From Tengunoibacter tsumagoiensis (GTDB taxonomy: Bacteria; Chloroflexota; Ktedonobacteria; Ktedonobacterales; Ktedonobacteraceae): a stretch of DNA of 64,000 nucleotides. The notes under the pieces are model-generated. The model saw only the letters and a list, made by a program, of their open reading frames with translations. It was not told the origin of the DNA and ran no database searches. Position 1 is the first letter of the stretch; the number at the start of each line of letters is the position of its first letter. Where the stretch lies: positions 62,001-126,000 of the forward strand of contig NZ_BIFR01000002.1 of assembly GCF_003967535.1 (NCBI RefSeq). Reading direction: 5' to 3'. Made by a program: the position numbers and the translations under genes. This document shows, piece after piece, positions 1 to 64,000 of this stretch.

Positions 1-150
1 ACCTTTGAAAACACCCACGAGCGTGTAACCCTCTGGATTGATAAAAGTCTGAAGCAAAGTTTTGACGACCTGGCATATGAGCACCATCTCTCCAAAGCCT
101 CTCTCCTCAACGAAGCCATTAGCGATCTTTTATTGAAATATGATCGTTAA
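1..150 (+). CDS. C-terminal end of a ribbon-helix-helix (RHH) type DNA-binding protein (partial)
   Basis: The frame is open from the first base and ends at TAA, giving 49 residues; the N-terminus lies outside the window. The visible part has RHH character: a short strand (RVTLWIDKSLKQ), then a helix (FDDLAYEH), a turn and a second amphipathic helix (SKASLLNEAISDLLLKY), resembling the MetJ/Arc/ParG-like fold used by antitoxins, copy-control and partition proteins. Upstream domains cannot be seen, so whether it is a ParB-like partition protein, an antitoxin or another regulator is open. It lies about 1.8 kb from the large repeat array, which would be a natural ligand for an RHH protein, but that link is only inferred. 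Confidence 0.6.
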   Translation, partial: TFENTHERVTLWIDKSLKQSFDDLAYEHHLSKASLLNEAISDLLLKYDR

Positions 151-170
151 GCCCAAAAGCCATGATATGA

Positions 171-194
171 GTGGAGATAGGTCTCTATCTCCAC
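171..194 (+). terminator. hairpin downstream of the RHH gene
   Basis: GTGGAGATAG and CTATCTCCAC form a perfect 10-bp stem with a GTCT loop, 20 bp after the stop codon. No T-run follows, so it may be a weak or factor-assisted terminator. The remaining bases to 501 hold no ORF with a ribosome binding site. Confidence 0.45.
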
Positions 195-501
195 CAATCA
201 GGGGCCAGCACTTATCTATGGGGACATGTTCTGATGGAGGGAGGGGCAGTCTCTCTATTCAGGTTATATAATACGATTTTCAACGTATGATCTCTAAGAG
301 ATCTGACTTCCTGACTCTCATCCTCTATATAATTTCTTCTCTTCAGTGTTTCTGAGATAGCCTCGTAGACGAGGCATTGACAGACAAGCTGACGTTTGGG
401 AAAGTAAGCAGCGGTGACACCACTTGCTTTCTCAAACATTAGCTTGATGCATATCCAGTGCTGCTTAATTATTTACCATATAATGACAGGATGTCATTAC
501 G

Positions 502-891
502 CTATGAAAGAAGGCCACGCTGGTACATGAGCTTCAGCCGTCCGTCGAGCTCTTGAAGAGCGGTCAGAAACCACACCTGGATACCATGATTTGTTTCATA
601 CACAAAAGCTTTGAGTGCGCGGCTCTCAGCCACGTGCCTGGAGATATCGCCCAGGACCACAAGACGCAGTCTATACGTCACAAATTTCTGAATGACATGA
701 CCGGCCAGACCAGTCTTAAGTTGAAAGAAATCGTCTTCAAGCCGTTCTACTGGAACAATAATCCACTCAACACCCTGCGACATGGCTTCGCCAATCAGAT
801 CCAGGAAATCACGTTCGTTTTTTAGTTTCTCTCCGTCTGGAGTAAGAACAAGAAACTGCACACTTTGAATCGTGGTAAGCGTGTCAGACAT
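502..891 (-). CDS. DUF4180 domain protein
   Basis: A 129-residue protein. The pattern (DFLDLIGEA near the N-terminus, IIVPVERLEDDFFQL, then TGLAGHVIQKFVTYRLRL and a C-terminal half with GDISRHVAES and ALKAFVYETN) matches the DUF4180 family, small cytosolic proteins of unknown biochemical function. The start is set at the ATG at 891 because GGAGGTG lies just upstream; an earlier in-frame ATG at 918 has no such site and would overlap the PadR gene. It follows the PadR gene by 16 bp and is almost certainly co-transcribed. As I recall, DUF4180 genes are often next to PadR regulators, so it is probably part of the regulated response. Confidence 0.8.
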   Translation of the reverse strand: MSDTLTTIQSVQFLVLTPDGEKLKNERDFLDLIGEAMSQGVEWIIVPVERLEDDFFQLKTGLAGHVIQKFVTYRLRLVVLGDISRHVAESRALKAFVYETNHGIQVWFLTALQELDGRLKLMYQRGLLS

Positions 892-907
892 TACACCTCC
901 TCTGGTT

Positions 908-1510
908 TTACATTCCATTGTTACTCAGATCTCCAGCCTGATCGTGGCAAGAGCGGACCTCCTTCTGTTTTCTCTTTATGCTTACCAGCTCTTCGCGCAC
1001 CTTCTGGATCCATTGCAATTCTTTCTCATAAAACGAGATCCAATTTTCAGAAATCATCTTCCAGAGAGCAGTTTCGCGCAGCGTTCTCTGAGGTGAGTCT
1101 GTACGAAGGACTTGCTCTCGGAACACCAGCAAATGAATCCGCACTTGCTCTTCATAGGTTTGAAGTAAGGCATCTACCTCCTCATCTGTGAGTTGATTAG
1201 CCCAGGCAAGTTGAAGGAGAAAAGCATTCTTCTGGAGAGGCGCTTCTGGTGTCGAAAGAACCCAACTTTTGAGAGTAGCTAAGCCCTTTTCGGTAATAGT
1301 ATAAATTTTGCGAGAAGGACGTGCCTCCTGAGGCTGAACCTCGACAGAGACCAGGCCCTCTTTATGGAGCTCAACAAGCGGCGTGTATATTTGATTGCTG
1401 TTTCCTGACCAGGACAGAATTGCCGACTCTGCAAACAATTGTTTGAGCTCATATCCAGTCAGTGCTCGCCAGCTCAAGAAGCCAAGAAGAGCATATTTAA
1501 TCGACATCAT
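908..1510 (-). CDS. PadR family transcriptional regulator
   Basis: A 200-residue protein with an N-terminal winged helix (SIKYALLGFLSWRALTGYELKQLF; the wing around ARPSRKIYTITEKG) and a C-terminal helical dimerisation region (about residues 100-190), the standard PadR layout. PadR proteins are usually ligand-responsive repressors of detoxification, efflux or stress genes, and of themselves. Two adjacent ATGs (1510 and 1507) could both start it; the purine-rich AAGGAGAG lies rather far upstream. A strong promoter with an overlapping perfect palindrome sits immediately upstream, so autorepression is likely. It is co-directional with the DUF4180 gene. Confidence 0.9.
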   Translation of the reverse strand: MMSIKYALLGFLSWRALTGYELKQLFAESAILSWSGNSNQIYTPLVELHKEGLVSVEVQPQEARPSRKIYTITEKGLATLKSWVLSTPEAPLQKNAFLLQLAWANQLTDEEVDALLQTYEEQVRIHLLVFREQVLRTDSPQRTLRETALWKMISENWISFYEKELQWIQKVREELVSIKRKQKEVRSCHDQAGDLSNNGM

Positions 1511-1553
1511 ATGGCATGCCCCACAAAACCACTCTCCTTGAGACAGAATAGGT

Positions 1554-1593
1554 TAACAGTAATATAGGTTACTACTAACCTATATTACTGTTA
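1554..1593. promoter_or_regulatory. probable PadR operator: perfect 18-bp inverted repeat
   Basis: TAACAGTAATATAGGTTA and its exact reverse complement TAACCTATATTACTGTTA are separated by CTAC. The site lies 44 bp upstream of padR and covers the -10 element and probable transcription start. Such a long, exact dyad in this place is what an autorepressing dimeric PadR would need. Confidence 0.75.
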
Positions 1594-1610
1594 TATAATC
1601 CACCTGTCAA
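1582..1610 (-). promoter_or_regulatory. padR promoter (-35 TTGACA, 17 bp, -10 TAATAT)
   Basis: Read on the minus strand, TTGACA (1610-1605) and TAATAT (1587-1582) are exactly 17 bp apart, a near-consensus housekeeping promoter pointing at padR. The -10 element is inside one arm of the dyad at 1554-1593, so a bound repressor would block RNA polymerase. Confidence 0.75.
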
Positions 1611-1984
1611 CCCCACCATAGCATCCCACCCTTCCACAATCCAGGCAAAAAATTCCACAGGATCATACCCCCTACCCTTCTTCATTGAGAGCTACTATTT
1701 TGCCATAACCAGATCAGCGCCCCAACTCATCCTCATTCTCCTGAGATAAACGAAAGGCATTATGATCCAGAACCACACATTTCGCAGCCTCACCCCTTCC
1801 CCATCAAAGCAGCCAATCCATCCATTACAGATGTACCTCAGGCCCACGAACCGGCGACATGAATACAAGAAAGCATAGATAACTAAACATATTCATAAGA
1901 GCGGCCAAACACCTAAGCGAAACCCCTGAATATAACACACGTACCACAAAGTGAACGAAACCCAAATCTCACCCCACACAACTA
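1611..1984. other. gene-free stretch upstream of the repeat array
   Basis: No ORF with a ribosome binding site is visible. The part near 1611-1650 (CCCCACCATAGCATC) resembles one arm of the long palindromic repeats found at 21.9, 37.6 and 42.1 kb and may be a decayed copy; nothing else is recognised. Confidence 0.4.
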
Positions 1985-2710
1985 CACGTTTACGTACACA
2001 TATGCACCAGACATATAACTGAAAACCCATCAGAGCAAAAAAAACCGCAAACCCACAACAGACGTTTACGTAAACATCCCATAATGAATTGATTAACAGC
2101 GTAAACGCGGAAACTAAAAAAAGCAACACGTAAACGTAAACGTAAACGCCTTATAACACCATCTCTTGGCCAGCATAATTACCCACCTCCCTTCAACTAA
2201 ATGAATAGTACGTAGCGTATATAGTGAACCGCAATAGACGTAACCATAAACAGTTCAGCGAGCCTGGATTAAAAGCTTAAGTATCCTAATTACTTAATGA
2301 AGAGAACGTAGACGTAAACGTAAACGTCCACCTGTTTTATGCGAACCTCTCCTTGCATAATTTAGCAATAACGTTTACGTAAACGGAAAATGTAGAAAAT
2401 TGAAAACGTAAACGTATTTCACTCAAAAAGCGTATACGTATACATACATTGAAAGCAGAGATATCTCCATACACTCTGGTCAAGGCACGTACACATACTT
2501 TCACAATAACCCGAGAACGTAGACGTAAACGTCCACGTTCAAACAAACAACATAACATCGATTATAATACGTACACGTATATGTATACGTAAACGTCCAC
2601 ATGAAAGAGGAATGAGAGGTAAATTAATATTGCGCAAATAGAGACCACTCTATAAACGTCTCCATATCCCGAACTAAGAAGTTAAAACACACACATTAGA
2701 AGAAAAAAAA

Positions 2711-2806
2711 CAGAGATGGAACCCGTATACGTACACGGAGCAGGAACAGAGATGGAACCCGTATACGTACACGGAGCAGGAACAGAGATGGAACCCGTAT
2801 ACGTTT
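2711..2806. repeat. exact 36-bp tandem duplication within the array
   Basis: The unit at 2711-2746 is repeated exactly at 2747-2782 and partly at 2783-2806. Each unit carries one CGTATACGTACACGG motif and the spacer around CAGAGATGGAACC. The duplicated length equals the normal motif spacing of the array. Confidence 0.9.
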
Positions 2807-5237
2807 ACTTAAAGATAACCAGCTTTACGTACACGTATACGTAAACTAATATTAAATAGAAAACGAACCCGTTTACGTATACGGGCCCGGAACTGATGCA
2901 ACTATGTTTACGTACACGTAATATGAACGAAGTTCTAGTAACGATCACACAGGTATACATGACCTGCGCTGAGAATGATCTCGTCTATGTAACGTATGCG
3001 TGATTAGAATAGAGATGGAATCTGTATACGTAAACAGATGCCTGATCAAGAACACTCTCCTAAACCTAAATGGATGCTGAACTAAAAATAACTATGTGTA
3101 CGTCTACGGAATACGGATTGAGACTGAAATGTGTACGTAAACGTATATTCTGGTAATGATCATATCCGTAGACGTATACGTATATTGAATAGAGGAAGAA
3201 CCCGTGTACGTATACGGATTCTGAACTGATGTAGTTACGTACACGTACACAGATTTTTAGTAACGTTTGTATCCGTATACGTAAACATGATCTGAGCTGC
3301 GACTAATCTCGTGTACGTAAACGTGTTTGTGATAGAAAACTATTCTGTAGATGTACACGGAATATGAATTGAGCCTGAAACGTGTACGTAAACATGATCT
3401 TAACTGAGAAAAAATACGTATACGTATACGTATACGTTTGTGTCCAGGAGATAATCAGGTATACGTAAACGTGATTATGAATGAAGATGTATATGTAAAC
3501 GTGACTAAGTCTGAAAATAAAGACGTAAACGTAAACTGAGCCAAAGATAAAGAGGTAGACGTAAACGTTCTCCCAATACAGGTATGTAAACGGTACCTGA
3601 ACTGATGTAATTACGTGTACGTACACGACACTGACTTCTAATAACGATTATACTCGTATACGTAAACATGATCTGACCTGTGACTAATCTCGTGTACGTA
3701 AACGTGCTCGGAATAGAGAACAACTCCGTATACGTACACGGAATATGGATTGAGAGTGCAACGTGTACGTAAACATGATCTGAGCCGAGAACGAATTCGT
3801 GTACGTCTACGTATACAGTTGTTCCCGAGAATTAGCCAGGTGTACGTAAACGGAACATGAGCTAAAGATCACTATGTATACGTAAACGTATTTTTAATAA
3901 AGAACAACTCTGTATACGTAAACGGAATATGGATTGAGAGTGCAACGTGTACGTATACGTATGAGTAGTCGAGACCTAATCTCGTGTACGTACACGTAAT
4001 TATGAATGAAGAACAACCCTGTGTACGTACACGTATGTTCTAGTAACGATCATACCCGTAGACGTACACGTATGTTGAATAGAGAATGAGCTCGTGTATG
4101 TATACGTGTACGTAAAGCTAGTGCCGATGATATCCGTATACGTAAACATGATCTGAGATGCACATAACCTCGTATACGTAAACGTAATCTGAGTTGAGAA
4201 CAAATATGTGTACGTAAACGGAACCTGAGCTAAAGATCACTCCGTGTACGTATACGAAGTTCTAGCAACGTTTATATCCGTGTACGTAAACGTGTTTTTA
4301 ATAAAGAACAACCCTTGTATACGTACACTGAATATGGATTGAGAATGAAACGTGTACGTATACGTATGAGTAGTCGAAGGCTAATCTCGTATACGTACAC
4401 GTAATTATGAACGAAGAATAACCCCGTGTACGTATACGGAACTTGAGCTAAAGATCACTATGTGTACGTAAACGTATTTTCTGTAATAATCATACACGTT
4501 TACGTACACGTCGATTCAGTAAATAGCTGGAAATTTTACGTGTACGTAAACATATTTCTCAATAACAATCATATCCGTACACGTAAACGTGAACCGAGCT
4601 AATGTGAATACGTGTACGGATATAATCTGCTTTGCTTATAACCTCGTGTACGTAAACGTGCTTGCGATAGAGAACAAATCTGTATACGTAAACGGAATAT
4701 AGCTTGAGACTGGAACGTATACGTATACATGATCTGAGCTAAGAACAAACGTATACGTACACATTCGTTCCCTGAGAATTAGCCAGGTGTACGTATACGT
4801 TCTCCCAATATAAGATAACTATGTATACGTAAACGGAAACTGAGTTAAAGATACGTAGAGGTGTACGTAAACGTATGTTTCTGGTAATGATCATACCCGT
4901 AGACGTAAACGTGATCTGAGTTGTAAATAATTTCGTATACGTATACGTGCTTGTAATAAAGAACGAATCCGTGTACGTATACGGGACCTGAATGCAGAAC
5001 AAAATATGTGTACGTAAACGGAATATGGATCGAGGCTGGAATGTATACGTTTACGTGGATTCAATAAATAGCTGGAACGTGTACGTATACATAATCTGGG
5101 CTGAAAACAAATGTGCGTACGTCTACGTACACGTTTGTGGTTGAGAATTAGTCAGGTGTACGTAAACTTTCTCCCAATACAGAATAACTACGTAGACGTA
5201 AACGGAGTCTGAATCAAAGATCAGGATGTGTACGTAA

Positions 5238-5309
5238 ACGTGATTATGAAGAAGAACAAATCCGTGTACGTCTACGTGATTATGAAGAAGAACAAATCCG
5301 TGTACGTCT
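5238..5309. repeat. second exact 36-bp tandem duplication within the array
   Basis: Bases 5238-5273 are repeated exactly at 5274-5309, including the spacer GATTATGAAGAAGAACAAAT and the motif CGTGTACGTCTACG. Together with the copy at 2711 it shows that the array grows or has grown by whole 36-bp units. Confidence 0.9.
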
Positions 5310-6800
5310 ACGTAGGTTCGATAAATAACAAAAATGCATACGTATACGTTCTGCTCAGACAAAATAATTTCGTATACGTAAACGGACGCCATCCTGATAA
5401 TGAATCTGTGCCCGTGTACGTATACGGAACTTTAAGCAAGGTGAAATATGTATACGTACACGTATGACTGGTCACGATTACATTACGTGTACGTAAACGA
5501 GATAGGAGTTGAAGATAACAACGTGTACGTCTACGTAGTTGTTAAATGAAAGTCTAATCTGTGTACGTAAACGTGCTTTTAATAGAAAACCAATCTGTAT
5601 ACGTATACATAGGTTCAATGAATGGCAAAAACGTGTACGTAAACGGAACCTGGACGAAGATGAAATATGTATACGTATACGGATTCGGATTACTGCTGAT
5701 AACCAGTCTCGTAAACGTAAACGTGACTTGAGTTAAAGATGCTCAGGTGTACGTAAACGTATTACTAGCGATGATCATCCTGTATACGTAAACGGAAGCT
5801 GAAGGGAAGAGGATCCAGGTATACGTAAACGTATCTCTCGTAGTGATCGGGCTTGTGTACATATACAAGTCCTGATTATAGAATGTATACGTAAACGTGG
5901 TTTGAACGGAAGTTGGCATAGTGAAAACCTGCTGCAAGTTGTTGTGGTTTGAACCTGCATGGTGAGGCGGTTTTTTTTCTGGCTTTAGCTCTTGCTTCAA
6001 TAGGGAACAATCCTGCATATGTAAAGAGGGTCTGTTCTGTTAATGCAGGAGTATCCGTGTACGTAAACGGATACTCATTGGAGAAGCAGTACGTGTACGT
6101 AAACGTATTTTTAGCAATGATCATACTTGCGTATGTACACGGAAATTGAGCTGAGAATGAATCCGTATACGTAAATGTTGTTCCAATAAATAGTGAAGGT
6201 GTGTACGTAAACGTGATATGGGCTGAAAAAGTTCTGTGTACGTAAACGTGATTTGAATAAAAGTACTTATCTGCAGATGGGGGACTGATGAATAAACTTG
6301 TAAATGGAGATATGCCTTTGGCGATGAATGAGCCTGTGTATGGATACGGATGTTGAATTGGGAATGAATGAGGAAATATGTTTTCCAACGAATAGTCAAT
6401 ATGTATACGTAAACGTTTTTTCATTATTATTATCCGTAGACGTAAAACGTAATCTGGACTGAGCGTGATCTGCACTTTTGTGGGCAGGATGAATGGGTGG
6501 ATCAGGCTATCTCGTTTTCAGATTGAGAATGGCTGATCTCGTCTGAAGATGCATAATGTGGCTTGAACTAGCTGGTTATCTTGAATGGTGGCTATCGCTG
6601 CGCCGATCCAACGAGAGAGCTGGTCCAGGTAAGCTGTTGAGTTGCTCTGATGTGGAATAAAGCTCTGCAACATTAACTTGTCCAATGTGTGATTGAGGGG
6701 TCTCTGTTGCAGCTTTTTTTGAGAGAGGGTACTTGCAAGAGAGGGGAGGGGGAGATCAGTTGGCGCTATTAAAAAGCAGAGGTGCATGAAAGGTGGGGGA

Positions 6801-6830
6801 GATAGTAGAGCGCATATCAGCTCTACTATC
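6801..6830 (-). terminator. hairpin after the small His-rich protein gene
   Basis: GATAGTAGAGC and GCTCTACTATC form a perfect 11-bp stem with an 8-base loop, 22 bp beyond the stop of the minus-strand gene at 6853. No long T-run follows on the minus strand. The rest of 6456-6800 holds nothing I recognise. Confidence 0.5.
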
Positions 6831-6852
6831 TTTCTTATAGTTACTATGTGCT

Positions 6853-7062
6853 TTAATAGCGATAGTGATGATGATGATGGTGTCGATGATGATGATATCG
6901 ATGGCGTGGGCGAGCAGCGAATAAAGGGCGTAGAGCCCATAGGCCCATGGGTGGACGCGATCGATAATAAGGTCGACGACGAAAGCCACGTAACAACATA
7001 TTTGGGATGCTCAGGATTGCGGCCATTACGAATAGAAAGCCTATAAAAAGGAAGAAAATCAT
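6853..7062 (-). CDS. small membrane protein with Arg/His-rich tail
   Basis: A 69-residue protein: a hydrophobic N-terminal segment (MIFFLFIGFLFVMAAIL) that should be one membrane helix, then an Arg/Tyr/Pro-rich stretch (FRRRPYYRSRPPMG) and a C-terminal tail dominated by His and Arg. GGAGAAGAGAA immediately precedes the ATG, a good ribosome binding site, which favours this frame over a longer overlapping frame (6518-7078) whose start lies inside that site. The His-rich tail could bind metal or nucleic acid, but no family is recognised. It precedes the kinase gene at 7145 on another promoter or as a separate unit. Confidence 0.55.
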   Translation of the reverse strand: MIFFLFIGFLFVMAAILSIPNMLLRGFRRRPYYRSRPPMGLWALRPLFAARPRHRYHHHRHHHHHHYRY

Positions 7063-7144
7063 TTCTCTTCTCCTGCATTGTGTGTGAATAGATAGTCTCG
7101 GTATTCTATTTATATCAACGCATGTCAGAAGAGAATATCAAATC

Positions 7145-8788
7145 TTACCCTTTATTCTTTGCGACTGCGATCCAGCGCCCTGAAATGGCTCCCTGATTAT
7201 GGGGATCTAGTCTGAGTGCTCGGTCATAGGAGTCAATGGCTTCTGCAAATTTGCCGAGCCGGGTATAGTTATTCCCTTTTTCGACATAGAGAGAGATGTT
7301 ATGTGGATCGAGCAGAATTGCCAGATCAAAGGCTTCATTTGCCTCTTTGTAACGTTTTAGCCAGCTCAGGTTATAGCCTTTGACAATTTGAGCCTGGATA
7401 TGCTGAGGTTGAAGCTGTAGGGCTTTTTCACAGGCAACCAGTGATTCTTTAAATCTATGAAGTTCGTTCAGGCTATCGGCTTTCCAGTAGTATGCATCGG
7501 CAAAATCTGGTGCTAAGTTGATCACGTGCTCAAAGATCCCGAGAGCCTCCTGGTGTTCTTTAAGGCGATGGAGCAGCTTACCCTTTTCAAAATGAGCTGT
7601 GATATGGTTAGGCTCTAAACGTAATGCCTGATCAAGGGCTGCCAGTGCTTCAGAATAACGTTTAAGCTCTATGAAATTATAGCTTTGCGCCAGATAGACT
7701 TTGATATAATAAGGATCAATCAGTAAGATCTGCTCACAGATCTCCAATGACTCCTCATAGCGCTGCAATTCATAGAGGGCGTCGCTTTTCCAGTAGTAGG
7801 CTTCGATCGATTGCGGATCAATACGGATCGCCTGTTCAAAGGGAAAGAGAGACTCTTCGTAGCGTTGTTGTTGATAAAGAACTTTACCTTCTTCAAGCCA
7901 GAGCTCTTTTGGTTTTTGAGGCACAATTGATGGTGTCTCGATCACTCTTTTGGGTTTTTGCAGGGCTGCTATGAAGGCTGCAACATCTTCGTGTCGATCC
8001 CGCCTCTCTTTAGCAATCGCTTTCAGGATCGCCTGATTGGCATAATCTGGTATGAGTGGATTGATCTGCTGTGGCGGAACTGGCTCTTCTGTGGCATGTT
8101 TAAAGCCGAGCGCAATAAAATCGGGGGCACTAAAAGGTGGCTTACCAGTTGCCAGCTCATAAGCGATGCAACCGAGTGAATACTGATCACTTTCACGGCT
8201 AATTGAGCCACGAAATTGTTCGGGCGACATATAGAGTGGGGTCCCGGCTACAGTGGTATATTTGATACTACCAGTTGAGAGAACAGTGGCGATACCAAAG
8301 TCTGCCAGCACTGCTGTATGCGTATCTGTAAAGAGAATATTATCTGGTTTTAGATCGCGGTGAATAATTTTTTGTTGATGTGCATGTTGAAGAGCCTGGC
8401 CCACCTGCGTCAAAATATTCTCTGCCAGATCCCAGGGAAGCGTACGTCCAGTAATCTTTTTTAAGCGTTCTCGCAAAGAGCCATGGGCAGCATAAATAGC
8501 GAGAAGGTAGGGATACTCAGCCCCGAAGCCTACCTGTGTAAATCCAACGTCCAGGAGTGATAAAATATAAGGGTGACGCAATTGTTCCAGGAATTGGGCT
8601 TCCTGGATAAATTGTTGCCGTTCCTGTTCAGAACCTAAGAAGGTATGTAGAATTTTGATGGCGACTGTCCGCTCGGTTAAAATATGATGTTGGGCCCGAT
8701 AAACCGTCCCAAAGCCGCCTGTTGCAATCTTCGCAACAATCTTATAATTGCCTATCTCTTTCCCAATAATTCCCTGCTCAGTCGCCAT
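7145..8788 (-). CDS. Ser/Thr protein kinase with C-terminal TPR repeats
   Basis: A 547-residue cytosolic protein. The kinase domain (about residues 10-285) has the glycine loop ATGGFGTVYRA (22-32), the ATP-binding lysine K45 in VAIKIL, the catalytic loop HRDLKPDN (143-150), DFG (163-165) and the activation segment GTPLYMSPEQ, so it should be active. The rest (about 305-540) is a run of some six TPR units with the usual W/A-G-Y-A-P spacing, a protein-interaction scaffold. There is no membrane segment. The start at 8788 has GAGAAGGATA upstream. Kinases of this design are numerous in Ktedonobacteria; its substrate cannot be told from the sequence. Confidence 0.93.
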   Translation of the reverse strand: MATEQGIIGKEIGNYKIVAKIATGGFGTVYRAQHHILTERTVAIKILHTFLGSEQERQQFIQEAQFLEQLRHPYILSLLDVGFTQVGFGAEYPYLLAIYAAHGSLRERLKKITGRTLPWDLAENILTQVGQALQHAHQQKIIHRDLKPDNILFTDTHTAVLADFGIATVLSTGSIKYTTVAGTPLYMSPEQFRGSISRESDQYSLGCIAYELATGKPPFSAPDFIALGFKHATEEPVPPQQINPLIPDYANQAILKAIAKERRDRHEDVAAFIAALQKPKRVIETPSIVPQKPKELWLEEGKVLYQQQRYEESLFPFEQAIRIDPQSIEAYYWKSDALYELQRYEESLEICEQILLIDPYYIKVYLAQSYNFIELKRYSEALAALDQALRLEPNHITAHFEKGKLLHRLKEHQEALGIFEHVINLAPDFADAYYWKADSLNELHRFKESLVACEKALQLQPQHIQAQIVKGYNLSWLKRYKEANEAFDLAILLDPHNISLYVEKGNNYTRLGKFAEAIDSYDRALRLDPHNQGAISGRWIAVAKNKG

Positions 8789-9051
8789 AGTATCCTTCTC
8801 TCAGCCTAAAATGGACTCATAGCTTTGCCTACTCTAGTATAGCGTTAATAAGCAGGGGTAGCAAGCGGATTGGCGGCAAATCGGGACATTTGAGCGAATT
8901 TTTGTCAAATCTCTTCCTTCACCAGTGGAGCCATTTCTCTCTTCTTAACATTGGTTCCCTCTGAAAATGAAGCCTAAAGAGCCTTTTTTGCGTATTCATC
9001 TCAGTGAGGTTCCTGGTTACGTGCGTATTGAGAGTGAGGTTTATTTTTACG

Positions 9052-9660
9052 ATGCCAAAGAGTAGACGAAAAAGTGCCCCTTTACAGAAAAAATATAATC
9101 AACAGATTGAACAACAGATTGCTGCTATCGCTGATCCCGTCAATCAGAATATCGAGACAATTGCTCGTATTCACCATCAGATGGAGAGTGAGATTGATCA
9201 TCATCAGCGCACAATTGAAAAAATTACTGCTCTTTTGAGTCGTCCAGCTTTTCTTTATTTTATTATTGTCGTCATGGTCAGCTGGATAATGGCTAATCTC
9301 CTGTTGATTTATGTTGGCCTTCATGCGTTTGATCCTGAGCCGTTTACCTGGCTATTGGAGACGATTAATATTGGCTCCTTCTTGCTCACTACCGTTGTGC
9401 TGATTACTCAGAATCGGCAGGGGAAAGTAGCGGAACAAAGACGCCATCTCGATCTGCAATTTTCAATGTTGATTGAGCAGAAAGTCACAAAGATTCTTAC
9501 CATGCTAGAAGAGTTACGCGATGATCTCCCACAAGTAGAGTCGCGCTTAGATCCAGAAGTTGAAGCTATGAAGCATCCCGTTGATCCACATCAGGTTTTG
9601 AATTCTCTCGACCAGATGCTCAAAGAAGATCTTCTTGATGATGAAGAGAATGTTCTGTGA
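9052..9660 (+). CDS. DUF1003 membrane protein
   Basis: About 202 residues. A charged, coiled-coil-prone N-terminus (about 1-65) leads to the DUF1003 core: SRPAFLYFIIVVMVSWIMAN, FDPEPF, then a second hydrophobic segment and the conserved QNRQ motif, followed by another helical region (LDLQFSMLIEQKVTKIL) and an acidic tail. The family has two membrane helices and no established function. An in-frame GTG at 9004 is possible, but the N-terminus reads more naturally from the ATG at 9052 (MPKSRRK); the ribosome binding site is weak for both. Confidence 0.85.
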   Translation: MPKSRRKSAPLQKKYNQQIEQQIAAIADPVNQNIETIARIHHQMESEIDHHQRTIEKITALLSRPAFLYFIIVVMVSWIMANLLLIYVGLHAFDPEPFTWLLETINIGSFLLTTVVLITQNRQGKVAEQRRHLDLQFSMLIEQKVTKILTMLEELRDDLPQVESRLDPEVEAMKHPVDPHQVLNSLDQMLKEDLLDDEENVL

Positions 9661-9837
9661 TGTCTGGCCTGCTCTCCAGGATCTCTTCAGACAAGATCCT
9701 GTCTGAAGTTTATACAATTGCGTGCACCAGAGACAACGGTTGAAATGTTCGGGCATTTTTCTTTTCCATCTTATTCCTTCTGTTGCGTTTTTGTGTTAAA
9801 GTACTACCATAGTGAGACAGAAAGGGAGAGCTTCTCT

Positions 9838-10083
9838 ATGCGTTGGGAATATTGCCATCTACGCGATATGGGAAATGATGAGATTGTCTATGTGCTCTAT
9901 CGCACCCATAATCCGAAGGTGAAACGTATCACTGAACATGATAATCAGACCTGGCAAACGCTGATTGCCGCGTTGGGCGAATTAGGCTGGGAGGCCATTA
10001 ATATTGCGCTTGATGCTGAAGGGTATCGTACCTGGTTCTTTAAACGTCCTATCCAGCCAGACAATAATTACCTCACCATTTAG
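9838..10083 (+). CDS. DUF4177-like small protein
   Basis: An 81-residue protein starting MRWEYCHLRD, with the pattern WEY near the start, LGELGWEAINIAL in the middle and WFFKRP near the end, which is the arrangement of DUF4177-type small proteins. Function unknown. AAAGGGAGAG precedes the ATG at 9838; the longer frame beginning at 9718 lacks such a site. It stands alone between the DUF1003 and DUF1963 genes in the same direction. Confidence 0.75.
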   Translation: MRWEYCHLRDMGNDEIVYVLYRTHNPKVKRITEHDNQTWQTLIAALGELGWEAINIALDAEGYRTWFFKRPIQPDNNYLTI

Positions 10084-10224
10084 TCTGCATTACGGCGTTT
10101 AACTGGTTAGTTGGATCATTGATTGCTCTAGCTTATTGGTTGGGATTATTCACAACAATATCTGTGCTGTGTGGATCTATGTTGTGGATTGATGCGTGTT
10201 ACAAATAAAGTGGCGGAGGTCATC

Positions 10225-11067
10225 ATGGACAAAGCAGGTCTTATCACAGCTCTTACCAATAATGGTTTGACACAGCTAGAGCAGTATAGTCAGCAGATTA
10301 GTCGGAGCTCGCTTCGAATCTCGACAGCTTCAACTTCGTCGTTGAAGATTGGCAGTTCGCGTCTTGGTGGGCAGCCAGATCTGCCTCCTGGAACAGATTG
10401 GCCGCAATGGCAAGGCAGGCCACAGTCCTTTATTGCGCAACTTCAACTTAGCGATCTGCCTCATATAGCTGACACCTTTCTCCCTTCAACGGGAATGCTC
10501 TGGTTCTTCTATGATTCACAGCAGCAAGCGTTTGGTGATAAACCAACTGACCGGGGAGCCTGGCAAGTGTTATTTGCTAAGGACACGCCAGCAACCCTAC
10601 GGCCAGCTCCAGTTCCAGACACATTGGCCAAACAAGGGCAGTTTAAGGCCAGAGCTTTGACTTTTTCTCCTGAACTGACACTGTCGGCGCAGCCACAGCT
10701 TGAAGTGCCTGGACTCTCCTGGACAGATACTGATCAGAAGCGATACGATACAGTATTTGCTCAGTTTCAGGATGAGGCTGGTCAGGCGGCCCCTCGTCAT
10801 CGCATATCTGGTTTTCCAGATACGATTCAAGATGATATGCGTCTTCAATGTCAGATGATGACCCATGGAGTTACTGATAGTGCTTCTCCACAAGTCGCAG
10901 AGCTCCAACGTCATGCAAATGATTGGCAGTTGCTGTTACAGGTCGATACTGATGAGCAGATAGGCATGCGGTGGGGCAGTAGTGGCATGCTTTACTATTG
11001 GCTACCAGTGGATGCTTTACGAAAGCAGCAATTTGACCAGACCTGGTTGGTAGTGCAATCCGAGTAG
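10225..11067 (+). CDS. YwqG-like DUF1963 protein
   Basis: A 280-residue cytosolic protein with the DUF1963 (YwqG) pattern: SSRLGGQPDLPPGTDWPQW near the N-terminus, FIAQLQLSDLP, LWFFYDSQQQ, and near the end HRISGFPDTIQDDM, WQLLLQVDTDEQIGMRWG and LYYWLPVDALRKQQFDQTW. The family is widespread and uncharacterised. GCGGAGGTC precedes the ATG at 10225, which decides against the in-frame start at 10171. No operon partner is obvious. Confidence 0.88.
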   Translation: MDKAGLITALTNNGLTQLEQYSQQISRSSLRISTASTSSLKIGSSRLGGQPDLPPGTDWPQWQGRPQSFIAQLQLSDLPHIADTFLPSTGMLWFFYDSQQQAFGDKPTDRGAWQVLFAKDTPATLRPAPVPDTLAKQGQFKARALTFSPELTLSAQPQLEVPGLSWTDTDQKRYDTVFAQFQDEAGQAAPRHRISGFPDTIQDDMRLQCQMMTHGVTDSASPQVAELQRHANDWQLLLQVDTDEQIGMRWGSSGMLYYWLPVDALRKQQFDQTWLVVQSE

Positions 11068-11176
11068 ACGTTCATGAAAAGTTTTCACGATTCAACATGA
11101 AAATAGAGTATTCAGAAGAGTAGTAAGCAGGCACGATGCAAATTATACCCTTTGATAAGGGACATTGGAGAAAACT

Positions 11177-11752
11177 ATGCGTAAAAATTTCTATGTATTG
11201 GCATTTATGTTCTTATTATTGTGTAGCCTGTCAGCCTGTAGCTCAAGTACAGGAGGCTTGTCTGGCGGAACGGGCTCGAACGGAACAGGCTCTGGTGGCT
11301 CTACTTCCTCTGGTAGTACGCCTAGTTTTGGTACTCAGAGCAAGACTTCAGGTTGTCAGATCAATGGTCCATTACAAGATACGGCCTGTACTCCAGGTGC
11401 CATTTTTTCTGATGCCACAGTAAATCAGATCTGCAAATCGGGTTACTCCAGTTCTGTACGTAATGTGCCAACCAGTGAAAAGAATCAGGTATATGCTGAG
11501 TATGGCATTACACATCATAACGCGGGTGAGTATGAGGTTGATCATTTAGTTAGCCTGGAACTGGGAGGCTCAAATGACATTTCTAACCTCTGGCCTGAGC
11601 CTGCCAGTCCTACCCCAGGCTTTCATGAAAAGGACAAAGTAGAGAATTACCTCCATGATCAAGTCTGCAATGGTTCAATGAGCTTAAAGGATGCTCAAAT
11701 CAAAATTGCAACTAATTGGATTGATGTCTATAATAGCATGCCCAATAAATAA
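11177..11752 (+). CDS. secreted lipoprotein with an HNH-like C-terminal domain
   Basis: A 191-residue protein. MRKNFYVLAFMFLLLCSLSAC is a lipoprotein signal with the lipobox LSAC. A Gly/Ser/Thr linker (about 25-55) leads to a domain with two conserved cysteines and YEVDHLVSLELGGSNDISN followed by LWPEP, an HNH-like signature (DH, then N) found in proteins annotated as HNH nucleases. A cell-surface nuclease role is inferred, not shown. TTGGAGAAAACT precedes the ATG at 11177. A long hairpin follows the gene. Confidence 0.75.
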   Translation: MRKNFYVLAFMFLLLCSLSACSSSTGGLSGGTGSNGTGSGGSTSSGSTPSFGTQSKTSGCQINGPLQDTACTPGAIFSDATVNQICKSGYSSSVRNVPTSEKNQVYAEYGITHHNAGEYEVDHLVSLELGGSNDISNLWPEPASPTPGFHEKDKVENYLHDQVCNGSMSLKDAQIKIATNWIDVYNSMPNK

Positions 11753-11823
11753 GCATGCGTACACATCCTTTTGAAGAGATCACAACGTGATCGTGATAAA
11801 AGGATAAACATCAGGTTTTATCA

Positions 11824-11880
11824 ACCATAAAGATAGCTCATCTCTTAAACGTGTTATAAGAGATGAGCTATCTTTATGGT
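11824..11880 (+). terminator. perfect 24-bp hairpin after the HNH-like lipoprotein gene
   Basis: Left arm 11824-11847 and right arm 11857-11880 are exact reverse complements around a 9-base loop (AACGTGTTA). It begins 72 bp after the stop. There is no T-run, so termination would be factor-assisted, or it may protect the mRNA end. Confidence 0.55.
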
Positions 11881-12456
11881 ATTCTTGGGTTTAGAAGTAT
11901 TTCTAGTTATGAAAGAGGTTATTTTAAAGAGTTGAGATGGTTCTTGTATATTTTTCTTGTTCTATAGTACTTTATGTGTAATGCTATTGGCTATTTCGCA
12001 AAAGAGGAGTAGTATTCTTAGTAGGGGAGACAAGCAGACAATTACTGCTTTATACACTAGCTCTCGTAAATTTTATGCACGTATGGGGATTTAAAATTCT
12101 TTAATCTATTTTGTGAAATGGACTTCTTTGAATTGTTCATCATCATTTTTTTATAGGGTTGGGCCCCTGGGGACTATCATTATCTCTGTCTTTTATAACA
12201 TGCTCTTCAGAAATTGAGGATTGTTAAATAATGTGGTATTTTCATACCATAATAGATATTACTATGTTCGATTCTCTTGGTAAAGAACGTATTTAAGGAA
12301 GCCTTTGTTGTCGGTTGTAAGAAGCGCCTGCTTTTATCATCGCGATTGTACCGATTGTACGTGCGAGCCTTCTTTGATCCAGCAGTAGATATCTTTCATT
12401 AGCACGAGAGACGACAGCATGAGAGACGACGGATTGTCATGACAGGAGATGGGACT
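11881..12456. other. A/T-rich intergenic stretch
   Basis: No gene of reasonable length with a ribosome binding site is visible on either strand. It must hold the promoter of the large regulator at 12457, but I cannot place it with confidence. Confidence 0.4.
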
Positions 12457-15400
12457 ATGTCACTAAAATCTACTTCAGGTAGCTCTTCGGATGCCGAGCT
12501 GCCTCTTGTTCGTGTTGTTTCGCTGGGACCGTTTTGCATGCTACGTCGTCAGGATCAACAATGGAAAATTGTGACCGAGGCTGGCTGGAAGCAACGTGCT
12601 GTGCGTTCTCTTCTGGCTTATCTTCTCTGTTGCCCCGAACGGAGGGCCTCGTTGTCACAGGTGAAAGCGGCTCTATGGCCGAAATTGGATGAAGAGAGTG
12701 CTACACATCATTTGAATAAAGCTATTCGCTCTCTGGGGAAGGTGCTTAGCCGTTCGACTATTACCCTTCAGCCATTGCAGGTGATCAATGAAGAGCTGTT
12801 GTTAGCAGATCAACAGGTGATCTTTGTTGATGCTGACGAATTTGAAGCTCAGGCGGAACTGCTACTGTTATCTTCTCTTCCAGGTGAAGCGGTTACAACT
12901 GACCAACTTCAGCAACGTGAACAGGCTTTACAGGCAGTGGATGCCCTCTATGGAGGGAATTTTTTGCCTGAGGAGCACGATGTTGCGTGGGTTCTACCAC
13001 GTCGACATTCTCTTCGCTATCTCTGGAGCGATATTGTCTTAGAGTTGGCTGAAATCGCTCTTCTTCAACAAGCTCCCACGCGTGCTATTGCTCTCTTAGA
13101 TCGCTTACTCTCAAGTGATCCTACGAATGAGCTTGCGGTGCAGCAGTTGCTGGTGGTGTTGGCTACGCAAAAACGGCGCGGCGAGGCGTTGCGGGCGTAC
13201 AAACAATTTGCCAAAGTCCTTCAACGTACACAGGATCTTAAGCCGACTAATCAAACACGTGAGCTGTATGAATGTGTCCATCAAGGGCTTCCTCTGCCCG
13301 TTTTTTCGCCTAAGCGTACTTCACATGTTGTCTTTAGTGAGAAAGAAAGCACTTCTCATAGTCATAGCAGGGTTCTGTCAGAAATTGCCCCTTCTGATCA
13401 TGCTTTGATCAGTTTTCCTCGCAGTCTGCCAGCGGAAATTACGGGACGTGTTCACCTGGGACCTCTGGTTGGTCGTGAGCAGGAGCTGGCGGCTTTGCGC
13501 AAGATGGTCATAGACGTTGAAGAACAGGGGCGTCTCCTGGCGGTCGGGACTCATGAGAAAATTGCGCCATTGGAGACACAGCGCCGCCCTCAATGTGTAA
13601 TGGTGGTTGGCGATGCAGGTATGGGGAAGACACGTCTGGCTGAAGAGATGTCACTAGAGGCTCGCGAGCGCGGCTGGGGTGTAATTGTGAGCCGATTATA
13701 TATGCAGGAGAGCGGCGTCCCTTATCGACTATGGACTGAAGTGTTGCGCAAAAGTTTGGAGAGTGATTCTGGCCTTTTCTCTATCTCTGATCCTGCTTTA
13801 CTCCAGCCGCTGGTGGCACTCTTACCAGAATTGCGTGAGTACACTTCTCAGCATCTCTTTGCACAGCCTCTTCCCACGTATATTTTGACTCCTGATCAGG
13901 AGCAGTTGCGCTTGTGGGAGGCGATTGCTAATCTGCTGAAAGCTGTCTCTGAGCAGTCGCCACTATTAATTCTCCTCGACGATATTCAATGGGCTGATAA
14001 TAGTAGCCATGAGCTGCTTGGTTATCTGGCTCGCCATCTTCATGGTTACCCGGTTCTCTTTCTGTGTACATTGCGTGATACTGAGCTTACTAAACACCCT
14101 CCTCATCCATTACTGAAATTAATTTATCATATGCAGCGCGAGCATACGATCCAATCACTCCGTCTTGAGCCGCTTTCAAGTGAACAGATTGCTTTATTGG
14201 TCTCACGTGTCTCTCCTCTTCCTGAAGCAACGATTAAACATATTCAGGATTATGCAGCAGGCAATCCTATGTTTGCAGAGGAATTTGCTCGTTTAGGGAC
14301 GCCTGGTGGCATGCCTAAGACCATTGCCGATGTGTTAAAGCGGCGTATTAATAAGTTAAGTGCAGAGTGTCAAAAGTTATTGGAGAAAGCGTCGGTCCTG
14401 GGAGGATCTTTTGAGCTTCCAGTTATTTGTTCTATGGAGACTGAACACGAGCAGGTTGATGAGGAGGAGGTACAGGATCTTCTCGATGAGGCAATTCAGG
14501 CCAGTCTGATGACTGATGAGGGGACTGGAACACGCATTACGTATCGCTTTGGTCATCCTTTGCTCGTGAGCCATCTCTATGAGAATATCTCGGCGTTTCG
14601 ACGTGCTCGCCTGCACCAACGAGCTGCGGATGTATTGCATGTTGTCCATCAGGGTCGTGAGGAGGAGGTGGCCGCTACCATTGCCAATCATCTGATTAAA
14701 GCTGGAGCTGATCCTAAGACGATTGCTCATTATGCTGAGCTTGCAGGCAATCGTGCATATTCAGTCTTTGCTTTTCCTGAGGCTCAGGATCAGTATCGTC
14801 TGGCTGTTGAGTACCTGGATAAGGCCGATGTTTCTTCAGAACAGGCTCATATCGCTGCCTTATTAGAGCGCCTTGCGGCCTGTACGATGATCCGTGGACA
14901 TTTTGCCGATGGGCGCAAGCTCTATGAACGCGTCTTAGATCTGCGGAGACGCCTCCCAACTGTTCGCCCTCAGTATGAGGCTCAAGTGCAGGCCTTGCTC
15001 TGGGCTGAGATTGGACTGGCCAGCCGATATATCGGTGATATTCAATCCGCCCGCGAGGCTTGCGAAAAAGGGGAACAGGTTTTGCTGGCTTCTGAGGTCT
15101 CTGGTGGGCCATCCTGGGCACGTTTATATTATTTGCGTAGTAATCTCTCTAAACAGGCTGGCCTGTATGATGAGGCTTTGCAGATGGCTCAACTGGCTCT
15201 GAATCTTTTAGAGCAGCCGCAAGATCGTACTGGCGTCGTGGATGATCGGTCTGGCTCAACTATTCGGGCAACTCCTATTCAGCAGATGCTGGCTGGAGAT
15301 CCGATTCACTCTGGCCGTATCCATCGTTTAATGGGCACAATTGCTCATTCTTTGGGGCAGCTAAGTATGATGCTTACTCACCAAAAATTGGCTCTCGCTG

Positions 15401-16083
15401 TTTTTGAGCGCTATGGTGAACAACGGCAGATTGCCCACCTCTCTTGTGATATGGGATATATTTTGTTGAAGAAGGCTGAGTATGAGCAGGCTCAACAGGC
15501 TTTGCAACGCTCGTATACTCTCGCCGAAAGCATCGGAGATGGGCCGTTGCTGGCCTTACTCTGTAGTAACTGGGGCGAGCTGGCTGCTGCGCGTGGCGAT
15601 TATCCTGAGGCTGCTCGTTGGTATCGGCGCGCTCTGGAGATGAATGAAGAAGATCGGGAGTATATTAGTCTCTGGAATGCGAATCTGGCCCTGGTTCTTC
15701 AACGCTTAGGTCAGACGCAGGATGCTGCACGTTGTATACGAACTGCCTGGAAGGTTGGCCGCGATCTGGATAGTGTTCCTTGTGTGAGCCGGGCTTTAGT
15801 TACCTTAGGGATGGTACGTGTCATGCGTGCAGCCGCCTTGAAAGGACGCCCTCACCTGTTGGAGCGAGCAAGGGCGAATATTAAGCGCGCTTTTCAATTG
15901 GGCAATATTGAGCCTGATATACGCTTACGAGGGGCGCTTTCTCTTGCTCAATGTAGTCTCCTTGAAGGAAAAATTGAAGAAGCGCGTATTGCTTTACTGC
16001 AAGTGATCGCTGATGCTCAGCAACATGAAATGATGCAAGTTGTTGCATCAGCTCAACAATTGCTGGAACAGGTCACAGAATAG
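12457..16083 (+). CDS. BTAD/SARP-type regulator with AAA ATPase and TPR region
   Basis: About 1208 residues. Residues about 15-110 form a winged-helix DNA-binding domain typical of SARP regulators, followed by a bacterial transcriptional activation domain (about 110-270, helical, ending near YKQFAKVLQRTQDLKPTNQTRELY). A STAND-like AAA ATPase follows, with VGREQELAALR, Walker A GDAGMGKTRL (about residue 385) and Walker B LLILLDDIQWAD. The C-terminal half is TPR-like. This is the AfsR/MalT-like design of a signal-responsive activator. AGGAGATGGGACT precedes the ATG at 12457; the ATG at 12439 is less likely. It is monocistronic and its target genes are not evident; the adjacent VOC gene is convergent. 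Confidence 0.9.
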   Translation: MSLKSTSGSSSDAELPLVRVVSLGPFCMLRRQDQQWKIVTEAGWKQRAVRSLLAYLLCCPERRASLSQVKAALWPKLDEESATHHLNKAIRSLGKVLSRSTITLQPLQVINEELLLADQQVIFVDADEFEAQAELLLLSSLPGEAVTTDQLQQREQALQAVDALYGGNFLPEEHDVAWVLPRRHSLRYLWSDIVLELAEIALLQQAPTRAIALLDRLLSSDPTNELAVQQLLVVLATQKRRGEALRAYKQFAKVLQRTQDLKPTNQTRELYECVHQGLPLPVFSPKRTSHVVFSEKESTSHSHSRVLSEIAPSDHALISFPRSLPAEITGRVHLGPLVGREQELAALRKMVIDVEEQGRLLAVGTHEKIAPLETQRRPQCVMVVGDAGMGKTRLAEEMSLEARERGWGVIVSRLYMQESGVPYRLWTEVLRKSLESDSGLFSISDPALLQPLVALLPELREYTSQHLFAQPLPTYILTPDQEQLRLWEAIANLLKAVSEQSPLLILLDDIQWADNSSHELLGYLARHLHGYPVLFLCTLRDTELTKHPPHPLLKLIYHMQREHTIQSLRLEPLSSEQIALLVSRVSPLPEATIKHIQDYAAGNPMFAEEFARLGTPGGMPKTIADVLKRRINKLSAECQKLLEKASVLGGSFELPVICSMETEHEQVDEEEVQDLLDEAIQASLMTDEGTGTRITYRFGHPLLVSHLYENISAFRRARLHQRAADVLHVVHQGREEEVAATIANHLIKAGADPKTIAHYAELAGNRAYSVFAFPEAQDQYRLAVEYLDKADVSSEQAHIAALLERLAACTMIRGHFADGRKLYERVLDLRRRLPTVRPQYEAQVQALLWAEIGLASRYIGDIQSAREACEKGEQVLLASEVSGGPSWARLYYLRSNLSKQAGLYDEALQMAQLALNLLEQPQDRTGVVDDRSGSTIRATPIQQMLAGDPIHSGRIHRLMGTIAHSLGQLSMMLTHQKLALAVFERYGEQRQIAHLSCDMGYILLKKAEYEQAQQALQRSYTLAESIGDGPLLALLCSNWGELAAARGDYPEAARWYRRALEMNEEDREYISLWNANLALVLQRLGQTQDAARCIRTAWKVGRDLDSVPCVSRALVTLGMVRVMRAAALKGRPHLLERARANIKRAFQLGNIEPDIRLRGALSLAQCSLLEGKIEEARIALLQVIADAQQHEMMQVVASAQQLLEQVTE

Positions 16084-16110
16084 TGCCCGTTATCTTCTCT
16101 ATGCGCAGCC

Positions 16111-17040
16111 TCAAAATGAGCTGCTGATAATCTTTTGGAGCTCCTGGCTGTCTACGAGCGGTTGAGCTGTGACGATAATGGTGTTTTTCCAGGGGTCGCT
16201 GACTGTGATCCCTGTTCCATTACGGGTGAAGGCTGTCTGTGCGGCTCGAAGCCGCTCTTCAAGTTGCGCTAATGCTTGCTCGTCTGGAACTGTGAGCGTA
16301 AAAAGGCGTAGGCCAGTTGCATGTGCTGGTGCTGGTGAGGCTCCACGCGATTGCCAGGTGTTGAGTCCAAGATGATGGTGATAGCCCCCTGCCGAGACAA
16401 ATAAAGCTCCATGCCACCGTTGCATCAGGCTGAAGCCTAGAATTGTACAATAAAATGTTTCGGCCTGGTTGAGTTCGGCTATTTGTAGATGCATATGGCC
16501 AATATCTGTCCCCTCGGGGAGGCCATGCCAGTCTAATTGCTCGCTTCTGCCTGCGGCTAAAATACCGTTGGCATCTAAGTGCTCACTGCCCATCTGTACT
16601 CCGCCCTCATTCGATCTGGGCCAGGTGGCTCGCGGTCGATCTCTATAGATCTCCAGGCCATTTCCTTCTGGATCGGAGAGATACAGGGCTTCACTGACCA
16701 GGTGGTCGGATGCGCCCCCAAGTGGATATCCTGTATCAATGAAATGTTGAAGCATGTAGCCCAGGTTGGCTCGTGTAGGAACGCGAATGGCGATATGGTA
16801 GAGCCCTGTTGTAGGTAATGGTCGAGGAAAGGCCTCTGGATCTTGGGTTAGGATGATCAGTGGGGTCTTGCCAGCTCCTAAGATAACGCTCTGCTCTGTC
16901 CGGGCTAAAATGTTGCACCCGATAATGGTGGTATAAAATTCTACTTGTTTGGTCAGATCGGCTACGGTAAGCGTTGCCAGGCCGATCAGCGTGTTGTCAG
17001 GAAGAAGTGATGTGTTCTGTGTATTGGCCGCTTGTTCCAT
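16111..17040 (-). CDS. two-domain VOC protein, CatE/YfiE-like dioxygenase
   Basis: A 309-residue protein with two vicinal-oxygen-chelate modules. The first (about 15-135) has YHIAIRVPTRANLG and GNGLEIYRDRP; the second (about 180-290) has DIGHMHLQIAELNQAETFY and GGYHHHLGLNTW. Retained His and Glu residues at these places are consistent with a metal site as in catechol-2,3-dioxygenase-like proteins, but the true substrate is unknown. GAGGAT precedes the ATG. The gene is convergent with the big regulator (27 bp between stop codons) and divergent from the GerMN lipoprotein gene. Confidence 0.85.
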   Translation of the reverse strand: MEQAANTQNTSLLPDNTLIGLATLTVADLTKQVEFYTTIIGCNILARTEQSVILGAGKTPLIILTQDPEAFPRPLPTTGLYHIAIRVPTRANLGYMLQHFIDTGYPLGGASDHLVSEALYLSDPEGNGLEIYRDRPRATWPRSNEGGVQMGSEHLDANGILAAGRSEQLDWHGLPEGTDIGHMHLQIAELNQAETFYCTILGFSLMQRWHGALFVSAGGYHHHLGLNTWQSRGASPAPAHATGLRLFTLTVPDEQALAQLEERLRAAQTAFTRNGTGITVSDPWKNTIIVTAQPLVDSQELQKIISSSF

Positions 17041-17202
17041 GGTGATCCTCGATGCTGTTTGTTGGCTAAAAATTTCTCATGTGCTGTCTTTAGAGTACTC
17101 TCTTAGCTTACTTTTGTCAAGTTACTATCTTTAAGTAGGTGAGCAATCAGGCCTGAATGTCTTCAATTGCTTCCTGATGGGGGGTTGGGATAATGCATGA
17201 GT

Positions 17203-17232
17203 TTGACAAACTATTAAACACGAGTATATGCT
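17203..17232 (+). promoter_or_regulatory. probable promoter of the GerMN lipoprotein gene
   Basis: TTGACA at 17203 is followed after 18 bp by TATGCT at 17227 (or TATATG after 16 bp). It is about 120 bp upstream of the ATG at 17351, in a divergent intergenic region with no other candidate. Confidence 0.5.
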
Positions 17233-17350
17233 TTAAAAAGCTACAATTTTAGAGAAAAAATATACTTCTTTGCGTTTATCATAATGATGAGGGTTTGTGA
17301 ACAGGACAGATAACTATGCGCCTGTTTATTATTGAGGAGGAGGATATGAT

Positions 17351-17983
17351 ATGGAAGGTGAGGAGTTCGTGTATAGAGCTGGAGCAAGCTGTCGTTGGAA
17401 TGGTGTTTGTTTTGCCTCTGTCTTGGCCATGTTGCTAAGTCTTTTTTTATTGAGTGGTTGTAATGCTGACCCGGCAGGGGCGACTGCTGGAACTCCTCTG
17501 CTTACTCAGACTGTTCAAGTTACATCTCCAACGCAAGCCGCTGGAGGCATTTCTGTAAAGATCTACTTTTCTAAAATTAATAGCCCGGATCTCACAACTG
17601 TTTTTCCTGTTAATCGTGTTTCTCCAGATAATGGTGTTGCTACTTTCTCGCTTCAACAATTGATCATTGGTCCTACCAGTGCAGAGAAAAATGCAGGCTA
17701 TGTTTCACAACTTCATGAATCGATTACAGGCAATTCTACTTGTACTAACCATGTTGATTTCCTGTTAAGCTTGAATAAGAAAGGCACTATTGATCAACAA
17801 GGGACTACGACGGTCAAGTTCTGCCGTGTTTTGTCGTCGGCTGGTATTGGCACAGATGCTCGTATGCAGGCCGAGATTACAAAGACGCTGACACAATTTA
17901 GCACGATTCAGAAGGTTGTGATTTTGACTGTAGATGGGCATTGTTTGGGCGATGAAAGCGGTCTGGATCGCTGTCTTCAATAG
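17351..17983 (+). CDS. GerMN-domain lipoprotein
   Basis: A 210-residue protein. The N-terminus carries a signal with lipobox LLSGC, so it should be anchored outside the membrane. The mature part matches the GerMN domain: VKIYFSK, the strand VFPVNR, then ATFSLQQLIIGPTSAEKNAGY, a FLLSLNKKG segment and a closing VVILTVDG strand. GerMN domains occur in GerM of spore formers and in many other lipoproteins, so a role in sporulation is possible but not shown. GAGGAGGAGGAT lies upstream of the ATG at 17351. Four cysteines in the mature part (CTNH, FCRVL, HCLG, RCLQ) could form disulfides. Confidence 0.8.
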   Translation: MEGEEFVYRAGASCRWNGVCFASVLAMLLSLFLLSGCNADPAGATAGTPLLTQTVQVTSPTQAAGGISVKIYFSKINSPDLTTVFPVNRVSPDNGVATFSLQQLIIGPTSAEKNAGYVSQLHESITGNSTCTNHVDFLLSLNKKGTIDQQGTTTVKFCRVLSSAGIGTDARMQAEITKTLTQFSTIQKVVILTVDGHCLGDESGLDRCLQ

Positions 17984-18003
17984 GTTCGTTCTCTCAGGAA
18001 GAT

Positions 18004-18059
18004 AAGACGGCTTCGGCCCATTATTCCAGCCGGGCAGAAAAAGCGACTGAAGCCGTCTT
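18004..18059. terminator. hairpin between convergent genes
   Basis: AAGACGGCTTC and GAAGCCGTCTT are exact 11-base arms that bracket a 34-base loop. It lies in the 88 bp between the stop codons of the GerMN gene (+) and the permease gene (-) and may terminate both. Confidence 0.65.
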
Positions 18060-18071
18060 CTCAGAGTGTGT

Positions 18072-19223
18072 TTACGATTGAGATGTTCCTAAGGATTGAT
18101 CGACTATACTTTCAACCTTTGTCTCAGCATTTTCTAGCTCAATCGGTTCAAAGTGCTCTGGATGGTTAGAGTGCCAGTTGATCCAGAGTGCAATGATAAA
18201 TGCTTGAATCACACCGGCAACCGGAGAGGCAAAAAGTGCTCCCCAGATACCAAAGAGCTCAGAGCCAGCTACCAGAGCTGCCAGCGAGACAATCGGATGA
18301 AGCCCTATTGCTTTTCCAACAATACGTGGTCCGATAACATCACCCTCAAGCACATGCATCACGACAAAGTAGATAAGGACCAGTACAGCAATAAGCCAGC
18401 CCTGGGTGAGGGCAATAAGAACACAGATTGCTCCCGAGATGAGGGTTCCTAGCACGGGAATAAACTCCAGTACAAAGGCCAGGACTCCGAGCAGGACCGC
18501 ATATGGGACATGAAAAGCGAACATGCCACCACCTACCAGGACTCCCACAAGCACTGCAAGTAAGAATTGCCCACGGATATAACCACCAACCACGCGTTGG
18601 ATTGTGTCGATGAGAAAATCGATACGCGCCAGTTGGGGGGCATTTTGACGCAACCAGTTCGATACATGCAAACCGTCAATGAGCAGATAGATACTGAGTA
18701 CGGCAACCAGGACAATATCGAGTACAGTGTCGAAGGCTCCTTTTAAAAAGGGGACAGCCGTGTTGGCTCCTCCTTCGAGCGAGTTTGTTAACTGGGTACG
18801 AACTGAAGCAATCTGCTGAGATGAGACTCCCCAGGAGTTCAGCCTTTGCTCGATTGGTGAAACCTGACTTCCCTTGCCCGGTGTGAGCAGATTCTGGATC
18901 GTATGTGACAGTGCTCCAACTTGATCAATTGCTGTGTTGATGATGATGTAGACTAAAAAGCTAATCGCGCCAAGCACAAGCAGATACATGATCAAGATGG
19001 CCAGGAAGCGCGGCATGAAGCGTTGCAATAGTTTGACGGCTGGTGCAAGCGCATAAGCCAGCAGGGCTGCAATCACCAGTATCAAGATGGTTCGCACGAT
19101 GTGGGCTGCTCCCCAAAGGATGACAAAGGCTACGGCAATCCATGCCAGTATGGCGATAGGCATATCCCGTCGCCGGGCCCATTTGGTTGTAGCTGTCTCT
19201 GGGCGAGGAAGAGATGAATACAT
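18072..19223 (-). CDS. AI-2E/PerM family permease
   Basis: A 383-residue membrane protein with about seven or eight hydrophobic helices, a large soluble stretch after the second pair (about 110-165) and the late conserved region IGPRIVGKAIGLHPIVSLAALVAGSELFGIWGALFASPVAGV, whose pattern is diagnostic of the AI-2E transporter family (YdiK, YtvI, PerM; one such protein forms in spore formers). Members export small molecules or ions and the substrate cannot be predicted. The ribosome binding site (AAGGGAAC) is a little distant from the ATG at 19223. Confidence 0.9.
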   Translation of the reverse strand: MYSSLPRPETATTKWARRRDMPIAILAWIAVAFVILWGAAHIVRTILILVIAALLAYALAPAVKLLQRFMPRFLAILIMYLLVLGAISFLVYIIINTAIDQVGALSHTIQNLLTPGKGSQVSPIEQRLNSWGVSSQQIASVRTQLTNSLEGGANTAVPFLKGAFDTVLDIVLVAVLSIYLLIDGLHVSNWLRQNAPQLARIDFLIDTIQRVVGGYIRGQFLLAVLVGVLVGGGMFAFHVPYAVLLGVLAFVLEFIPVLGTLISGAICVLIALTQGWLIAVLVLIYFVVMHVLEGDVIGPRIVGKAIGLHPIVSLAALVAGSELFGIWGALFASPVAGVIQAFIIALWINWHSNHPEHFEPIELENAETKVESIVDQSLGTSQS

Positions 19224-19364
19224 AGGCTTATTGTTCCCTTGCTTTTGTCACAGTGCATAAGAGTGCTTGCCAAAAACTATTCTTTTGAGAGGACGTTAAA
19301 AAATGGAGGAATGTTTCAGAATTATTCTCATCCCAGGCTTCTAGATGGCGTTTTCTTATCATGG

Positions 19365-20531
19365 TTAGTACGTGTGGTCTGATGAAGAAGTTTCATTACT
19401 GTTGATTGAGACAATCTGATCGTATCGTCCGATTTTACATTGTAGAGCTATTCTCTGTTTATGAGCGAAGCGGAGCATCCGTATGTTTATCTTGCCAGTG
19501 GAGATAAATGTAGAGACCATTGCGAGCGCCTCTTCAGGGGTAGCGAAGCCCACATCATGCGCTTTTTCAAAATAGACTTCTTCAATGTCTTTGAATTTTA
19601 GACCACCTGACCATCCTTTTTCCTTTGTTTCAAGCAACTGAATGTAGGCTTTGTTGAGATTGATAAAGCGAGCCTTTCTGGCTTGATAGAGCTCTCCCTG
19701 ACTGGTCTGTTTCTGCCATATAAAGTCACTATCATTCACCCGCAGAGGTGGTTTCGTGGTTGCTATAGGTGCCATCTGGTTTCTAATGGCAATGACATCC
19801 TGCGTTTGCAATTTCTCCATCTGCTGTGCAAGATTTGCTCTATTTACGCTTTCAGTGCAGAATGAAAATAGTGTCTCCAGTGCCAGCTCTGGTGTGCGAA
19901 AGGCTTGATCTATCTCCTGTTCAAATATGGCTATCTTTCCATCTAGAAATTTTAGAGCCGTTTTCCAACCGTTCCAGTATTTATGAGAAAGGAAGAGTTC
20001 AGCGGTGATCTCTCCCATCTGTCTTTTTGTCCATGATCGATAGGTTGCCTCTGCCTTTGAGTGGCGATAGAGTGTAAAAATAATTTCGTTCACTTCCAGA
20101 ATGACTGGTGAGAAATATTTGTCGGGATCAATGGTTGCAGGTCTGGGAGGAACGTTACTGAACGTGGTCGAATTTTGTCCGTTATGACGCATCTCTTCAA
20201 ACATGCTGCTTACTTGATGGCGATTGGATAGGAAATCTTCAATGGCCAGATGAGCTATCTCTGGTGTGGGAAAGAGTGTGTCATGGTCAAGATGAAGTTG
20301 AATCTTGAAGCGGTCATTCAGACGAAGAGCTCCCCACCAGCCCTTGTCTGGAACCTGTTCTAGAAAGAGATCAATAGTTATCTCGTCAATCGTGCGTGAG
20401 GCTGATGCTTGATACAATACATAATCAGTACCACGTGCAATCTCATTAAAGAGAAGATCATTGACCTGCAATTGCGATGCATCGTTATTGGCGTCCTTAT
20501 TCATTGATACTTGAAGTCCTTTCTCTTTCAT
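19365..20531 (-). CDS. protein of three tandem copies of an unrecognised domain
   Basis: A 388-residue cytosolic protein built of three diverged repeats of roughly 110-130 residues. Each starts VN(D/E)..., has an aromatic/Ile strand ending in LFLE or LLET, a glycine-tryptophan turn (DKGWWGALR, WNGWKTALK, EKGWSGGLK), and ends TPE.A......F. For example FPTPEIAHLAIEDFLS, FRTPELALETLFSFC and FATPEEALAMVSTFIS. I know no named family for it. The alternative start at 20504 (MNKDAN) has AAAGGAC upstream, with long spacing; the ATG at 20531 has no clear site. It may be an internal duplication of a ligand-binding or immunity-like module. Confidence 0.6.
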   Translation of the reverse strand: MKEKGLQVSMNKDANNDASQLQVNDLLFNEIARGTDYVLYQASASRTIDEITIDLFLEQVPDKGWWGALRLNDRFKIQLHLDHDTLFPTPEIAHLAIEDFLSNRHQVSSMFEEMRHNGQNSTTFSNVPPRPATIDPDKYFSPVILEVNEIIFTLYRHSKAEATYRSWTKRQMGEITAELFLSHKYWNGWKTALKFLDGKIAIFEQEIDQAFRTPELALETLFSFCTESVNRANLAQQMEKLQTQDVIAIRNQMAPIATTKPPLRVNDSDFIWQKQTSQGELYQARKARFINLNKAYIQLLETKEKGWSGGLKFKDIEEVYFEKAHDVGFATPEEALAMVSTFISTGKINIRMLRFAHKQRIALQCKIGRYDQIVSINSNETSSSDHTY

Positions 20532-20830
20532 ACGTGCTATTCTGGAGAATGTTTAGCGAATGTCTCAATTTTTGCTCTTTGTTGTAGGGCCAAATACCCT
20601 ACTATTAGTATATGATATAAATTTCGTAAAAAAGGTTTTAACATCACTAATTATGGATAGCAGAGTTACCTTCTCTTTTCTAGAAACGTATCAGATCTAG
20701 TTTAGCTGAAAGGGGAGAGCATTCATTATTTGAGACAGGTAGTGTGTTGTTTTCTGCCTTGCTCTCCTGAGTTGATTCTGTTTGCGATTCCCCTTTTTCT
20801 GCTTACTGTTCGTCGTAGGAAAGTAAGGAG

Positions 20831-20870
20831 CAAGAACCAGTATATATCAGCAAGCACAGACTGGTTCTTG
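20831..20870. repeat. hairpin upstream of the PrsW-like gene
   Basis: CAAGAACCAGT and ACTGGTTCTTG are exact 11-bp arms about 18 bases apart, 56 bp before the start at 20926. It could be a 5' leader hairpin or a terminator of an upstream transcript. The rest of 20532-20830 shows no gene. Confidence 0.45.
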
Positions 20871-20925
20871 ATTTTGAAGCAGAACAATCAGCGCGAGAAC
20901 TGATCGATTAGAGGGGAGATGTGCA

Positions 20926-21825
20926 ATGGATGAGAATACGTTGGCACCACAGCCTCGGTATATGGCTCATGGCCAGCGGGGCTGCCTTTCAACTTTGTTG
21001 CTTGGTATTGTCCTGTTTGTGGCAACAACCATTGTGTTGATTGCTACGGGAAATCCCAACATGTTTCCAACGGTGATTATGATTGGCAATTTCCTCGTTC
21101 CGATTGTATTTGTAGTGTTCCTCTATGATCATCAGCATCTGAGTTCGTTGAGTCCGGAGACAATTGGGCGTAGCTTTGCGGTTGGTGGTATTCTGGGTGT
21201 ACTTGGGGCCTCAATCCTTGAAACCATTTTGTTGCCGCGACCCTCCTCTCCAGATCAGGGTCTGACTCTATCAACGGCCTTATTAGTGGGATTGATTGAA
21301 GAAGGTTGTAAGATCCTGGCCGTCATCGTTCTGGCCAGGAAAATGCAGCCGCGATCACAGATTGATGGACTGTTACTGGGAGCAGCCGTAGGGATGGGCT
21401 TTGCGGCTTTAGAGAGCACTGGCTATGCCTTTACTGCGTTTCTTGCGAGCGAGGGGCATCTAACGGCCTCGCTTTTTTCAACGATTCTGCGTGGACTACT
21501 GGCCCCCTTTGGTCATGGAACCTGGACGGCTATTATCGCGGCGGTCCTGTTTCGTCAGAGTAAGGGGGGACACTTTCGCATCAACCTGCCAGTTATTCTC
21601 ACCTATCTGTTTGTCTCGCTGTTGCATGGCCTCTGGGATGGTTTTCCACTCTTCCTCTTTCCATTTACCATCGACATCTCTGGCGTGGATATCCCGCTTG
21701 CAACTGTCATCATTGGCATATTCGGCGTCCTCGTCCTGACTGCACTGTATCAGCGTGCTATTCGACAGCGACAGCGCATCAACACGGAACAACTACCAAC
21801 GCTGACTCCTTTGCCCGATATGTAG
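20926..21825 (+). CDS. PrsW-like intramembrane metalloprotease
   Basis: A 299-residue protein with about eight membrane helices. The catalytic motifs of the PrsW/CAAX-like superfamily are present: EEGCK (Glu-Glu pair on a helix), GMGFAALEST, HGTWTA, and HGLWDG. PrsW cleaves an anti-sigma factor in Bacillus to release the sigma factor; here the substrate is unknown and no sigma/anti-sigma pair is nearby. AGGGGAGATGTGCA precedes the ATG at 20926. The C-terminal helices are followed by a short cytosolic tail. Confidence 0.88.
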   Translation: MDENTLAPQPRYMAHGQRGCLSTLLLGIVLFVATTIVLIATGNPNMFPTVIMIGNFLVPIVFVVFLYDHQHLSSLSPETIGRSFAVGGILGVLGASILETILLPRPSSPDQGLTLSTALLVGLIEEGCKILAVIVLARKMQPRSQIDGLLLGAAVGMGFAALESTGYAFTAFLASEGHLTASLFSTILRGLLAPFGHGTWTAIIAAVLFRQSKGGHFRINLPVILTYLFVSLLHGLWDGFPLFLFPFTIDISGVDIPLATVIIGIFGVLVLTALYQRAIRQRQRINTEQLPTLTPLPDM

Positions 21826-21869
21826 TGCCGTTATTCACAACCTGAGGATTTATTCTCCATACTAATTGT

Positions 21870-22189
21870 GGAGCTCCAAGATGTCTGCCTCACCATAGCA
21901 TCATTGCCCATTTCCCGTTGTCCAATTGAGCAATGGAGGGGCTCACCGAGCGGAGTGGGAGCAGTGGAAAGAGACAAGCGACTTTCCCTACTTAACATAG
22001 ATCTATATGCGAAATGGAGCAAGATACGACAATACAAGTAGGGAAGGTAGCTTGTCTCCTTCCTAAATTTCCCGTTCCGCCATGCCAGCCCCTCCATAAC
22101 ATCATTGCCCGTTTTCCGTTGTCCCATTGTCCATGGAGGGGTTCACCGAGTGGAGTGGGAGCAGAGGAAAGAGACAAGCGACTTTCCCT
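21870..22189 (-). repeat. long palindromic repeats, cluster 1 (two copies, inverted relative to the other clusters)
   Basis: Unit A (about 21870-21993) and unit B (22038-22189, its last 4 bases now at 23884) are long imperfect palindromes with ends of the type AAGTAGGGAAGG...CTTGTCTC and GACAAGCG...CTTTCCCTACTT, and an inner pair of arms around CCCCTCCAT/ATGGAGGGG. They are joined by a conserved linker (21994-22037). Read on the minus strand they match the units at 37.6 and 42.1 kb, including the linker core TTGCTC.ATTTC.CATATA. Confidence 0.8.
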
Positions 22190-22224
22190 TGTATCTTAAC
22201 AACAAGGAAGGTTTCTTGTATGCT

Positions 22225-22425
22225 AGAAAGAAGAAGAAAGATCAGTTCAGCACTCAGTGAAGACGAACTTTCCCTTGTTGGCTTTGACCACGTTCAGTAG
22301 ATCGTTCTCCTAAGTGCTGTTTCCAGACGTCGAGTTCCAACGGTATCAAGGAGCCTTCCCCCACCAGTTGCCCACTGCAAGGAAGAGCCCGCATACAAGG
22401 GTGACACCGAGTCGGGACAACTGAT
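22225..22425 (+). ncRNA. candidate IS110 bridge RNA with readable guide loops
   Basis: All four guides expected of an IS110 bridge RNA can be read. ACTTTCCCT at 22267-22275 equals the left target (22181-22189). GTTCAGTAG at 22292-22300 pairs, with one mismatch, with the right target CTACTTAAC. ACGGTATC at 22340-22347 equals the right end of the element (23875-23882). ATACAAG at 22393-22399 is the reverse complement of CTTGTAT at the left junction (22188-22194). The target-loop guides sit inside a stem CAGCACT (22248-22254) with AGTGCTG (22313-22319). The order (left target, right target, left donor, right donor guides) is that of characterised bridge RNAs. Exact 5' and 3' ends are not visible. 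Confidence 0.75.
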
Positions 22426-22464
22426 CTTGTGAACAGAGTATATCAGAAACAAGGAGGTCTTCCT

Positions 22465-23604
22465 ATGGCGTATCCTCTGCAATCCACCCTGCTTCCTCTT
22501 GGTGCGGATGTGTCCAAGCTCACCATCGATCTGCATCTGGGGACCGAAAAAGGCCGTCGTTTCCACAAGCGCATCGCCAATACCCTCTCCGGTTTTCAAG
22601 AAGCGCAGCAGTGGCTTGTTGAGCAAGGGGCTCTTCAGGTTCACGTCTGTGCGGAAGCCACCGGAACCTACTCTGATGCCTTTGCGACCTTTATGGATGC
22701 TCAAGGCCATCGCATGAGCGTGGTCGCTCCACATAAAATGCACGCATTTCGCAAAAGTGAAGGACAACTGGCCAAAACGGACCCGTTGGATGCCCGCCTT
22801 TTAGCGTTGTATGCCGCTCAAAAACAGCCCCCTGCCTGGCATCCTCTTGATGATCTTCATATCCAATTGAAACTGAGCCTGGAGCGGCTCGATCAATTGG
22901 AAGGCCTCAAGCAACAGGAGGTGAATCGCCTGGAAAATCAGCGGCTTTCGCCTGCCCTCCGCGAGCAGATTCAAGCGCTGATCGCCTTCGTCGAGCACCA
23001 AAAAGAACAGGCGAATGCTCATATGCGCGATCTGTTGAAGCAGATCGCGCAGCAGCAACGCCAGACATCTGAGGAGGCGTTGTCTGCATCCGAGCGGACT
23101 ACGACCACCCCACCCCCCGCAAAAGAGGAGCCCCTGGTACTGGGGCACAAGAAAGCGGTGGGCCTCGCGTGTGTCGATCATTTTCAGGAGATCAAAGGGA
23201 TCGGACTGTTGACCGCCGTGCGCATGTACAGCCTGTTGAAGACGATGCAAGAGGTTCATTCAGCGGCTCAGCTGGCTGCCTACATTGGGGTGGTGCCTCA
23301 TGCTGCCACCTCGGGCACCTCTGTCAGAGGCAAAGCTCAACGGCGAGGAGGCAATGCCAAAGCGCGCAGCTGGCTCTACATGTCGGCGCTCAATAGCAAA
23401 CGATTTGATCCTGATATGCGGGAGTGGGCGCAGCAACTGCAAGCTCGAGGGTTGTGTCAGAAACAGATTCTGGTCGCAGTCATGCACAAACTGGTGCGTA
23501 TTCTCTTTGCGCTCTACACGACCGGCCAGCGCTATGATGCGAGAAAAGCCTGGCCGACCCATGGGAGCAAAGATGCGTCATCGGTGATGTCACAGGTGGC
23601 CTAA
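22465..23604 (+). CDS. IS110 family transposase (bridge-RNA-guided recombinase)
   Basis: About 379 residues. The N-terminal RuvC-like DEDD domain shows LGADVSKLTIDLHL, CAEATGTYSDA, and KTDPLDARLLALYA. A helical coiled-coil region (about 130-240) follows, and the C-terminal Transposase_20 domain has EIKGIGLLTAVRM, AAYIGVVPHAATSGTS and GNAKARSWLYMSALNS, with the serine expected to attack DNA in this last part. Full length, with no frameshift, so it may be active. AAGGAGG is 8 bases before the ATG at 22465; the frame upstream to 22429 is not needed. Confidence 0.92.
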   Translation: MAYPLQSTLLPLGADVSKLTIDLHLGTEKGRRFHKRIANTLSGFQEAQQWLVEQGALQVHVCAEATGTYSDAFATFMDAQGHRMSVVAPHKMHAFRKSEGQLAKTDPLDARLLALYAAQKQPPAWHPLDDLHIQLKLSLERLDQLEGLKQQEVNRLENQRLSPALREQIQALIAFVEHQKEQANAHMRDLLKQIAQQQRQTSEEALSASERTTTTPPPAKEEPLVLGHKKAVGLACVDHFQEIKGIGLLTAVRMYSLLKTMQEVHSAAQLAAYIGVVPHAATSGTSVRGKAQRRGGNAKARSWLYMSALNSKRFDPDMREWAQQLQARGLCQKQILVAVMHKLVRILFALYTTGQRYDARKAWPTHGSKDASSVMSQVA

Positions 23605-23642
23605 CAGCTCGATCCAGGCACATCGTTCCTCGTATTGCTCAA

Positions 23643-23671
23643 CAAGAGCGTCGTGGTTTTCGACGCTCTTG
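23643..23671 (+). terminator. hairpin after the IS110 transposase
   Basis: CAAGAGCGTCG and CGACGCTCTTG form a perfect 11-bp stem with a 7-base loop 38 bp after the stop codon. Likely transcription terminator of the transposase mRNA, although the following T-run is short. Confidence 0.6.
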
Positions 23672-23695
23672 CACATCGGTGTGGGCTCCAGCAGG

Positions 23696-23833
23696 CCTGT
23701 TTTTCTTTCGTTTCTGAGGCAGGCAATGGTCAACCGAAGCCGCAGCTGGTGTCAAGGGAAAACGCAGTGGCCTTGACGCCAGTTGCGGGCTTCGGTTAGG
23801 CTTTCAGCCTGTCAGAAACGAAGGAAAAACAGG
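23696..23833. repeat. nested long inverted repeat at the IS110 3' end
   Basis: Outer arms (CCTGTTTTTCTTTCG... at 23696 and ...CGAAGGAAAAACAGG ending 23833) are about 22 bp long with one mismatch. Inner arms 23732-23757 and 23771-23797 (AACCGAAGCC.../...GGCTTCGGTT) are about 26 bp with few mismatches. Together they can fold as a 138-base hairpin with an internal bulge. This is unusually strong structure for a transposon end. Confidence 0.7.
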
Positions 23834-23883
23834 TCAACAAGAAAAATTGGTCACGTTTCCTCTTGACAATCAAGACGGTATCT

Positions 23884-23952
23884 ACTTAACATAGATCTAT
23901 ATGCGAAATGGAGCAAGATACGACAATACAAGTAGGGAAGGTAGCTTGTCTC
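23884..23952 (-). repeat. palindromic repeat fragment between the two insertion sequences
   Basis: The last four bases of unit B (ACTT), the linker, and the first arm of unit C (23930 on). It is 69 bp of host repeat left between the IS110 and the IS4. It ends with GTAGCTTGTCTC (23941-23952), the left target duplication of the IS4. Confidence 0.8.
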
Positions 23953-25465
23953 ACTGACTCCAACTAATTCAAGAATCTTGTTTCTTTTTGCGGGGAAAAT
24001 TGCCAGCAGCCTTATGCGCATAGCGCGGTTTGCGTTGCCGTGGAAGATCGTCGGGAGGATCACACAGCTCTTCCACGGGAACGTGAAAGAGCTCACGGCG
24101 GCTGCGCGTGCTCGAACGAAGGATCTTCATCGCGCTACCCTGGGACAGCACAACGTCAATGGGATCGTATCCCTCTGCAAGCCATCGTGGAACATGACGA
24201 ACCAGGAGTTCGAGGGACACATCAAACACATCAACATCCGCTTTCTCGGCAATATGCATCTGATACGCATGGAAAAATTGTGCCAGGAGGGCCGTCGCCC
24301 AGATTTGGAGCTGGATCACCTCCCATTTCGCGCTCCAGATCCATTTGAGTCCTAAATAATCTTTGAGCAGACGAAAGGCGCATTCGATGTCCCAACGGCG
24401 ATCGTAGAGCCTGGCAATCTGTGCCACAGAGAGCTGACGAGCATCAGTGACATTGGTGAGGTACTCATACTGTTGGCCTCGATACCAATAGCGCACCAAT
24501 CGAGCGGTATATCTGGCTTGATCTGCACGAAAGGCTCCGACCTGAACGAGGGCATCGACGATGCCATTGCGATCGTAGATCACGTGCAAAACCTTGTAAC
24601 TCATGTTTTTCTTGACCCGTCCAATCCACCAGAGGCGGCGGGTCGTCAATTCATCAAACCACTCAAAGCCATTGTAGCCCCGATCGAAGAGGATGAGGGC
24701 TCCTGCGGGAATGCCACTGATGAGATCAAAAGCGGCACGTCGGCAATCGGCTACGGTATTGAACACATCGATTCGTTTCCATTGTTGCCGACGGACATCG
24801 AAGAGCGCCCCAATGCGGCCAGCCAGCAAGCGTCGATCGCCGATGGGAACCTGTCGCAACTCCGCAATCCAGCGTTTTCTGGGATCCAGCGTACTTTCAT
24901 CGAGGGCAAAGACATCATTGGCAAACGGAGCCAGGCTGAGATCGGCGCGAAGGTTCATCCGCTCACACAGCCATGCGCTCATATGCTCGAAAAACGCGCG
25001 AAAATGCGCATGCGTGTTCTGCGCCAACCGTTTGTAGATCGCCTGGTCGGAGACGCGGACCGGGGGCAAAGTTCCCACGCCGGAAAAGCTGAGGAGTCGC
25101 CAGAGGTCCAATTGGGAATTCCAGCCGCGTAGCATGCAGATCAAGATACCAAGGAAGAGAAAGGAGGAAGAAAGGCGTTGTGGTCGACCACGCCTCTTTC
25201 CCGGCACCACCAGATCCCGGCTCGCCTCGATCAACAAGGTTTCCAGGGTTTGGGTTGGCTCTGACGACTTGACAAGCTCACGACCAGATGGTGTATCATA
25301 CAACATAAGAAGGATGTCCTTTCGAGTTGAGATTTTTATTCGGATTGTCCTTCTTTTTTTCCTTTTTGGCAACCGCTCTAGGACCCATGGGGGGCTCCAG
25401 AGGACCCATGATCAAGTGCGAAGGATCGGCTTCCCAGGCCTCTCCGTGAATTAGTTGGAGTCACT
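23953..25465 (-). mobile_element. IS4 family insertion sequence
   Basis: The ends are ACTGACTCCAACTAATTCA (23953) and, reverse complement, AGTGACTCCAACTAATTCA (ending 25465), a 19-bp inverted repeat with one mismatch. GTAGCTTGTCTC is repeated directly on both sides (23941-23952 and 25466-25477), a 12-bp target duplication, in the size range of the IS4 family. The element is about 1.5 kb with one transposase gene on the minus strand. It split unit C of the palindromic repeat, whose remainder continues at 25478. Confidence 0.9.
23969..25372 (-). CDS. IS4 family DDE transposase
   Basis: A 467-residue protein. The catalytic core shows DESTLD (first Asp), FDRGYNGFEWFDEL (second Asp in a DRGY context), and the IS4 YREK signature Y-x2-R-x3-E-x6-K in YDRRWDIECAFRLLK. 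The N- and C-terminal tails are rich in Arg and Lys, as expected for DNA binding. The gene is uninterrupted and the element has both ends and a clean target duplication, so it is probably a recent arrival. Confidence 0.93.
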   Translation of the reverse strand: MPKRKKRRTIRIKISTRKDILLMLYDTPSGRELVKSSEPTQTLETLLIEASRDLVVPGKRRGRPQRLSSSFLFLGILICMLRGWNSQLDLWRLLSFSGVGTLPPVRVSDQAIYKRLAQNTHAHFRAFFEHMSAWLCERMNLRADLSLAPFANDVFALDESTLDPRKRWIAELRQVPIGDRRLLAGRIGALFDVRRQQWKRIDVFNTVADCRRAAFDLISGIPAGALILFDRGYNGFEWFDELTTRRLWWIGRVKKNMSYKVLHVIYDRNGIVDALVQVGAFRADQARYTARLVRYWYRGQQYEYLTNVTDARQLSVAQIARLYDRRWDIECAFRLLKDYLGLKWIWSAKWEVIQLQIWATALLAQFFHAYQMHIAEKADVDVFDVSLELLVRHVPRWLAEGYDPIDVVLSQGSAMKILRSSTRSRRELFHVPVEELCDPPDDLPRQRKPRYAHKAAGNFPRKKKQDS

Positions 25466-25477
25466 GTAGCTTGTCTC

Positions 25478-25571
25478 CTTCCACATCTCGACATTCCACC
25501 ATGCCAGCCCCACCATAGCATCATTGCCCATTTTCCATGTTCCAATTGAGCAATGGAGGAGTCCAATAGGG
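25478..25571 (-). repeat. remainder of palindromic repeat unit C
   Basis: Directly after the IS4 target duplication the host repeat resumes (CTTCCACATCTCGACATTCC..., then CACCATAGCATCATTGCCC) and fades near 25571, 26 bp from the end of gltX. It is the right-hand part of the unit whose left arm is at 23930-23952. Confidence 0.75.
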
Positions 25572-25596
25572 AACCCCTCATTGCTCTTTAAGCAAG

Positions 25597-27048
25597 CTAT
25601 AGCTTCGTTAATCTGTTCTCTACTTTCTGGTAGCCTAGAAGGTATATTGATTCGAACAGTGGTGGGCTGACGGTACGGCCCGAGATAGCGAATCGTAATG
25701 CTAACAATGCTTTTCCAGCCTTCAACTGAGATGCTGGCTCATGTAACAGACCGCGTACTGCCTGTTCGATACTGGGTACATTCCAGTCGACCTTCTTGAG
25801 AACTGTAGCAACTCGGTGTAGAAACTCTCTGTGCTCGATAGTAAGAAGATTCTGCATTGCCTGCTCATCATAAATGACCTCTTGAAAGCAGAAGTCTACA
25901 TATGATGGTATCTCAGCCAGTGTACGTACACGTTCTTGTACCTGAGCCATCAGCTCGACAAACCAGGACCAGCGCGTACGGATCTCCTCTTCAGTAGTGA
26001 GATTTGCCTGTATAAGAAAAGGTAGTGCTAACTCTGCGAACTCTTCTTGCGTTTTATGGCGCAGGTAGACGCCGTTCATCCACTTCAGTTTCTCCTCATC
26101 AAAAACAGCGGCAGCTCGACTTACCTCGCTGATGTCAAACTCATGTATGATCTCTTCACGTGTTAAGAGATCTCGCCCCTCACCTTCAGGCGTCCATCCT
26201 AAAAGCGCGAGATAGTTAAAAAGTGCCTCGGGCAGAATACCTTGTTTACGATAAGAGGTTACTGAGAGATCTCCTTTGCGCTTAGAAGCTTTTTTGCGCT
26301 CAACGGTTAGCAAGTTGGCGCAATGAGCAAATTGAGGTGGCTCAAGTGAAAGTGCTTGATAAATGAGTAGCTGTATAGGTGTATTAGAGATATGATCCTC
26401 TCCACGTATAACATGCGTAATCTCCATACTTGCGTCGTCAACAACGACTGCGAAGTTATAGAGTGGCATGCCAGTTGGCCGTATAAGGACTGGATCGCTA
26501 ATAACATTGGATGAGAATTCAATATGTCCGCGAATCAGATCGTCATAAGCAATGATCTGATTCTCTGGCACCATTAACCGCCAACAAGGAATCCGTCCAC
26601 TGATCTCTTTGCTCTCTCGCTCACTCTGAGAAAGATTGAGGCATTTGCGTGAGTATTTGTAGGGTATTTTGGCTTGATTGGCATGTCTGCGCTCCTCTTC
26701 TAACTCCTCGGATGTGCAGTAACAGGGATAGATCATCTGACGTGTTTTCAAACGCTCAAAGTACTCTTGATAGAGCTCCATCCTCTGGGTTTGCTTGTAT
26801 GGGCCAGACGGACCACCGATGTCAGGCCCCTCCTGCCAGTCCAGGCCCAGCCAGCGCATTTCGTTGATCACCGTCTGCTCATGTCGAAGCTCTGAACGTT
26901 GTACATCAGTATCTTCCAATCGCAGGATAAATGTTGCTCCTTGCTTACGAGCCCAGAGCCAGTTAAAGAGCATTGTATGAGCAGTTCCCACATGAATAGG
27001 TCCTGTTGGACTGGGGGCGATGCGCAGGCGCATATGGTTGAATGCCAT
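25597..27048 (-). CDS. gltX: glutamate-tRNA ligase
   Basis: A 483-residue class I aminoacyl-tRNA synthetase. The N-terminus has RIAPSPTGPIHVGTAHTMLF (HIGH motif as HVGT), the ATP-site strand LRLEDTD, the connective region with CYCTSEEL, GEDHISNT, and the KMSKS-type motif as KKASKRKG. The C-terminal helical anticodon-binding part is present and full length. It charges tRNA-Glu (and possibly tRNA-Gln where GatCAB exists). AAAGGAGTTGAAGC precedes the ATG at 27048. The gene ends 26 bp from the palindromic repeat hit by the IS4. Confidence 0.97.
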   Translation of the reverse strand: MAFNHMRLRIAPSPTGPIHVGTAHTMLFNWLWARKQGATFILRLEDTDVQRSELRHEQTVINEMRWLGLDWQEGPDIGGPSGPYKQTQRMELYQEYFERLKTRQMIYPCYCTSEELEEERRHANQAKIPYKYSRKCLNLSQSERESKEISGRIPCWRLMVPENQIIAYDDLIRGHIEFSSNVISDPVLIRPTGMPLYNFAVVVDDASMEITHVIRGEDHISNTPIQLLIYQALSLEPPQFAHCANLLTVERKKASKRKGDLSVTSYRKQGILPEALFNYLALLGWTPEGEGRDLLTREEIIHEFDISEVSRAAAVFDEEKLKWMNGVYLRHKTQEEFAELALPFLIQANLTTEEEIRTRWSWFVELMAQVQERVRTLAEIPSYVDFCFQEVIYDEQAMQNLLTIEHREFLHRVATVLKKVDWNVPSIEQAVRGLLHEPASQLKAGKALLALRFAISGRTVSPPLFESIYLLGYQKVENRLTKL

Positions 27049-27202
27049 GCTTCAACTCCTTTATATGCTTCCTTTATTATCTTTGCGGAAGTCATATGAT
27101 GTTTTTGGTATAGAGGCACAATCAGATAGGCGGCAAAGGCTATAGTGAGCGTGCATGCCATTTTTGATCTGATATGTTCATCGGGAAGGACGTTTGTGGA
27201 GG

Positions 27203-27421
27203 TTAGATATCTGGGGAGAGAGATTCAATCCACCAGGAGAGACCGGCTGCATTATCGTGCCTGAGCACAGTGCTGCTTGTGGCGGTTATCTCTCCTGGTG
27301 CTTGCCCTCCGGGCACCGCAATCCTGGTGCGGCGTATATGGTTATCAAGAGCACAATACAGCACCCGGTTAGAGATAGAAAAATCCTCTTTTGTGAGAAG
27401 AGTGCTGTTGGCGAATCGCAC
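27203..27421 (-). CDS. possible small protein or leader upstream of gltX
   Basis: A 72-residue frame with GTG start and AGGAG about 10 bases upstream. It reads like a real protein in the middle (VLYCALDNHIRRTRIAVPGG) and ends SWWIESLSPDI, but I recognise no family. The same bases can form RNA hairpins: 27231-27242 and 27289-27300 (CACCAGGAGAGA with TCTCTCCTGGTG) and several smaller ones. It could therefore instead be part of a gltX leader. I could not find a T-box antiterminator sequence (GGTGGNACCGCG). Confidence 0.35.
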   Translation of the reverse strand: MRFANSTLLTKEDFSISNRVLYCALDNHIRRTRIAVPGGQAPGEITATSSTVLRHDNAAGLSWWIESLSPDI

Positions 27422-27533
27422 GTTATTGTAGCTCCTGAATAAAAAGGCAGAGACTTAAAAGTTGTATCTATGTTTTATCTATGTTGTATCTATAAGGAAT
27501 ATACTGTAAACCAGGCCAGATTGTCAAGCACTT

Positions 27534-29465
27534 TTATTGCCCTTTAATAAGCGTTTCAGTAAAAGTACTTGTATAGGTGCCTGAGGCTGTTCCCTGCGGA
27601 ACCGTCAGTGAGAATGTCGTTGTAATGGTGATATCTCCTGTGCCTGTTCCGCCAGCAGCGTTGTAGTACGTGCTGGCTACAGGTGCTGTAGAGGCAGCGG
27701 GCACGGTAATAGGATAGGTGATGCTGTTCGTGGGAACAGTACACGTTTGACCGCTCGTACAGGCGGCACTAACGCCAGTAATCTTTGTTGCAGTTGTTGG
27801 CAAGGTTTTTCCATCCGTAGTCGTGAACTGCGTTGAGGTAATAGTGACATGCCAGCCTACCCCTGATTGGGTCGTGTCATTGACCTTAAAGATGTGCTGG
27901 GCCACAATTGTGCTTGTCGCCCCTGTTAAAGTAAATGAGAAGGTTGGATTCGAGAGGGGCGTGAAAAGCAATGGACCAATAATGGTAAAGGCATTGGTGT
28001 TAGCTGTTCCTACACTGGGATTGGTCGCGGATAAAATATATCCAGTACTGCCCTTATCGATTGAAAGATTTGAGAAGGTGGCCACACCATTGACAGCATT
28101 AACGGCTGTCGGGCCACTAAGCGTCGCGCCGGTAGCACCTGTTCCACTCTTAATTGCCAACGTTACTGGTCCTGTAAAATCTGTATAGATACCACCTGAG
28201 CCAATATCAATCAGACTGAAGGCGGCGCTAAAAGATGCATTCACCAGCGAGCTGGCTGGCGGCTGAGTATAGACTGCAAGACCTGTCTGGAATTTAAGGA
28301 CACGATTGTTATTGCTGTCTGCTACATAGAGGGTGCCATCCTGATAAAATGCGCTTCCTATCGGTTGATTCAGACTGGCTGCACTGATGCCTCCATTGTT
28401 GGCAGTGCCAGTTGTAAAACTCCCTCCCTGGCCAAACACACGGGTTGCTATGGTGCTATTCGGAGGATAAAAGAGGACACGGTTGTTGCCAATATCGACA
28501 AGATAGACGTCATAACTGCTGTCAATATGCACTTCATATGGCTGGCTGAGACTGCTTGCAGTGATACCTCCGTTGTTGGCAGTGCCAGTTGTAAAGTTTC
28601 CTCCTTGACCGAAGACACGGGTAGCTGTGGTACTGGTAGATGGATAGTAGAGCATGCGATTATTACTAACATCGCTGATATAGACATTCCCTGAACCATC
28701 AACGCCAACACTGACAGGCAGGCTAAGACTATTGGCGCTGATGCCACCATTGTTAGCAAGGTTGGTGATGAAGCTGCCATTCTGGCCATAGACACGCGTG
28801 GCGGTTGTGCTGCCAGAGGGATAGAACAGGACACGGTTGTTGCTGCCATCGGCAATGTACAGGTTGTTGCTACTGTCAACGGCTACTCCAACGGGAGAAT
28901 TAAGGCTGTTGGCGCTGATAAGGCCGTTGTTAGCAAGGTTGGTGATGAAACTGCCATTCTGGCCGTAGACACGCGTGGCGGTTGTGCTTCCAGCAGTATA
29001 ATAGAGGACGCGATTATTGGCGCTATCTACAATATAGAGCCCACCATTGGAGTCAAGGATCATACCTTTGGGTCCGCTTAAGCTATTGGCACTAACGCCG
29101 CCGTTATTGGCAATATTAGTGGTGAAGCTGCCATTCTGACCATAGACGCGCGTGGCAGTTGTGCTGCCAGCAATATAATAGAGAACGCGGTTGTTGCTAA
29201 AATCAGAGATATAAAGGTTGCCATTACTGTCGTTGACAACACGTCTGGGCGAATTCAGGCTGCTGGCAGTGATGCCACCATTATTGGCTGTGCTGGCAGT
29301 AAAACTTCCACCCTGACCATAAACAGTAACTGCTACAGGGTTAAGTGTAATTGCATGAGTTGTATGGACCGGCTGTAAAACCAGTACAGTAGATGTAAAA
29401 ATAAATAGAAAGATTAGACGAAAAATAATGCCCTTTATCCATAGGTGTGGCGCTCTGCTCTTCAT
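27534..29465 (-). CDS. secreted NHL-repeat beta-propeller protein
   Basis: About 643 residues. An N-terminal hydrophobic signal (GIIFRLIFLFIFTSTVLVL) is followed by six NHL repeats, each with a core like G.L.SP..V..DS.GNLYI.D..NNRVLYY and a repeated header of the type ATRVYGQNGSF. The propeller is followed by an Ig-like or filamin-like module and a C-terminal beta-rich domain (about 500-643) with a strongly Thr/Ser-biased composition. This is a cell-surface or secreted carbohydrate- or matrix-binding type of protein; its ligand is unknown. The start is the ATG at 29465, preceded by AGAAGGA. Confidence 0.88.
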   Translation of the reverse strand: MKSRAPHLWIKGIIFRLIFLFIFTSTVLVLQPVHTTHAITLNPVAVTVYGQGGSFTASTANNGGITASSLNSPRRVVNDSNGNLYISDFSNNRVLYYIAGSTTATRVYGQNGSFTTNIANNGGVSANSLSGPKGMILDSNGGLYIVDSANNRVLYYTAGSTTATRVYGQNGSFITNLANNGLISANSLNSPVGVAVDSSNNLYIADGSNNRVLFYPSGSTTATRVYGQNGSFITNLANNGGISANSLSLPVSVGVDGSGNVYISDVSNNRMLYYPSTSTTATRVFGQGGNFTTGTANNGGITASSLSQPYEVHIDSSYDVYLVDIGNNRVLFYPPNSTIATRVFGQGGSFTTGTANNGGISAASLNQPIGSAFYQDGTLYVADSNNNRVLKFQTGLAVYTQPPASSLVNASFSAAFSLIDIGSGGIYTDFTGPVTLAIKSGTGATGATLSGPTAVNAVNGVATFSNLSIDKGSTGYILSATNPSVGTANTNAFTIIGPLLFTPLSNPTFSFTLTGATSTIVAQHIFKVNDTTQSGVGWHVTITSTQFTTTDGKTLPTTATKITGVSAACTSGQTCTVPTNSITYPITVPAASTAPVASTYYNAAGGTGTGDITITTTFSLTVPQGTASGTYTSTFTETLIKGQ

Positions 29466-29704
29466 CACCCTGTTCCTTCTCCCAACCCCTCATCTATAAG
29501 CTCTGATGCGTTTTATATTGTGTGAGGTTATGTATATGATATATGCCTTACTGATAGTATAAATCATAGTGTCTAATATATGTTTCATTTTTCATTATTC
29601 GCATGGTTAATAGTATGTTTCTTATAATGGAATGTGGCTCTGGTAATAGCAGATTGTTTTATGAGATAGTATGGAATAGGTGGGAATTAGCATCAATAAA
29701 ACAA

Positions 29705-29766
29705 AAAAAGTTTTGGCTTCGGTGAGGTCCCATTAGAGAAGGGGCTCACCGAAGCCAAAACTTTTT
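29705..29766. terminator. strong hairpin between the two secreted-protein genes
   Basis: Left arm 29705-29726 and right arm 29745-29766 are exact 22-bp reverse complements ending in runs of A and T, giving a stem with an 18-base loop and a T-run on both strands. It follows the collagen-like gene (read leftwards), and would terminate it. Confidence 0.85.
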
Positions 29767-29780
29767 CTGTCAAGCAGGCC

Positions 29781-31172
29781 TTATGGTTGTGGCTCGAAAA
29801 CCAGAGAGGATTTCTGATCTGCCGTCATAGAGGCACCAGGCTGGACCGTTGCCGCTGGAATCTGCCCCGTAGTTGGTGCAAGAGTGCAGACGACCGAAAC
29901 TGATCCACCACCAGCATTGATTGTGACTGAATCGGTAAGTGGGAGTGTCTGGAAGCCGAACACGCTTCCTCCTGGTGTTGGTGAGCTACCTATCGCTGTA
30001 GCTAATTTTGTCCCACCATCTGCAGAGCCATTGACAAATTGGTACTGACAGGTTACCTGACCATGAGGAGTAAGGAATTGAATTGGTACAATCGCGTTGA
30101 CAACAAAGTTGCCAGCAGGCAATGGCAGAGTGAAGACCGTTGTTGGGTGCGTCGTAAATCTACCCTCATCTTTAGTTGGAGGCATTAATACAATGGCCAT
30201 GCTCGTAACTGTATCAAAGCCATTGCTTACTCCTGGTTCACCCTGAGGACCTTGCGGACCTTGCGGACCTTGCGGACCTTGCGGACCAGTATCCCCCTTA
30301 GGACCCTGCGGGCCTTGAGGACCTGTGTCACCCGGATCACCCTTAGGACCCTGAGGACCAGTATCACCTTTGGGGCCCTGAGGGCCAGTCAACCCTTGCG
30401 GACCCTGAGGACCGGTATCACCCTTAGGCCCCTGGGGACCAGCAGGGCCTTGAGGACCAGTATCCCCCTTAGGCCCCTGAGGGCCAGTCAACCCTTGCGG
30501 GCCCTGAGGACCAGTCAATCCTTGTGGACCCTGAGGACCAGTCAATCCTTGTGGACCCTGAGGACCAGTCAACCCCTGCGGGCCCTGGGGACCGGTATCA
30601 CCTTTAGGCCCTTGAGGACCAGCAGGACCCTGAGGGCCAGTTAACCCTTGCGGACCTTGAGGACCAGTATCCCCCTTAGGACCTTGAGGGCCAGTTAACC
30701 CTTGCGGACCTTGAGGACCAGTATCCCCCTTAGGACCTTGAGGACCAGTATCTCCCTTAGGACCTTGAGGACCAGTATCCCCCTTAGGACCCTGAGGACC
30801 AGTATCCCCCTTAGGCCCTTGTGGGCCTTGAGGACCTTGAGGACCGGTATCCCCCTTAGGCCCTTGTAGACCTTGAGGACCTTGAGGACCTTGAGGTCCC
30901 TGAGGACCCGGGAACCCTCGCGGTCCACGTGGGCCTCTTTGATTGTTAGAATGATTATTGTGATCAGAATGATTATTATGCGTAAAATGCTTATAACTGT
31001 ATGATTCTAACTGGGTACTATAGCCATTATTACATCCCTGATCAAAGTAATAGCAATTAACAACCGTACCTGACTTCGCGTGTGTACTTGCTTCAACTCC
31101 AGTAGTTAGAAGCGCGGAACTTCCTAAAAAGCAGATTGCTAGAGAAATTCCTACGTTAATTGGCTTCAACAT
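29781..31172 (-). CDS. collagen-like secreted protein
   Basis: A 463-residue protein. A signal-type N-terminus (residues about 5-30) is followed by a His/Asn-rich segment with [14 protein letters not shown], then about 78 Gly-X-Y triplets ([12 protein letters not shown] types, from about residue 83 to 318) free of large insertions, and a globular C-terminal domain (about 320-463) with a beta-rich profile. This is the layout of bacterial collagen-like proteins such as BclA of spore exosporia. A surface or spore-coat role is inferred from the organism type only. GGAGT precedes the ATG at 31172 at long spacing. The repetitive DNA makes the length prone to variation. Confidence 0.92.
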
Positions 31173-31743
31173 AGAATGTTTTACTCCATTTTTGCTTACT
31201 TCAAAAGCAACCCATGATTCCAGGGATTACTTTATCATGACCAACACTGCTATCCATTTGTCTCTCAGGAACCAGCCTATTGCTGTGAAAGGTTTTTACT
31301 GTGAAGATTTTTACCTGTTGTCTTCACAATGTATGTTATCGGTGAGGTTAAGGAATACATTATAGTGAATGGAATACAATTTGGCTATATAGTGTATAGG
31401 AATATGTAGATTATTTATGGATTTAATTGTTGGAATATGGGAAATTATAAATTGCAAAAAAAATATAATTTCGACTATATCGTGGATAGTGTAAGGAAAG
31501 ACTGATCCTGTAGAATCCACTCCGATTGTTGCGTTCATTTAACTATAGTAGGGTAATTATCCCCATTGGGATTAACAAGTTATCCCTTATTGGAGGACCT
31601 CTTCCTGAATATGAAGCTATTTTCAAGCGTTCAGACTGTATCCCTGGGTATATTAAAAGTGTATAATGACAGGTATCGGGGTAAGCTGTGCCACTTACTT
31701 CTGCATAGGTATTGGATGAGTGTAAAATGGAGAGCTTCTTAGG
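31173..31743. other. A/T-rich intergenic stretch
   Basis: No gene with a ribosome binding site can be supported on either strand. It holds the upstream region of the collagen-like gene (-) and of the histidine kinase gene (+), which are divergent. Confidence 0.45.
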
Positions 31744-33285
31744 ATGGGTCAGGATGGTTTGTCACACGCTGAAAAACAGTGCTATGAAGAGGAGCTAAGA
31801 GCTCTCAAGCAAGAGTTAGAGACAGAAAAGCGTAAGTTAGCTGATATATTTGAGCAGGCCCCTGCATTTATAGCCGTACTACGTGGGCCAGATCATGTCT
31901 TTGAGATGGTGAATGGCTCATATTACAAACTGGTTGGGCATCGAAATATTATTGGCAAATCGGTGTTTGAGGCATTGCCAGAGGTTCGTGGTCAGGGATA
32001 TATTGAAATCCTTGATAACGTACTTACAACGGGCAGACCTTTTATTGGCAATGAGATGAAAATTGGCTTACAACGATCGCCGGGTGCAATCACTGAAGAG
32101 CGTTATCTGAATTTTGTCTATGAACCGCTGCGTGATGTACATACTAATCCAGTAGGGATTGTCGCACATGGCTATGATATCACAGATCAGGTTATTGCAA
32201 GGCAAAAAGCTGAACAACTGGCACTACAACTAGAACAGCAGGCCCAGCTTTTTGATGTTACGCTCTCTGCCCTCAAAGATTTTGTCTATACCTTTGATAC
32301 TTCAGGGAGATTTACCTATTCAAATAATGCATTGCTAGAATTATTAGGGCTCTCACTGGATGAGATCATTGGCAAAACTTTTCATGAGCTACCTTACCCC
32401 GTAGAACTTGCGACGCTGCTTCAGAGTCAGATTGAACAGGTCGCTCTGACTGGCAAGACTGTGACTGATGAAACGTCATATACCAGCCCCATGGGCGTAC
32501 AGGGATATTATGAGTATATTTTTGTACCCATTTTTGATTCCAATAAGAATGTGGTCCTGGTTGCTGGCTCAACCCGCGATATTACTGTCCGTAAGCAGCT
32601 TGAGACCCAAAAAGATGATTTTATGAGCATTGTTAGCCACGAGCTTAAAACGCCTGTGACTAGCATTAAGGCATTTACTCAGGTCCTGCAGAATCGTTTT
32701 GCTCGGGCTGGCGATGAAAGATCCAGTGCTCTGTTGGGAAAAATGGATTCACAATTGAATAAATTAACCTCTCTTATTGGCGATCTGCTGGATGTAACGA
32801 AGATTGAGGGCGGAAAACTTCAATTTAATGAAGATTTTTTTCTTTTTGATGAACTGGTTGATGAGGTTGTTGAAGAGGTCCAGCGAACGACCAGTAATCA
32901 TGTGATAGAGAAACAAGGAGCCACGGAGAGGGTAGTCTATGGCGATAGAGATCGTATTGAGCAGGTTATCGTGAATCTTTTGACCAATGCTATCAAGTAT
33001 TCTCCCCATTCTGATAAAATTATTGTGAAAAGCTTTCTAGAGCAGGGTTTTATTGCGTTTAGTGTGCAGGATTTTGGCGTGGGCATTCCATATGAAAGAC
33101 AACAACAGGTCTTCGAACGTTTTTATCGCGTGAGTGGGAATGAAACTATTCCAGGAATTGGTCTTGGATTATATATCTCAGCAGAAATTATCAGGCGTCA
33201 GGGTGGAACTATTGAAGTGGTGAGTGAAGAGGGCAAAGGATCGACATTCTGTTTCAAAATACCTATGCACCACGATACTCATTGA
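31744..33285 (+). CDS. PAS-domain sensor histidine kinase
   Basis: A 513-residue soluble kinase without transmembrane segments. An N-terminal coiled coil (about 5-35) precedes two PAS domains (about 35-155, with FEQAPAFIAVLRGPDHVFEMVNG, and about 165-285). The dimerisation domain has the H-box SIVSHELKTPVTSI (about residue 300), followed by the ATPase domain with N-box VIVNLLTNAIKYS, G1 DFGVGIP and G2 GIGLGLYIS. All catalytic motifs are intact. GGAGAGCTTCTT precedes the ATG. A receiver gene lies 66 bp downstream and is its likely partner. Confidence 0.94.
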   Translation: MGQDGLSHAEKQCYEEELRALKQELETEKRKLADIFEQAPAFIAVLRGPDHVFEMVNGSYYKLVGHRNIIGKSVFEALPEVRGQGYIEILDNVLTTGRPFIGNEMKIGLQRSPGAITEERYLNFVYEPLRDVHTNPVGIVAHGYDITDQVIARQKAEQLALQLEQQAQLFDVTLSALKDFVYTFDTSGRFTYSNNALLELLGLSLDEIIGKTFHELPYPVELATLLQSQIEQVALTGKTVTDETSYTSPMGVQGYYEYIFVPIFDSNKNVVLVAGSTRDITVRKQLETQKDDFMSIVSHELKTPVTSIKAFTQVLQNRFARAGDERSSALLGKMDSQLNKLTSLIGDLLDVTKIEGGKLQFNEDFFLFDELVDEVVEEVQRTTSNHVIEKQGATERVVYGDRDRIEQVIVNLLTNAIKYSPHSDKIIVKSFLEQGFIAFSVQDFGVGIPYERQQQVFERFYRVSGNETIPGIGLGLYISAEIIRRQGGTIEVVSEEGKGSTFCFKIPMHHDTH

Positions 33286-33351
33286 TAACACATGATCATC
33301 TTGACGATGAATTTTGTCTTGAAGGTACTCTGAAAGGATTTTTTCTACCAT

Positions 33352-33708
33352 ATGAAGAATAAGGTTTTAGTGGCTGATGATGATACAGGCATTTTGGAAG
33401 CAATGCAGATGATTCTCGAAGATGCTGGCTATGAGGTGATCACTGCCCGCGATGGGCTCACTGTCCAGAATATGCAGCATAATCTACCAGATATACTTCT
33501 TTTAGATGTGTGGATGTCTGGCATGGATGGGACAGATATCTGTCGCTATTTGAAAAGTCAGGCTCAGACAAAACATATTCCCATTATTTTATGCTCTGCT
33601 AATAAAGATACACAGAAGCTAGCTAGAGAATGTGGCGCAGATGATTTTCTTGCTAAGCCCTTTGAAATGATGGATCTTCTCGATAAAGTGGAAAAATATG
33701 CTCGTTGA
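33352..33708 (+). CDS. single-domain response regulator (CheY-like receiver)
   Basis: A 118-residue receiver without an output domain. KVLVADDDTG has the acidic pair, LLLDVWMSGMDG the phosphoacceptor Asp (about residue 51), and LCSANK/FLAKPFE the switch Ser and Lys. AAGGATTTTTTCTACCAT precedes the ATG. It follows the hybrid-free kinase in one transcription unit, so it should be its phospho-acceptor. The final effector is not encoded nearby. Confidence 0.93.
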   Translation: MKNKVLVADDDTGILEAMQMILEDAGYEVITARDGLTVQNMQHNLPDILLLDVWMSGMDGTDICRYLKSQAQTKHIPIILCSANKDTQKLARECGADDFLAKPFEMMDLLDKVEKYAR

Positions 33709-33823
33709 TAGAGCCGAAAAATCAAACTATTTCTATTCTCTCCCGTTAAACCTCAAGACAGGGAGCTTCTCAGCTTTATTGAGAATAAGGTAACTCTTCA
33801 TAAAAATAAATTTGTAATAGGCA

Positions 33824-33852
33824 TTGCATTTTTATTGAAAATAATATATACT
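33824..33852 (+). promoter_or_regulatory. promoter-like sequence in the gap before a small membrane protein gene
   Basis: TTGCAT at 33824 and TATACT at 33847 are 17 bp apart, a good promoter match. The nearest downstream gene starts at 34202, 350 bp away, so a long leader or a small RNA would result; the hairpin ATCAAAAG/CTTTTGAT near 33930-33955 would lie in it. The remaining stretch 33709-34201 holds no gene I can support. Confidence 0.4.
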
Positions 33853-34201
33853 ATATAGGCAGCACAAGATTTTTGTGGCTGTGTTCTTCAAAGCATGTCT
33901 TTTCTACTTCATAGCGCTCAGGTTATATCTCCATCAAAAGTTCACCTTTTGATAGAGGCATATCTCCTCCCCTGCTTTTCCTACCAGTCTTGCTTCGTTT
34001 TACTCTCCTGAAAAGGGCAAACGATCTGTAGTTTTGGCGCTCCTTCATTCTGTTTTCCCATTTTTAGTCTGCTTGATAGGCAGAAAATAGGAAATGGAAA
34101 AGAGGCAATATAAGGCTTTAGATGGTGTGTAGGATGATATTCTTCCCTTTTCTGTTTTAAAGAGAAGGCCATTTATTCGCATATAGAAATAGAGGACTTC
34201 C

Positions 34202-34507
34202 ATGGAGAAACAAAGTATCCTGATCAGTCAGGCTAACGCCTTACAAAAAGCGCGTCTTGAGACTGCAATCCTGTTGCCTCCTCCCAATCGTCTGATTCGC
34301 CCACTCATTATGGGTGGCTTAATTGAGCTTGTGACAATTGTTACTTTGATGCTTCTTAGCTCGTCAGCTCGATTTAGTGTCTTTAGCTTTGTTTTAGGGA
34401 TAATTGGTATCCTGATACCTCTTCTGCTGACTGCCAGAAGTTTCTGGATTATGACAAAAGATGAGGAACATTCGCTGGATATGATGCAAGAGCAGGATAA
34501 GCTATAG
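34202..34507 (+). CDS. small membrane protein, two helices
   Basis: A 101-residue protein. A polar N-terminus (1-35) is followed by two hydrophobic helices (about 37-54 and 58-80) and a short acidic tail (DEEHSLDMMQEQDKL). GAGGACTTCC precedes the ATG at 34202. No family is recognised and no function can be assigned. It lies 78 bp upstream of the hypothetical gene at 34586 in the same direction. Confidence 0.65.
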   Translation: MEKQSILISQANALQKARLETAILLPPPNRLIRPLIMGGLIELVTIVTLMLLSSSARFSVFSFVLGIIGILIPLLLTARSFWIMTKDEEHSLDMMQEQDKL

Positions 34508-34585
34508 TATCTTTAGCCTTGCCATTGTATAAGTATTGTGTTGCAGGGCTTTTATGTAGTGGATAGTTTTGAGAGGATGACAGAG

Positions 34586-35398
34586 ATGGAAAAAATTAGT
34601 GATAGAACAGTGAAAGCCGATAGCCATGATGAGGGTTCATTTTCGGTACAGTTGAGCGAGCAGTGGTTGTTGGAAAGAACGTATCATGCACAGTTGCTAA
34701 ATGGGGACCAGCTTTCTACGGTCAATTTTACGAATGCGATGAGATTGCTTACTGATAGCACTGTTCCTCCTTCGCAGCAATCGGCAAGATCACGATTGCC
34801 AGAGCATACTCCACAGTATAAGAACAACACTTTTGTTGTGCCCATCTCTACCTGGCAGGAGATCACTCAGGACGAGGCCAATGCTGATTATCAGCAGGGA
34901 AAGCCAGTCTTGCTCTATGGAGAACATACATGGAAACACGGCCAGGAGCTGGTTGGAACCTGGCGAGCGAATCGAAATATGAGCCTGCTCATTGATGGCG
35001 ATACCATATTTCCGTCAGAGGCGACTTCTGGGGTTGAATATGGAGTCTGTTATCTGGATACCAGACGTGGAACCTTTTCAAATATCGCATGGAAGAAATG
35101 GTTTTCGTTAGAGTCTGCTCTGCTCTCCCGGCATGATGACCAGTCAATTGTTTTCTTGCGCCCTCTGGTAGAATTCCCCTTTACGACCCATTATACGATC
35201 ATTTCAGATGGATATAGCTCTGAGTATCCTGGTCATAGCGAAGCTGTTCAGGGATTTGTGGCCTCTCCTTCGCAAGCAATAGGTAGTGGTTCCTACTTCT
35301 GCTATTATCACGATGTTGCCTGTTCAGACGGTACCTATCGGCTCGAATTTTTGGGGCCACATATGGATGATCCCGGCTATCTGCGCCATTCAGATTGA
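34586..35398 (+). CDS. hypothetical protein
   Basis: About 270 residues, cytosolic, no signal peptide or membrane helix. Its later half has a regular pattern of aromatic residues and strands (LYGEHTWKHGQEL, TFSNIAWKKWFSL, FPFTTHYTIISDG), which suggests a beta-rich domain, but I recognise no family. GAGAGGATGACAG precedes the ATG at 34586, so the upstream in-frame starts at 34538 and 34577 are less likely. The gene is convergent with the glycosidase-like gene at 35409. Confidence 0.6.
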   Translation: MEKISDRTVKADSHDEGSFSVQLSEQWLLERTYHAQLLNGDQLSTVNFTNAMRLLTDSTVPPSQQSARSRLPEHTPQYKNNTFVVPISTWQEITQDEANADYQQGKPVLLYGEHTWKHGQELVGTWRANRNMSLLIDGDTIFPSEATSGVEYGVCYLDTRRGTFSNIAWKKWFSLESALLSRHDDQSIVFLRPLVEFPFTTHYTIISDGYSSEYPGHSEAVQGFVASPSQAIGSGSYFCYYHDVACSDGTYRLEFLGPHMDDPGYLRHSD

Positions 35399-35408
35399 GT
35401 GACTCTCC

Positions 35409-36779
35409 TTAATAATGGGTTTCGCCTGTTTGCATATTGCGAGAGACGTCCTCGAGTACATTCTTTATACAGGTGAGTACTTTATTCCCGTAAGATGGCC
35501 GGTGTGTTTCCTTGACAAGAGGTATACATTGCTGATGCCAGTTTTGGAGCTCTGTATGATACTGGTGCAGGGCACCTGTTGTTAACCGATCGAGGTAGAT
35601 AGGTGGTCCTGGCTCCTCGCCTCCTAATGGTTCGAAGTCAAATTCACCCAGGGGCTGTTCAATCTTTGAGAAGTAGAGTCGCTCTAATGCAAACAATGCC
35701 TGTACCAGGCCCGTCTGGACTCCTGCTGTTCGAGGTTGAAAGAGCTCTTCCACAATTGGAGGTAAGGCTTCTTCAGGCGTCATGGCAGGATTTTTGAGCA
35801 TGCTGCCAATGTATTTTGTCATCATCTCGTATTGAGGGTTTACGAGCGGTCCTGCAAAAAATTCATAGGCACTTCCACCATCGGAGGCCAGAGCTGTAAT
35901 ATGCTTACCCGCGATCTCAGCATGAGGTAAAAACCAGCGTAGACGATCCCAGCGTTGTGGAGGAACAATGACGGTGCCCCCCAGAGAGCCAAAGCTGCTA
36001 TTGAGCGTCTGGATAAGCTGTCTGCGAATAGGGTGGGCGCTGGCAATGGATTGATCTGTTACGTCGGTGATGTAATCTAATGCCTGGCTCATTTTCTGAA
36101 GATGTGGAATATCCCCTTCTTCTTTAAATGACATGCCCCAACCACTGACCGAGATCGTCATCTGAGGCCATCTAGTGCGAATATAGGTGGCAAATTCGTT
36201 ATTGAGGGCTGCATGATATGCCATCTCTCCCAGTTCGCGACAGTTGGGACATGCGCAGCGTCCTTGATCGGCAGATTGCAATTGAAAGCCATCGATCTCA
36301 AATTCGCCGATAAAATCGATGATCTTGCGCTGCCATTCCCTGGCAACCTCAGTGCTATAGCACATGACAACGCCATTGTCCTCAAGATACTGGCCCCAGC
36401 AGAATCTCCCATTGTTCTTTGCCACTTCAGGATGGTTCCGAATAATCTCTTCAAATCCCCAACTGTAGAGCCCAAGCCCTGCGAGCACACGAACGTCGTG
36501 CTTATGAGCCTCCTCTAGCAGCTCTCTAATGGCATTTCGACGTTCTTCGGTGATTGACTGTTTAAGTTCAGGGTTCCAGTTATGATTGATGAACAGACCC
36601 CAGATGCAGATTGTATCAAAGCCCGATGTTTTCATCACTGGAAAGAGCTCACGATAATCTTGCATCGTCTGTTCATCTATATCAATAATCGGCCATCGTT
36701 TTCCTGTGCGAGGGATACTGGAGATATCATTGATCCAACCTAATAAGACTTTGTGGCGAAAAGGAGAAGACGTTGTCAT
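35409..36779 (-). CDS. TIM-barrel glycosidase-like protein
   Basis: About 456 residues, no signal peptide. It has the run of strand motifs of a TIM barrel glycosidase: TICIWGLFIN, LAGLGLYSWG, DGFQLQSADQG, then ISVSGWGMS, a Cys pair (CACPNCRELG) in the middle and VPPQRWDRLRWFLPHAEIAG. The pattern resembles uncharacterised alpha-glucuronidase-like or DUF4838-type barrel proteins. Which acidic residues are catalytic cannot be said. The start is taken as the ATG at 36779 (MTTSS), with GAGGA 11 bases upstream. It is 30 bp downstream of a tubby-like gene. Confidence 0.65.
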   Translation of the reverse strand: MTTSSPFRHKVLLGWINDISSIPRTGKRWPIIDIDEQTMQDYRELFPVMKTSGFDTICIWGLFINHNWNPELKQSITEERRNAIRELLEEAHKHDVRVLAGLGLYSWGFEEIIRNHPEVAKNNGRFCWGQYLEDNGVVMCYSTEVAREWQRKIIDFIGEFEIDGFQLQSADQGRCACPNCRELGEMAYHAALNNEFATYIRTRWPQMTISVSGWGMSFKEEGDIPHLQKMSQALDYITDVTDQSIASAHPIRRQLIQTLNSSFGSLGGTVIVPPQRWDRLRWFLPHAEIAGKHITALASDGGSAYEFFAGPLVNPQYEMMTKYIGSMLKNPAMTPEEALPPIVEELFQPRTAGVQTGLVQALFALERLYFSKIEQPLGEFDFEPLGGEEPGPPIYLDRLTTGALHQYHTELQNWHQQCIPLVKETHRPSYGNKVLTCIKNVLEDVSRNMQTGETHY

Positions 36780-36809
36780 ATCAAGCACATTCCTCAGTGG
36801 GCACAATTA

Positions 36810-37343
36810 TTACACAGATGCTGAAGCACTGGCTGCCGCCGCATCTCGTCTCTCAACCACAATATTATACAGCCCCAGTACAAGAAGCAAAGATAGCTCT
36901 TGTATCTGTCCTGCCTGTGAGTCGAATATGACTTCTATTTTGCGCGAGAAACTATGTGCCGAGAATTGTACATATGATGTGTTGCCAGCGGCATCTGTCC
37001 AGGCTTTTTGTGTGCCCCAGAAATTGCTCTTTCTCCATCTGAATGTACGACCATTGGAAAAGACGAGATTACCGCTTGTTCCTGTCCATGTGCGTTGATA
37101 GGTAGCTATAAGCGGACCTCGCTCCATCGCGTAGATTGCAATTTTTTTCCCAGACCAGCCCTCTTTTTTTATAAAGAGCGTCCCTTCAGGAACGGTTGCA
37201 TTCGCTTTTGACGACCAGTTGCTCATATCCAGGCTTGCAAGTGGGACCGCCTCTGGCCCGATCAGGTCGTAGCGTGTTTTTAATATGGCAGTGGGGGTCC
37301 ATGTGAGTGTTTGACCAACAAGGTAACTTAAAGAAGAAGTCAT
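36810..37343 (-). CDS. tubby/LURP-like small protein
   Basis: About 177 residues with alternating beta-strands (TLTWTPTAILKTRYDL, KIAIYAMERGPLIATYQRTW, TFRWRKSNFWGTQKAW) ending in a hydrophobic helix (LSLLLVLGLYNIVVE) and an Ala/Ser-rich tail. The profile is of the tubby-like or LURP-one-like beta-barrel proteins that end in a central helix; membership is a guess. GGAGAGTAAACC precedes the ATG at 37343, better than the start at 37382. It is co-transcribed with the barrel gene downstream. Confidence 0.5.
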   Translation of the reverse strand: MTSSLSYLVGQTLTWTPTAILKTRYDLIGPEAVPLASLDMSNWSSKANATVPEGTLFIKKEGWSGKKIAIYAMERGPLIATYQRTWTGTSGNLVFSNGRTFRWRKSNFWGTQKAWTDAAGNTSYVQFSAHSFSRKIEVIFDSQAGQIQELSLLLVLGLYNIVVERRDAAAASASASV

Positions 37344-37599
37344 TGGTTTACTCTCCATTTTCGTGTAGTCGTAGTTGGGCATTCCTTAAAATGATGAACT
37401 GGTTATTAACTAGGATATGTTGCTCTACTCAAGAATAGTGGTATTCTCTGCTGATATTGTATATGTTGTTGCTCACTGTCGCTTGCATATAATTTTTATT
37501 AATCTATCTGGTAAGGACGGATACTTCTGATATTTATCCAATGTCCATTGAAAATTGAGGTTTGGTGGAGTTCTGGTGTTGTGGGAGGTGTTGTATTTG

Positions 37600-38140
37600 G
37601 GTTAGGAGATGACTGCCTGGCTCGTTCCTCATGTTAGCTCTTGCCACCCCGTGATGTGAGCTCCTCCATGGCTCAATTGGAAATGGAAATGGGCAAAGGA
37701 TGCTATGGAGGGGCTGGCATGGCGGAATGTCGAGATGTGGAAGGAGACAAGCAACCTTCCCTACTTGTCTTATTGTATAATGCTCTATTTTGTATAAAAA
37801 AACTGTAAAGTAGGGAAAGTCGCTTGTCTCTTTCCTCTGCTGCCACTCCGCTCTGTTCACCCCTCCATGACAGAATTGGAAACGGAAAACAGGAAAGGAA
37901 GCGATGGTGGGGCTGGCATGACAGAACGGGACAATTGTGGAAGGAGACAAGCAACCTTCCCTACTTGTCTTGTTATTTATCACATGAAAATAGATATTAT
38001 GCACCACAAAGTAGGGAAAGTCGCTTGTCTCTTTCCTATATTGCCATCCCGTAATGTGAGCCCTCCATAGCTCAATGGGACAGAGCGCTATGGAGGGCTG
38101 CCATGGCAGAGCTTCGCGATTAGGAAGGCGAATAATCTGG
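37600..38140 (+). repeat. long palindromic repeats, cluster 2 (three copies)
   Basis: Three units in tandem: a first with a degenerate left part ending CCTACTT at 37766, a clear one at 37808-37966, and a third from 38009 to about 38140 with a degenerate right part. The central unit has 28-bp ends that pair with about three mismatches (AAGTAGGGAAAGTCGCTTGT and ACAAGCAACCTTCCCTACTT). The linkers carry the conserved GCTCTATTT. They sit between the tubby-like gene and the sialidase-like gene. 37344-37600 shows nothing else. Confidence 0.85.
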
Positions 38141-38156
38141 CAAATGGTGTACTTAG

Positions 38157-39686
38157 TTAGTTGGCCTGGTACTGCATTTTTGCCGAAGTACCTTTTTGGA
38201 CTGCTTGTAAGAGCGTGGTCGCAGGGGGGGTAGCGAGTACTTCACTGGGTATTGATCCTCCGCTGACACACGTGCTGGCACCATACATGGATTGATGAAA
38301 TGTCTGACCCGTATGAGCGCGAGAGACTGGAATGACGGTTACCGCGAAGTTGGCAGCAATTGAAGTAGAGATGTAATCGCCAGTCATCGCGCCAATGTCG
38401 GTCTGTGCCCAGTCTGTGGTAACCATTGGACCTGCCAGGGTCTGGTGCTGGCTCCAGGTTGAGCCGCCATTGGTTGAGTTAGCCGTTCCAACATAGACCT
38501 GACATGTAGCGGCACTACAGCCAGCATTGGCCCAGTAATAATACGTTACGGCGAGATGTGCATGATCTCCCTTTGTCGTACTGTCTACAGCGAGACCAGC
38601 CGTAAGATGTTCTACGTTGCTTCCAATTGCATCGAGAGGGATGCGCTGCAATGGTGTCCAGCTTAGCCCATCGGTACTGGTGGTCATGACAATGTCATCT
38701 GTCTTACACTGAGCCTCAAAGTAGCAGCCAGCCCAGGCAACATAGACTTTGCCTGCCTGATCAATTTCTGCTGAAGGTAAGGACCCTCCTCGATAAAATG
38801 AGGCGACTGTTGTGGAATAGGTCAGTGGGGCAATTCGTTGCTGATCGGTCCAACTTGCGCCTCCGTTCGTTGAACGATAGGTGTAGATTCCTTCAACGCC
38901 GTTCAAGTCAAAGCCGTAGAGGGGAACAATGACAGTACCATCAGGCTGTACGACTGGCTGCCCACCTTGAGCATAGAATGTCTGGTTGTTCAGGTTTTGT
39001 GGTGTGGACCAGGTAAGTCCCCCATCATCGGAGTAGCTCATGAATGTTAACCATGGTGTGCTGGCTCCATCGTCCCATTGCGCATAACAGCGACCAAAGA
39101 AAGGGCTGGTTGGATGCTGGTCACACACGATCCAGTCTTTGTCGAAGTTCTGAGTGGAGCTGCTGGCTGCGACAGTAACTGGCTTGCTCCAGGTTAAAGC
39201 ATTGGAGGAGCGGCTAACGATGACCGCGGTACTTCCTACGACTCCATCAAACGTCGTTTTGGCACCCAGTGAAGAGATGAGCCAGGTATGATGTGCGAGA
39301 TCGTAGGCGACTACGGCATCACTGGCACGTGCATAGGGTCCGCCATCGTTTATGGTGATCCCCTTTAATGAGCCACCAGTCCAGCTCAATCCGGCATCAA
39401 ATGAGGTTGACCAGCTGATCCCTGAGGCTCCTCCTCCACTGACAAAACGTCCACTTTGGAAGGCTGAAACGACCGTTGAGCCAACAGAGAATGTATCTGG
39501 TTCGACCTGCGTCTGATGTTGAGAGTCGCTGTTCTTATAAGGGTCAGCGCTCACCTGCTTTACAAAGAGGGATGCAGCCTGAGCACGTACCTGTTGCTGA
39601 TTCAAGAAGGTGAAGGTGATGGTAAGAACTATTGTCAGTAGTAAGAGAGGGAGATTATCCCGACGTAGGAGACGACAAAGCTTCAT
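38157..39686 (-). CDS. secreted sialidase-like (BNR/Asp-box) protein
   Basis: A 509-residue protein with an N-terminal signal (LPLLLLTIVLTITFTFL) and a six-bladed sialidase-type propeller. Asp-boxes are visible as SWSTSFDAGLSWTGG, SYSDDGGLTWSTP and YRSTNGGASWTDQQ. The Arg triad of true sialidases is not obvious, so it may bind rather than cleave glycans. AAAAAGGATAACAGC precedes the ATG at 39686. It ends 17 bp from repeat cluster 2. Confidence 0.82.
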   Translation of the reverse strand: MKLCRLLRRDNLPLLLLTIVLTITFTFLNQQQVRAQAASLFVKQVSADPYKNSDSQHQTQVEPDTFSVGSTVVSAFQSGRFVSGGGASGISWSTSFDAGLSWTGGSLKGITINDGGPYARASDAVVAYDLAHHTWLISSLGAKTTFDGVVGSTAVIVSRSSNALTWSKPVTVAASSSTQNFDKDWIVCDQHPTSPFFGRCYAQWDDGASTPWLTFMSYSDDGGLTWSTPQNLNNQTFYAQGGQPVVQPDGTVIVPLYGFDLNGVEGIYTYRSTNGGASWTDQQRIAPLTYSTTVASFYRGGSLPSAEIDQAGKVYVAWAGCYFEAQCKTDDIVMTTSTDGLSWTPLQRIPLDAIGSNVEHLTAGLAVDSTTKGDHAHLAVTYYYWANAGCSAATCQVYVGTANSTNGGSTWSQHQTLAGPMVTTDWAQTDIGAMTGDYISTSIAANFAVTVIPVSRAHTGQTFHQSMYGASTCVSGGSIPSEVLATPPATTLLQAVQKGTSAKMQYQAN

Positions 39687-40121
39687 GCTGTTATCCTTTT
39701 TTATTCAAACGTTAAATGTGCATACATGCAATATCTGGGAACGTAGCACGTCGTTATAGCGTGGCCTCTTAAACCACTCTTGTTAGTTTAATCGTTTTTC
39801 TCTGTTCTTTACCTCGGTTGGGGGAAAAAAGAGTACTAATTGCCTTTTTTTTGCACTGCTCGCATTGCAATTGTGGAGAATAGTGCTTGATTGATCGGGT
39901 AAATAAGCATATGCGATAGTCTGTCGGGATGGCTCCTGAATATTGAAAGAATGGTGGCTTGCTGGTGCTCCTTTGCGGGTGCTCCCCTGCTATGATATAG
40001 TGAAAGCCTACCAATAAGTTCATCATCCACTGATGTGCCAGGCCGATGCTGCTCGCAGCCAGTCAGTTGCACAGGATCAGATAAGTGTTATCAGGGCACA
40101 TGAAGAGAGAAGAGGGAAAGC
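39687..40121. other. intergenic stretch
   Basis: An 85-residue frame at 39769-40026 (-) has no ribosome binding site and low-complexity codon use; I do not support it. This is the divergent region between the sialidase-like gene and nadE. Confidence 0.4.
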
Positions 40122-42110
40122 GTGAGTCAGGAAGAATTCTCCCCTGGAACTCTAGGTTTTCTGCGTGTTGCAGTTGTTGTACCAGATTTGCAGGTTGCCA
40201 ATATTCGTCATAATACACAGGTGATTAGCGAGGCTCTACGCCAGGCTGCTTCTCATGGTAGCCGTCTTGTTCTGTTTCCGGAACTGAGTCTTACCAGCTA
40301 TAGCTGCGGAGATCTATTCTATCAGAGAGCTCTTCAGCAGCAGGCAAGTCAGGCACTGCTCGAAATTGCCCGAGCGGCTGGAGATGCTAATGTGGCTGCT
40401 GTGGTTGGTCTGCCTTTAGAAGTAGGGGGCAGGCTCTATAATTGTGCTGCCTTTGTCAGTGAGTATGCAGTGCAGGGTATTGTGCCAAAGACGTATCTCC
40501 CCAGTACCAACGAATATTATGAAGAGCGCTGGTTTAGTTCAACGCGAGATTGTCCGCCGGGTCTGAACACTGTCTCTATTGCAGGGCAGGCAATTCCTTT
40601 TGGCGCTGACCTCCTGTTCACTGCCAGGAACCTTCCAGGTTGTACGATGGGTATTGAGATCTGTGAGGATCTATGGGCAGTTGAGCCGCCAAGTGGTAGT
40701 ATGGCGCTGGCTGGTGCGACGGTCCTGCTCAATCCGTCGGCGAGCGATGAAATACTAGGGAAAGCGGAATATCGCAGAGCATTGGTGCAGCAGCAATCGG
40801 CACGTTGTCTGGCTGCCTACCTCTTTGCGGGCGCGGGGCCCGGCGAATCGACTACGGACATCGTCTTCTCTGGACCAGCTTTTATCTGCGAGAATGGACA
40901 TATGCTGGCAGAGACTGAGCGACTCCACTTCGAGACTCAGATAGCAACTGCCGACATTGATGTCCAGCGCTTAAATCATGAGCGTTTACGCAATAGTAGC
41001 TTCTCCTCAGCTCGACCCAGACAGACCTATCGGACCATTCAGATAGACCTGCCGACTCCCAATACATCATCTGAATCATATAAACTGCTTCGTTCAGATC
41101 TCTCGCCAACTCCTTTTGTGCCCGCCAATCAGGCTCAACGGGCTAAGAACTGTCAGGAGATTTTTCATCTCCAGGCCGTTGGATTAGCCAGGCGGCTCAA
41201 ACATACAGGCTCTACCCATGTGACGCTGGGGCTGTCAGGAGGATTGGATTCCACGCTGGCCTTGCTTGTTACGCAACAGGCTTTCGATCTCCTTTCGCTG
41301 CCTCGAGAGGGCATTGTTGCCATTACCATGCCTGGTTTTGGGACCACGAGCCGCACCTTGAATAACTCAGAGCGTCTGGCAGCTTCACTGGGTATTACCC
41401 TGAGGCAGGTCCCTATCCGCGAAGCCGTCTTGCAGCACTTTCATGATATTGGGCATGATGAGCACCTGCACGATATTACCTATGAGAACGCGCAGGCCCG
41501 TGAGCGCACGCAGATCTTGATGGATATAGCCAATCAAGTGAATGGCTTTATGGTTGGAACAGGCGATCTTTCAGAGCTTGCGCTGGGCTGGTGCACCTAT
41601 AACGCTGACCATATGTCGATGTATCATGTTAATTCAGGTGTTCCCAAGACACTGGTGCGTTATCTGATTGAATGGTCTGCTGATAGTGTCTATACAGGCG
41701 AGACTGCTGAGGTCTTACGTGATATCAGTGCGACGCCGATTAGCCCGGAACTCTTGCCACTGGGTGAGAACGATGTACTTGTCCAGGAGACTGAGGCAAC
41801 CATCGGACCCTATGTGCTGCATGATTTCTTTCTCTTCTATGCAGTGCGTCATGCCTTCTCGCCACGCAAGATCTTCTGGCTGGCATGTCAGGTTTTTGAG
41901 CACCACCATACGCCCGCAGAGATCTTGCGCTGGTTACGCATGTTCTATCGGCGCTTCTTCGCTTCTCAATTTAAGCGTTCGGCGATGCCTGATGGTCCAA
42001 AAATCGGTTCAGTGGCGCTCTCTCCCAGAGGCGATTGGCGGATGCCCAGTGATGCCAGTAGTGCCCTCTGGCTGCAAGAGTTGGATGAACTGGAGGATGC
42101 CCAGAGATAA
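40122..42110 (+). CDS. nadE: glutamine-dependent NAD+ synthetase
   Basis: A 662-residue protein fusing a nitrilase-type glutaminase domain (about 1-290) to an NAD synthetase domain (about 330-640). The glutaminase triad shows as FPELSLTSY (Glu), VPKTYLP (Lys) and GIEICEDLW (Cys). The synthetase has the PP-loop [28 protein letters not shown] and the late [16 protein letters not shown]. It makes NAD from deamido-NAD, ATP and glutamine in the cytosol. GTG start at 40122 with AGAGGGAAAGC upstream. The gene ends within eight bases of the third cluster of palindromic repeats. Confidence 0.96.
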
Positions 42111-42117
42111 CGCAGCT

Positions 42118-42770
42118 CCTCCTTTCCAGTTCCACCATAGCTCAATGGGAAACGAGACATGATGTTATAGAGCGGCTGGCATGGCGGAGCTCCACCATTA
42201 GGAAGGAGACGTCCTACTTGTTTTGTCGTATCGTGTTCAATTTCAAGCATAAAACACTGTCAAGTAGGGAAAGCCGCTTGTCTCTTTCCTCAGTTCCCAC
42301 TCCGCTCTGTGGGCCCCTCCATAGCTCAATGGGAAACGGGAAAAATGGGACATGATGTCATGGAGGGGCTGGCATTGCGGAGCTTCACATTTAGGAAGGA
42401 GACGTCCTACTTGTATTATCATATATTGCTCTATTTCACATATAAAAAACTGTCAAGTAGGGAAAGCCGCTTGTCTCTTTCCTCAGCTCCCACTCCGCTC
42501 TGGCGGCCCCTCCATAGCTGAATGGGAAACGGAAAATGGGACATGATGTCATGGAGGGGCTGACATGGTGGAACTCCACCATTAGGAAGGAGACGTCCTA
42601 CTTTTATTATCGCATATTGCTCTATTTCACATATAAAAAACTGTCAAGTAGGGAAAGCCGCTTGTCTCTTTCCTCTGTTCCCACTCCGCTCTGTGAGCCC
42701 CTCCATAGCCCAATGAGAAACTGGAAACAATGTGATGGGTAGGCTCACATGGTGGAACATCACAATGGAG
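42118..42770 (+). repeat. long palindromic repeats, cluster 3 (three to four copies)
   Basis: Clear units at 42262-42412 and 42455-42603, a degenerate one from 42646 to about 42770, and a half unit at 42118-42219. Repeat spacing is about 190 bp. Each unit has arms AAGTAGGGAAAGCCGCTTGT near the left and AGGAAGGAGACGTCCTACTT near the right, and inner arms CCCCTCCAT/ATGGAGGGG, so a 150-base transcript would fold as a long hairpin. Linkers contain TTGCTCTATTTCACATATAA. No ORF spans the copies. Confidence 0.88.
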
Positions 42771-42888
42771 TCCGTAAGACATATGAGGGTCCTGCTCGCT
42801 TGCATATAAAGTGAAAGCTCTGGCATAATATGAATGAGATTGATCATCTCCTCTACAATATGCAACCCCGTCGGGTAAGGAGCCTCAC

Positions 42889-43131
42889 ATGTACAAAGAC
42901 ACCCCTAAATTTCGCTTATTTATCTATCGCCAATTTAGCCATGAATACGGAGAATTAATCTCTGATGGAGAGTATGCGATTAATGAGAGGGTGACGTTCG
43001 CTGATGGTCGGGCTAAAGGGGTGGTAGCCTGGAAGTATTTGAAACAAGATTGTGAGCTTGTTTATGTGCTTGAAGACTACTCTGGCTGTCACTTTGAGGT
43101 TACTGCTCGTGAGATCATCAGCAAAGCTTAG
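42889..43131 (+). CDS. hypothetical protein, 80 residues
   Basis: AAGGAGCCTCAC precedes the ATG at 42889 and a clear terminator follows, so I think it is a real gene. The protein has a mixed alpha/beta profile (FRLFIYRQFSHEYGEL, VVAWKYLKQDCELVYVLED) with no signal or membrane helix. No family recognised. It stands alone between repeat cluster 3 and the ABC transporter genes. Confidence 0.7.
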   Translation: MYKDTPKFRLFIYRQFSHEYGELISDGEYAINERVTFADGRAKGVVAWKYLKQDCELVYVLEDYSGCHFEVTAREIISKA

Positions 43132-43174
43132 GTATCGGGCGGCTTCTTCATGCCTGGATTGAGAACCATTGAAG

Positions 43175-43205
43175 GCTCCTCTTTTGAAAAAGAGGAGCTT
43201 TTTTT
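43175..43205 (+). terminator. intrinsic terminator
   Basis: GCTCCTCTTTT and AAAAGAGGAGC form a strong stem with a tiny loop, followed by seven T bases. It is 43 bp after the stop codon of the small gene at 42889-43131. Confidence 0.88.
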
Positions 43206-43411
43206 CATCCTTGCCTACAGGCTTATCTATTAGTATGCAGATGAGCATCTTCCTCTCAAAAGGCAACGATATGTTAGCGCTGTTTCTTTAAATAGTAGTG
43301 CAATCTCTTGCTGATGAGCAGGTTTGAGATTTTTAAACTTGCTGCGTATACTAGAGTAGCGTTATATAAAGATAAACTTAAATGCGAAAACACTAGAAGG
43401 ATAATAAAATT

Positions 43412-44230
43412 ATGCAAGAGCCTCTTTTAACAAAGCCGCCAAAGGGTGAGGTCGCTGCTGAACCAAAAGATGGTGGCAATATGGTTGATGCACAGCATCT
43501 TGTCAAGACTTTTGGGAAACTGGAAGTGGTCAAGGATCTCTCTTTTACAATTAGCAAAGGTGAGATCTTCGGCTTGCTGGGCCCAAATGGAGCCGGGAAA
43601 AGTACCACCATTAATATGCTTTGTGGCTATCTTGAGCCAACCTCTGGCGATACGCTGATTAATGGGCAATCGATTACGCGAGAGCCGCGCAAGGTCAAGC
43701 GGATGATTGGAGTTGTGCCCCAGGAGATAGCTCTTTACACTGAACTCAATTCTTTAGAGAATCTGGATTTCTTTGGGAGCATCTATGGGCTCTCTGCTCA
43801 AGAACGGAAGGAGCGATCGGAGGAGCTCCTGCATTTCGTCGGGCTCTACGATCGTCGTAAAGATCCAGTGAAGAAGTTTTCGGGTGGAATGCAGCGACGT
43901 ATCAATATGGCTATTGCCCTCATCCATCAACCAACCTTTCTGATGCTGGATGAGCCCACGGTTGGCGTTGATCCACAATCTCGTGAGCGTATCTTCGATA
44001 TGATTGAGCAGCTTCGTACTCAGGGAACAACAATCCTGTATACAACTCACTATATGGAAGAGGCCGAGCGACTCTGTAACCATATTGCGATTATGGATGA
44101 GGGACAGATTATTGCCTCCGGGACATTGGAGCAGTTGCTTGCTCTGCGTGACCAGAATCGCGAAGTGCAGCGCCCCCATGGTCTCCAGGAATTATTTATT
44201 CAACTCACCGGCAAAACATTGCGTGATTAA
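43412..44230 (+). CDS. ABC transporter ATP-binding protein
   Basis: A 272-residue ATPase with Walker A GPNGAGKST (57-65), Q-loop VPQE, signature FSGGMQRR, Walker B FLMLDEPTVGVD and a switch His in TTHYMEE. The first 23 residues are a Lys/Pro-rich extension. It belongs to the drug/ABC-2 exporter type and energises the permease encoded 19 bp downstream. AAGGATAATAAAATT precedes the ATG; an in-frame ATG at 43481 is also possible. Confidence 0.94.
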   Translation: MQEPLLTKPPKGEVAAEPKDGGNMVDAQHLVKTFGKLEVVKDLSFTISKGEIFGLLGPNGAGKSTTINMLCGYLEPTSGDTLINGQSITREPRKVKRMIGVVPQEIALYTELNSLENLDFFGSIYGLSAQERKERSEELLHFVGLYDRRKDPVKKFSGGMQRRINMAIALIHQPTFLMLDEPTVGVDPQSRERIFDMIEQLRTQGTTILYTTHYMEEAERLCNHIAIMDEGQIIASGTLEQLLALRDQNREVQRPHGLQELFIQLTGKTLRD

Positions 44231-44249
44231 TCAGTTTGAGAGGACAATG

Positions 44250-45515
44250 ATGAAGGCACTCTGGTATATTGCGAAAAAAGATCTCTTACAAATTATTAAA
44301 GATAGAAACGGCCTGATCTTTATGCTGGTGGTTCCTCTGATACTTATCTCGGTCGTGGGGTTCGCCTTGAGTAGCTTCTCGAGCGATAGTGGTAGCCATA
44401 TTCAGATTCAGGTAGCATTGAATAATCAGGAGACCGCGCAGGATGCATTTATTGGGAAGAGTATTGCCAATGCTCTTAAGATTGATACGAAACAACTGAC
44501 AATTACAGTGCATACCTATCAGACGGCAGATCAGGTGACCGATCGCGTCTCAGCCGCTAACGATGCCGCCAATGTAGGTATTGTGATCCCTTCAGACGCC
44601 AGCCAGACCTTGATTAAGGATATTCAGCAGAACACGACTCCGAAGAACCTTGTCCAATTTTATGCTTTGCCCAATACTACTGATCTGCGTGTTACTGTGG
44701 TGCAAAATATTGTCAATAAAGTTGTGCAGTCACAGTTAGCTGGTAGTGCAGGGGTGAGCCAGGTCTATCAGGTCTGTCAGCAAGCAGGTAACCATTGTGC
44801 TCAAAATACGATTGATACAGCCGCTATTAGCAGTGCAATTGCAGCCGCTAATACAGAGGCCGATCAGACCGTTGAAACATTGGCTGCTGGTCATGCGACT
44901 AAAGTTGGGCCATTTGACCAGACCCTGCCAGGTTATGCAGTCTTCTTCGCTCTCTTTGGGCTGAATGCTGTGGCTGCAACGATCTTGCAAGAGAAAGAGG
45001 AAGGGACGTTCCGTCGGTTGTTAATTGCTCCGATCCAGAAATATGCTTTGCTGGGTGGCAAAATGCTGGCGCAATTTATTATGACGATGGCGCAGTTATC
45101 GATTATCTTTATCGTTGGCTACTTCATTTTTAAAGTCAATATTCATGACTGGCTGTCGGTTATTCTGCTCTTGATCGGTACGAGCTTTGCTGCGACTGGT
45201 CTTGGTATGCTACTGGTCTCGTTGGTCCGGACACGTTCTCAAGTTAGTTCGCTGGTGAGTCTGGTTGTTCTGATTACCTCCGCCATTGGTGGCGCCTGGT
45301 GGCCACTCTATCTGGAGCCGACCTGGTTACAGCAACTGGCCAAAGTTGGTATTACAGCCTGGGCCATGGAGGGATTGAATGGCTCTATGCTCCTTGGTAA
45401 AAGCTTTATTGAGATCCTGCCTGATGTTCTAGGCCTGCTGGTCTATGGTCTGATCTGTTTTGCCATTGCGTTACGACTTTTCCGTTTCCAACAGAAAACA
45501 GCCGTAGTGAAGTAA
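44250..45515 (+). CDS. ABC-2 type permease
   Basis: About 421 residues. One N-terminal helix (LIFMLVVPLILISVVGFAL) is followed by a large extracytoplasmic domain (about 45-230) and five further helices near the C-terminus (GYAVFFALFGLNAVAATIL onward), the usual ABC-2 (YhgE/DrrB-like) layout. It should export a drug, lipid or polysaccharide with the ATPase upstream. GAGAGGACA precedes the ATGs at 44247 and 44250, of which the second has better spacing; a longer frame begins earlier inside the ATPase gene and is not real. Confidence 0.93.
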   Translation: MKALWYIAKKDLLQIIKDRNGLIFMLVVPLILISVVGFALSSFSSDSGSHIQIQVALNNQETAQDAFIGKSIANALKIDTKQLTITVHTYQTADQVTDRVSAANDAANVGIVIPSDASQTLIKDIQQNTTPKNLVQFYALPNTTDLRVTVVQNIVNKVVQSQLAGSAGVSQVYQVCQQAGNHCAQNTIDTAAISSAIAAANTEADQTVETLAAGHATKVGPFDQTLPGYAVFFALFGLNAVAATILQEKEEGTFRRLLIAPIQKYALLGGKMLAQFIMTMAQLSIIFIVGYFIFKVNIHDWLSVILLLIGTSFAATGLGMLLVSLVRTRSQVSSLVSLVVLITSAIGGAWWPLYLEPTWLQQLAKVGITAWAMEGLNGSMLLGKSFIEILPDVLGLLVYGLICFAIALRLFRFQQKTAVVK

Positions 45516-45627
45516 TTGGGAGGCGTATCCCTTCAGGACTTCAAACGAGGTCTTTTGTTCTCGACAATCCACCTCAACGAAATCTGGTAATGAGGCCTCT
45601 GCTTCACTTTTAACAAGTTCACCAGAA

Positions 45628-45685
45628 GGGCTTTGTCATTCTCGCCGCAGAAGCCATGGCCTCTGCGGCGAGAATGACAAAGCCC
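45628..45685. terminator. perfect 24-bp hairpin after the ABC genes
   Basis: Arms 45628-45651 and 45662-45685 (GGGCTTTGTCATTCTCGCCG.../...CGGCGAGAATGACAAAGCCC) are exact reverse complements around a 10-base loop. A weak T-run is lacking, so it may be a factor-aided terminator or mRNA end protector. Confidence 0.6.
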
Positions 45686-45851
45686 TGCCAGAAAGGGGGG
45701 GGTGTTTGACTTCGGAGATGAATCTAGGTACAATAACTCCACGAAATGGTAGAAAGACCTTTACAGTTTTTTGCTGTGATCTACCGCTGAGCTGAAGACC
45801 CAGCGGCAGCTTCTTCTAAATCTTCTAGAAGCTTACTCTGAGGAGAATATT

Positions 45852-47369
45852 GTGCCCAACATGTTCAAACGGTTTATCAGCGTGACTGTTCCACCTGTCA
45901 TCTTTGTATTGATAATTATATATATATTTACTTTGAATACACCGCCCCCGCCAGCTGTGTTAGCCTCCAATTCCCCTTCATTCCAATTGCGGGGGACTCC
46001 AACTGCCCAGGTTGTCTATCCAAATGTGGCTATTACATTGACGACCACCGATCAACAAAATCGTTTGTCTTCCCAACCTGCGGGCAAATTTAGTGATGCC
46101 AGTAAATTCCCCCCACAGACATTTATCGAGATCAATGATCAGAAGAGGTACCAACAGATCCTTGGTTTTGGTGCATCTCTGACAAGCTCTAGTGCATGGG
46201 AGCTCGAGCATGGACTGAATCAGCAGCAGCGCGATGCAGTGATGCAGCAATTCTTTGATCCAACTAATGGCATTGGGATTAATCTATTACGTCAATCAGT
46301 CGGTATTTCAGATCAAGGGGCTCCTGGTCAGACCTGTTCCTATGACGATAATGGCGGACGGCCAGATGATGCCTCCCTCTCTCATTTCTCAATCCAGACT
46401 GATGTTTCCCTCCATATGATTGAACTTCTTCAGCAGGCGATGTCCTATAATCCTCAGTTGCAGATTATTGCAGCTCCCTGGTGTATTCCACATTGGATGC
46501 GGGCTACTATCGATGGGTACAGTACGCTTAATCCCGCATACTATCAGCTATACGCTCAATATCTGGCGAAATTTATTCAGGCCTATAAGTCACAAACGCC
46601 CTCAATTCCGATCTGGGGCATTATCCCACAGAATGAGCCGCTCTATAGCTATGCAAATTTTGGCGATAATATGACAGCCGCCCAACAGAGCAATTTTATT
46701 ACCACTGCCCTCGGACCAACTCTGGCTCAGCAGAATCTCAATACGCAAATTCTTATCTATGATCACAACTGGGATCATCCCGAATATGCCGAACAGGTGC
46801 TGGCGAGCTCCGCTGCGCCATTTGTAGAAGGTACCTCCTGGCACAAATATGCAGGGGATGTCAGTGCTCAGACGACTGTTCACAATATGTTTCCAAACAA
46901 GAAAACTTTCTTTACGGAAGATTCGCCTCCAACGTTTGATAACGATTGGAATGCCTATATGCCTGAGGCTGCAAACCGCATTCTTGATATTCTGGATAAT
47001 TGGTCTGAGTCTTATATTCAATGGACGCTTGTCTCAAATACAAAATTTGGCCCGGGCCTCTGTAATCAATGTGGCGCGGATGTCTATGTTGATCCTAATA
47101 CTGGTGCCGTCACTTATTCTCTGGCGTATTATATCCTTGGTCAATTCAGTAAGTTCGTGAAGCCGCAAGCATATCGCATCGATTCAACTGATCAGGGCAA
47201 TGGTCATGTGAGAAGTGCAGCGTTTGAAAACCCTGATAATTCTATCGCTGTGGTTGTTTATAACGATAGCTCAGCCTCACAAACCTTCGCCCTCAACTGG
47301 CGAGGAGAGACGTTTACCTATGATCTCCCCTCCAATGGTCTGGCCACCCTTACCTGGCCCGCCAATTAA
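45852..47369 (+). CDS. GH30 family glycosidase (glucosylceramidase-like), secreted
   Basis: A 505-residue protein. A membrane-anchoring N-terminus (VTVPPVIFVLIIIYIFTL) leads to the GH30 barrel: ILGFGASLTSSSAWELE, NLLRQSVGISD, LQIIAAPWCIPHWM, IPQNEPLYSY (acid/base Glu) and the nucleophile strand FFTEDSPP. A C-terminal beta domain follows (about 430-505). GH30 enzymes cleave beta-glucosyl or beta-xylosyl bonds, and the true substrate is unknown. GTG at 45852 follows GAGGAGAATATT at good spacing; ATG at 45861 is the alternative. The upstream hairpin separates it from the ABC genes. Confidence 0.9.
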   Translation: MPNMFKRFISVTVPPVIFVLIIIYIFTLNTPPPPAVLASNSPSFQLRGTPTAQVVYPNVAITLTTTDQQNRLSSQPAGKFSDASKFPPQTFIEINDQKRYQQILGFGASLTSSSAWELEHGLNQQQRDAVMQQFFDPTNGIGINLLRQSVGISDQGAPGQTCSYDDNGGRPDDASLSHFSIQTDVSLHMIELLQQAMSYNPQLQIIAAPWCIPHWMRATIDGYSTLNPAYYQLYAQYLAKFIQAYKSQTPSIPIWGIIPQNEPLYSYANFGDNMTAAQQSNFITTALGPTLAQQNLNTQILIYDHNWDHPEYAEQVLASSAAPFVEGTSWHKYAGDVSAQTTVHNMFPNKKTFFTEDSPPTFDNDWNAYMPEAANRILDILDNWSESYIQWTLVSNTKFGPGLCNQCGADVYVDPNTGAVTYSLAYYILGQFSKFVKPQAYRIDSTDQGNGHVRSAAFENPDNSIAVVVYNDSSASQTFALNWRGETFTYDLPSNGLATLTWPAN

Positions 47370-47378
47370 GAAAAGTGT

Positions 47379-47443
47379 TCAGGCAGCATCTCTACACAGA
47401 TCAATGAGCTCTCAAAAAGAGCAAGTGTAGCGATGCTGCCTGA
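47379..47443 (+). terminator. hairpin after the GH30 gene
   Basis: TCAGGCAGCAT...CTACAC (47379-47397) pairs with GTGTAG...ATGCTGCCTGA (47425-47443) with one mismatch in 19. It lies 9 bp beyond the stop codon at 47369. Confidence 0.6.
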
Positions 47444-47510
47444 CTGCATATTCAGCGAACGACTTGGATAGTGTTTCCACTAAAAGGCAACCATTATGGG
47501 GATTGTACCG

Positions 47511-48782
47511 TTAAGCTTCAATGTATCTTGGAGAGAGCCGCCCTTCGTGTGAGAAAATATGGCTTAAGAAGCTAACCGGATATTCAACAATCCAGTAACT
47601 TACTGAGGCAACCAGTATGAGCATCAGTATAAACGCCAACAATCCTACTGCGAACACAACTGGCGAAGATGCAACAAAATAGTGCCCTAGCCAGCTAAAC
47701 AATGGCTCATACCACATGAACAGACCATAGGAGATGGCTCCTATATATTCAATGATCCTGCTTACGTGCGTCTTGCGTCTTGGGAACCGTGACAGATTGG
47801 CCCAGCCAACGACGATGAAACAGAGGAATAGCGCAATGACTCCCCACATACTCTGATTAAAGAGGAGATTTTCAATCGCTCCCGTGACCGAATATTCACT
47901 TAAATAATAGGTACTACCAGCTAAGCCAATCGCTGTAATGAGTGAGATAAATCCTAGCAAGAGATGTCTTTTTCCTCCTTCTGCGACAGCGATCACAATG
48001 GCGAGCAATAATCCCAGGCCAAAGCTATCAAGCCATGGAAAGCTATAAAACAGAACAGGATTTGTGATTGGCGTATAGGCAGTTCCCACCAACCAGACTT
48101 TATAGAGTAGCCCGAGAGCGATGCAGAGACAACTTACGCTAAGCATGGCGATAATGCGGACTGCCCGCTGATGTGGGGCTTTACATAGAAGATGGATGAG
48201 CGATACAAAGCAAGCGAGCATGATAGATAACCAGACCTCTACCGAGATCACCCAGGCTGGCCCGATGGTCTGATAGATATCCTTTGCATCAAAGATCTGA
48301 ATAAACGTTAAGTGCTCAAGAAGGTCCAGCCACTGATAAGACGCGCCGTTGCCGCGTAAATGAGTAATCCAGACAATGATTACGGCAATATAATAGACTG
48401 GCAGCAGACGAATGATGCGGCGGGTCAGAAATGTTCGTGTTGAATAATGTCTTTGTCGCTGTAAAATCGCACGTGCAAAAGGGAGGAAAGAGATGGCCCC
48501 ATCCAGGACAAAAAACAGCGCTATACTATTCTGAATGCTGAAGAGTGCTGTTTCTATGTGATTGTTGAATAGCAAATGATGATTAATGAATGTTGCTTGA
48601 TAATAGCAGTAGCCACAGATCATAACTATTGTCACCAGCGTTCGATAAAACTCGAGCTTCCTGGTGGGATCATCTGGCTCGATTGCTCTGTGGCGCATTG
48701 TGTTTACTGCGATCATGCGAGCGGCAGTAACTTTAGCCGTGATGGATCGAATTGCGGGAAAAGCGTCAGTGGCATTCGTCAT
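47511..48782 (-). CDS. acyltransferase 3 family membrane protein
   Basis: A 423-residue protein with about ten membrane helices. FFVLDGAISFLPFAR, RRIIRLLPVYYIAVI and GPAWVISVEVWLSIML show the acyltransferase 3 (OafA/YrhL) pattern, including the Arg-rich segment after the first helix pair. Such enzymes O-acylate exported or wall polysaccharides. AAAGGGAACTAACTC precedes the ATG at 48782, which is 3 bp from the stop of the GT2 gene, so the two are one unit. Confidence 0.88.
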   Translation of the reverse strand: MTNATDAFPAIRSITAKVTAARMIAVNTMRHRAIEPDDPTRKLEFYRTLVTIVMICGYCYYQATFINHHLLFNNHIETALFSIQNSIALFFVLDGAISFLPFARAILQRQRHYSTRTFLTRRIIRLLPVYYIAVIIVWITHLRGNGASYQWLDLLEHLTFIQIFDAKDIYQTIGPAWVISVEVWLSIMLACFVSLIHLLCKAPHQRAVRIIAMLSVSCLCIALGLLYKVWLVGTAYTPITNPVLFYSFPWLDSFGLGLLLAIVIAVAEGGKRHLLLGFISLITAIGLAGSTYYLSEYSVTGAIENLLFNQSMWGVIALFLCFIVVGWANLSRFPRRKTHVSRIIEYIGAISYGLFMWYEPLFSWLGHYFVASSPVVFAVGLLAFILMLILVASVSYWIVEYPVSFLSHIFSHEGRLSPRYIEA

Positions 48783-48785
48783 GAG

Positions 48786-50444
48786 TTAGTTCCCTTTCGC
48801 TTGTGGTGCGGATGTGCGTGGAGTCACTTTCCACTCGCGCTCACCGAATGCCTCTTTAAGATGTGCTACACGTGAAATATGATTTTTCCAGGCAGTAAAG
48901 AAAAGAAGAGAATAGAGTCCATAGGATATAAACCAGCTTCGATGTTGTTTGATGTCGGGCGCGGCTGCAATATAGGCCAGTAGTATCTGGACCGGTCCTA
49001 CACATAAGGTAATAAAACTGCTGAACAGAAATGGAGGATAGAACCACTCAATCGTGCCATGCAGGGCCTGAAAGGTCAGAATTGGAATAATCTGGATGGA
49101 TAGCCACATGTAGAGCTCGCGCCAGAAGAGCAGATGGATCATGCCTAACTTCTGTTTGATCGAAAGGTATGGTGAGCGCAAGGCCGGGATAAAGTGCTTC
49201 AATGAGACCTGGAACCAGCCCTGAGCCCAGCGCATTCGCTGATTCCATAAGGCTCCCAGCGTCTCTGGTGCCAGCTCGCGAGAGATAATCATTGGATCAT
49301 ATGCGATCTTATATCCCTGCTGTACAACACGCAACGATGAGTCGATATCTTCCGTTAACATAGAGTGTCGCATACCCGTCTGGCGCAACAATCCTGTTCG
49401 CCAATAGCCATTCGATCCACCAAAGACCCCAAAGCCATGCATGCGCGTTCGCCCCGGATGCCCCAATGCATAGATAACTTCGAAATCGACGGCAACCAAT
49501 CTTGCAACCCAGGAACTCTCACCATTGCGAATGACACAATGTCCCTGTACGACATCGTATCCTTGTGTCAACCAGCGCCAGGCTCGTGTAAAAGAATTGG
49601 GTGCGGGATGATGGTCCGCGTCAAATACTCCGACAAAATCTCCCGTCACATCATCGAGGGCTCGATTCACATTCTGAGCTTTAGATGTACTATTCTGCAC
49701 GCGGAGAAGATGGAGCCGGGAGTCTCTTTGCGCAATGGCCTGGAGCTCGTATTCAACAGGCATATCGCGCGGGGTATTATACGCCAGAATAAGCTGAAAT
49801 GGCGCAGGATAATGAATCGTATTTAAGATTACATTAACCGTCTCTACAATAGTTGCGGCCTCATTCGGAAGGTATGCAGCAATGATAGCGCTTGCAGGTG
49901 GATAAGCCATCACAGGCTCTAAGGGAGGATTATCGATCCGGAGTGCAACCAGTGCCTCTACTCCAATGAGGTAGGCGGTTCCCAGAAGCGAGAGCATCAC
50001 GATAAAATACATAATATGTGAGATATCAATGCCATATAATGCAAGCGTGTAATAGATGGCAAAAGGAATTGCAAATGCCAGAATAGGTGGCAGTGCCGCC
50101 CTCAGAAGATTGATGATTGGCGATGGTTTTTTTGCCTTCTCGGGCGCTGTAGCCTCGACCTGCTTGATGAGAGGCGTTGAGGCACGCACCATTTCAATTC
50201 CTGGAGCGATAGTCTGATTTTGCCTTAGTGCATTATTCTGAAATTTGATATAGCCAACCGGCGGAGCATAATACGGTATTCTTGGATTTGCAGCCGTTGG
50301 CTGTTGTGACACCTCTATGGGGTGGGTCTCCACTCCCTGTGTTCTGGCTACTGCATCTTGCTGCTGAATGGGGTTGGCCTGCGTTTTCTCTTGTTGCGAG
50401 CTGTTTAAGAGGGGTGGCCTCATAAACTGTCTTCCGTTAGGCAT
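48786..50444 (-). CDS. membrane GT2 glycosyltransferase
   Basis: About 552 residues. A polar N-terminus (1-100) precedes two membrane helices (LLRAALPPILAFAIPFAIY, IMYFIVMLSLLGTAYLIG). The GT2 domain has PPASAIIAAYLPNEA, VGVFDADHHP (DxD), TEDIDSSLRVVQQG (catalytic Asp) and QRMRWAQGWFQ (QxxRW), then three more helices. It resembles the processive synthases of cellulose, chitin or related polymers. The start is uncertain: the ATG at 50444 (MPNG) is chosen, because the one at 50543 has no ribosome binding site. Co-transcribed with the acyltransferase, which may modify the product. Confidence 0.88.
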   Translation of the reverse strand: MPNGRQFMRPPLLNSSQQEKTQANPIQQQDAVARTQGVETHPIEVSQQPTAANPRIPYYAPPVGYIKFQNNALRQNQTIAPGIEMVRASTPLIKQVEATAPEKAKKPSPIINLLRAALPPILAFAIPFAIYYTLALYGIDISHIMYFIVMLSLLGTAYLIGVEALVALRIDNPPLEPVMAYPPASAIIAAYLPNEAATIVETVNVILNTIHYPAPFQLILAYNTPRDMPVEYELQAIAQRDSRLHLLRVQNSTSKAQNVNRALDDVTGDFVGVFDADHHPAPNSFTRAWRWLTQGYDVVQGHCVIRNGESSWVARLVAVDFEVIYALGHPGRTRMHGFGVFGGSNGYWRTGLLRQTGMRHSMLTEDIDSSLRVVQQGYKIAYDPMIISRELAPETLGALWNQRMRWAQGWFQVSLKHFIPALRSPYLSIKQKLGMIHLLFWRELYMWLSIQIIPILTFQALHGTIEWFYPPFLFSSFITLCVGPVQILLAYIAAAPDIKQHRSWFISYGLYSLLFFTAWKNHISRVAHLKEAFGEREWKVTPRTSAPQAKGN

Positions 50445-50641
50445 GCTTATACAACCATCTTCTCTATAGCATATGTTGTTGTATGCTAAAAAGTACAGAT
50501 AAAGTGAAAATCTCTTCAGCTCGAAAGTGGAAGGTGGCTTCATTGTCAGAAGAGTATATATGCAGCAGCATCGTGCATAAATTTTATTGGCAGTTTAAAT
50601 AGGTCGTAGGCTGAAAAGAATCATCTATCAAGAGAAACTCT

Positions 50642-50716
50642 CTGAACCTCAGGTTCAGGATTTCATCTTTTCATCATTTGTAGCTACCCCTGCCTTCAGG
50701 CATAGGGAGGAGCTAC
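50642..50716. repeat. hairpins in the GT2 upstream gap
   Basis: CTGAACCT/AGGTTCAG (50642-50658) is a near-perfect short hairpin, and GTAGCTACCCCTGCC...GGAGGAGCTAC (50680-50716) is an imperfect one. The stretch 50544-50919 holds no gene I can support. Confidence 0.5.
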
Positions 50717-50919
50717 ATAGTGCCCGAAGGCAGCGCATTAAGGTGTAGGGTACTATATATTATTAATTAATAGCCCTTAATGAGAGTATAATTCCTTTTC
50801 CATTTTTGTCAATAAGAGTAGCCATTATCGTGTACTATCTCTTGCCATTTTCCCCACCTTACTCGTATAAATTCCTCTAGTGTGATCTTATAAAGTAGTC
50901 TATTCTATGATTATTAGAA

Positions 50920-50941
50920 AGAGCGGCACTTCAGCCGCTCT
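50920..50941 (-). terminator. hairpin downstream of the protease gene
   Basis: AGAGCGGC and GCCGCTCT are exact 8-bp arms with a 6-base loop. Read on the minus strand it lies 45 bp after the protease stop and is followed by TTTCTAATAA. Confidence 0.65.
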
Positions 50942-50985
50942 AATCAGAAGTATATTTTAGAAGGTAGCCTTGTCTCAGGGCTCGC

Positions 50986-51696
50986 TTAGTGTGGAAGATT
51001 ACAGGTCGATTGTATCCATGTAATGAAGCGTGAGATGCGCGTGTAGTGTTCGACGCACCCATAAAGACCTATGGGTCTGTGCCCGGTCTTTTGCCAGGAG
51101 CTTATCCCTGCCAGGAGGAAATGCCCTTGTTTTTTAATAAATGCTGGTCCACCGCTGTCGCCTCGTCCAGCTACTCCTTCCAGGAATGTACCGTCTGGAG
51201 GCTCATCAAAACGAAATTTTAGCCAGTAAGCATCAGCCTCATCGATAATGTTGGTCGCTTTACGCAGGGATCTATCGGTGCTCCGTGCTCCTCGTAATCC
51301 GTTTCCAGATTCTCCAGATCCTAATAACAGGACCTCTTGCCCCTGCTCATCTGAATCCTCATAGAGCCCAAATGGAGCGATATTTTCTACTGCAGTTTCT
51401 AACTCAACAAGGGCTAGATCCACTATATTGTGCTCGTCGTCTTCATCTCCTGACAGCCATTCAGGGTCGTAGTCTGGATGAATAATGATGCGTGCAATAG
51501 GATAGCGTTTTCCAGCTAACCCAATACTGATGGGTCTGTCTGGTGGGATCACCTGGACAACATGCGCTGCTGTAAGTAACCATTTCGGGGCAATGAGTGT
51601 TGCTCCTCCATGCCCACGAAAGAAACTGGTGATGGCTGGCCATTGCGTTTCATCGACCAGCGAATCTCGTTCAGAGCGATCATGTCGGATAATCAT
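50986..51696 (-). CDS. trypsin-like serine protease without a signal peptide
   Basis: A 236-residue S1 protease. LLTAAHVV (His45), NIVDLALVELE (Asp about 92) and GRGDSGGPAF (Ser about 193) are the catalytic triad. There is no N-terminal signal and no cleavable activation site like IVGG (the protein begins MIIRHDRSER), so it may stay in the cytosol or act without classical zymogen cleavage. AAAGGAATCGATTAA precedes the ATG at 51696. Substrate unknown. Followed by a hairpin terminator. Confidence 0.85.
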   Translation of the reverse strand: MIIRHDRSERDSLVDETQWPAITSFFRGHGGATLIAPKWLLTAAHVVQVIPPDRPISIGLAGKRYPIARIIIHPDYDPEWLSGDEDDEHNIVDLALVELETAVENIAPFGLYEDSDEQGQEVLLLGSGESGNGLRGARSTDRSLRKATNIIDEADAYWLKFRFDEPPDGTFLEGVAGRGDSGGPAFIKKQGHFLLAGISSWQKTGHRPIGLYGCVEHYTRISRFITWIQSTCNLPH

Positions 51697-51848
51697 TTAA
51701 TCGATTCCTTTCTTTGCATCTCTCTTGATTATTATAAATTATAATGCATTTTATTTCAATTCAGGTAGAAATGTTTTTCATCAGGTGGAGAGGGCGTTTG
51801 CTCCGGACGTGCAAAAGACTTGAGTGGCAGATGGTGAATATTGTCAGG

Positions 51849-52010
51849 TTAATCGGTGAAGCGTGAGATGCGAGTTATAAAGGTCCTGAAGATCTGGATT
51901 AGAGATCGCTTCTGTCGTTTGTGCACTTCAGTGAGGCGATGGTGTTCCAGGGCTTCCTCGATTCTCTGATCATGGATGATTTTTAAGCCTGTGTAAGAAG
52001 ATGGCCACAT
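51849..52010 (-). CDS. 53-residue basic protein
   Basis: ATG at 52010 to TAA at 51849. AGAAGGGATTTTCGT precedes the ATG, a good ribosome binding site. The protein begins MWPSSYTGLKIIHDQRIEEAL and is basic and helical (EALEHHRLTEVHKRQKRS) with a C-terminal Arg/Ile/Phe-rich stretch (IFRTFITRISRF). It looks like a small conserved Chloroflexota-type protein, but I cannot name it. Its last residues (RISRFT) echo the end of the protease upstream (RISRFIT), probably by chance. The flanking stretch holds nothing else. Confidence 0.5.
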   Translation of the reverse strand: MWPSSYTGLKIIHDQRIEEALEHHRLTEVHKRQKRSLIQIFRTFITRISRFTD

Positions 52011-52178
52011 ACGAAAATCCCTTCTTCTGGTCGCTATGGGTTTGAGCCAGCGTGATTGTTTATCTCGCTGGCCTCGTTTGCTTATGCCATAAGAGTAGCT
52101 GATAAGCGGGGGTAGTGTGATCTCCCAAAAGTGGTATTCTCTTCTGTGGATGGTGGTATCTTGTGGAAAGGGAGAGAT

Positions 52179-54830
52179 CTACAGGATTTTGAAGCGGGCC
52201 GCCTGGGCCAGGGCCTGTGTGCGGCTGCCCACGCCCAATTTGCCGTAGATGTTACGTGTATGAACTTTGACGGTTCCTGTGCTTAGAACAAGCCGTTGAG
52301 CGATCTCACGGTTGGAAAGTCCTCGGGCAATTAAGCGTAGCACTTCTAGCTCTCGCTCGCTCAATGGTTCAAGTAATGTGGTGTGTGGTGTGTGTGCTTC
52401 TTTGCCCAGGATGAGTCTGATTGTGTTTCTCAGGTCCTGTGTACTCCCACATTCCCAGGCGATCTGATAGGCCTCTTCGCCAAGCTGGTTGGTTAGATCT
52501 ACACGTAGACGTGAGATTTTTGGCCAGTGATGGAGCCATCCACTGATCCAGGCTGGTTGTTGGAAGGCCAGTCCCAGTAGCTCGATAGCCATCACCAGTC
52601 TGCCCTCATTCGCTAAAGCCAGAGCTTCTATCGCCAGGCAGACTGTCGCCGCAGCGGGATCGTCGGGTCGTTCATGACAGAGTGCAATAGACCTTTGTCT
52701 GGCCGACTGATAGTCTGCCAGCCCACAGTCGGCGATTGCCTGTCCCCAGCCCCAACGTGGTGTGCCAGTTTCGTCGTCACTGCCAAAGAATGGTTCCAGT
52801 GACATGGCCTGGCCGGTTCTGGCCAGCCTTGCACCTTCTGCATAGGCTTCATTTTTCACGCAGAGCAGAAAGGCCAGGATATCTGCTGAGGATGTGACGC
52901 CATCGAGGTTGTTTGTTTCATTGGCGAGGTTGTGCATACGTTCGGCCAGTGTTAGAGCTTTTTGCAGTTCGCCTTTTAAGAGCGTTGCCATACTCAGATT
53001 GAATAGAGCGACAAGGATGCCTTTGATGCTGCCAATTTTGTACATTAATGCAAGCGCTTCTTGTGTATAACGCTCGTAGACTTCATAATCTTGCTGCTCA
53101 AGTGCAACGTTCGATAGGTTGAGGGTGATCCAGGCGAGGCCGTTGCTATCTCCAATCTCGCGTCGCAGGTCCAGGCTTTGCTGAAGCATTGCTTGATCTG
53201 AATGGTGCTCTTCGCTGATGGGCGCTTCACAGGCCAGCCAGGCCAGGACGTCTGCCTGGTAAAAACGATCTCCCAGGGACTCAAAGATAGCCAGGCATTC
53301 CTGAAAGAGCATGGCAGCTCTGGTCGGGGTATGGGGACGTTCGCCCTTTGCCTCCCAGATGGCGAGAAGACCCGATACGAACAGGCAGAATCCCACCTCT
53401 TCCTGGTTCTGTTGTGTACGTGATACGGTCAGGCAGGTTTCAATCTCTGCTCGCAGATCGTATTCGATGCGCAGGCTTCCCAGCAAAATCAGCCGCGCCA
53501 GCCGCGCCTGAATGCGACATACTATGGCGAGCTGTTCCTGAGTGGGGGATGTGGGAAACTGCTCAATTGCTGCCTGGAGTAAGGCTACGATTTCGTGATA
53601 CCGCCCACGCATATCGGCGAACAGGTGCAAACTCTCTACTGCCTGGGAAAGTGCTACAAACTGTCTCTGCTGAATAGCCAGTTGCCAGGCGTGACGTATA
53701 TTCTCAAAATTTGCTGCAATGGTGTCCAGGGCCTGGATCTGCTGGTGCGTTTTGATATTCTGCTCAAGCTGTGAGAGTAGCCCGAGATAGTAATCGATAT
53801 ATGCTCTCTGCACTGCCTCTGTCTGACCAATCTCATCCAGTTGTTCGGCACCATATTGTCGTAGCAGTTCATGAATGTCGTAGTGTCCCGCAGCATTCAA
53901 ACGCAGCATTGATTGGTCGATCAATCCAGCCAGTGTGTGTAGTGATGCTCTCGTGATAGCTTGCGCTGCCTCGCGACTAAATTCACCACGAAAGATCGAT
54001 ACCTTACGGAAGACATCACGTTCGTCTTCGCTCAGGAGCTGCCAGGAGTGACTGAAGACCAGGCGGATATTGTGATGTCTTTCCGACAGGTTGCGCGAAC
54101 GAGTTGCCAGAATATCTAGATTATGTTGAATCTCCCAGGCAATAGCGGATGGCTGAAGTGTCTTTAGCCAGCCTGCGGCCAGTTCAATGGCCAGAGGCAT
54201 CCCTTCTACCAACCGGCAGATCTCCAGCACACCTTTTTTATCTGTGGCTAGCTCAAACTTCCCGTGAATCCGATGGGCTCGATCCAGAAATAACTGTACT
54301 GCACTATATTCTTCAATCCGCTGGTCATCCGCATGTTCGGGATAGGTAAGACCAGAGACCTGTCGAACCCATTCTTCCTGAATATTGAGGGATTCGCGAG
54401 AGGTGGCGAGGATCTTTAGTCCAGTGGTAACTGCTAACATATCAGAAAGAAGCCCCACTCCATCCAGAAGGTGCTCAAAGTTATCCAGCACCAGTAAGAT
54501 ACGTTGAGCCTGCTTTTCGCGAAGATAGGTCAGAAACTGCTCGCGTGGACTGCGGGTATCCTGCGCAAATTGAAATGGGGTAGTTTCGACAATGGCGGGC
54601 AATATCTCATCGGCATGATTTAAGGAAGCAAGTGGTACAAAAAAGATCCCATCAGGGAATGATGCACGTTGCTGTAAAGCAACTTCCTGGGCCAGCCGTG
54701 TTTTGCCGATTCCCCCTGGCCCAACAAGCGTCACAAGCCTGCAAACTGGATCATCTAGCAGCTCGCTCATCTCGTTCATTTCTTGCAAGCGGCCAAGAAA
54801 TGGGGTCGGGGTCACTGTAAAATGGTGCAT
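52179..54830 (-). CDS. LuxR-type regulator with NB-ARC/STAND ATPase
   Basis: An 883-residue protein. [10 protein letters not shown] begins the ATPase with P-loop [11 protein letters not shown] (37-47), Walker [13 protein letters not shown], the sensor strand [10 protein letters not shown] and the late [13 protein letters not shown], a STAND ATPase core. A TPR-like helical arm (about 350-800) follows, and the last 65 residues are a LuxR helix-turn-helix ([20 protein letters not shown] and [16 protein letters not shown]). A signal-responsive transcription activator of the MalT/LAL type. AGGATAATAAAG precedes the ATG at 54830. Target genes are not evident. Confidence 0.93.
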
Positions 54831-55102
54831 CTTTATTATCCTGATAGTGTTTGTGATTATCTCCTCCCAGTATACGACATCAAGCGTTTTTCTACAGTAG
54901 CTGAGATCACAGATATCCTCGATATCTTTTCTGTCTGCTTTTTGATACTATTTAATGACGGTTATATGTAGTGTATATGATGCTGTCTGAAGATATTAAT
55001 TAATGTTAGCCAACACCTGCAACCTCAAATGTGATTATGCGTACCAATAGATGTATTACCAATAGATGTATACTGAAGGTAGTGACATGATGAGGTTAAT
55101 AT

Positions 55103-55738
55103 ATGATCGAAGAGCGGCATGAAGGAAGCGATGAGAAAGAAACAGGCAGGATTGAAGCATTTAGTGATGGTGTATTTGCGGTGGCGATTACCCTTCTGAT
55201 TTTTAATGTACAGGTTCCGATTCTGGACAATCCTTATACATCCGAGCACCTTGTGCGATTACTAGTATTGCGCTGGCCTTCCTATCTTGCATTCTTTATC
55301 AGTTTCGCTACGATACTGATTATGTGGATTAGCCATCACAACATGTTCAAGCTTATTTATAAGTCTGACATGCTTTTTCTACTTGCCAATGGTTTTCTGC
55401 TCTTACTGGTCACTTTCGTGCCATTTCCAACACAATTAATTGCAATCTATCTCACTACCCCAGTAGCCGGGGTGGCCTGTGCCATCTATGCAGGTCTCTT
55501 TACGATTATTAATCTTGCCTATAATCTGCTCTGGTGGCGAGCTGTAAGTCGGCACCGTCTTCTTAAAGCACATGTTCCGCCAGCATTGATCAGGACACGT
55601 AGCCGCAATTATTTATTGGGCGTTCCCTGTTATCTGCTCGCTCTGCTTTTTGCTTTCTGGAATCCTGCTGTAAGCATGGGTATCTGTTCTATCCTCTGGC
55701 TGTTCTGGGCCATCACCAACTTTGAGCCCAGGGCATAG
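55103..55738 (+). CDS. TMEM175-family ion channel (DUF1211)
   Basis: A 211-residue membrane protein with about six hydrophobic helices. RIEAFSDGVFAVAITLLIF near the N-terminus is the family signature (FSDGVFAIAIT), expected to line the pore of bacterial TMEM175 potassium channels. MWISHHNMFKL is the second conserved segment. ATGAGGTTAATAT precedes the ATG. It stands alone. Confidence 0.9.
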   Translation: MIEERHEGSDEKETGRIEAFSDGVFAVAITLLIFNVQVPILDNPYTSEHLVRLLVLRWPSYLAFFISFATILIMWISHHNMFKLIYKSDMLFLLANGFLLLLVTFVPFPTQLIAIYLTTPVAGVACAIYAGLFTIINLAYNLLWWRAVSRHRLLKAHVPPALIRTRSRNYLLGVPCYLLALLFAFWNPAVSMGICSILWLFWAITNFEPRA

Positions 55739-56026
55739 GCTGCAAGCATATGCAAGCCTATTTTCAATGTATACGTGAAAGGCTTCATCAGTTCAGAATA
55801 AAGACTTCTCTTTTGACTTAGAGCATACTTCTTCTTTTATAGTGACGGAAAGTCATCTGGCCATACTATGGCCAAAACGGCTAGAAGCACAGGTAATTAT
55901 ACAGTTACCCTGGCAATAAGATATAATAGGAGAAAATAGAGTTACGAGATCCTTTCCGTAAAAGAGGGGATTAGTGATAGGGAGCCAGCCTTAAAAATTT
56001 TTCACCAGAGCCGGGCTTCTTCTACT

Positions 56027-56082
56027 ATTGAGCCTGGGACTTATGGCTATTTATATTGAGCCTGGGACTTACGGCTATTTAG
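56027..56082. repeat. 28-bp direct repeat upstream of the kinase operon
   Basis: ATTGAGCCTGGGACTTATGG... (56027-56054) is repeated with two changes at 56055-56082, 47 bp before the ATG of the TPR kinase. It may carry paired regulator sites. The rest of 55739-56026 shows no gene. Confidence 0.7.
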
Positions 56083-56128
56083 CGACTGCATCATCGGACT
56101 TCAGGCCACGCCTTTCGGGAGGAAAAGC

Positions 56129-58222
56129 ATGAAGAATAACAATAGCTGGATACGATCTCTCTTCGGCCTTAAAACTACCAGGCAAGCTAAGTTGCCAGCA
56201 CAGGCTACAGCAGCACCACCAACCGCTTCAAATCTTTCGAAGATCCGTTCAATGAACGTTAGAGATACTGGGCCTGCCATCTGGAAGATTGGTGATATTA
56301 TCCTGAGTGAGTACGAGGTGACTGGCATAGTGGGCGAAGGTGGCATGGGCATCGTCTACAAAGTCTACCATCGGCCCTGGCGTATGGTTATGGCGGTGAA
56401 GAGTCCCCGGCCAGAGATTTTTTCCAGGCGTGGAGGCAAAGAGAACTTTATTCATGAAGCAGAGACGTGGGTGAATCTGAGTGCATATCCTCACCTTGTC
56501 CGCTGTTATGCTGTGCATATGCTGGGTGGTATCCCACGTGTCTTTGCCGAATATGTTGAGGGTGGGAGCCTTGCCGATTGGATTCGCCAGAGGCGATTGT
56601 ATGCAGGTGGGCCAGATCAGGTTCTGGAGCGCATACTGGATATCTCCATCCAGTTTGCCTGGGGTCTGCACTTTGCTCATGAACAGGGGCTGGTGCATCA
56701 AGACATCAAACCGGCCAATGTGATGTTGACACCGGAAGGGCTCGCCAAAGTGACAGATTTTGGATTGGCAAAGGCAAGGATCATAGCAGGTGAAGAGCAA
56801 CAGGTATCGGATGGTAAGAGTGGGCAGAGCATTCTGGTCAGTTCGGGAGGCATGACTCTGGCTTATTGCTCTCCAGAGCAAGCGGCAGGGCAGGCTCTTA
56901 GCCGCAAGACAGATATCTGGAGTTGGGGGCTGTCTGTGCTCGAAATGTTTACAGGGGAGGTGACGTGGACAATAGGGATCGCTGCACAGGAAGTGTTGTC
57001 GGACTATGAAGGGCTGGACCCTGCCATTCCAAAGCTGCCTGATGATGTTATCAATCTGCTTCAGAAGTGTTTTCAACCTCTACCAGATGACCGTCCTGCA
57101 ACGATGCTGGAGGTAGCAAAGGAACTGCAATTGATCTATGCTCGTACCCTGGGACGATCTTACTCGCGTATCAGGCCCGAGCCAGCTGCAGTTCAAGTCT
57201 CTTCTCTCATTAATCAGGGCTATTCGCTGCTTCAGTTGGGACGGCCAGAAGAGGCAAGAATTTTTTATGAGAAGGCCATTCGCCTTGATCCCAATTCTGC
57301 TGATGCTTACTATAATCTTGGAGGAGCCCTTCAAGAGCTTGGGCAGCTAGAAGGTGCGCTGGATGCGTATAGGGAGGCGATCCGTCTGAAGCCTGATGAT
57401 GTCGAAGCGTATAATCACCAGGGAAATGTACTTGGACAGCTTGGAAGATCAGAAGAGGCACTGCTTTCCTTTGAGCAAGCGATTCGTCTTGGCCCCACCT
57501 ATGGTTCTGCTTACTATAATCGAGGAATTGTGCTTGAACAGCTTGGACGCCTACAAGAAGCCCTCTCTTCTTTTGAGCAAGCGATTCGTCTGGATGCCAA
57601 TTTTACTACATTTGCTCCTATCTATCTTCGCAAAGGTCTTGTTCTCAGAGCGTCAGGAAAACCAGCAGAAGCGCTGAGTGCTGTTGAGAAGGCCATCAAG
57701 CTTGATTTTACTACTGCGGATGCTCACTATATGCGAGGGAGTCTGCTAAGAGAGTTCGGGCGGTTGGCAGAGGCGCTGATCTCCCTTGAACAGGCTATTC
57801 GCCTTAATCCAAAATTGGCGCTTGCATATTATCAGAAAGGTCTTGCATTGGCTGCATCGGGACGTTTCAAAGAGGCCCTGACTGCCTTCGAACAGACCAT
57901 TCGCCTTGATCCCACCTCTGTTCCTGCCCACTTTAATCGTGGGAATGTTCTTTTAGAATTGGGACAGCTCAAAGAAGCACTCAGCGCTTATGAGCAAACT
58001 CTCCGCTTGAGTCCCGACCATGCCAGGGCCTGGACCAATAAAGGCGCGACACTGGCAAAGCTAGGACGATTGGACGAGGCACTGGTTGCCCTTGAGCAGG
58101 CGAGCTGTCTTAATCCTAAGGATGCCCTGACGTATATGAACAAAGGGAGCGTGCTCATGCAGCTTGGACGAAGAGGGGAGGCCATGGCCGCTCTTGCACT
58201 GGCCGCTCGCCTTCAATCCTGA
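56129..58222 (+). CDS. Ser/Thr protein kinase with about ten TPR repeats
   Basis: A 697-residue cytosolic protein. The kinase domain (about 52-330) has GEGGMGIVYKV, the Lys in MVMAVKSP, a variant catalytic loop HQDIKPAN (HRD replaced by HQD), DFGLAK and LAYCSPEQ. Residues about 355-697 are a dense TPR solenoid (units of the type LG..EEAL..YE.AIRLDP). The catalytic Asp is retained but Arg is replaced by Gln. GGGAGGAAAAGC precedes the ATG. First gene of a run of four with gaps of 38 and 16 bp and one overlap. Confidence 0.93.
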   Translation: MKNNNSWIRSLFGLKTTRQAKLPAQATAAPPTASNLSKIRSMNVRDTGPAIWKIGDIILSEYEVTGIVGEGGMGIVYKVYHRPWRMVMAVKSPRPEIFSRRGGKENFIHEAETWVNLSAYPHLVRCYAVHMLGGIPRVFAEYVEGGSLADWIRQRRLYAGGPDQVLERILDISIQFAWGLHFAHEQGLVHQDIKPANVMLTPEGLAKVTDFGLAKARIIAGEEQQVSDGKSGQSILVSSGGMTLAYCSPEQAAGQALSRKTDIWSWGLSVLEMFTGEVTWTIGIAAQEVLSDYEGLDPAIPKLPDDVINLLQKCFQPLPDDRPATMLEVAKELQLIYARTLGRSYSRIRPEPAAVQVSSLINQGYSLLQLGRPEEARIFYEKAIRLDPNSADAYYNLGGALQELGQLEGALDAYREAIRLKPDDVEAYNHQGNVLGQLGRSEEALLSFEQAIRLGPTYGSAYYNRGIVLEQLGRLQEALSSFEQAIRLDANFTTFAPIYLRKGLVLRASGKPAEALSAVEKAIKLDFTTADAHYMRGSLLREFGRLAEALISLEQAIRLNPKLALAYYQKGLALAASGRFKEALTAFEQTIRLDPTSVPAHFNRGNVLLELGQLKEALSAYEQTLRLSPDHARAWTNKGATLAKLGRLDEALVALEQASCLNPKDALTYMNKGSVLMQLGRRGEAMAALALAARLQS

Positions 58223-58260
58223 TCGAGCTTTCAATAGAAGAGAAGGAGCCTGTAGACTCT

Positions 58261-59625
58261 ATGCCAGCCAGACTGACGTTGACGATAACCCAGGGGCCAG
58301 ATATGGGCAAGCTCTTTGTGTTTGATGAACATGATACCTTGCTGTTTGGACGTCGTGCCGATTGTCATATCTGTCTTCCTGATGATAAAACGCTTTCGCG
58401 CCATCATTTTCTTCTGGAGGTCAATCCGCCTGATGCGCGGATTCGCGACCTTGGCAGCTTGTATGGAACTTATGTGAATGGACAGAAGTATGGGGGGCGA
58501 GAAAAGCATGAGACACCTACAGAAGGTGCCAGAAGGCAGTATCCTCAGGTCGATCTCCATGATGGGGATAGTATCAAAGTAGGCCAGACCGTCTTCAAGA
58601 TCACTGTGGAGACGGCGACGCTTCCTGCCCAGGAAGTACAGGAAGTACGTTGTCAGCGCTGTGGAAAGAAAGGCCCGGCCCCGGCCAGCTCTGCTGATAC
58701 CCTTTGTGAACAATGTCGCCAACCAACTGAGCAAGATCCCCTGCCTTTTTTGTTGACACTGCTGCCTCCTTTATCGCAACAGAATCAACAAGGACATCGC
58801 CTGCTACAGTATGAAATGGGGAGGCAACTTGGGGCAGGAGGAATGGGAGCGGTCTACCTGGCACTCCATAAGTCTACACGTGAGCAGGTGGCTGTGAAAG
58901 TAATGCTCTCTAAAGTGCGCGTGCATGAGAAGGCACGTCGACAATTTTTTCGTGAAATTTCTCTGACCAGTGCATTAGAGCATCCACATATTGTACAGTT
59001 TCTGGGGAGTGGAGCTGAAGGGGATCTCTTCTATTTTTTGCTAGAATACTGTACAGGCGGCAGTATGGCTGATCTCATGAAACGGCGCGGTGGCCGCATC
59101 CCCATTGACGAGGCTATGCCACTTCTGCTCCAAACGCTGATGGGATTGACCTTCATCCATGAGCGGGGCTTTATCCATCGCGATCTCAAGCCTCATAATA
59201 TCCTGCTTTCCGGTCAAGAAGGACAATGCATTGCCAAACTCTCTGACCTGGGACTTGCCAAGAGTTTTGTGCAGGCGGGCTTTAGTGGGATGACCGTTAC
59301 AGGCGGCTTTGCGGGCTCTTTTCCGTTTATGCCACGCGAGCAAGTGATCAATTTCAAACGCGTCAAGCCTGTCAGCGATGTCTGGGCTATGGGGGCTACC
59401 TGCTACTTTCTCCTGACTGGAGCCTATCCACGCAATCATCAGCCGGGACAAGATCCACTCATAGCCATTCTACAAGAGGAGAGCGTGCCTATCCGCAAAC
59501 GCTTTCCCTACATTCCCTCAGGTGTAGCCGAAGTACTTGATCGTTCGCTGGCAACCAGAGAGAGTGAACGTTATCAGACGGCAGGAGAAATGTATCAAGC
59601 TCTTTCGGATGTATGGAAAATATGA
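58261..59625 (+). CDS. FHA-domain Ser/Thr protein kinase
   Basis: A 454-residue protein. An N-terminal FHA domain (about 1-115) has FGRRADCHIC (GR, binding loop), LSRHHF and YVNG, the phosphothreonine-binding residues. A zinc ribbon follows (RCQRCGKK...CEQCRQP, about 130-155). The kinase domain (about 182-450) has GAGGMGAVYLA, VAVKVM, HRDLKPHN and DLGLAKS (DFG replaced by DLG). It can probably read its own or the neighbouring kinase's phosphorylation through FHA. Spaced 38 bp after the TPR kinase; followed 16 bp later by the ATPase gene. Confidence 0.93.
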   Translation: MPARLTLTITQGPDMGKLFVFDEHDTLLFGRRADCHICLPDDKTLSRHHFLLEVNPPDARIRDLGSLYGTYVNGQKYGGREKHETPTEGARRQYPQVDLHDGDSIKVGQTVFKITVETATLPAQEVQEVRCQRCGKKGPAPASSADTLCEQCRQPTEQDPLPFLLTLLPPLSQQNQQGHRLLQYEMGRQLGAGGMGAVYLALHKSTREQVAVKVMLSKVRVHEKARRQFFREISLTSALEHPHIVQFLGSGAEGDLFYFLLEYCTGGSMADLMKRRGGRIPIDEAMPLLLQTLMGLTFIHERGFIHRDLKPHNILLSGQEGQCIAKLSDLGLAKSFVQAGFSGMTVTGGFAGSFPFMPREQVINFKRVKPVSDVWAMGATCYFLLTGAYPRNHQPGQDPLIAILQEESVPIRKRFPYIPSGVAEVLDRSLATRESERYQTAGEMYQALSDVWKI

Positions 59626-59641
59626 AATGTAGAGAAAATAG

Positions 59642-61216
59642 ATGCAGTTAGAACAGTTGACCATCGCCCATTATAAAAATTTACATAATTTCACCATCGA
59701 CTTTCGGCAAAAATCGCAGACAATGGTTCTGATTGGACAGAATGGGGCTGGAAAATCGACGCTCCTTGAGGCACTTATCTTTATTTTCCGCAATCTGGAC
59801 CTTGGGGAACAGCCTCCATTTAAGTACTCATTGGCCTATTATTGTCAGGGATCTTACATCCAGATTGTAGCTGACCCGAATGAGGCCAGGTTATATAGGA
59901 TACATATCACTGTTGATGGACAGCCCATAACCTATAAGCGGTTTTATCTTGCAAGCGAGCCACGTTATCTTCCACGCTACGTGTTTGGCTATTACTCTGG
60001 CCTGAACGATCATATGTTGAATCTCTTCGATAAGCATCATGAGCGCTTCTATGGCGAGATCGTGCGGGGACTTGAGCATCCCAGCCATCCGCTTATTTAT
60101 GCCCAGGCCGCATATCGACAGTTCTCTCTCCTCTCCTTCTTTATTGAGCAGGATCAACAATGTATTGATTTTCTAGAGCGCCATCTCGGCATTCTAGAGT
60201 TAGAATCGGTATCATTTCTGATTGCAGAGCCCAGTTGGAAAAGTCAGGAAGGCGATAGGCGTTTCTGGAATGCTCGTGGTGCAGTACAGAAGGCACTCAG
60301 TTATTTGTATGATGCCGCTGAAGAACCGGTACAGAAAAAAGTGAAGATTCGGCTGGATCATCGAACCGTCATAAGGCGTGATTGCCTTTCCCTTGAGCTA
60401 CAAAATCAGCAGCGTTTGCAGCGTTTTTATAGCTTTTATCAGAGCCCACAAGCGTTTTTTCATGCCCTCACCTGCATCGAGATGTCAGGTATGCTGGTCG
60501 AAGTGAGCGTCCATGTGCGGGTCCGTAATGCTGATGGTTCGGTCGCTTCACGGAGTCTGAGTGAAGGGGAGCAGCAGCTTTTGATGGTGCTTGGCCTCTT
60601 GCGTTTTACGCGAGACGAGGAGACGCTCTTCTTGCTGGATGAGCCGGATACACATCTCAATCCAGTCTGGAGCATTCAATATCTTGATCTCATTGAGCAG
60701 ATGGTTGGCCCACATCATAGTAGCCAGCTTCTCATGTCCACGCATAATCCTCTCTTTATCTCGAGCCTGGATCGCTCACAGGTACGGATTATGAGCCGGA
60801 ATCCTACAACGCAGAGGATTGAAGCCAGTGAGCCCATGGAGAATCCACGCGGCATGGGTGTTGCGTCCATTCTTACCAGCGACCTCTTTGGGCTACGCTC
60901 TACACTTGATCCTCCGACTCAACAACTGGTGGATCAGCGGCGCGAATTAGCGTTGAAGGCAGCTCTAACGGGAGAGAAGTTGAGCCAGGAGGAACGACAG
61001 CAGCTTACAGCCTTGAATCAACAATTACAGGACCTTGATTTTAGCATTACCACCTATGATCCGCTCTATCAGCATTATGTTCGCGAGATGACCAGACGTG
61101 AGGAGCCACCAATCAGACAGAGCATACAGCTAACTGATGAGCAGCGTCAGCGCCAGAAGGACCTGACGCGCCAGGTCCTGCGCGAACTCCGAGAGAAGAA
61201 GGAACCTCGAGCGTGA
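59642..61216 (+). CDS. AAA ATPase, PtuA-like (Septu-type)
   Basis: A 524-residue ABC/RecF-type ATPase with Walker A GQNGAGKST (32-40), the inserted middle region (about 90-290), LSEGEQQLL signature, FLLLDEPDTHLNPVW Walker B, and MSTHNPLFISSLD. The C-terminal 100 residues are a polar helical tail with a proline- and Glu-rich end. It is followed with a 4-base GTGA overlap by an HNH gene, the PtuA/PtuB arrangement of Septu defence systems, which in the type system binds as a complex to invading phage. I rate the identity as likely rather than certain. Confidence 0.75.
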   Translation: MQLEQLTIAHYKNLHNFTIDFRQKSQTMVLIGQNGAGKSTLLEALIFIFRNLDLGEQPPFKYSLAYYCQGSYIQIVADPNEARLYRIHITVDGQPITYKRFYLASEPRYLPRYVFGYYSGLNDHMLNLFDKHHERFYGEIVRGLEHPSHPLIYAQAAYRQFSLLSFFIEQDQQCIDFLERHLGILELESVSFLIAEPSWKSQEGDRRFWNARGAVQKALSYLYDAAEEPVQKKVKIRLDHRTVIRRDCLSLELQNQQRLQRFYSFYQSPQAFFHALTCIEMSGMLVEVSVHVRVRNADGSVASRSLSEGEQQLLMVLGLLRFTRDEETLFLLDEPDTHLNPVWSIQYLDLIEQMVGPHHSSQLLMSTHNPLFISSLDRSQVRIMSRNPTTQRIEASEPMENPRGMGVASILTSDLFGLRSTLDPPTQQLVDQRRELALKAALTGEKLSQEERQQLTALNQQLQDLDFSITTYDPLYQHYVREMTRREEPPIRQSIQLTDEQRQRQKDLTRQVLRELREKKEPRA

Positions 61217-62094
61217 GATATATCAATCAGCAAAGTATTACCCTTCCACCCGATTGGTCGATGAAAGCAACTCGTGCGCTCAACAAGGCTCGGGACCTTT
61301 CCTGTAGCGAGCGAAAGGATTTCATCAAAAGGAGCAATAGTATCTGGAAGGAGCTAAAAGACGAGTTGCTCGCCTGCTCTCATGGCAAATGCTGGTACTG
61401 TGAATCCTCTATCTCAGCCACCTCTTCCGGCGATATTGATCATTTTCGACCGAAGAACGAAGTGGAAGAAGCCCCTGATCATGGCGGCTACTGGTGGCTT
61501 GCCTTTGACTGGCGCAATTTTCGCTATTCCTGTGAGCATTGTAATCGCATCAACATTGATTCCAGCACAAAAGTCAAAGGTGGGAAGACCAGCCATTTTC
61601 CACTCTGTGACGAACAGACACGCTGCTGTACCGAGAGTTCTCTCGATGAGGAAGAGCCCATGCTGCTCGATCCAACCGTCAGCAGAGATCCCCTCTTATT
61701 GACCTTCGATATGATGGGCATGGCCTGTCCAGCTCGTAGCCCCGAGCAGAACGTAAAAGAGTATCAACGAGCACGATGTTCAATTGAGATCTATCACTTT
61801 AATCGCGTCCACCTGAAAAACCGACGCAAATTTCAGATCTGTGACAGAATCCAGCAATTGATTGTAGCTGGCGATGAATTGTATCAGTATTACGCCATAG
61901 AACCCACACAAGCAACCTATAAAAGCTTTCAACGGATCTGTGAAACCCTTCTAGAAATGATTGATCCAGTGGCTGAATACTCGTCTGCTGCTCGGGCTAT
62001 CTTGTATATGTACAGTGATGACGAGCATCAATGGATACAGGACATTCTTGAAATGGATGAAACGCTCCATTGCAGCAGCTCTGCGAGCGAATGA
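61213..62094 (+). CDS. HNH nuclease, PtuB-like (Septu-type)
   Basis: A 293-residue protein. GKCWYCESSI (C60, C63), DIDHFRPKNE (D76-H77), SCEHCNRIN (C107, C110, N111) form the HNH/zinc core, with YWWLAFDWRNF between and FPLCDEQ, MLLDP later, as in PtuB/TIGR02646-type HNH proteins of Septu and retron Ec78 systems. The C-terminal half is helical. Starts at GTG overlapping the stop of the ATPase gene, so translation is coupled. Expected to cut DNA or tRNA when released or activated by its ATPase partner. Confidence 0.75.
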   Translation: MRYINQQSITLPPDWSMKATRALNKARDLSCSERKDFIKRSNSIWKELKDELLACSHGKCWYCESSISATSSGDIDHFRPKNEVEEAPDHGGYWWLAFDWRNFRYSCEHCNRINIDSSTKVKGGKTSHFPLCDEQTRCCTESSLDEEEPMLLDPTVSRDPLLLTFDMMGMACPARSPEQNVKEYQRARCSIEIYHFNRVHLKNRRKFQICDRIQQLIVAGDELYQYYAIEPTQATYKSFQRICETLLEMIDPVAEYSSAARAILYMYSDDEHQWIQDILEMDETLHCSSSASE

Positions 62095-62580
62095 TTTCAT
62101 GTAGACATAGATCAGCAGCAGTGAGTGTACTTATCAGTAATAATGGATTGACAAAATGAAATATGCATTCTATCATTTTAAGTGTGAGCATGGAGTAAGA
62201 ATGCTTTATATTTTATTTTTATAAGAATTGTGAGCTTATATACATCTGATAATTGCGTAGTAAATAGAGAGGGTTTTCGGTCTATTTGTAGTGAGCGAAC
62301 AGGAATATACATGGTGCATTTCTATACAGGAGTGTTGTGAGAAGACAGTGGGGAACGCAAAAATGGCTGCATTGCTGCAGCCACAAATGTCTGAGGGGAG
62401 AGGAAATAGTATGCGATCCAAAGTTTGAGAAAAGTTCATAAATGTTTTCTGACTTTGTGCTTTACTCCCCAGCTTCTAATGAGAATGATACGATAATCTC
62501 CTGAGAATGTCAATCCTGATCTACTGTTGAAAAGCTTTGTTTTTTCATAAAATAGTGAATGAGAGTGAGTGAAGACCTTC
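62095..62580. other. intergenic stretch with a small hairpin
   Basis: TGGCTGCA/TGCAGCCA (62364-62383) is a small perfect hairpin with a 4-base loop. No ORF with a ribosome binding site is visible. This is the likely terminator and promoter region between the defence-like operon and the NYN gene. Confidence 0.4.
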
Positions 62581-64000
62581 ATGCAGGATGAACGGCAGAC
62601 ATGTACTGTCTATGTTGACTACGAAAATCTTGTTGAGTCATTATCCCATCGTCATTCCTTTGATATTGCGACGCTGCTGAATCTTGTTTTACAGCGAGCA
62701 CGTCAGGATTTTCGCATTCAACGCATCAATATCTTTGGCAATTGGGCCCTCTATAATCTTCCTGAGCAGATTGATCGAACGGGGATTGTCTATCGTTTTG
62801 GTGGCGATCCGGGAGGAGATGCTGCGCCAGAGATTGAGAAGAGTATTCAGGATGTGAGCGTAAGCAAGGAGGGGCCTCAGGCCTACCTGCTTATTAGCGG
62901 GCAGGCACACTATGCCAAAATTTTGAAGCTGTTGCAGCAAAGGCAGAAGATAAGTATCTTATGGACGCTTGAGCCTCTCAATAAGCCGGATCGCACGTTG
63001 TGTAGTGATTATGAACCCCTTTCTCTTCCTTCCTCGCTCCAGACCTCCAAATGGACACGATTGCTATTGCTCCAGGGCCTTGTTCTGGTTGCTGCCCGTC
63101 TGACCACGCCAATCTCTCTTCCAGATCTTGTGGCCAGTCTCTCTCTCTATCCCTCGTTCATTGAGATGATTGATGTCTTGCTGCCACTTGCCTTTCGTGA
63201 GCATATCTTATTGGTTAGCGAGGATCAGGACCCATTGGAGGGCACACAGGTGAGCCTGAATACTCAGCATATCATCGTCCAGGAAGCTTTGCTTATTGAG
63301 CAACGTATCCTGAATACGGCATGGATTTTGCAGGCGAAGCAAGGATGGGTTGCCTTCTCGGTCATGGAAAGAGCTATCAGCACATACTCTTTATTGAGGA
63401 ATGAGCAGAGACATCGCCATCAGTGGCTTGAGCTTCTGATTGAAGAAGGGCGTCTGCTTTCAGAGAAGCGCTATCGCGAGGGGCGTGCAACGACTGCGCT
63501 CTCAGTGGGCCCCGTCTCGGAGGAGATAAGCGTGACGCACGAGCAGAATATGACAACGTTGATCTGTGTTGTGGACGCAGTGGCTCGCCGCAGACAGAGA
63601 GGTTGGATCTCTGCTACACAACTGTATCGCGACCTTGGCCTGCATATGACTCATGCCGAGGCTCGGCATATTTTTGAACAAGCGACGGCCCGCCAATTTC
63701 TACAGCTGCGGACACGACCAGGCAATCGTGATCCAGATAGCGAGGTCACAACTGTTCAACTCGATCTACAGCAGGCTCAGGTACGTGAGCGGCTGGTTCA
63801 ACGGAATCGTCTCCTCATCATTACCTATCAACTCCTGATACAGCGCAATCAGAAGATTGTGAAGAGCCTTCTCCTTGAAGAGTTTATGCTCAACGGACAA
63901 CTTTCTGAACATGCTGCCCGCTATTGGCTCTCTCTCTTGATCCAATCAGAAATCATACAGAGCCTTGTTGTTCAAGATGGCAGAGGTGAGTATATTATCA
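62581..64000 (+). CDS. NYN-domain protein (PIN-like), C-terminus beyond the window
   Basis: An ATG at 62581 opens a frame that stays open to the end of the window (473 codons seen). The N-terminal 150 residues are an NYN/PIN-like nuclease domain: TVYVDYENLVESL (first Asp, D13, in the usual position), NIFGNWALYN, GDAAPEIEKSIQDV and LLISGQAHYAKIL. The family pattern near this last motif is SGD.D, so Q108 and H110 replace the expected acidic residues. The later part (about 170-473) looks like repeated winged-helix or helical units (LLEEFMLNGQLSEHAARYWLS and similar). The missing acids could mean altered or lost catalysis. Ribosome binding site is weak (GTGAAGACCTTC). Confidence 0.75.
   Translation, partial: MQDERQTCTVYVDYENLVESLSHRHSFDIATLLNLVLQRARQDFRIQRINIFGNWALYNLPEQIDRTGIVYRFGGDPGGDAAPEIEKSIQDVSVSKEGPQAYLLISGQAHYAKILKLLQQRQKISILWTLEPLNKPDRTLCSDYEPLSLPSSLQTSKWTRLLLLQGLVLVAARLTTPISLPDLVASLSLYPSFIEMIDVLLPLAFREHILLVSEDQDPLEGTQVSLNTQHIIVQEALLIEQRILNTAWILQAKQGWVAFSVMERAISTYSLLRNEQRHRHQWLELLIEEGRLLSEKRYREGRATTALSVGPVSEEISVTHEQNMTTLICVVDAVARRRQRGWISATQLYRDLGLHMTHAEARHIFEQATARQFLQLRTRPGNRDPDSEVTTVQLDLQQAQVRERLVQRNRLLIITYQLLIQRNQKIVKSLLLEEFMLNGQLSEHAARYWLSLLIQSEIIQSLVVQDGRGEYII

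Follow-up and report, generated by a model that had tools for sequence, protein, structure and literature searches.

The window analysed here, a 64,000-nucleotide stretch of DNA from Tengunoibacter tsumagoiensis, contains an element of the IS110 group lodged inside a palindromic host repeat. The question raised by this locus is whether the choice of target and donor DNA can be read from a bridge RNA encoded in the element itself, as the initial annotation had proposed. In our view it very probably can, and we hold with high confidence that the element moves by bridge-RNA-guided recombination. Sequences, guide matches, covariation with relatives, insertion sites and catalytic residues were obtained directly in this analysis.

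The element and its unoccupied site

The stretch 22188–23883 is an IS110-group insertion sequence with a CT core, inside the host repeat. The features that delimit it are as follows.

21933–22060, forward strand: intact host palindromic repeat holding the target
21981–21992, forward strand: unoccupied target ACTTTCC-CT-ACT, in this intact neighbour repeat
22181–22189, forward strand: left target ACTTTCC and core CT
22188–23883, forward strand: IS110-group element, with CT cores at 22188–22189 and 23882–23883, delimited against the empty repeat and two identical copies
22188–22197, forward strand: left end, with core CT, right donor TGTAT (22190–22194) and −10 box TATCTT (22192–22197)
23863–23881, forward strand: right end, with −35 box TTGACA (23863–23868) and left donor ACGGTAT (23875–23881), kept in relatives
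23882–23890, forward strand: core CT and right target ACTTAAC

The intact neighbour repeat had been taken to represent the unoccupied target, and it does so: at 21981 it reads ACTTTCC-CT-ACTTAAC, from which it follows that the core is CT and that the element consists of 22190–23881 plus one CT. The donor junction of the element is ACGGTAT-CT-TGTAT. Of the two ends, the left is long, at 275 nt, and contains every guide, while the right is short, which is the layout of the IS110 group.

The recombinase

22465–23604, forward strand: IS110 recombinase, 379 amino acids

The recombinase has the PF01548 (DEDD) and PF02371 domains, passes the cut-off of the NCBI model 'IS110 family RNA-guided transposase' and matches the solved structures of IS621 and ISCro4. 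Its reading frame is uninterrupted and no active-site residue is missing: Asp15, Glu64, Asp106, Asp109 and Ser283 align with Asp11, Glu60, Asp102, Asp105 and Ser241 of IS621, which are essential in that enzyme (PMC11208158). A scan of public genomes with the single protein found nothing; in searches of the class and of plasmids the closest of the long matches had 42% identity, and one 80-residue fragment had 50%. The initial annotation had called this an uncharacterised bridge recombinase, which is correct for the protein but not for the mechanism, published in 2024.

The guide segments

22267–22275, forward strand: left target guide (LTG) ACTTTCCCT, 9/9 to the left target plus core
22292–22300, forward strand: right target guide (RTG) GTTCAGTAG, 8/9 to the right target; AGTAG pairs in all three insertions
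22301–22302, forward strand: target-loop handshake guide AU, pairing donor positions 6–7 (AT), read against the IS621 scheme (PMC11208158)
22340–22347, forward strand: left donor guide (LDG) ACGGTATC, 8/8, equal to the right end at 23875
22393–22399, forward strand: right donor guide (RDG) ATACAAG, contiguous, 7/7, reverse complement of CTTGTAT at 22188–22194
22400–22401, forward strand: donor-loop handshake guide GG, pairing target positions 6–7 (CC), read against the IS621 scheme (PMC11208158)

The four guides had been correctly named in identity, strand and order, and every string lies where it was placed: ACTTTCCCT is found in the left target at 22181 and again in the LTG, the RTG fits the right target with a single mismatch, ACGGTATC recurs at the right end, and ATACAAG is complementary to the left junction. 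The LTG and LDG read as the top strand and the RTG and RDG as its reverse complement, as expected; these strands, the LTG–RTG–LDG–RDG order and the two internal loops agree with the IS621 scheme (PMC11208160, PMC11208158).

Four short words chosen as the best in a 275-nt left end might match by chance or hindsight. Taken singly the guides are indeed modest, with p values of about 0.003, 0.04, 0.01 and 0.05, and there is another RDG-like word at 22445; the RDG by itself is weak evidence. Against this, the best ordered four-guide match scores 33/36, compared with a null mean of 24.0 (s.d. 1.2, maximum 29), and was reached by none of 5,000 dinucleotide shuffles. We note that the look-alike at 22445 enters this score; when the proposed RDG is used instead, the sum is 32, again higher than in every shuffle. 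Further evidence comes from the handshake guides. In the IS621 structure two more dinucleotides, beside the RTG and RDG, pair with the partner DNA at strand exchange (PMC11208158). Both of their counterparts in this element fit in full and, because they had played no part in the choice of the guides, they constitute an independent confirmation. The full specificity, comprising a target of 11–12 bp, the donor, the core and the handshake guides, is readable as a prediction from the sequence. The specificity of a so far unstudied bridge recombinase can in this way be written down and tested directly.

Copies in the genome and the host repeat

The 7.7 Mb genome holds three copies of the element, 100% identical over 1,692 bases. 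Each sits in a different copy of the one palindromic host repeat and each at ACTTTCC-CT-ACT, so that both of the others bear out the expectation of further copies at ACTTTCCCT-CT-like sites. Identical copies at three sites indicate that this very sequence moved recently, which supports activity of the element indirectly.

The bases past the core differ among the three insertions (ACTTAAC, ACTTTAC and ACTTAAA), and on the right-target side only CTACT is paired in all of them. The mismatch of the RTG falls on the sixth base counting from the core C. The 12-mer ACTTTCCCTACT occurs at 125 free sites genome-wide, compared with three for a reversed control; it is followed by T in all 35 contexts inspected, and the 16-mer with a perfect match to the guides is absent from the genome. 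Taken together, the pairing of CTACT only, the absence of the perfect 16-mer and the invariable T suggest that the part of the guide in use probably does not include the mismatch.

We considered whether the element avoids the other arm of the repeat and discarded the idea: with 125 left-arm and 101 right-arm sites, three insertions out of three in one arm are unremarkable (about 0.17). With 125 exact natural targets and three occupied ones, the host lends itself to studying, in a natural setting, why bridge recombinases are drawn to repeats.

The repeat has about 190 matches genome-wide. Its predicted structure is a long hairpin with an energy of about −84 to −104 kcal/mol for every 210 nt, and its copies follow one another roughly every 200 bp, two to six to a cluster. 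Further pieces in the window are 22133–22189 with 23882–23952, 25466–25548 and, on the minus strand, a region near 37742–38068. To the right of the IS110 element, in the same repeat, a DDE_Tnp_1 (IS4-type) transposase gene occupies 23941–25477; it is flanked by GTAGCTTGTCTC at 23941–23952 and 25466–25477, which resembles a 12-bp target duplication. A gene for a PrsW-family intramembrane protease (20926–21825) lies immediately upstream of the repeat cluster.

Predicted promoter and structure of the bridge RNA

22204–22430, forward strand: predicted bridge RNA of about 225 nt, its ends placed from the promoter and helix P1
22238–22247, forward strand: 5′ arm of helix P1, AAGATCAGTT, which encloses both loops
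22248–22254, forward strand: 5′ arm of the target-loop stem, CAGCACT
22313–22319, forward strand: 3′ arm of the target-loop stem, AGTGCTG
22323–22332, forward strand: 5′ arm of the donor-loop stem, CCAGACGTCG
22408–22415, forward strand: 3′ arm of the donor-loop stem, CGAGTCGG
22419–22428, forward strand: 3′ arm of helix P1, AACTGATCTT

When the two ends are joined they read TTGACA-17 nt-TATCTT, a predicted σ70-like promoter whose spacer contains the core. This arrangement is kept in relatives, as described for the IS110 family. An Rfam scan gave no match at threshold.

The initial annotation had named a fold with the four guides in stems as a sign against its reading. Formally this is what is seen, as the guides are paired shut in the minimum-energy fold computed without constraints, a prediction that is uninformative in itself (z = −0.56), but the outcome does not discriminate: the established IS621 RNA also folds with its guides shut (−66.8 kcal/mol free versus −57.8 kcal/mol with the guides open), and because it behaves alike, closed guides are not evidence against the assignment. 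The IS621 RNA sequence used here agrees at ≥99% identity with 1,194 E. coli records.

With the guides held open, the element and its relatives share a plan in which a hairpin at the 5′ end is accompanied by a stem-borne target loop and a donor loop. The proposed target-loop stem forms under these conditions; it is CAGCACT/AGTGCTG in the element and is built from other complementary sequences in the relatives. Since the guides were open by instruction, the shared plan is shown to be possible, and its real support is that the letters of the stem change and yet stay complementary.

Helix P1 (10 bp) was supported by shuffle tests in the element (0/2,000) and, among relatives, in L040 (0.003) and in L158 and L159 (0.03–0.04); L095 was borderline, and the same test gave no support in L127, L137 or IS621. 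On these results we do not take P1 to be universal. The RDG is contiguous in the element, whereas nine aligned relatives have a gap of 1–2 nt (AT-nn-ACAAG). We tentatively suggest, with rather more doubt than conviction, that the bridge RNA may be a structural variant in which a three-way junction with P1 around both loops is combined with a gap-free right donor guide. If functional, such an RNA would have a geometry unlike that of IS621 and possibly stricter donor pairing; P1 and the gap-free RDG are leads on the range of bridge RNA geometry.

The spacing of the RDG, unlike that of IS621 and of the nine relatives, could also be taken as a damaging deletion in a decayed bridge RNA, the relic of an element that no longer moves. 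The three identical copies at three sites, the open frame and the intact active site all speak against decay, and we consider this reading improbable.

Comparison with known systems and proposed mechanism

The element resembles IS621 (PDB entry 8WT6 and others) in its two-domain DEDD/serine recombinase and CT core. The RNA located in a long left end, the junction promoter, the LTG–RTG–LDG–RDG order and the handshake AU are further likenesses (PMC11208160), as are the donor, ACAGTAT-CT-TGTAT in IS621 and ACGGTAT-CT-TGTAT here, and a target in a palindromic repeat (PMC11208160). The two differ in their targets, in the length of the RNA (177 nt in IS621, about 225 nt in the element), in the stretch between the two recombinase domains, which is about 35 residues longer in the element, and in P1, which of these two only the element has around both loops. 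The right donor guide of IS621 pairs discontiguously (PMC11208160), with a 2-nt gap, whereas that of the element is gap-free. The pairing of nine RNA with seven DNA nucleotides is thus not found here; it is a sub-feature of IS621 and does not define the family.

Among solved structures the best sequence match is the ISCro4 recombinase (PDB entry 9T56; E = 1.2e-35), in a comparison made between the proteins, whose sequences are divergent. The IS1111 group shares the recombinase family and is RNA-guided (PMC11208160), but its RNA lies in a long right end, whereas the element has its guides in the left end of 275 nt. With its fully readable IS621-type bridge RNA, the element is a new IS110-group member, and so belongs to a known family.

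By homology we infer the circle, its transcription, the RNA–protein complex and the activity of the element. In the proposed mechanism the recombinase would excise a circle at the CT cores, joining the right-end TTGACA to the left-end TATCTT to create a promoter for transcription of the left end, whose product would be a bridge RNA about 225 nt long. This RNA would form a hairpin at its 5′ end as well as two loops. Of these, the target loop would read ACTTTCC-CT-ACT in the host repeat, the LTG pairing with the bottom strand and the RTG with the top strand, and the donor loop would read the element's own ACGGTAT-CT-TGTAT junction. The handshake dinucleotides AU and GG would then base-pair with the strands being exchanged, leaving the element between two CT cores.

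Relatives and covariation

A sibling element in a related genome (L095) sits at GGGTTCA-CT-CCAAAGG, and its RNA carries GGGTTCACT, CTTTGGAG, ACGGTATCT and ACAAG in that order (0/5,000 shuffles), an independent replication of the ordered match. This copy (reverse strand, index 2317–2767) is a 450-bp internally deleted element that keeps both ends and the complete bridge RNA and has lost most of the recombinase; it is possibly a non-autonomous element moved in trans. A further left end (L040) adjoins AAAAGCC-CT and carries AAAAGCCC. In a sister clade the donor is ATACCGTAT-CT-CGTAT and the guides are ACCGTAT and ACGAG, so that both donor halves have changed along with their guides; for the sister-clade target, GGTGACAG-CT-TACGT, the matching guides are GGTGACAGC and ACGTAAG. 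By inspection, the handshake base for target position 7 also tracks the target: it is U in L095, where the target has A, and C in L087 and L090, where the target has G, whereas the others read have G opposite C.

Public genomes, searched for the right end TTGACAnnCAAGACGGTATCT, contain it in at least 113 stretches, which come from many phyla, foremost Proteobacteria and Chloroflexi. The complete elements among them yielded more target/loop pairs; a search of viral contigs gave no match. Twelve RNAs, those of the focal element and of eleven related elements with other targets, were tested against all twelve targets. The RNAs matched their own targets with a total of 138, compared with 113.7 (s.d. 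3.8) for permuted pairs, and none of 200,000 permutations scored as high; in this test L103, L159 and L163 fit their targets only moderately. Chance or hindsight is in effect refuted by these comparative tests, and we give it next to no credence.

It might also be argued that the protein itself recognises the palindromic repeat as a hairpin and that the RNA matches merely record past sites. The target does lie in a strong hairpin repeat, home of all three copies. Relatives that share the donor nevertheless insert at unrelated targets, and the loop of each relative matches its own target; the architecture of the target loop is conserved while the guide letters change; and guide swaps in IS621 redirect insertion (PMC11208160). 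Recognition by the protein is accordingly very improbable, and RNA-guided targeting is the reading that we retain.

The near-identical sister elements L094 and L100 keep the left target of their clade, GGTGACAG, but have a changed LTG, GGTACGAGC, that does not fit it; the guide may have changed after insertion, or the RNA of another copy may have directed the insertion. TTGACAnnCAAGACGGTATCT also occurs at sites where the search upstream found no recombinase, in L111, L116, L128, L141, L145 and L165 (Marichromatium) and in L123 and L124 (Phycisphaerales), and such sites may be solo ends, relics or small passenger elements. The Marichromatium occurrences adjoin a CAGCCTCC/GGAGGCTGG palindrome, and in L108 (4553–4633) TTGACAnnCAAGACGGTATCT forms an inverted pair separated by about 60 bp.
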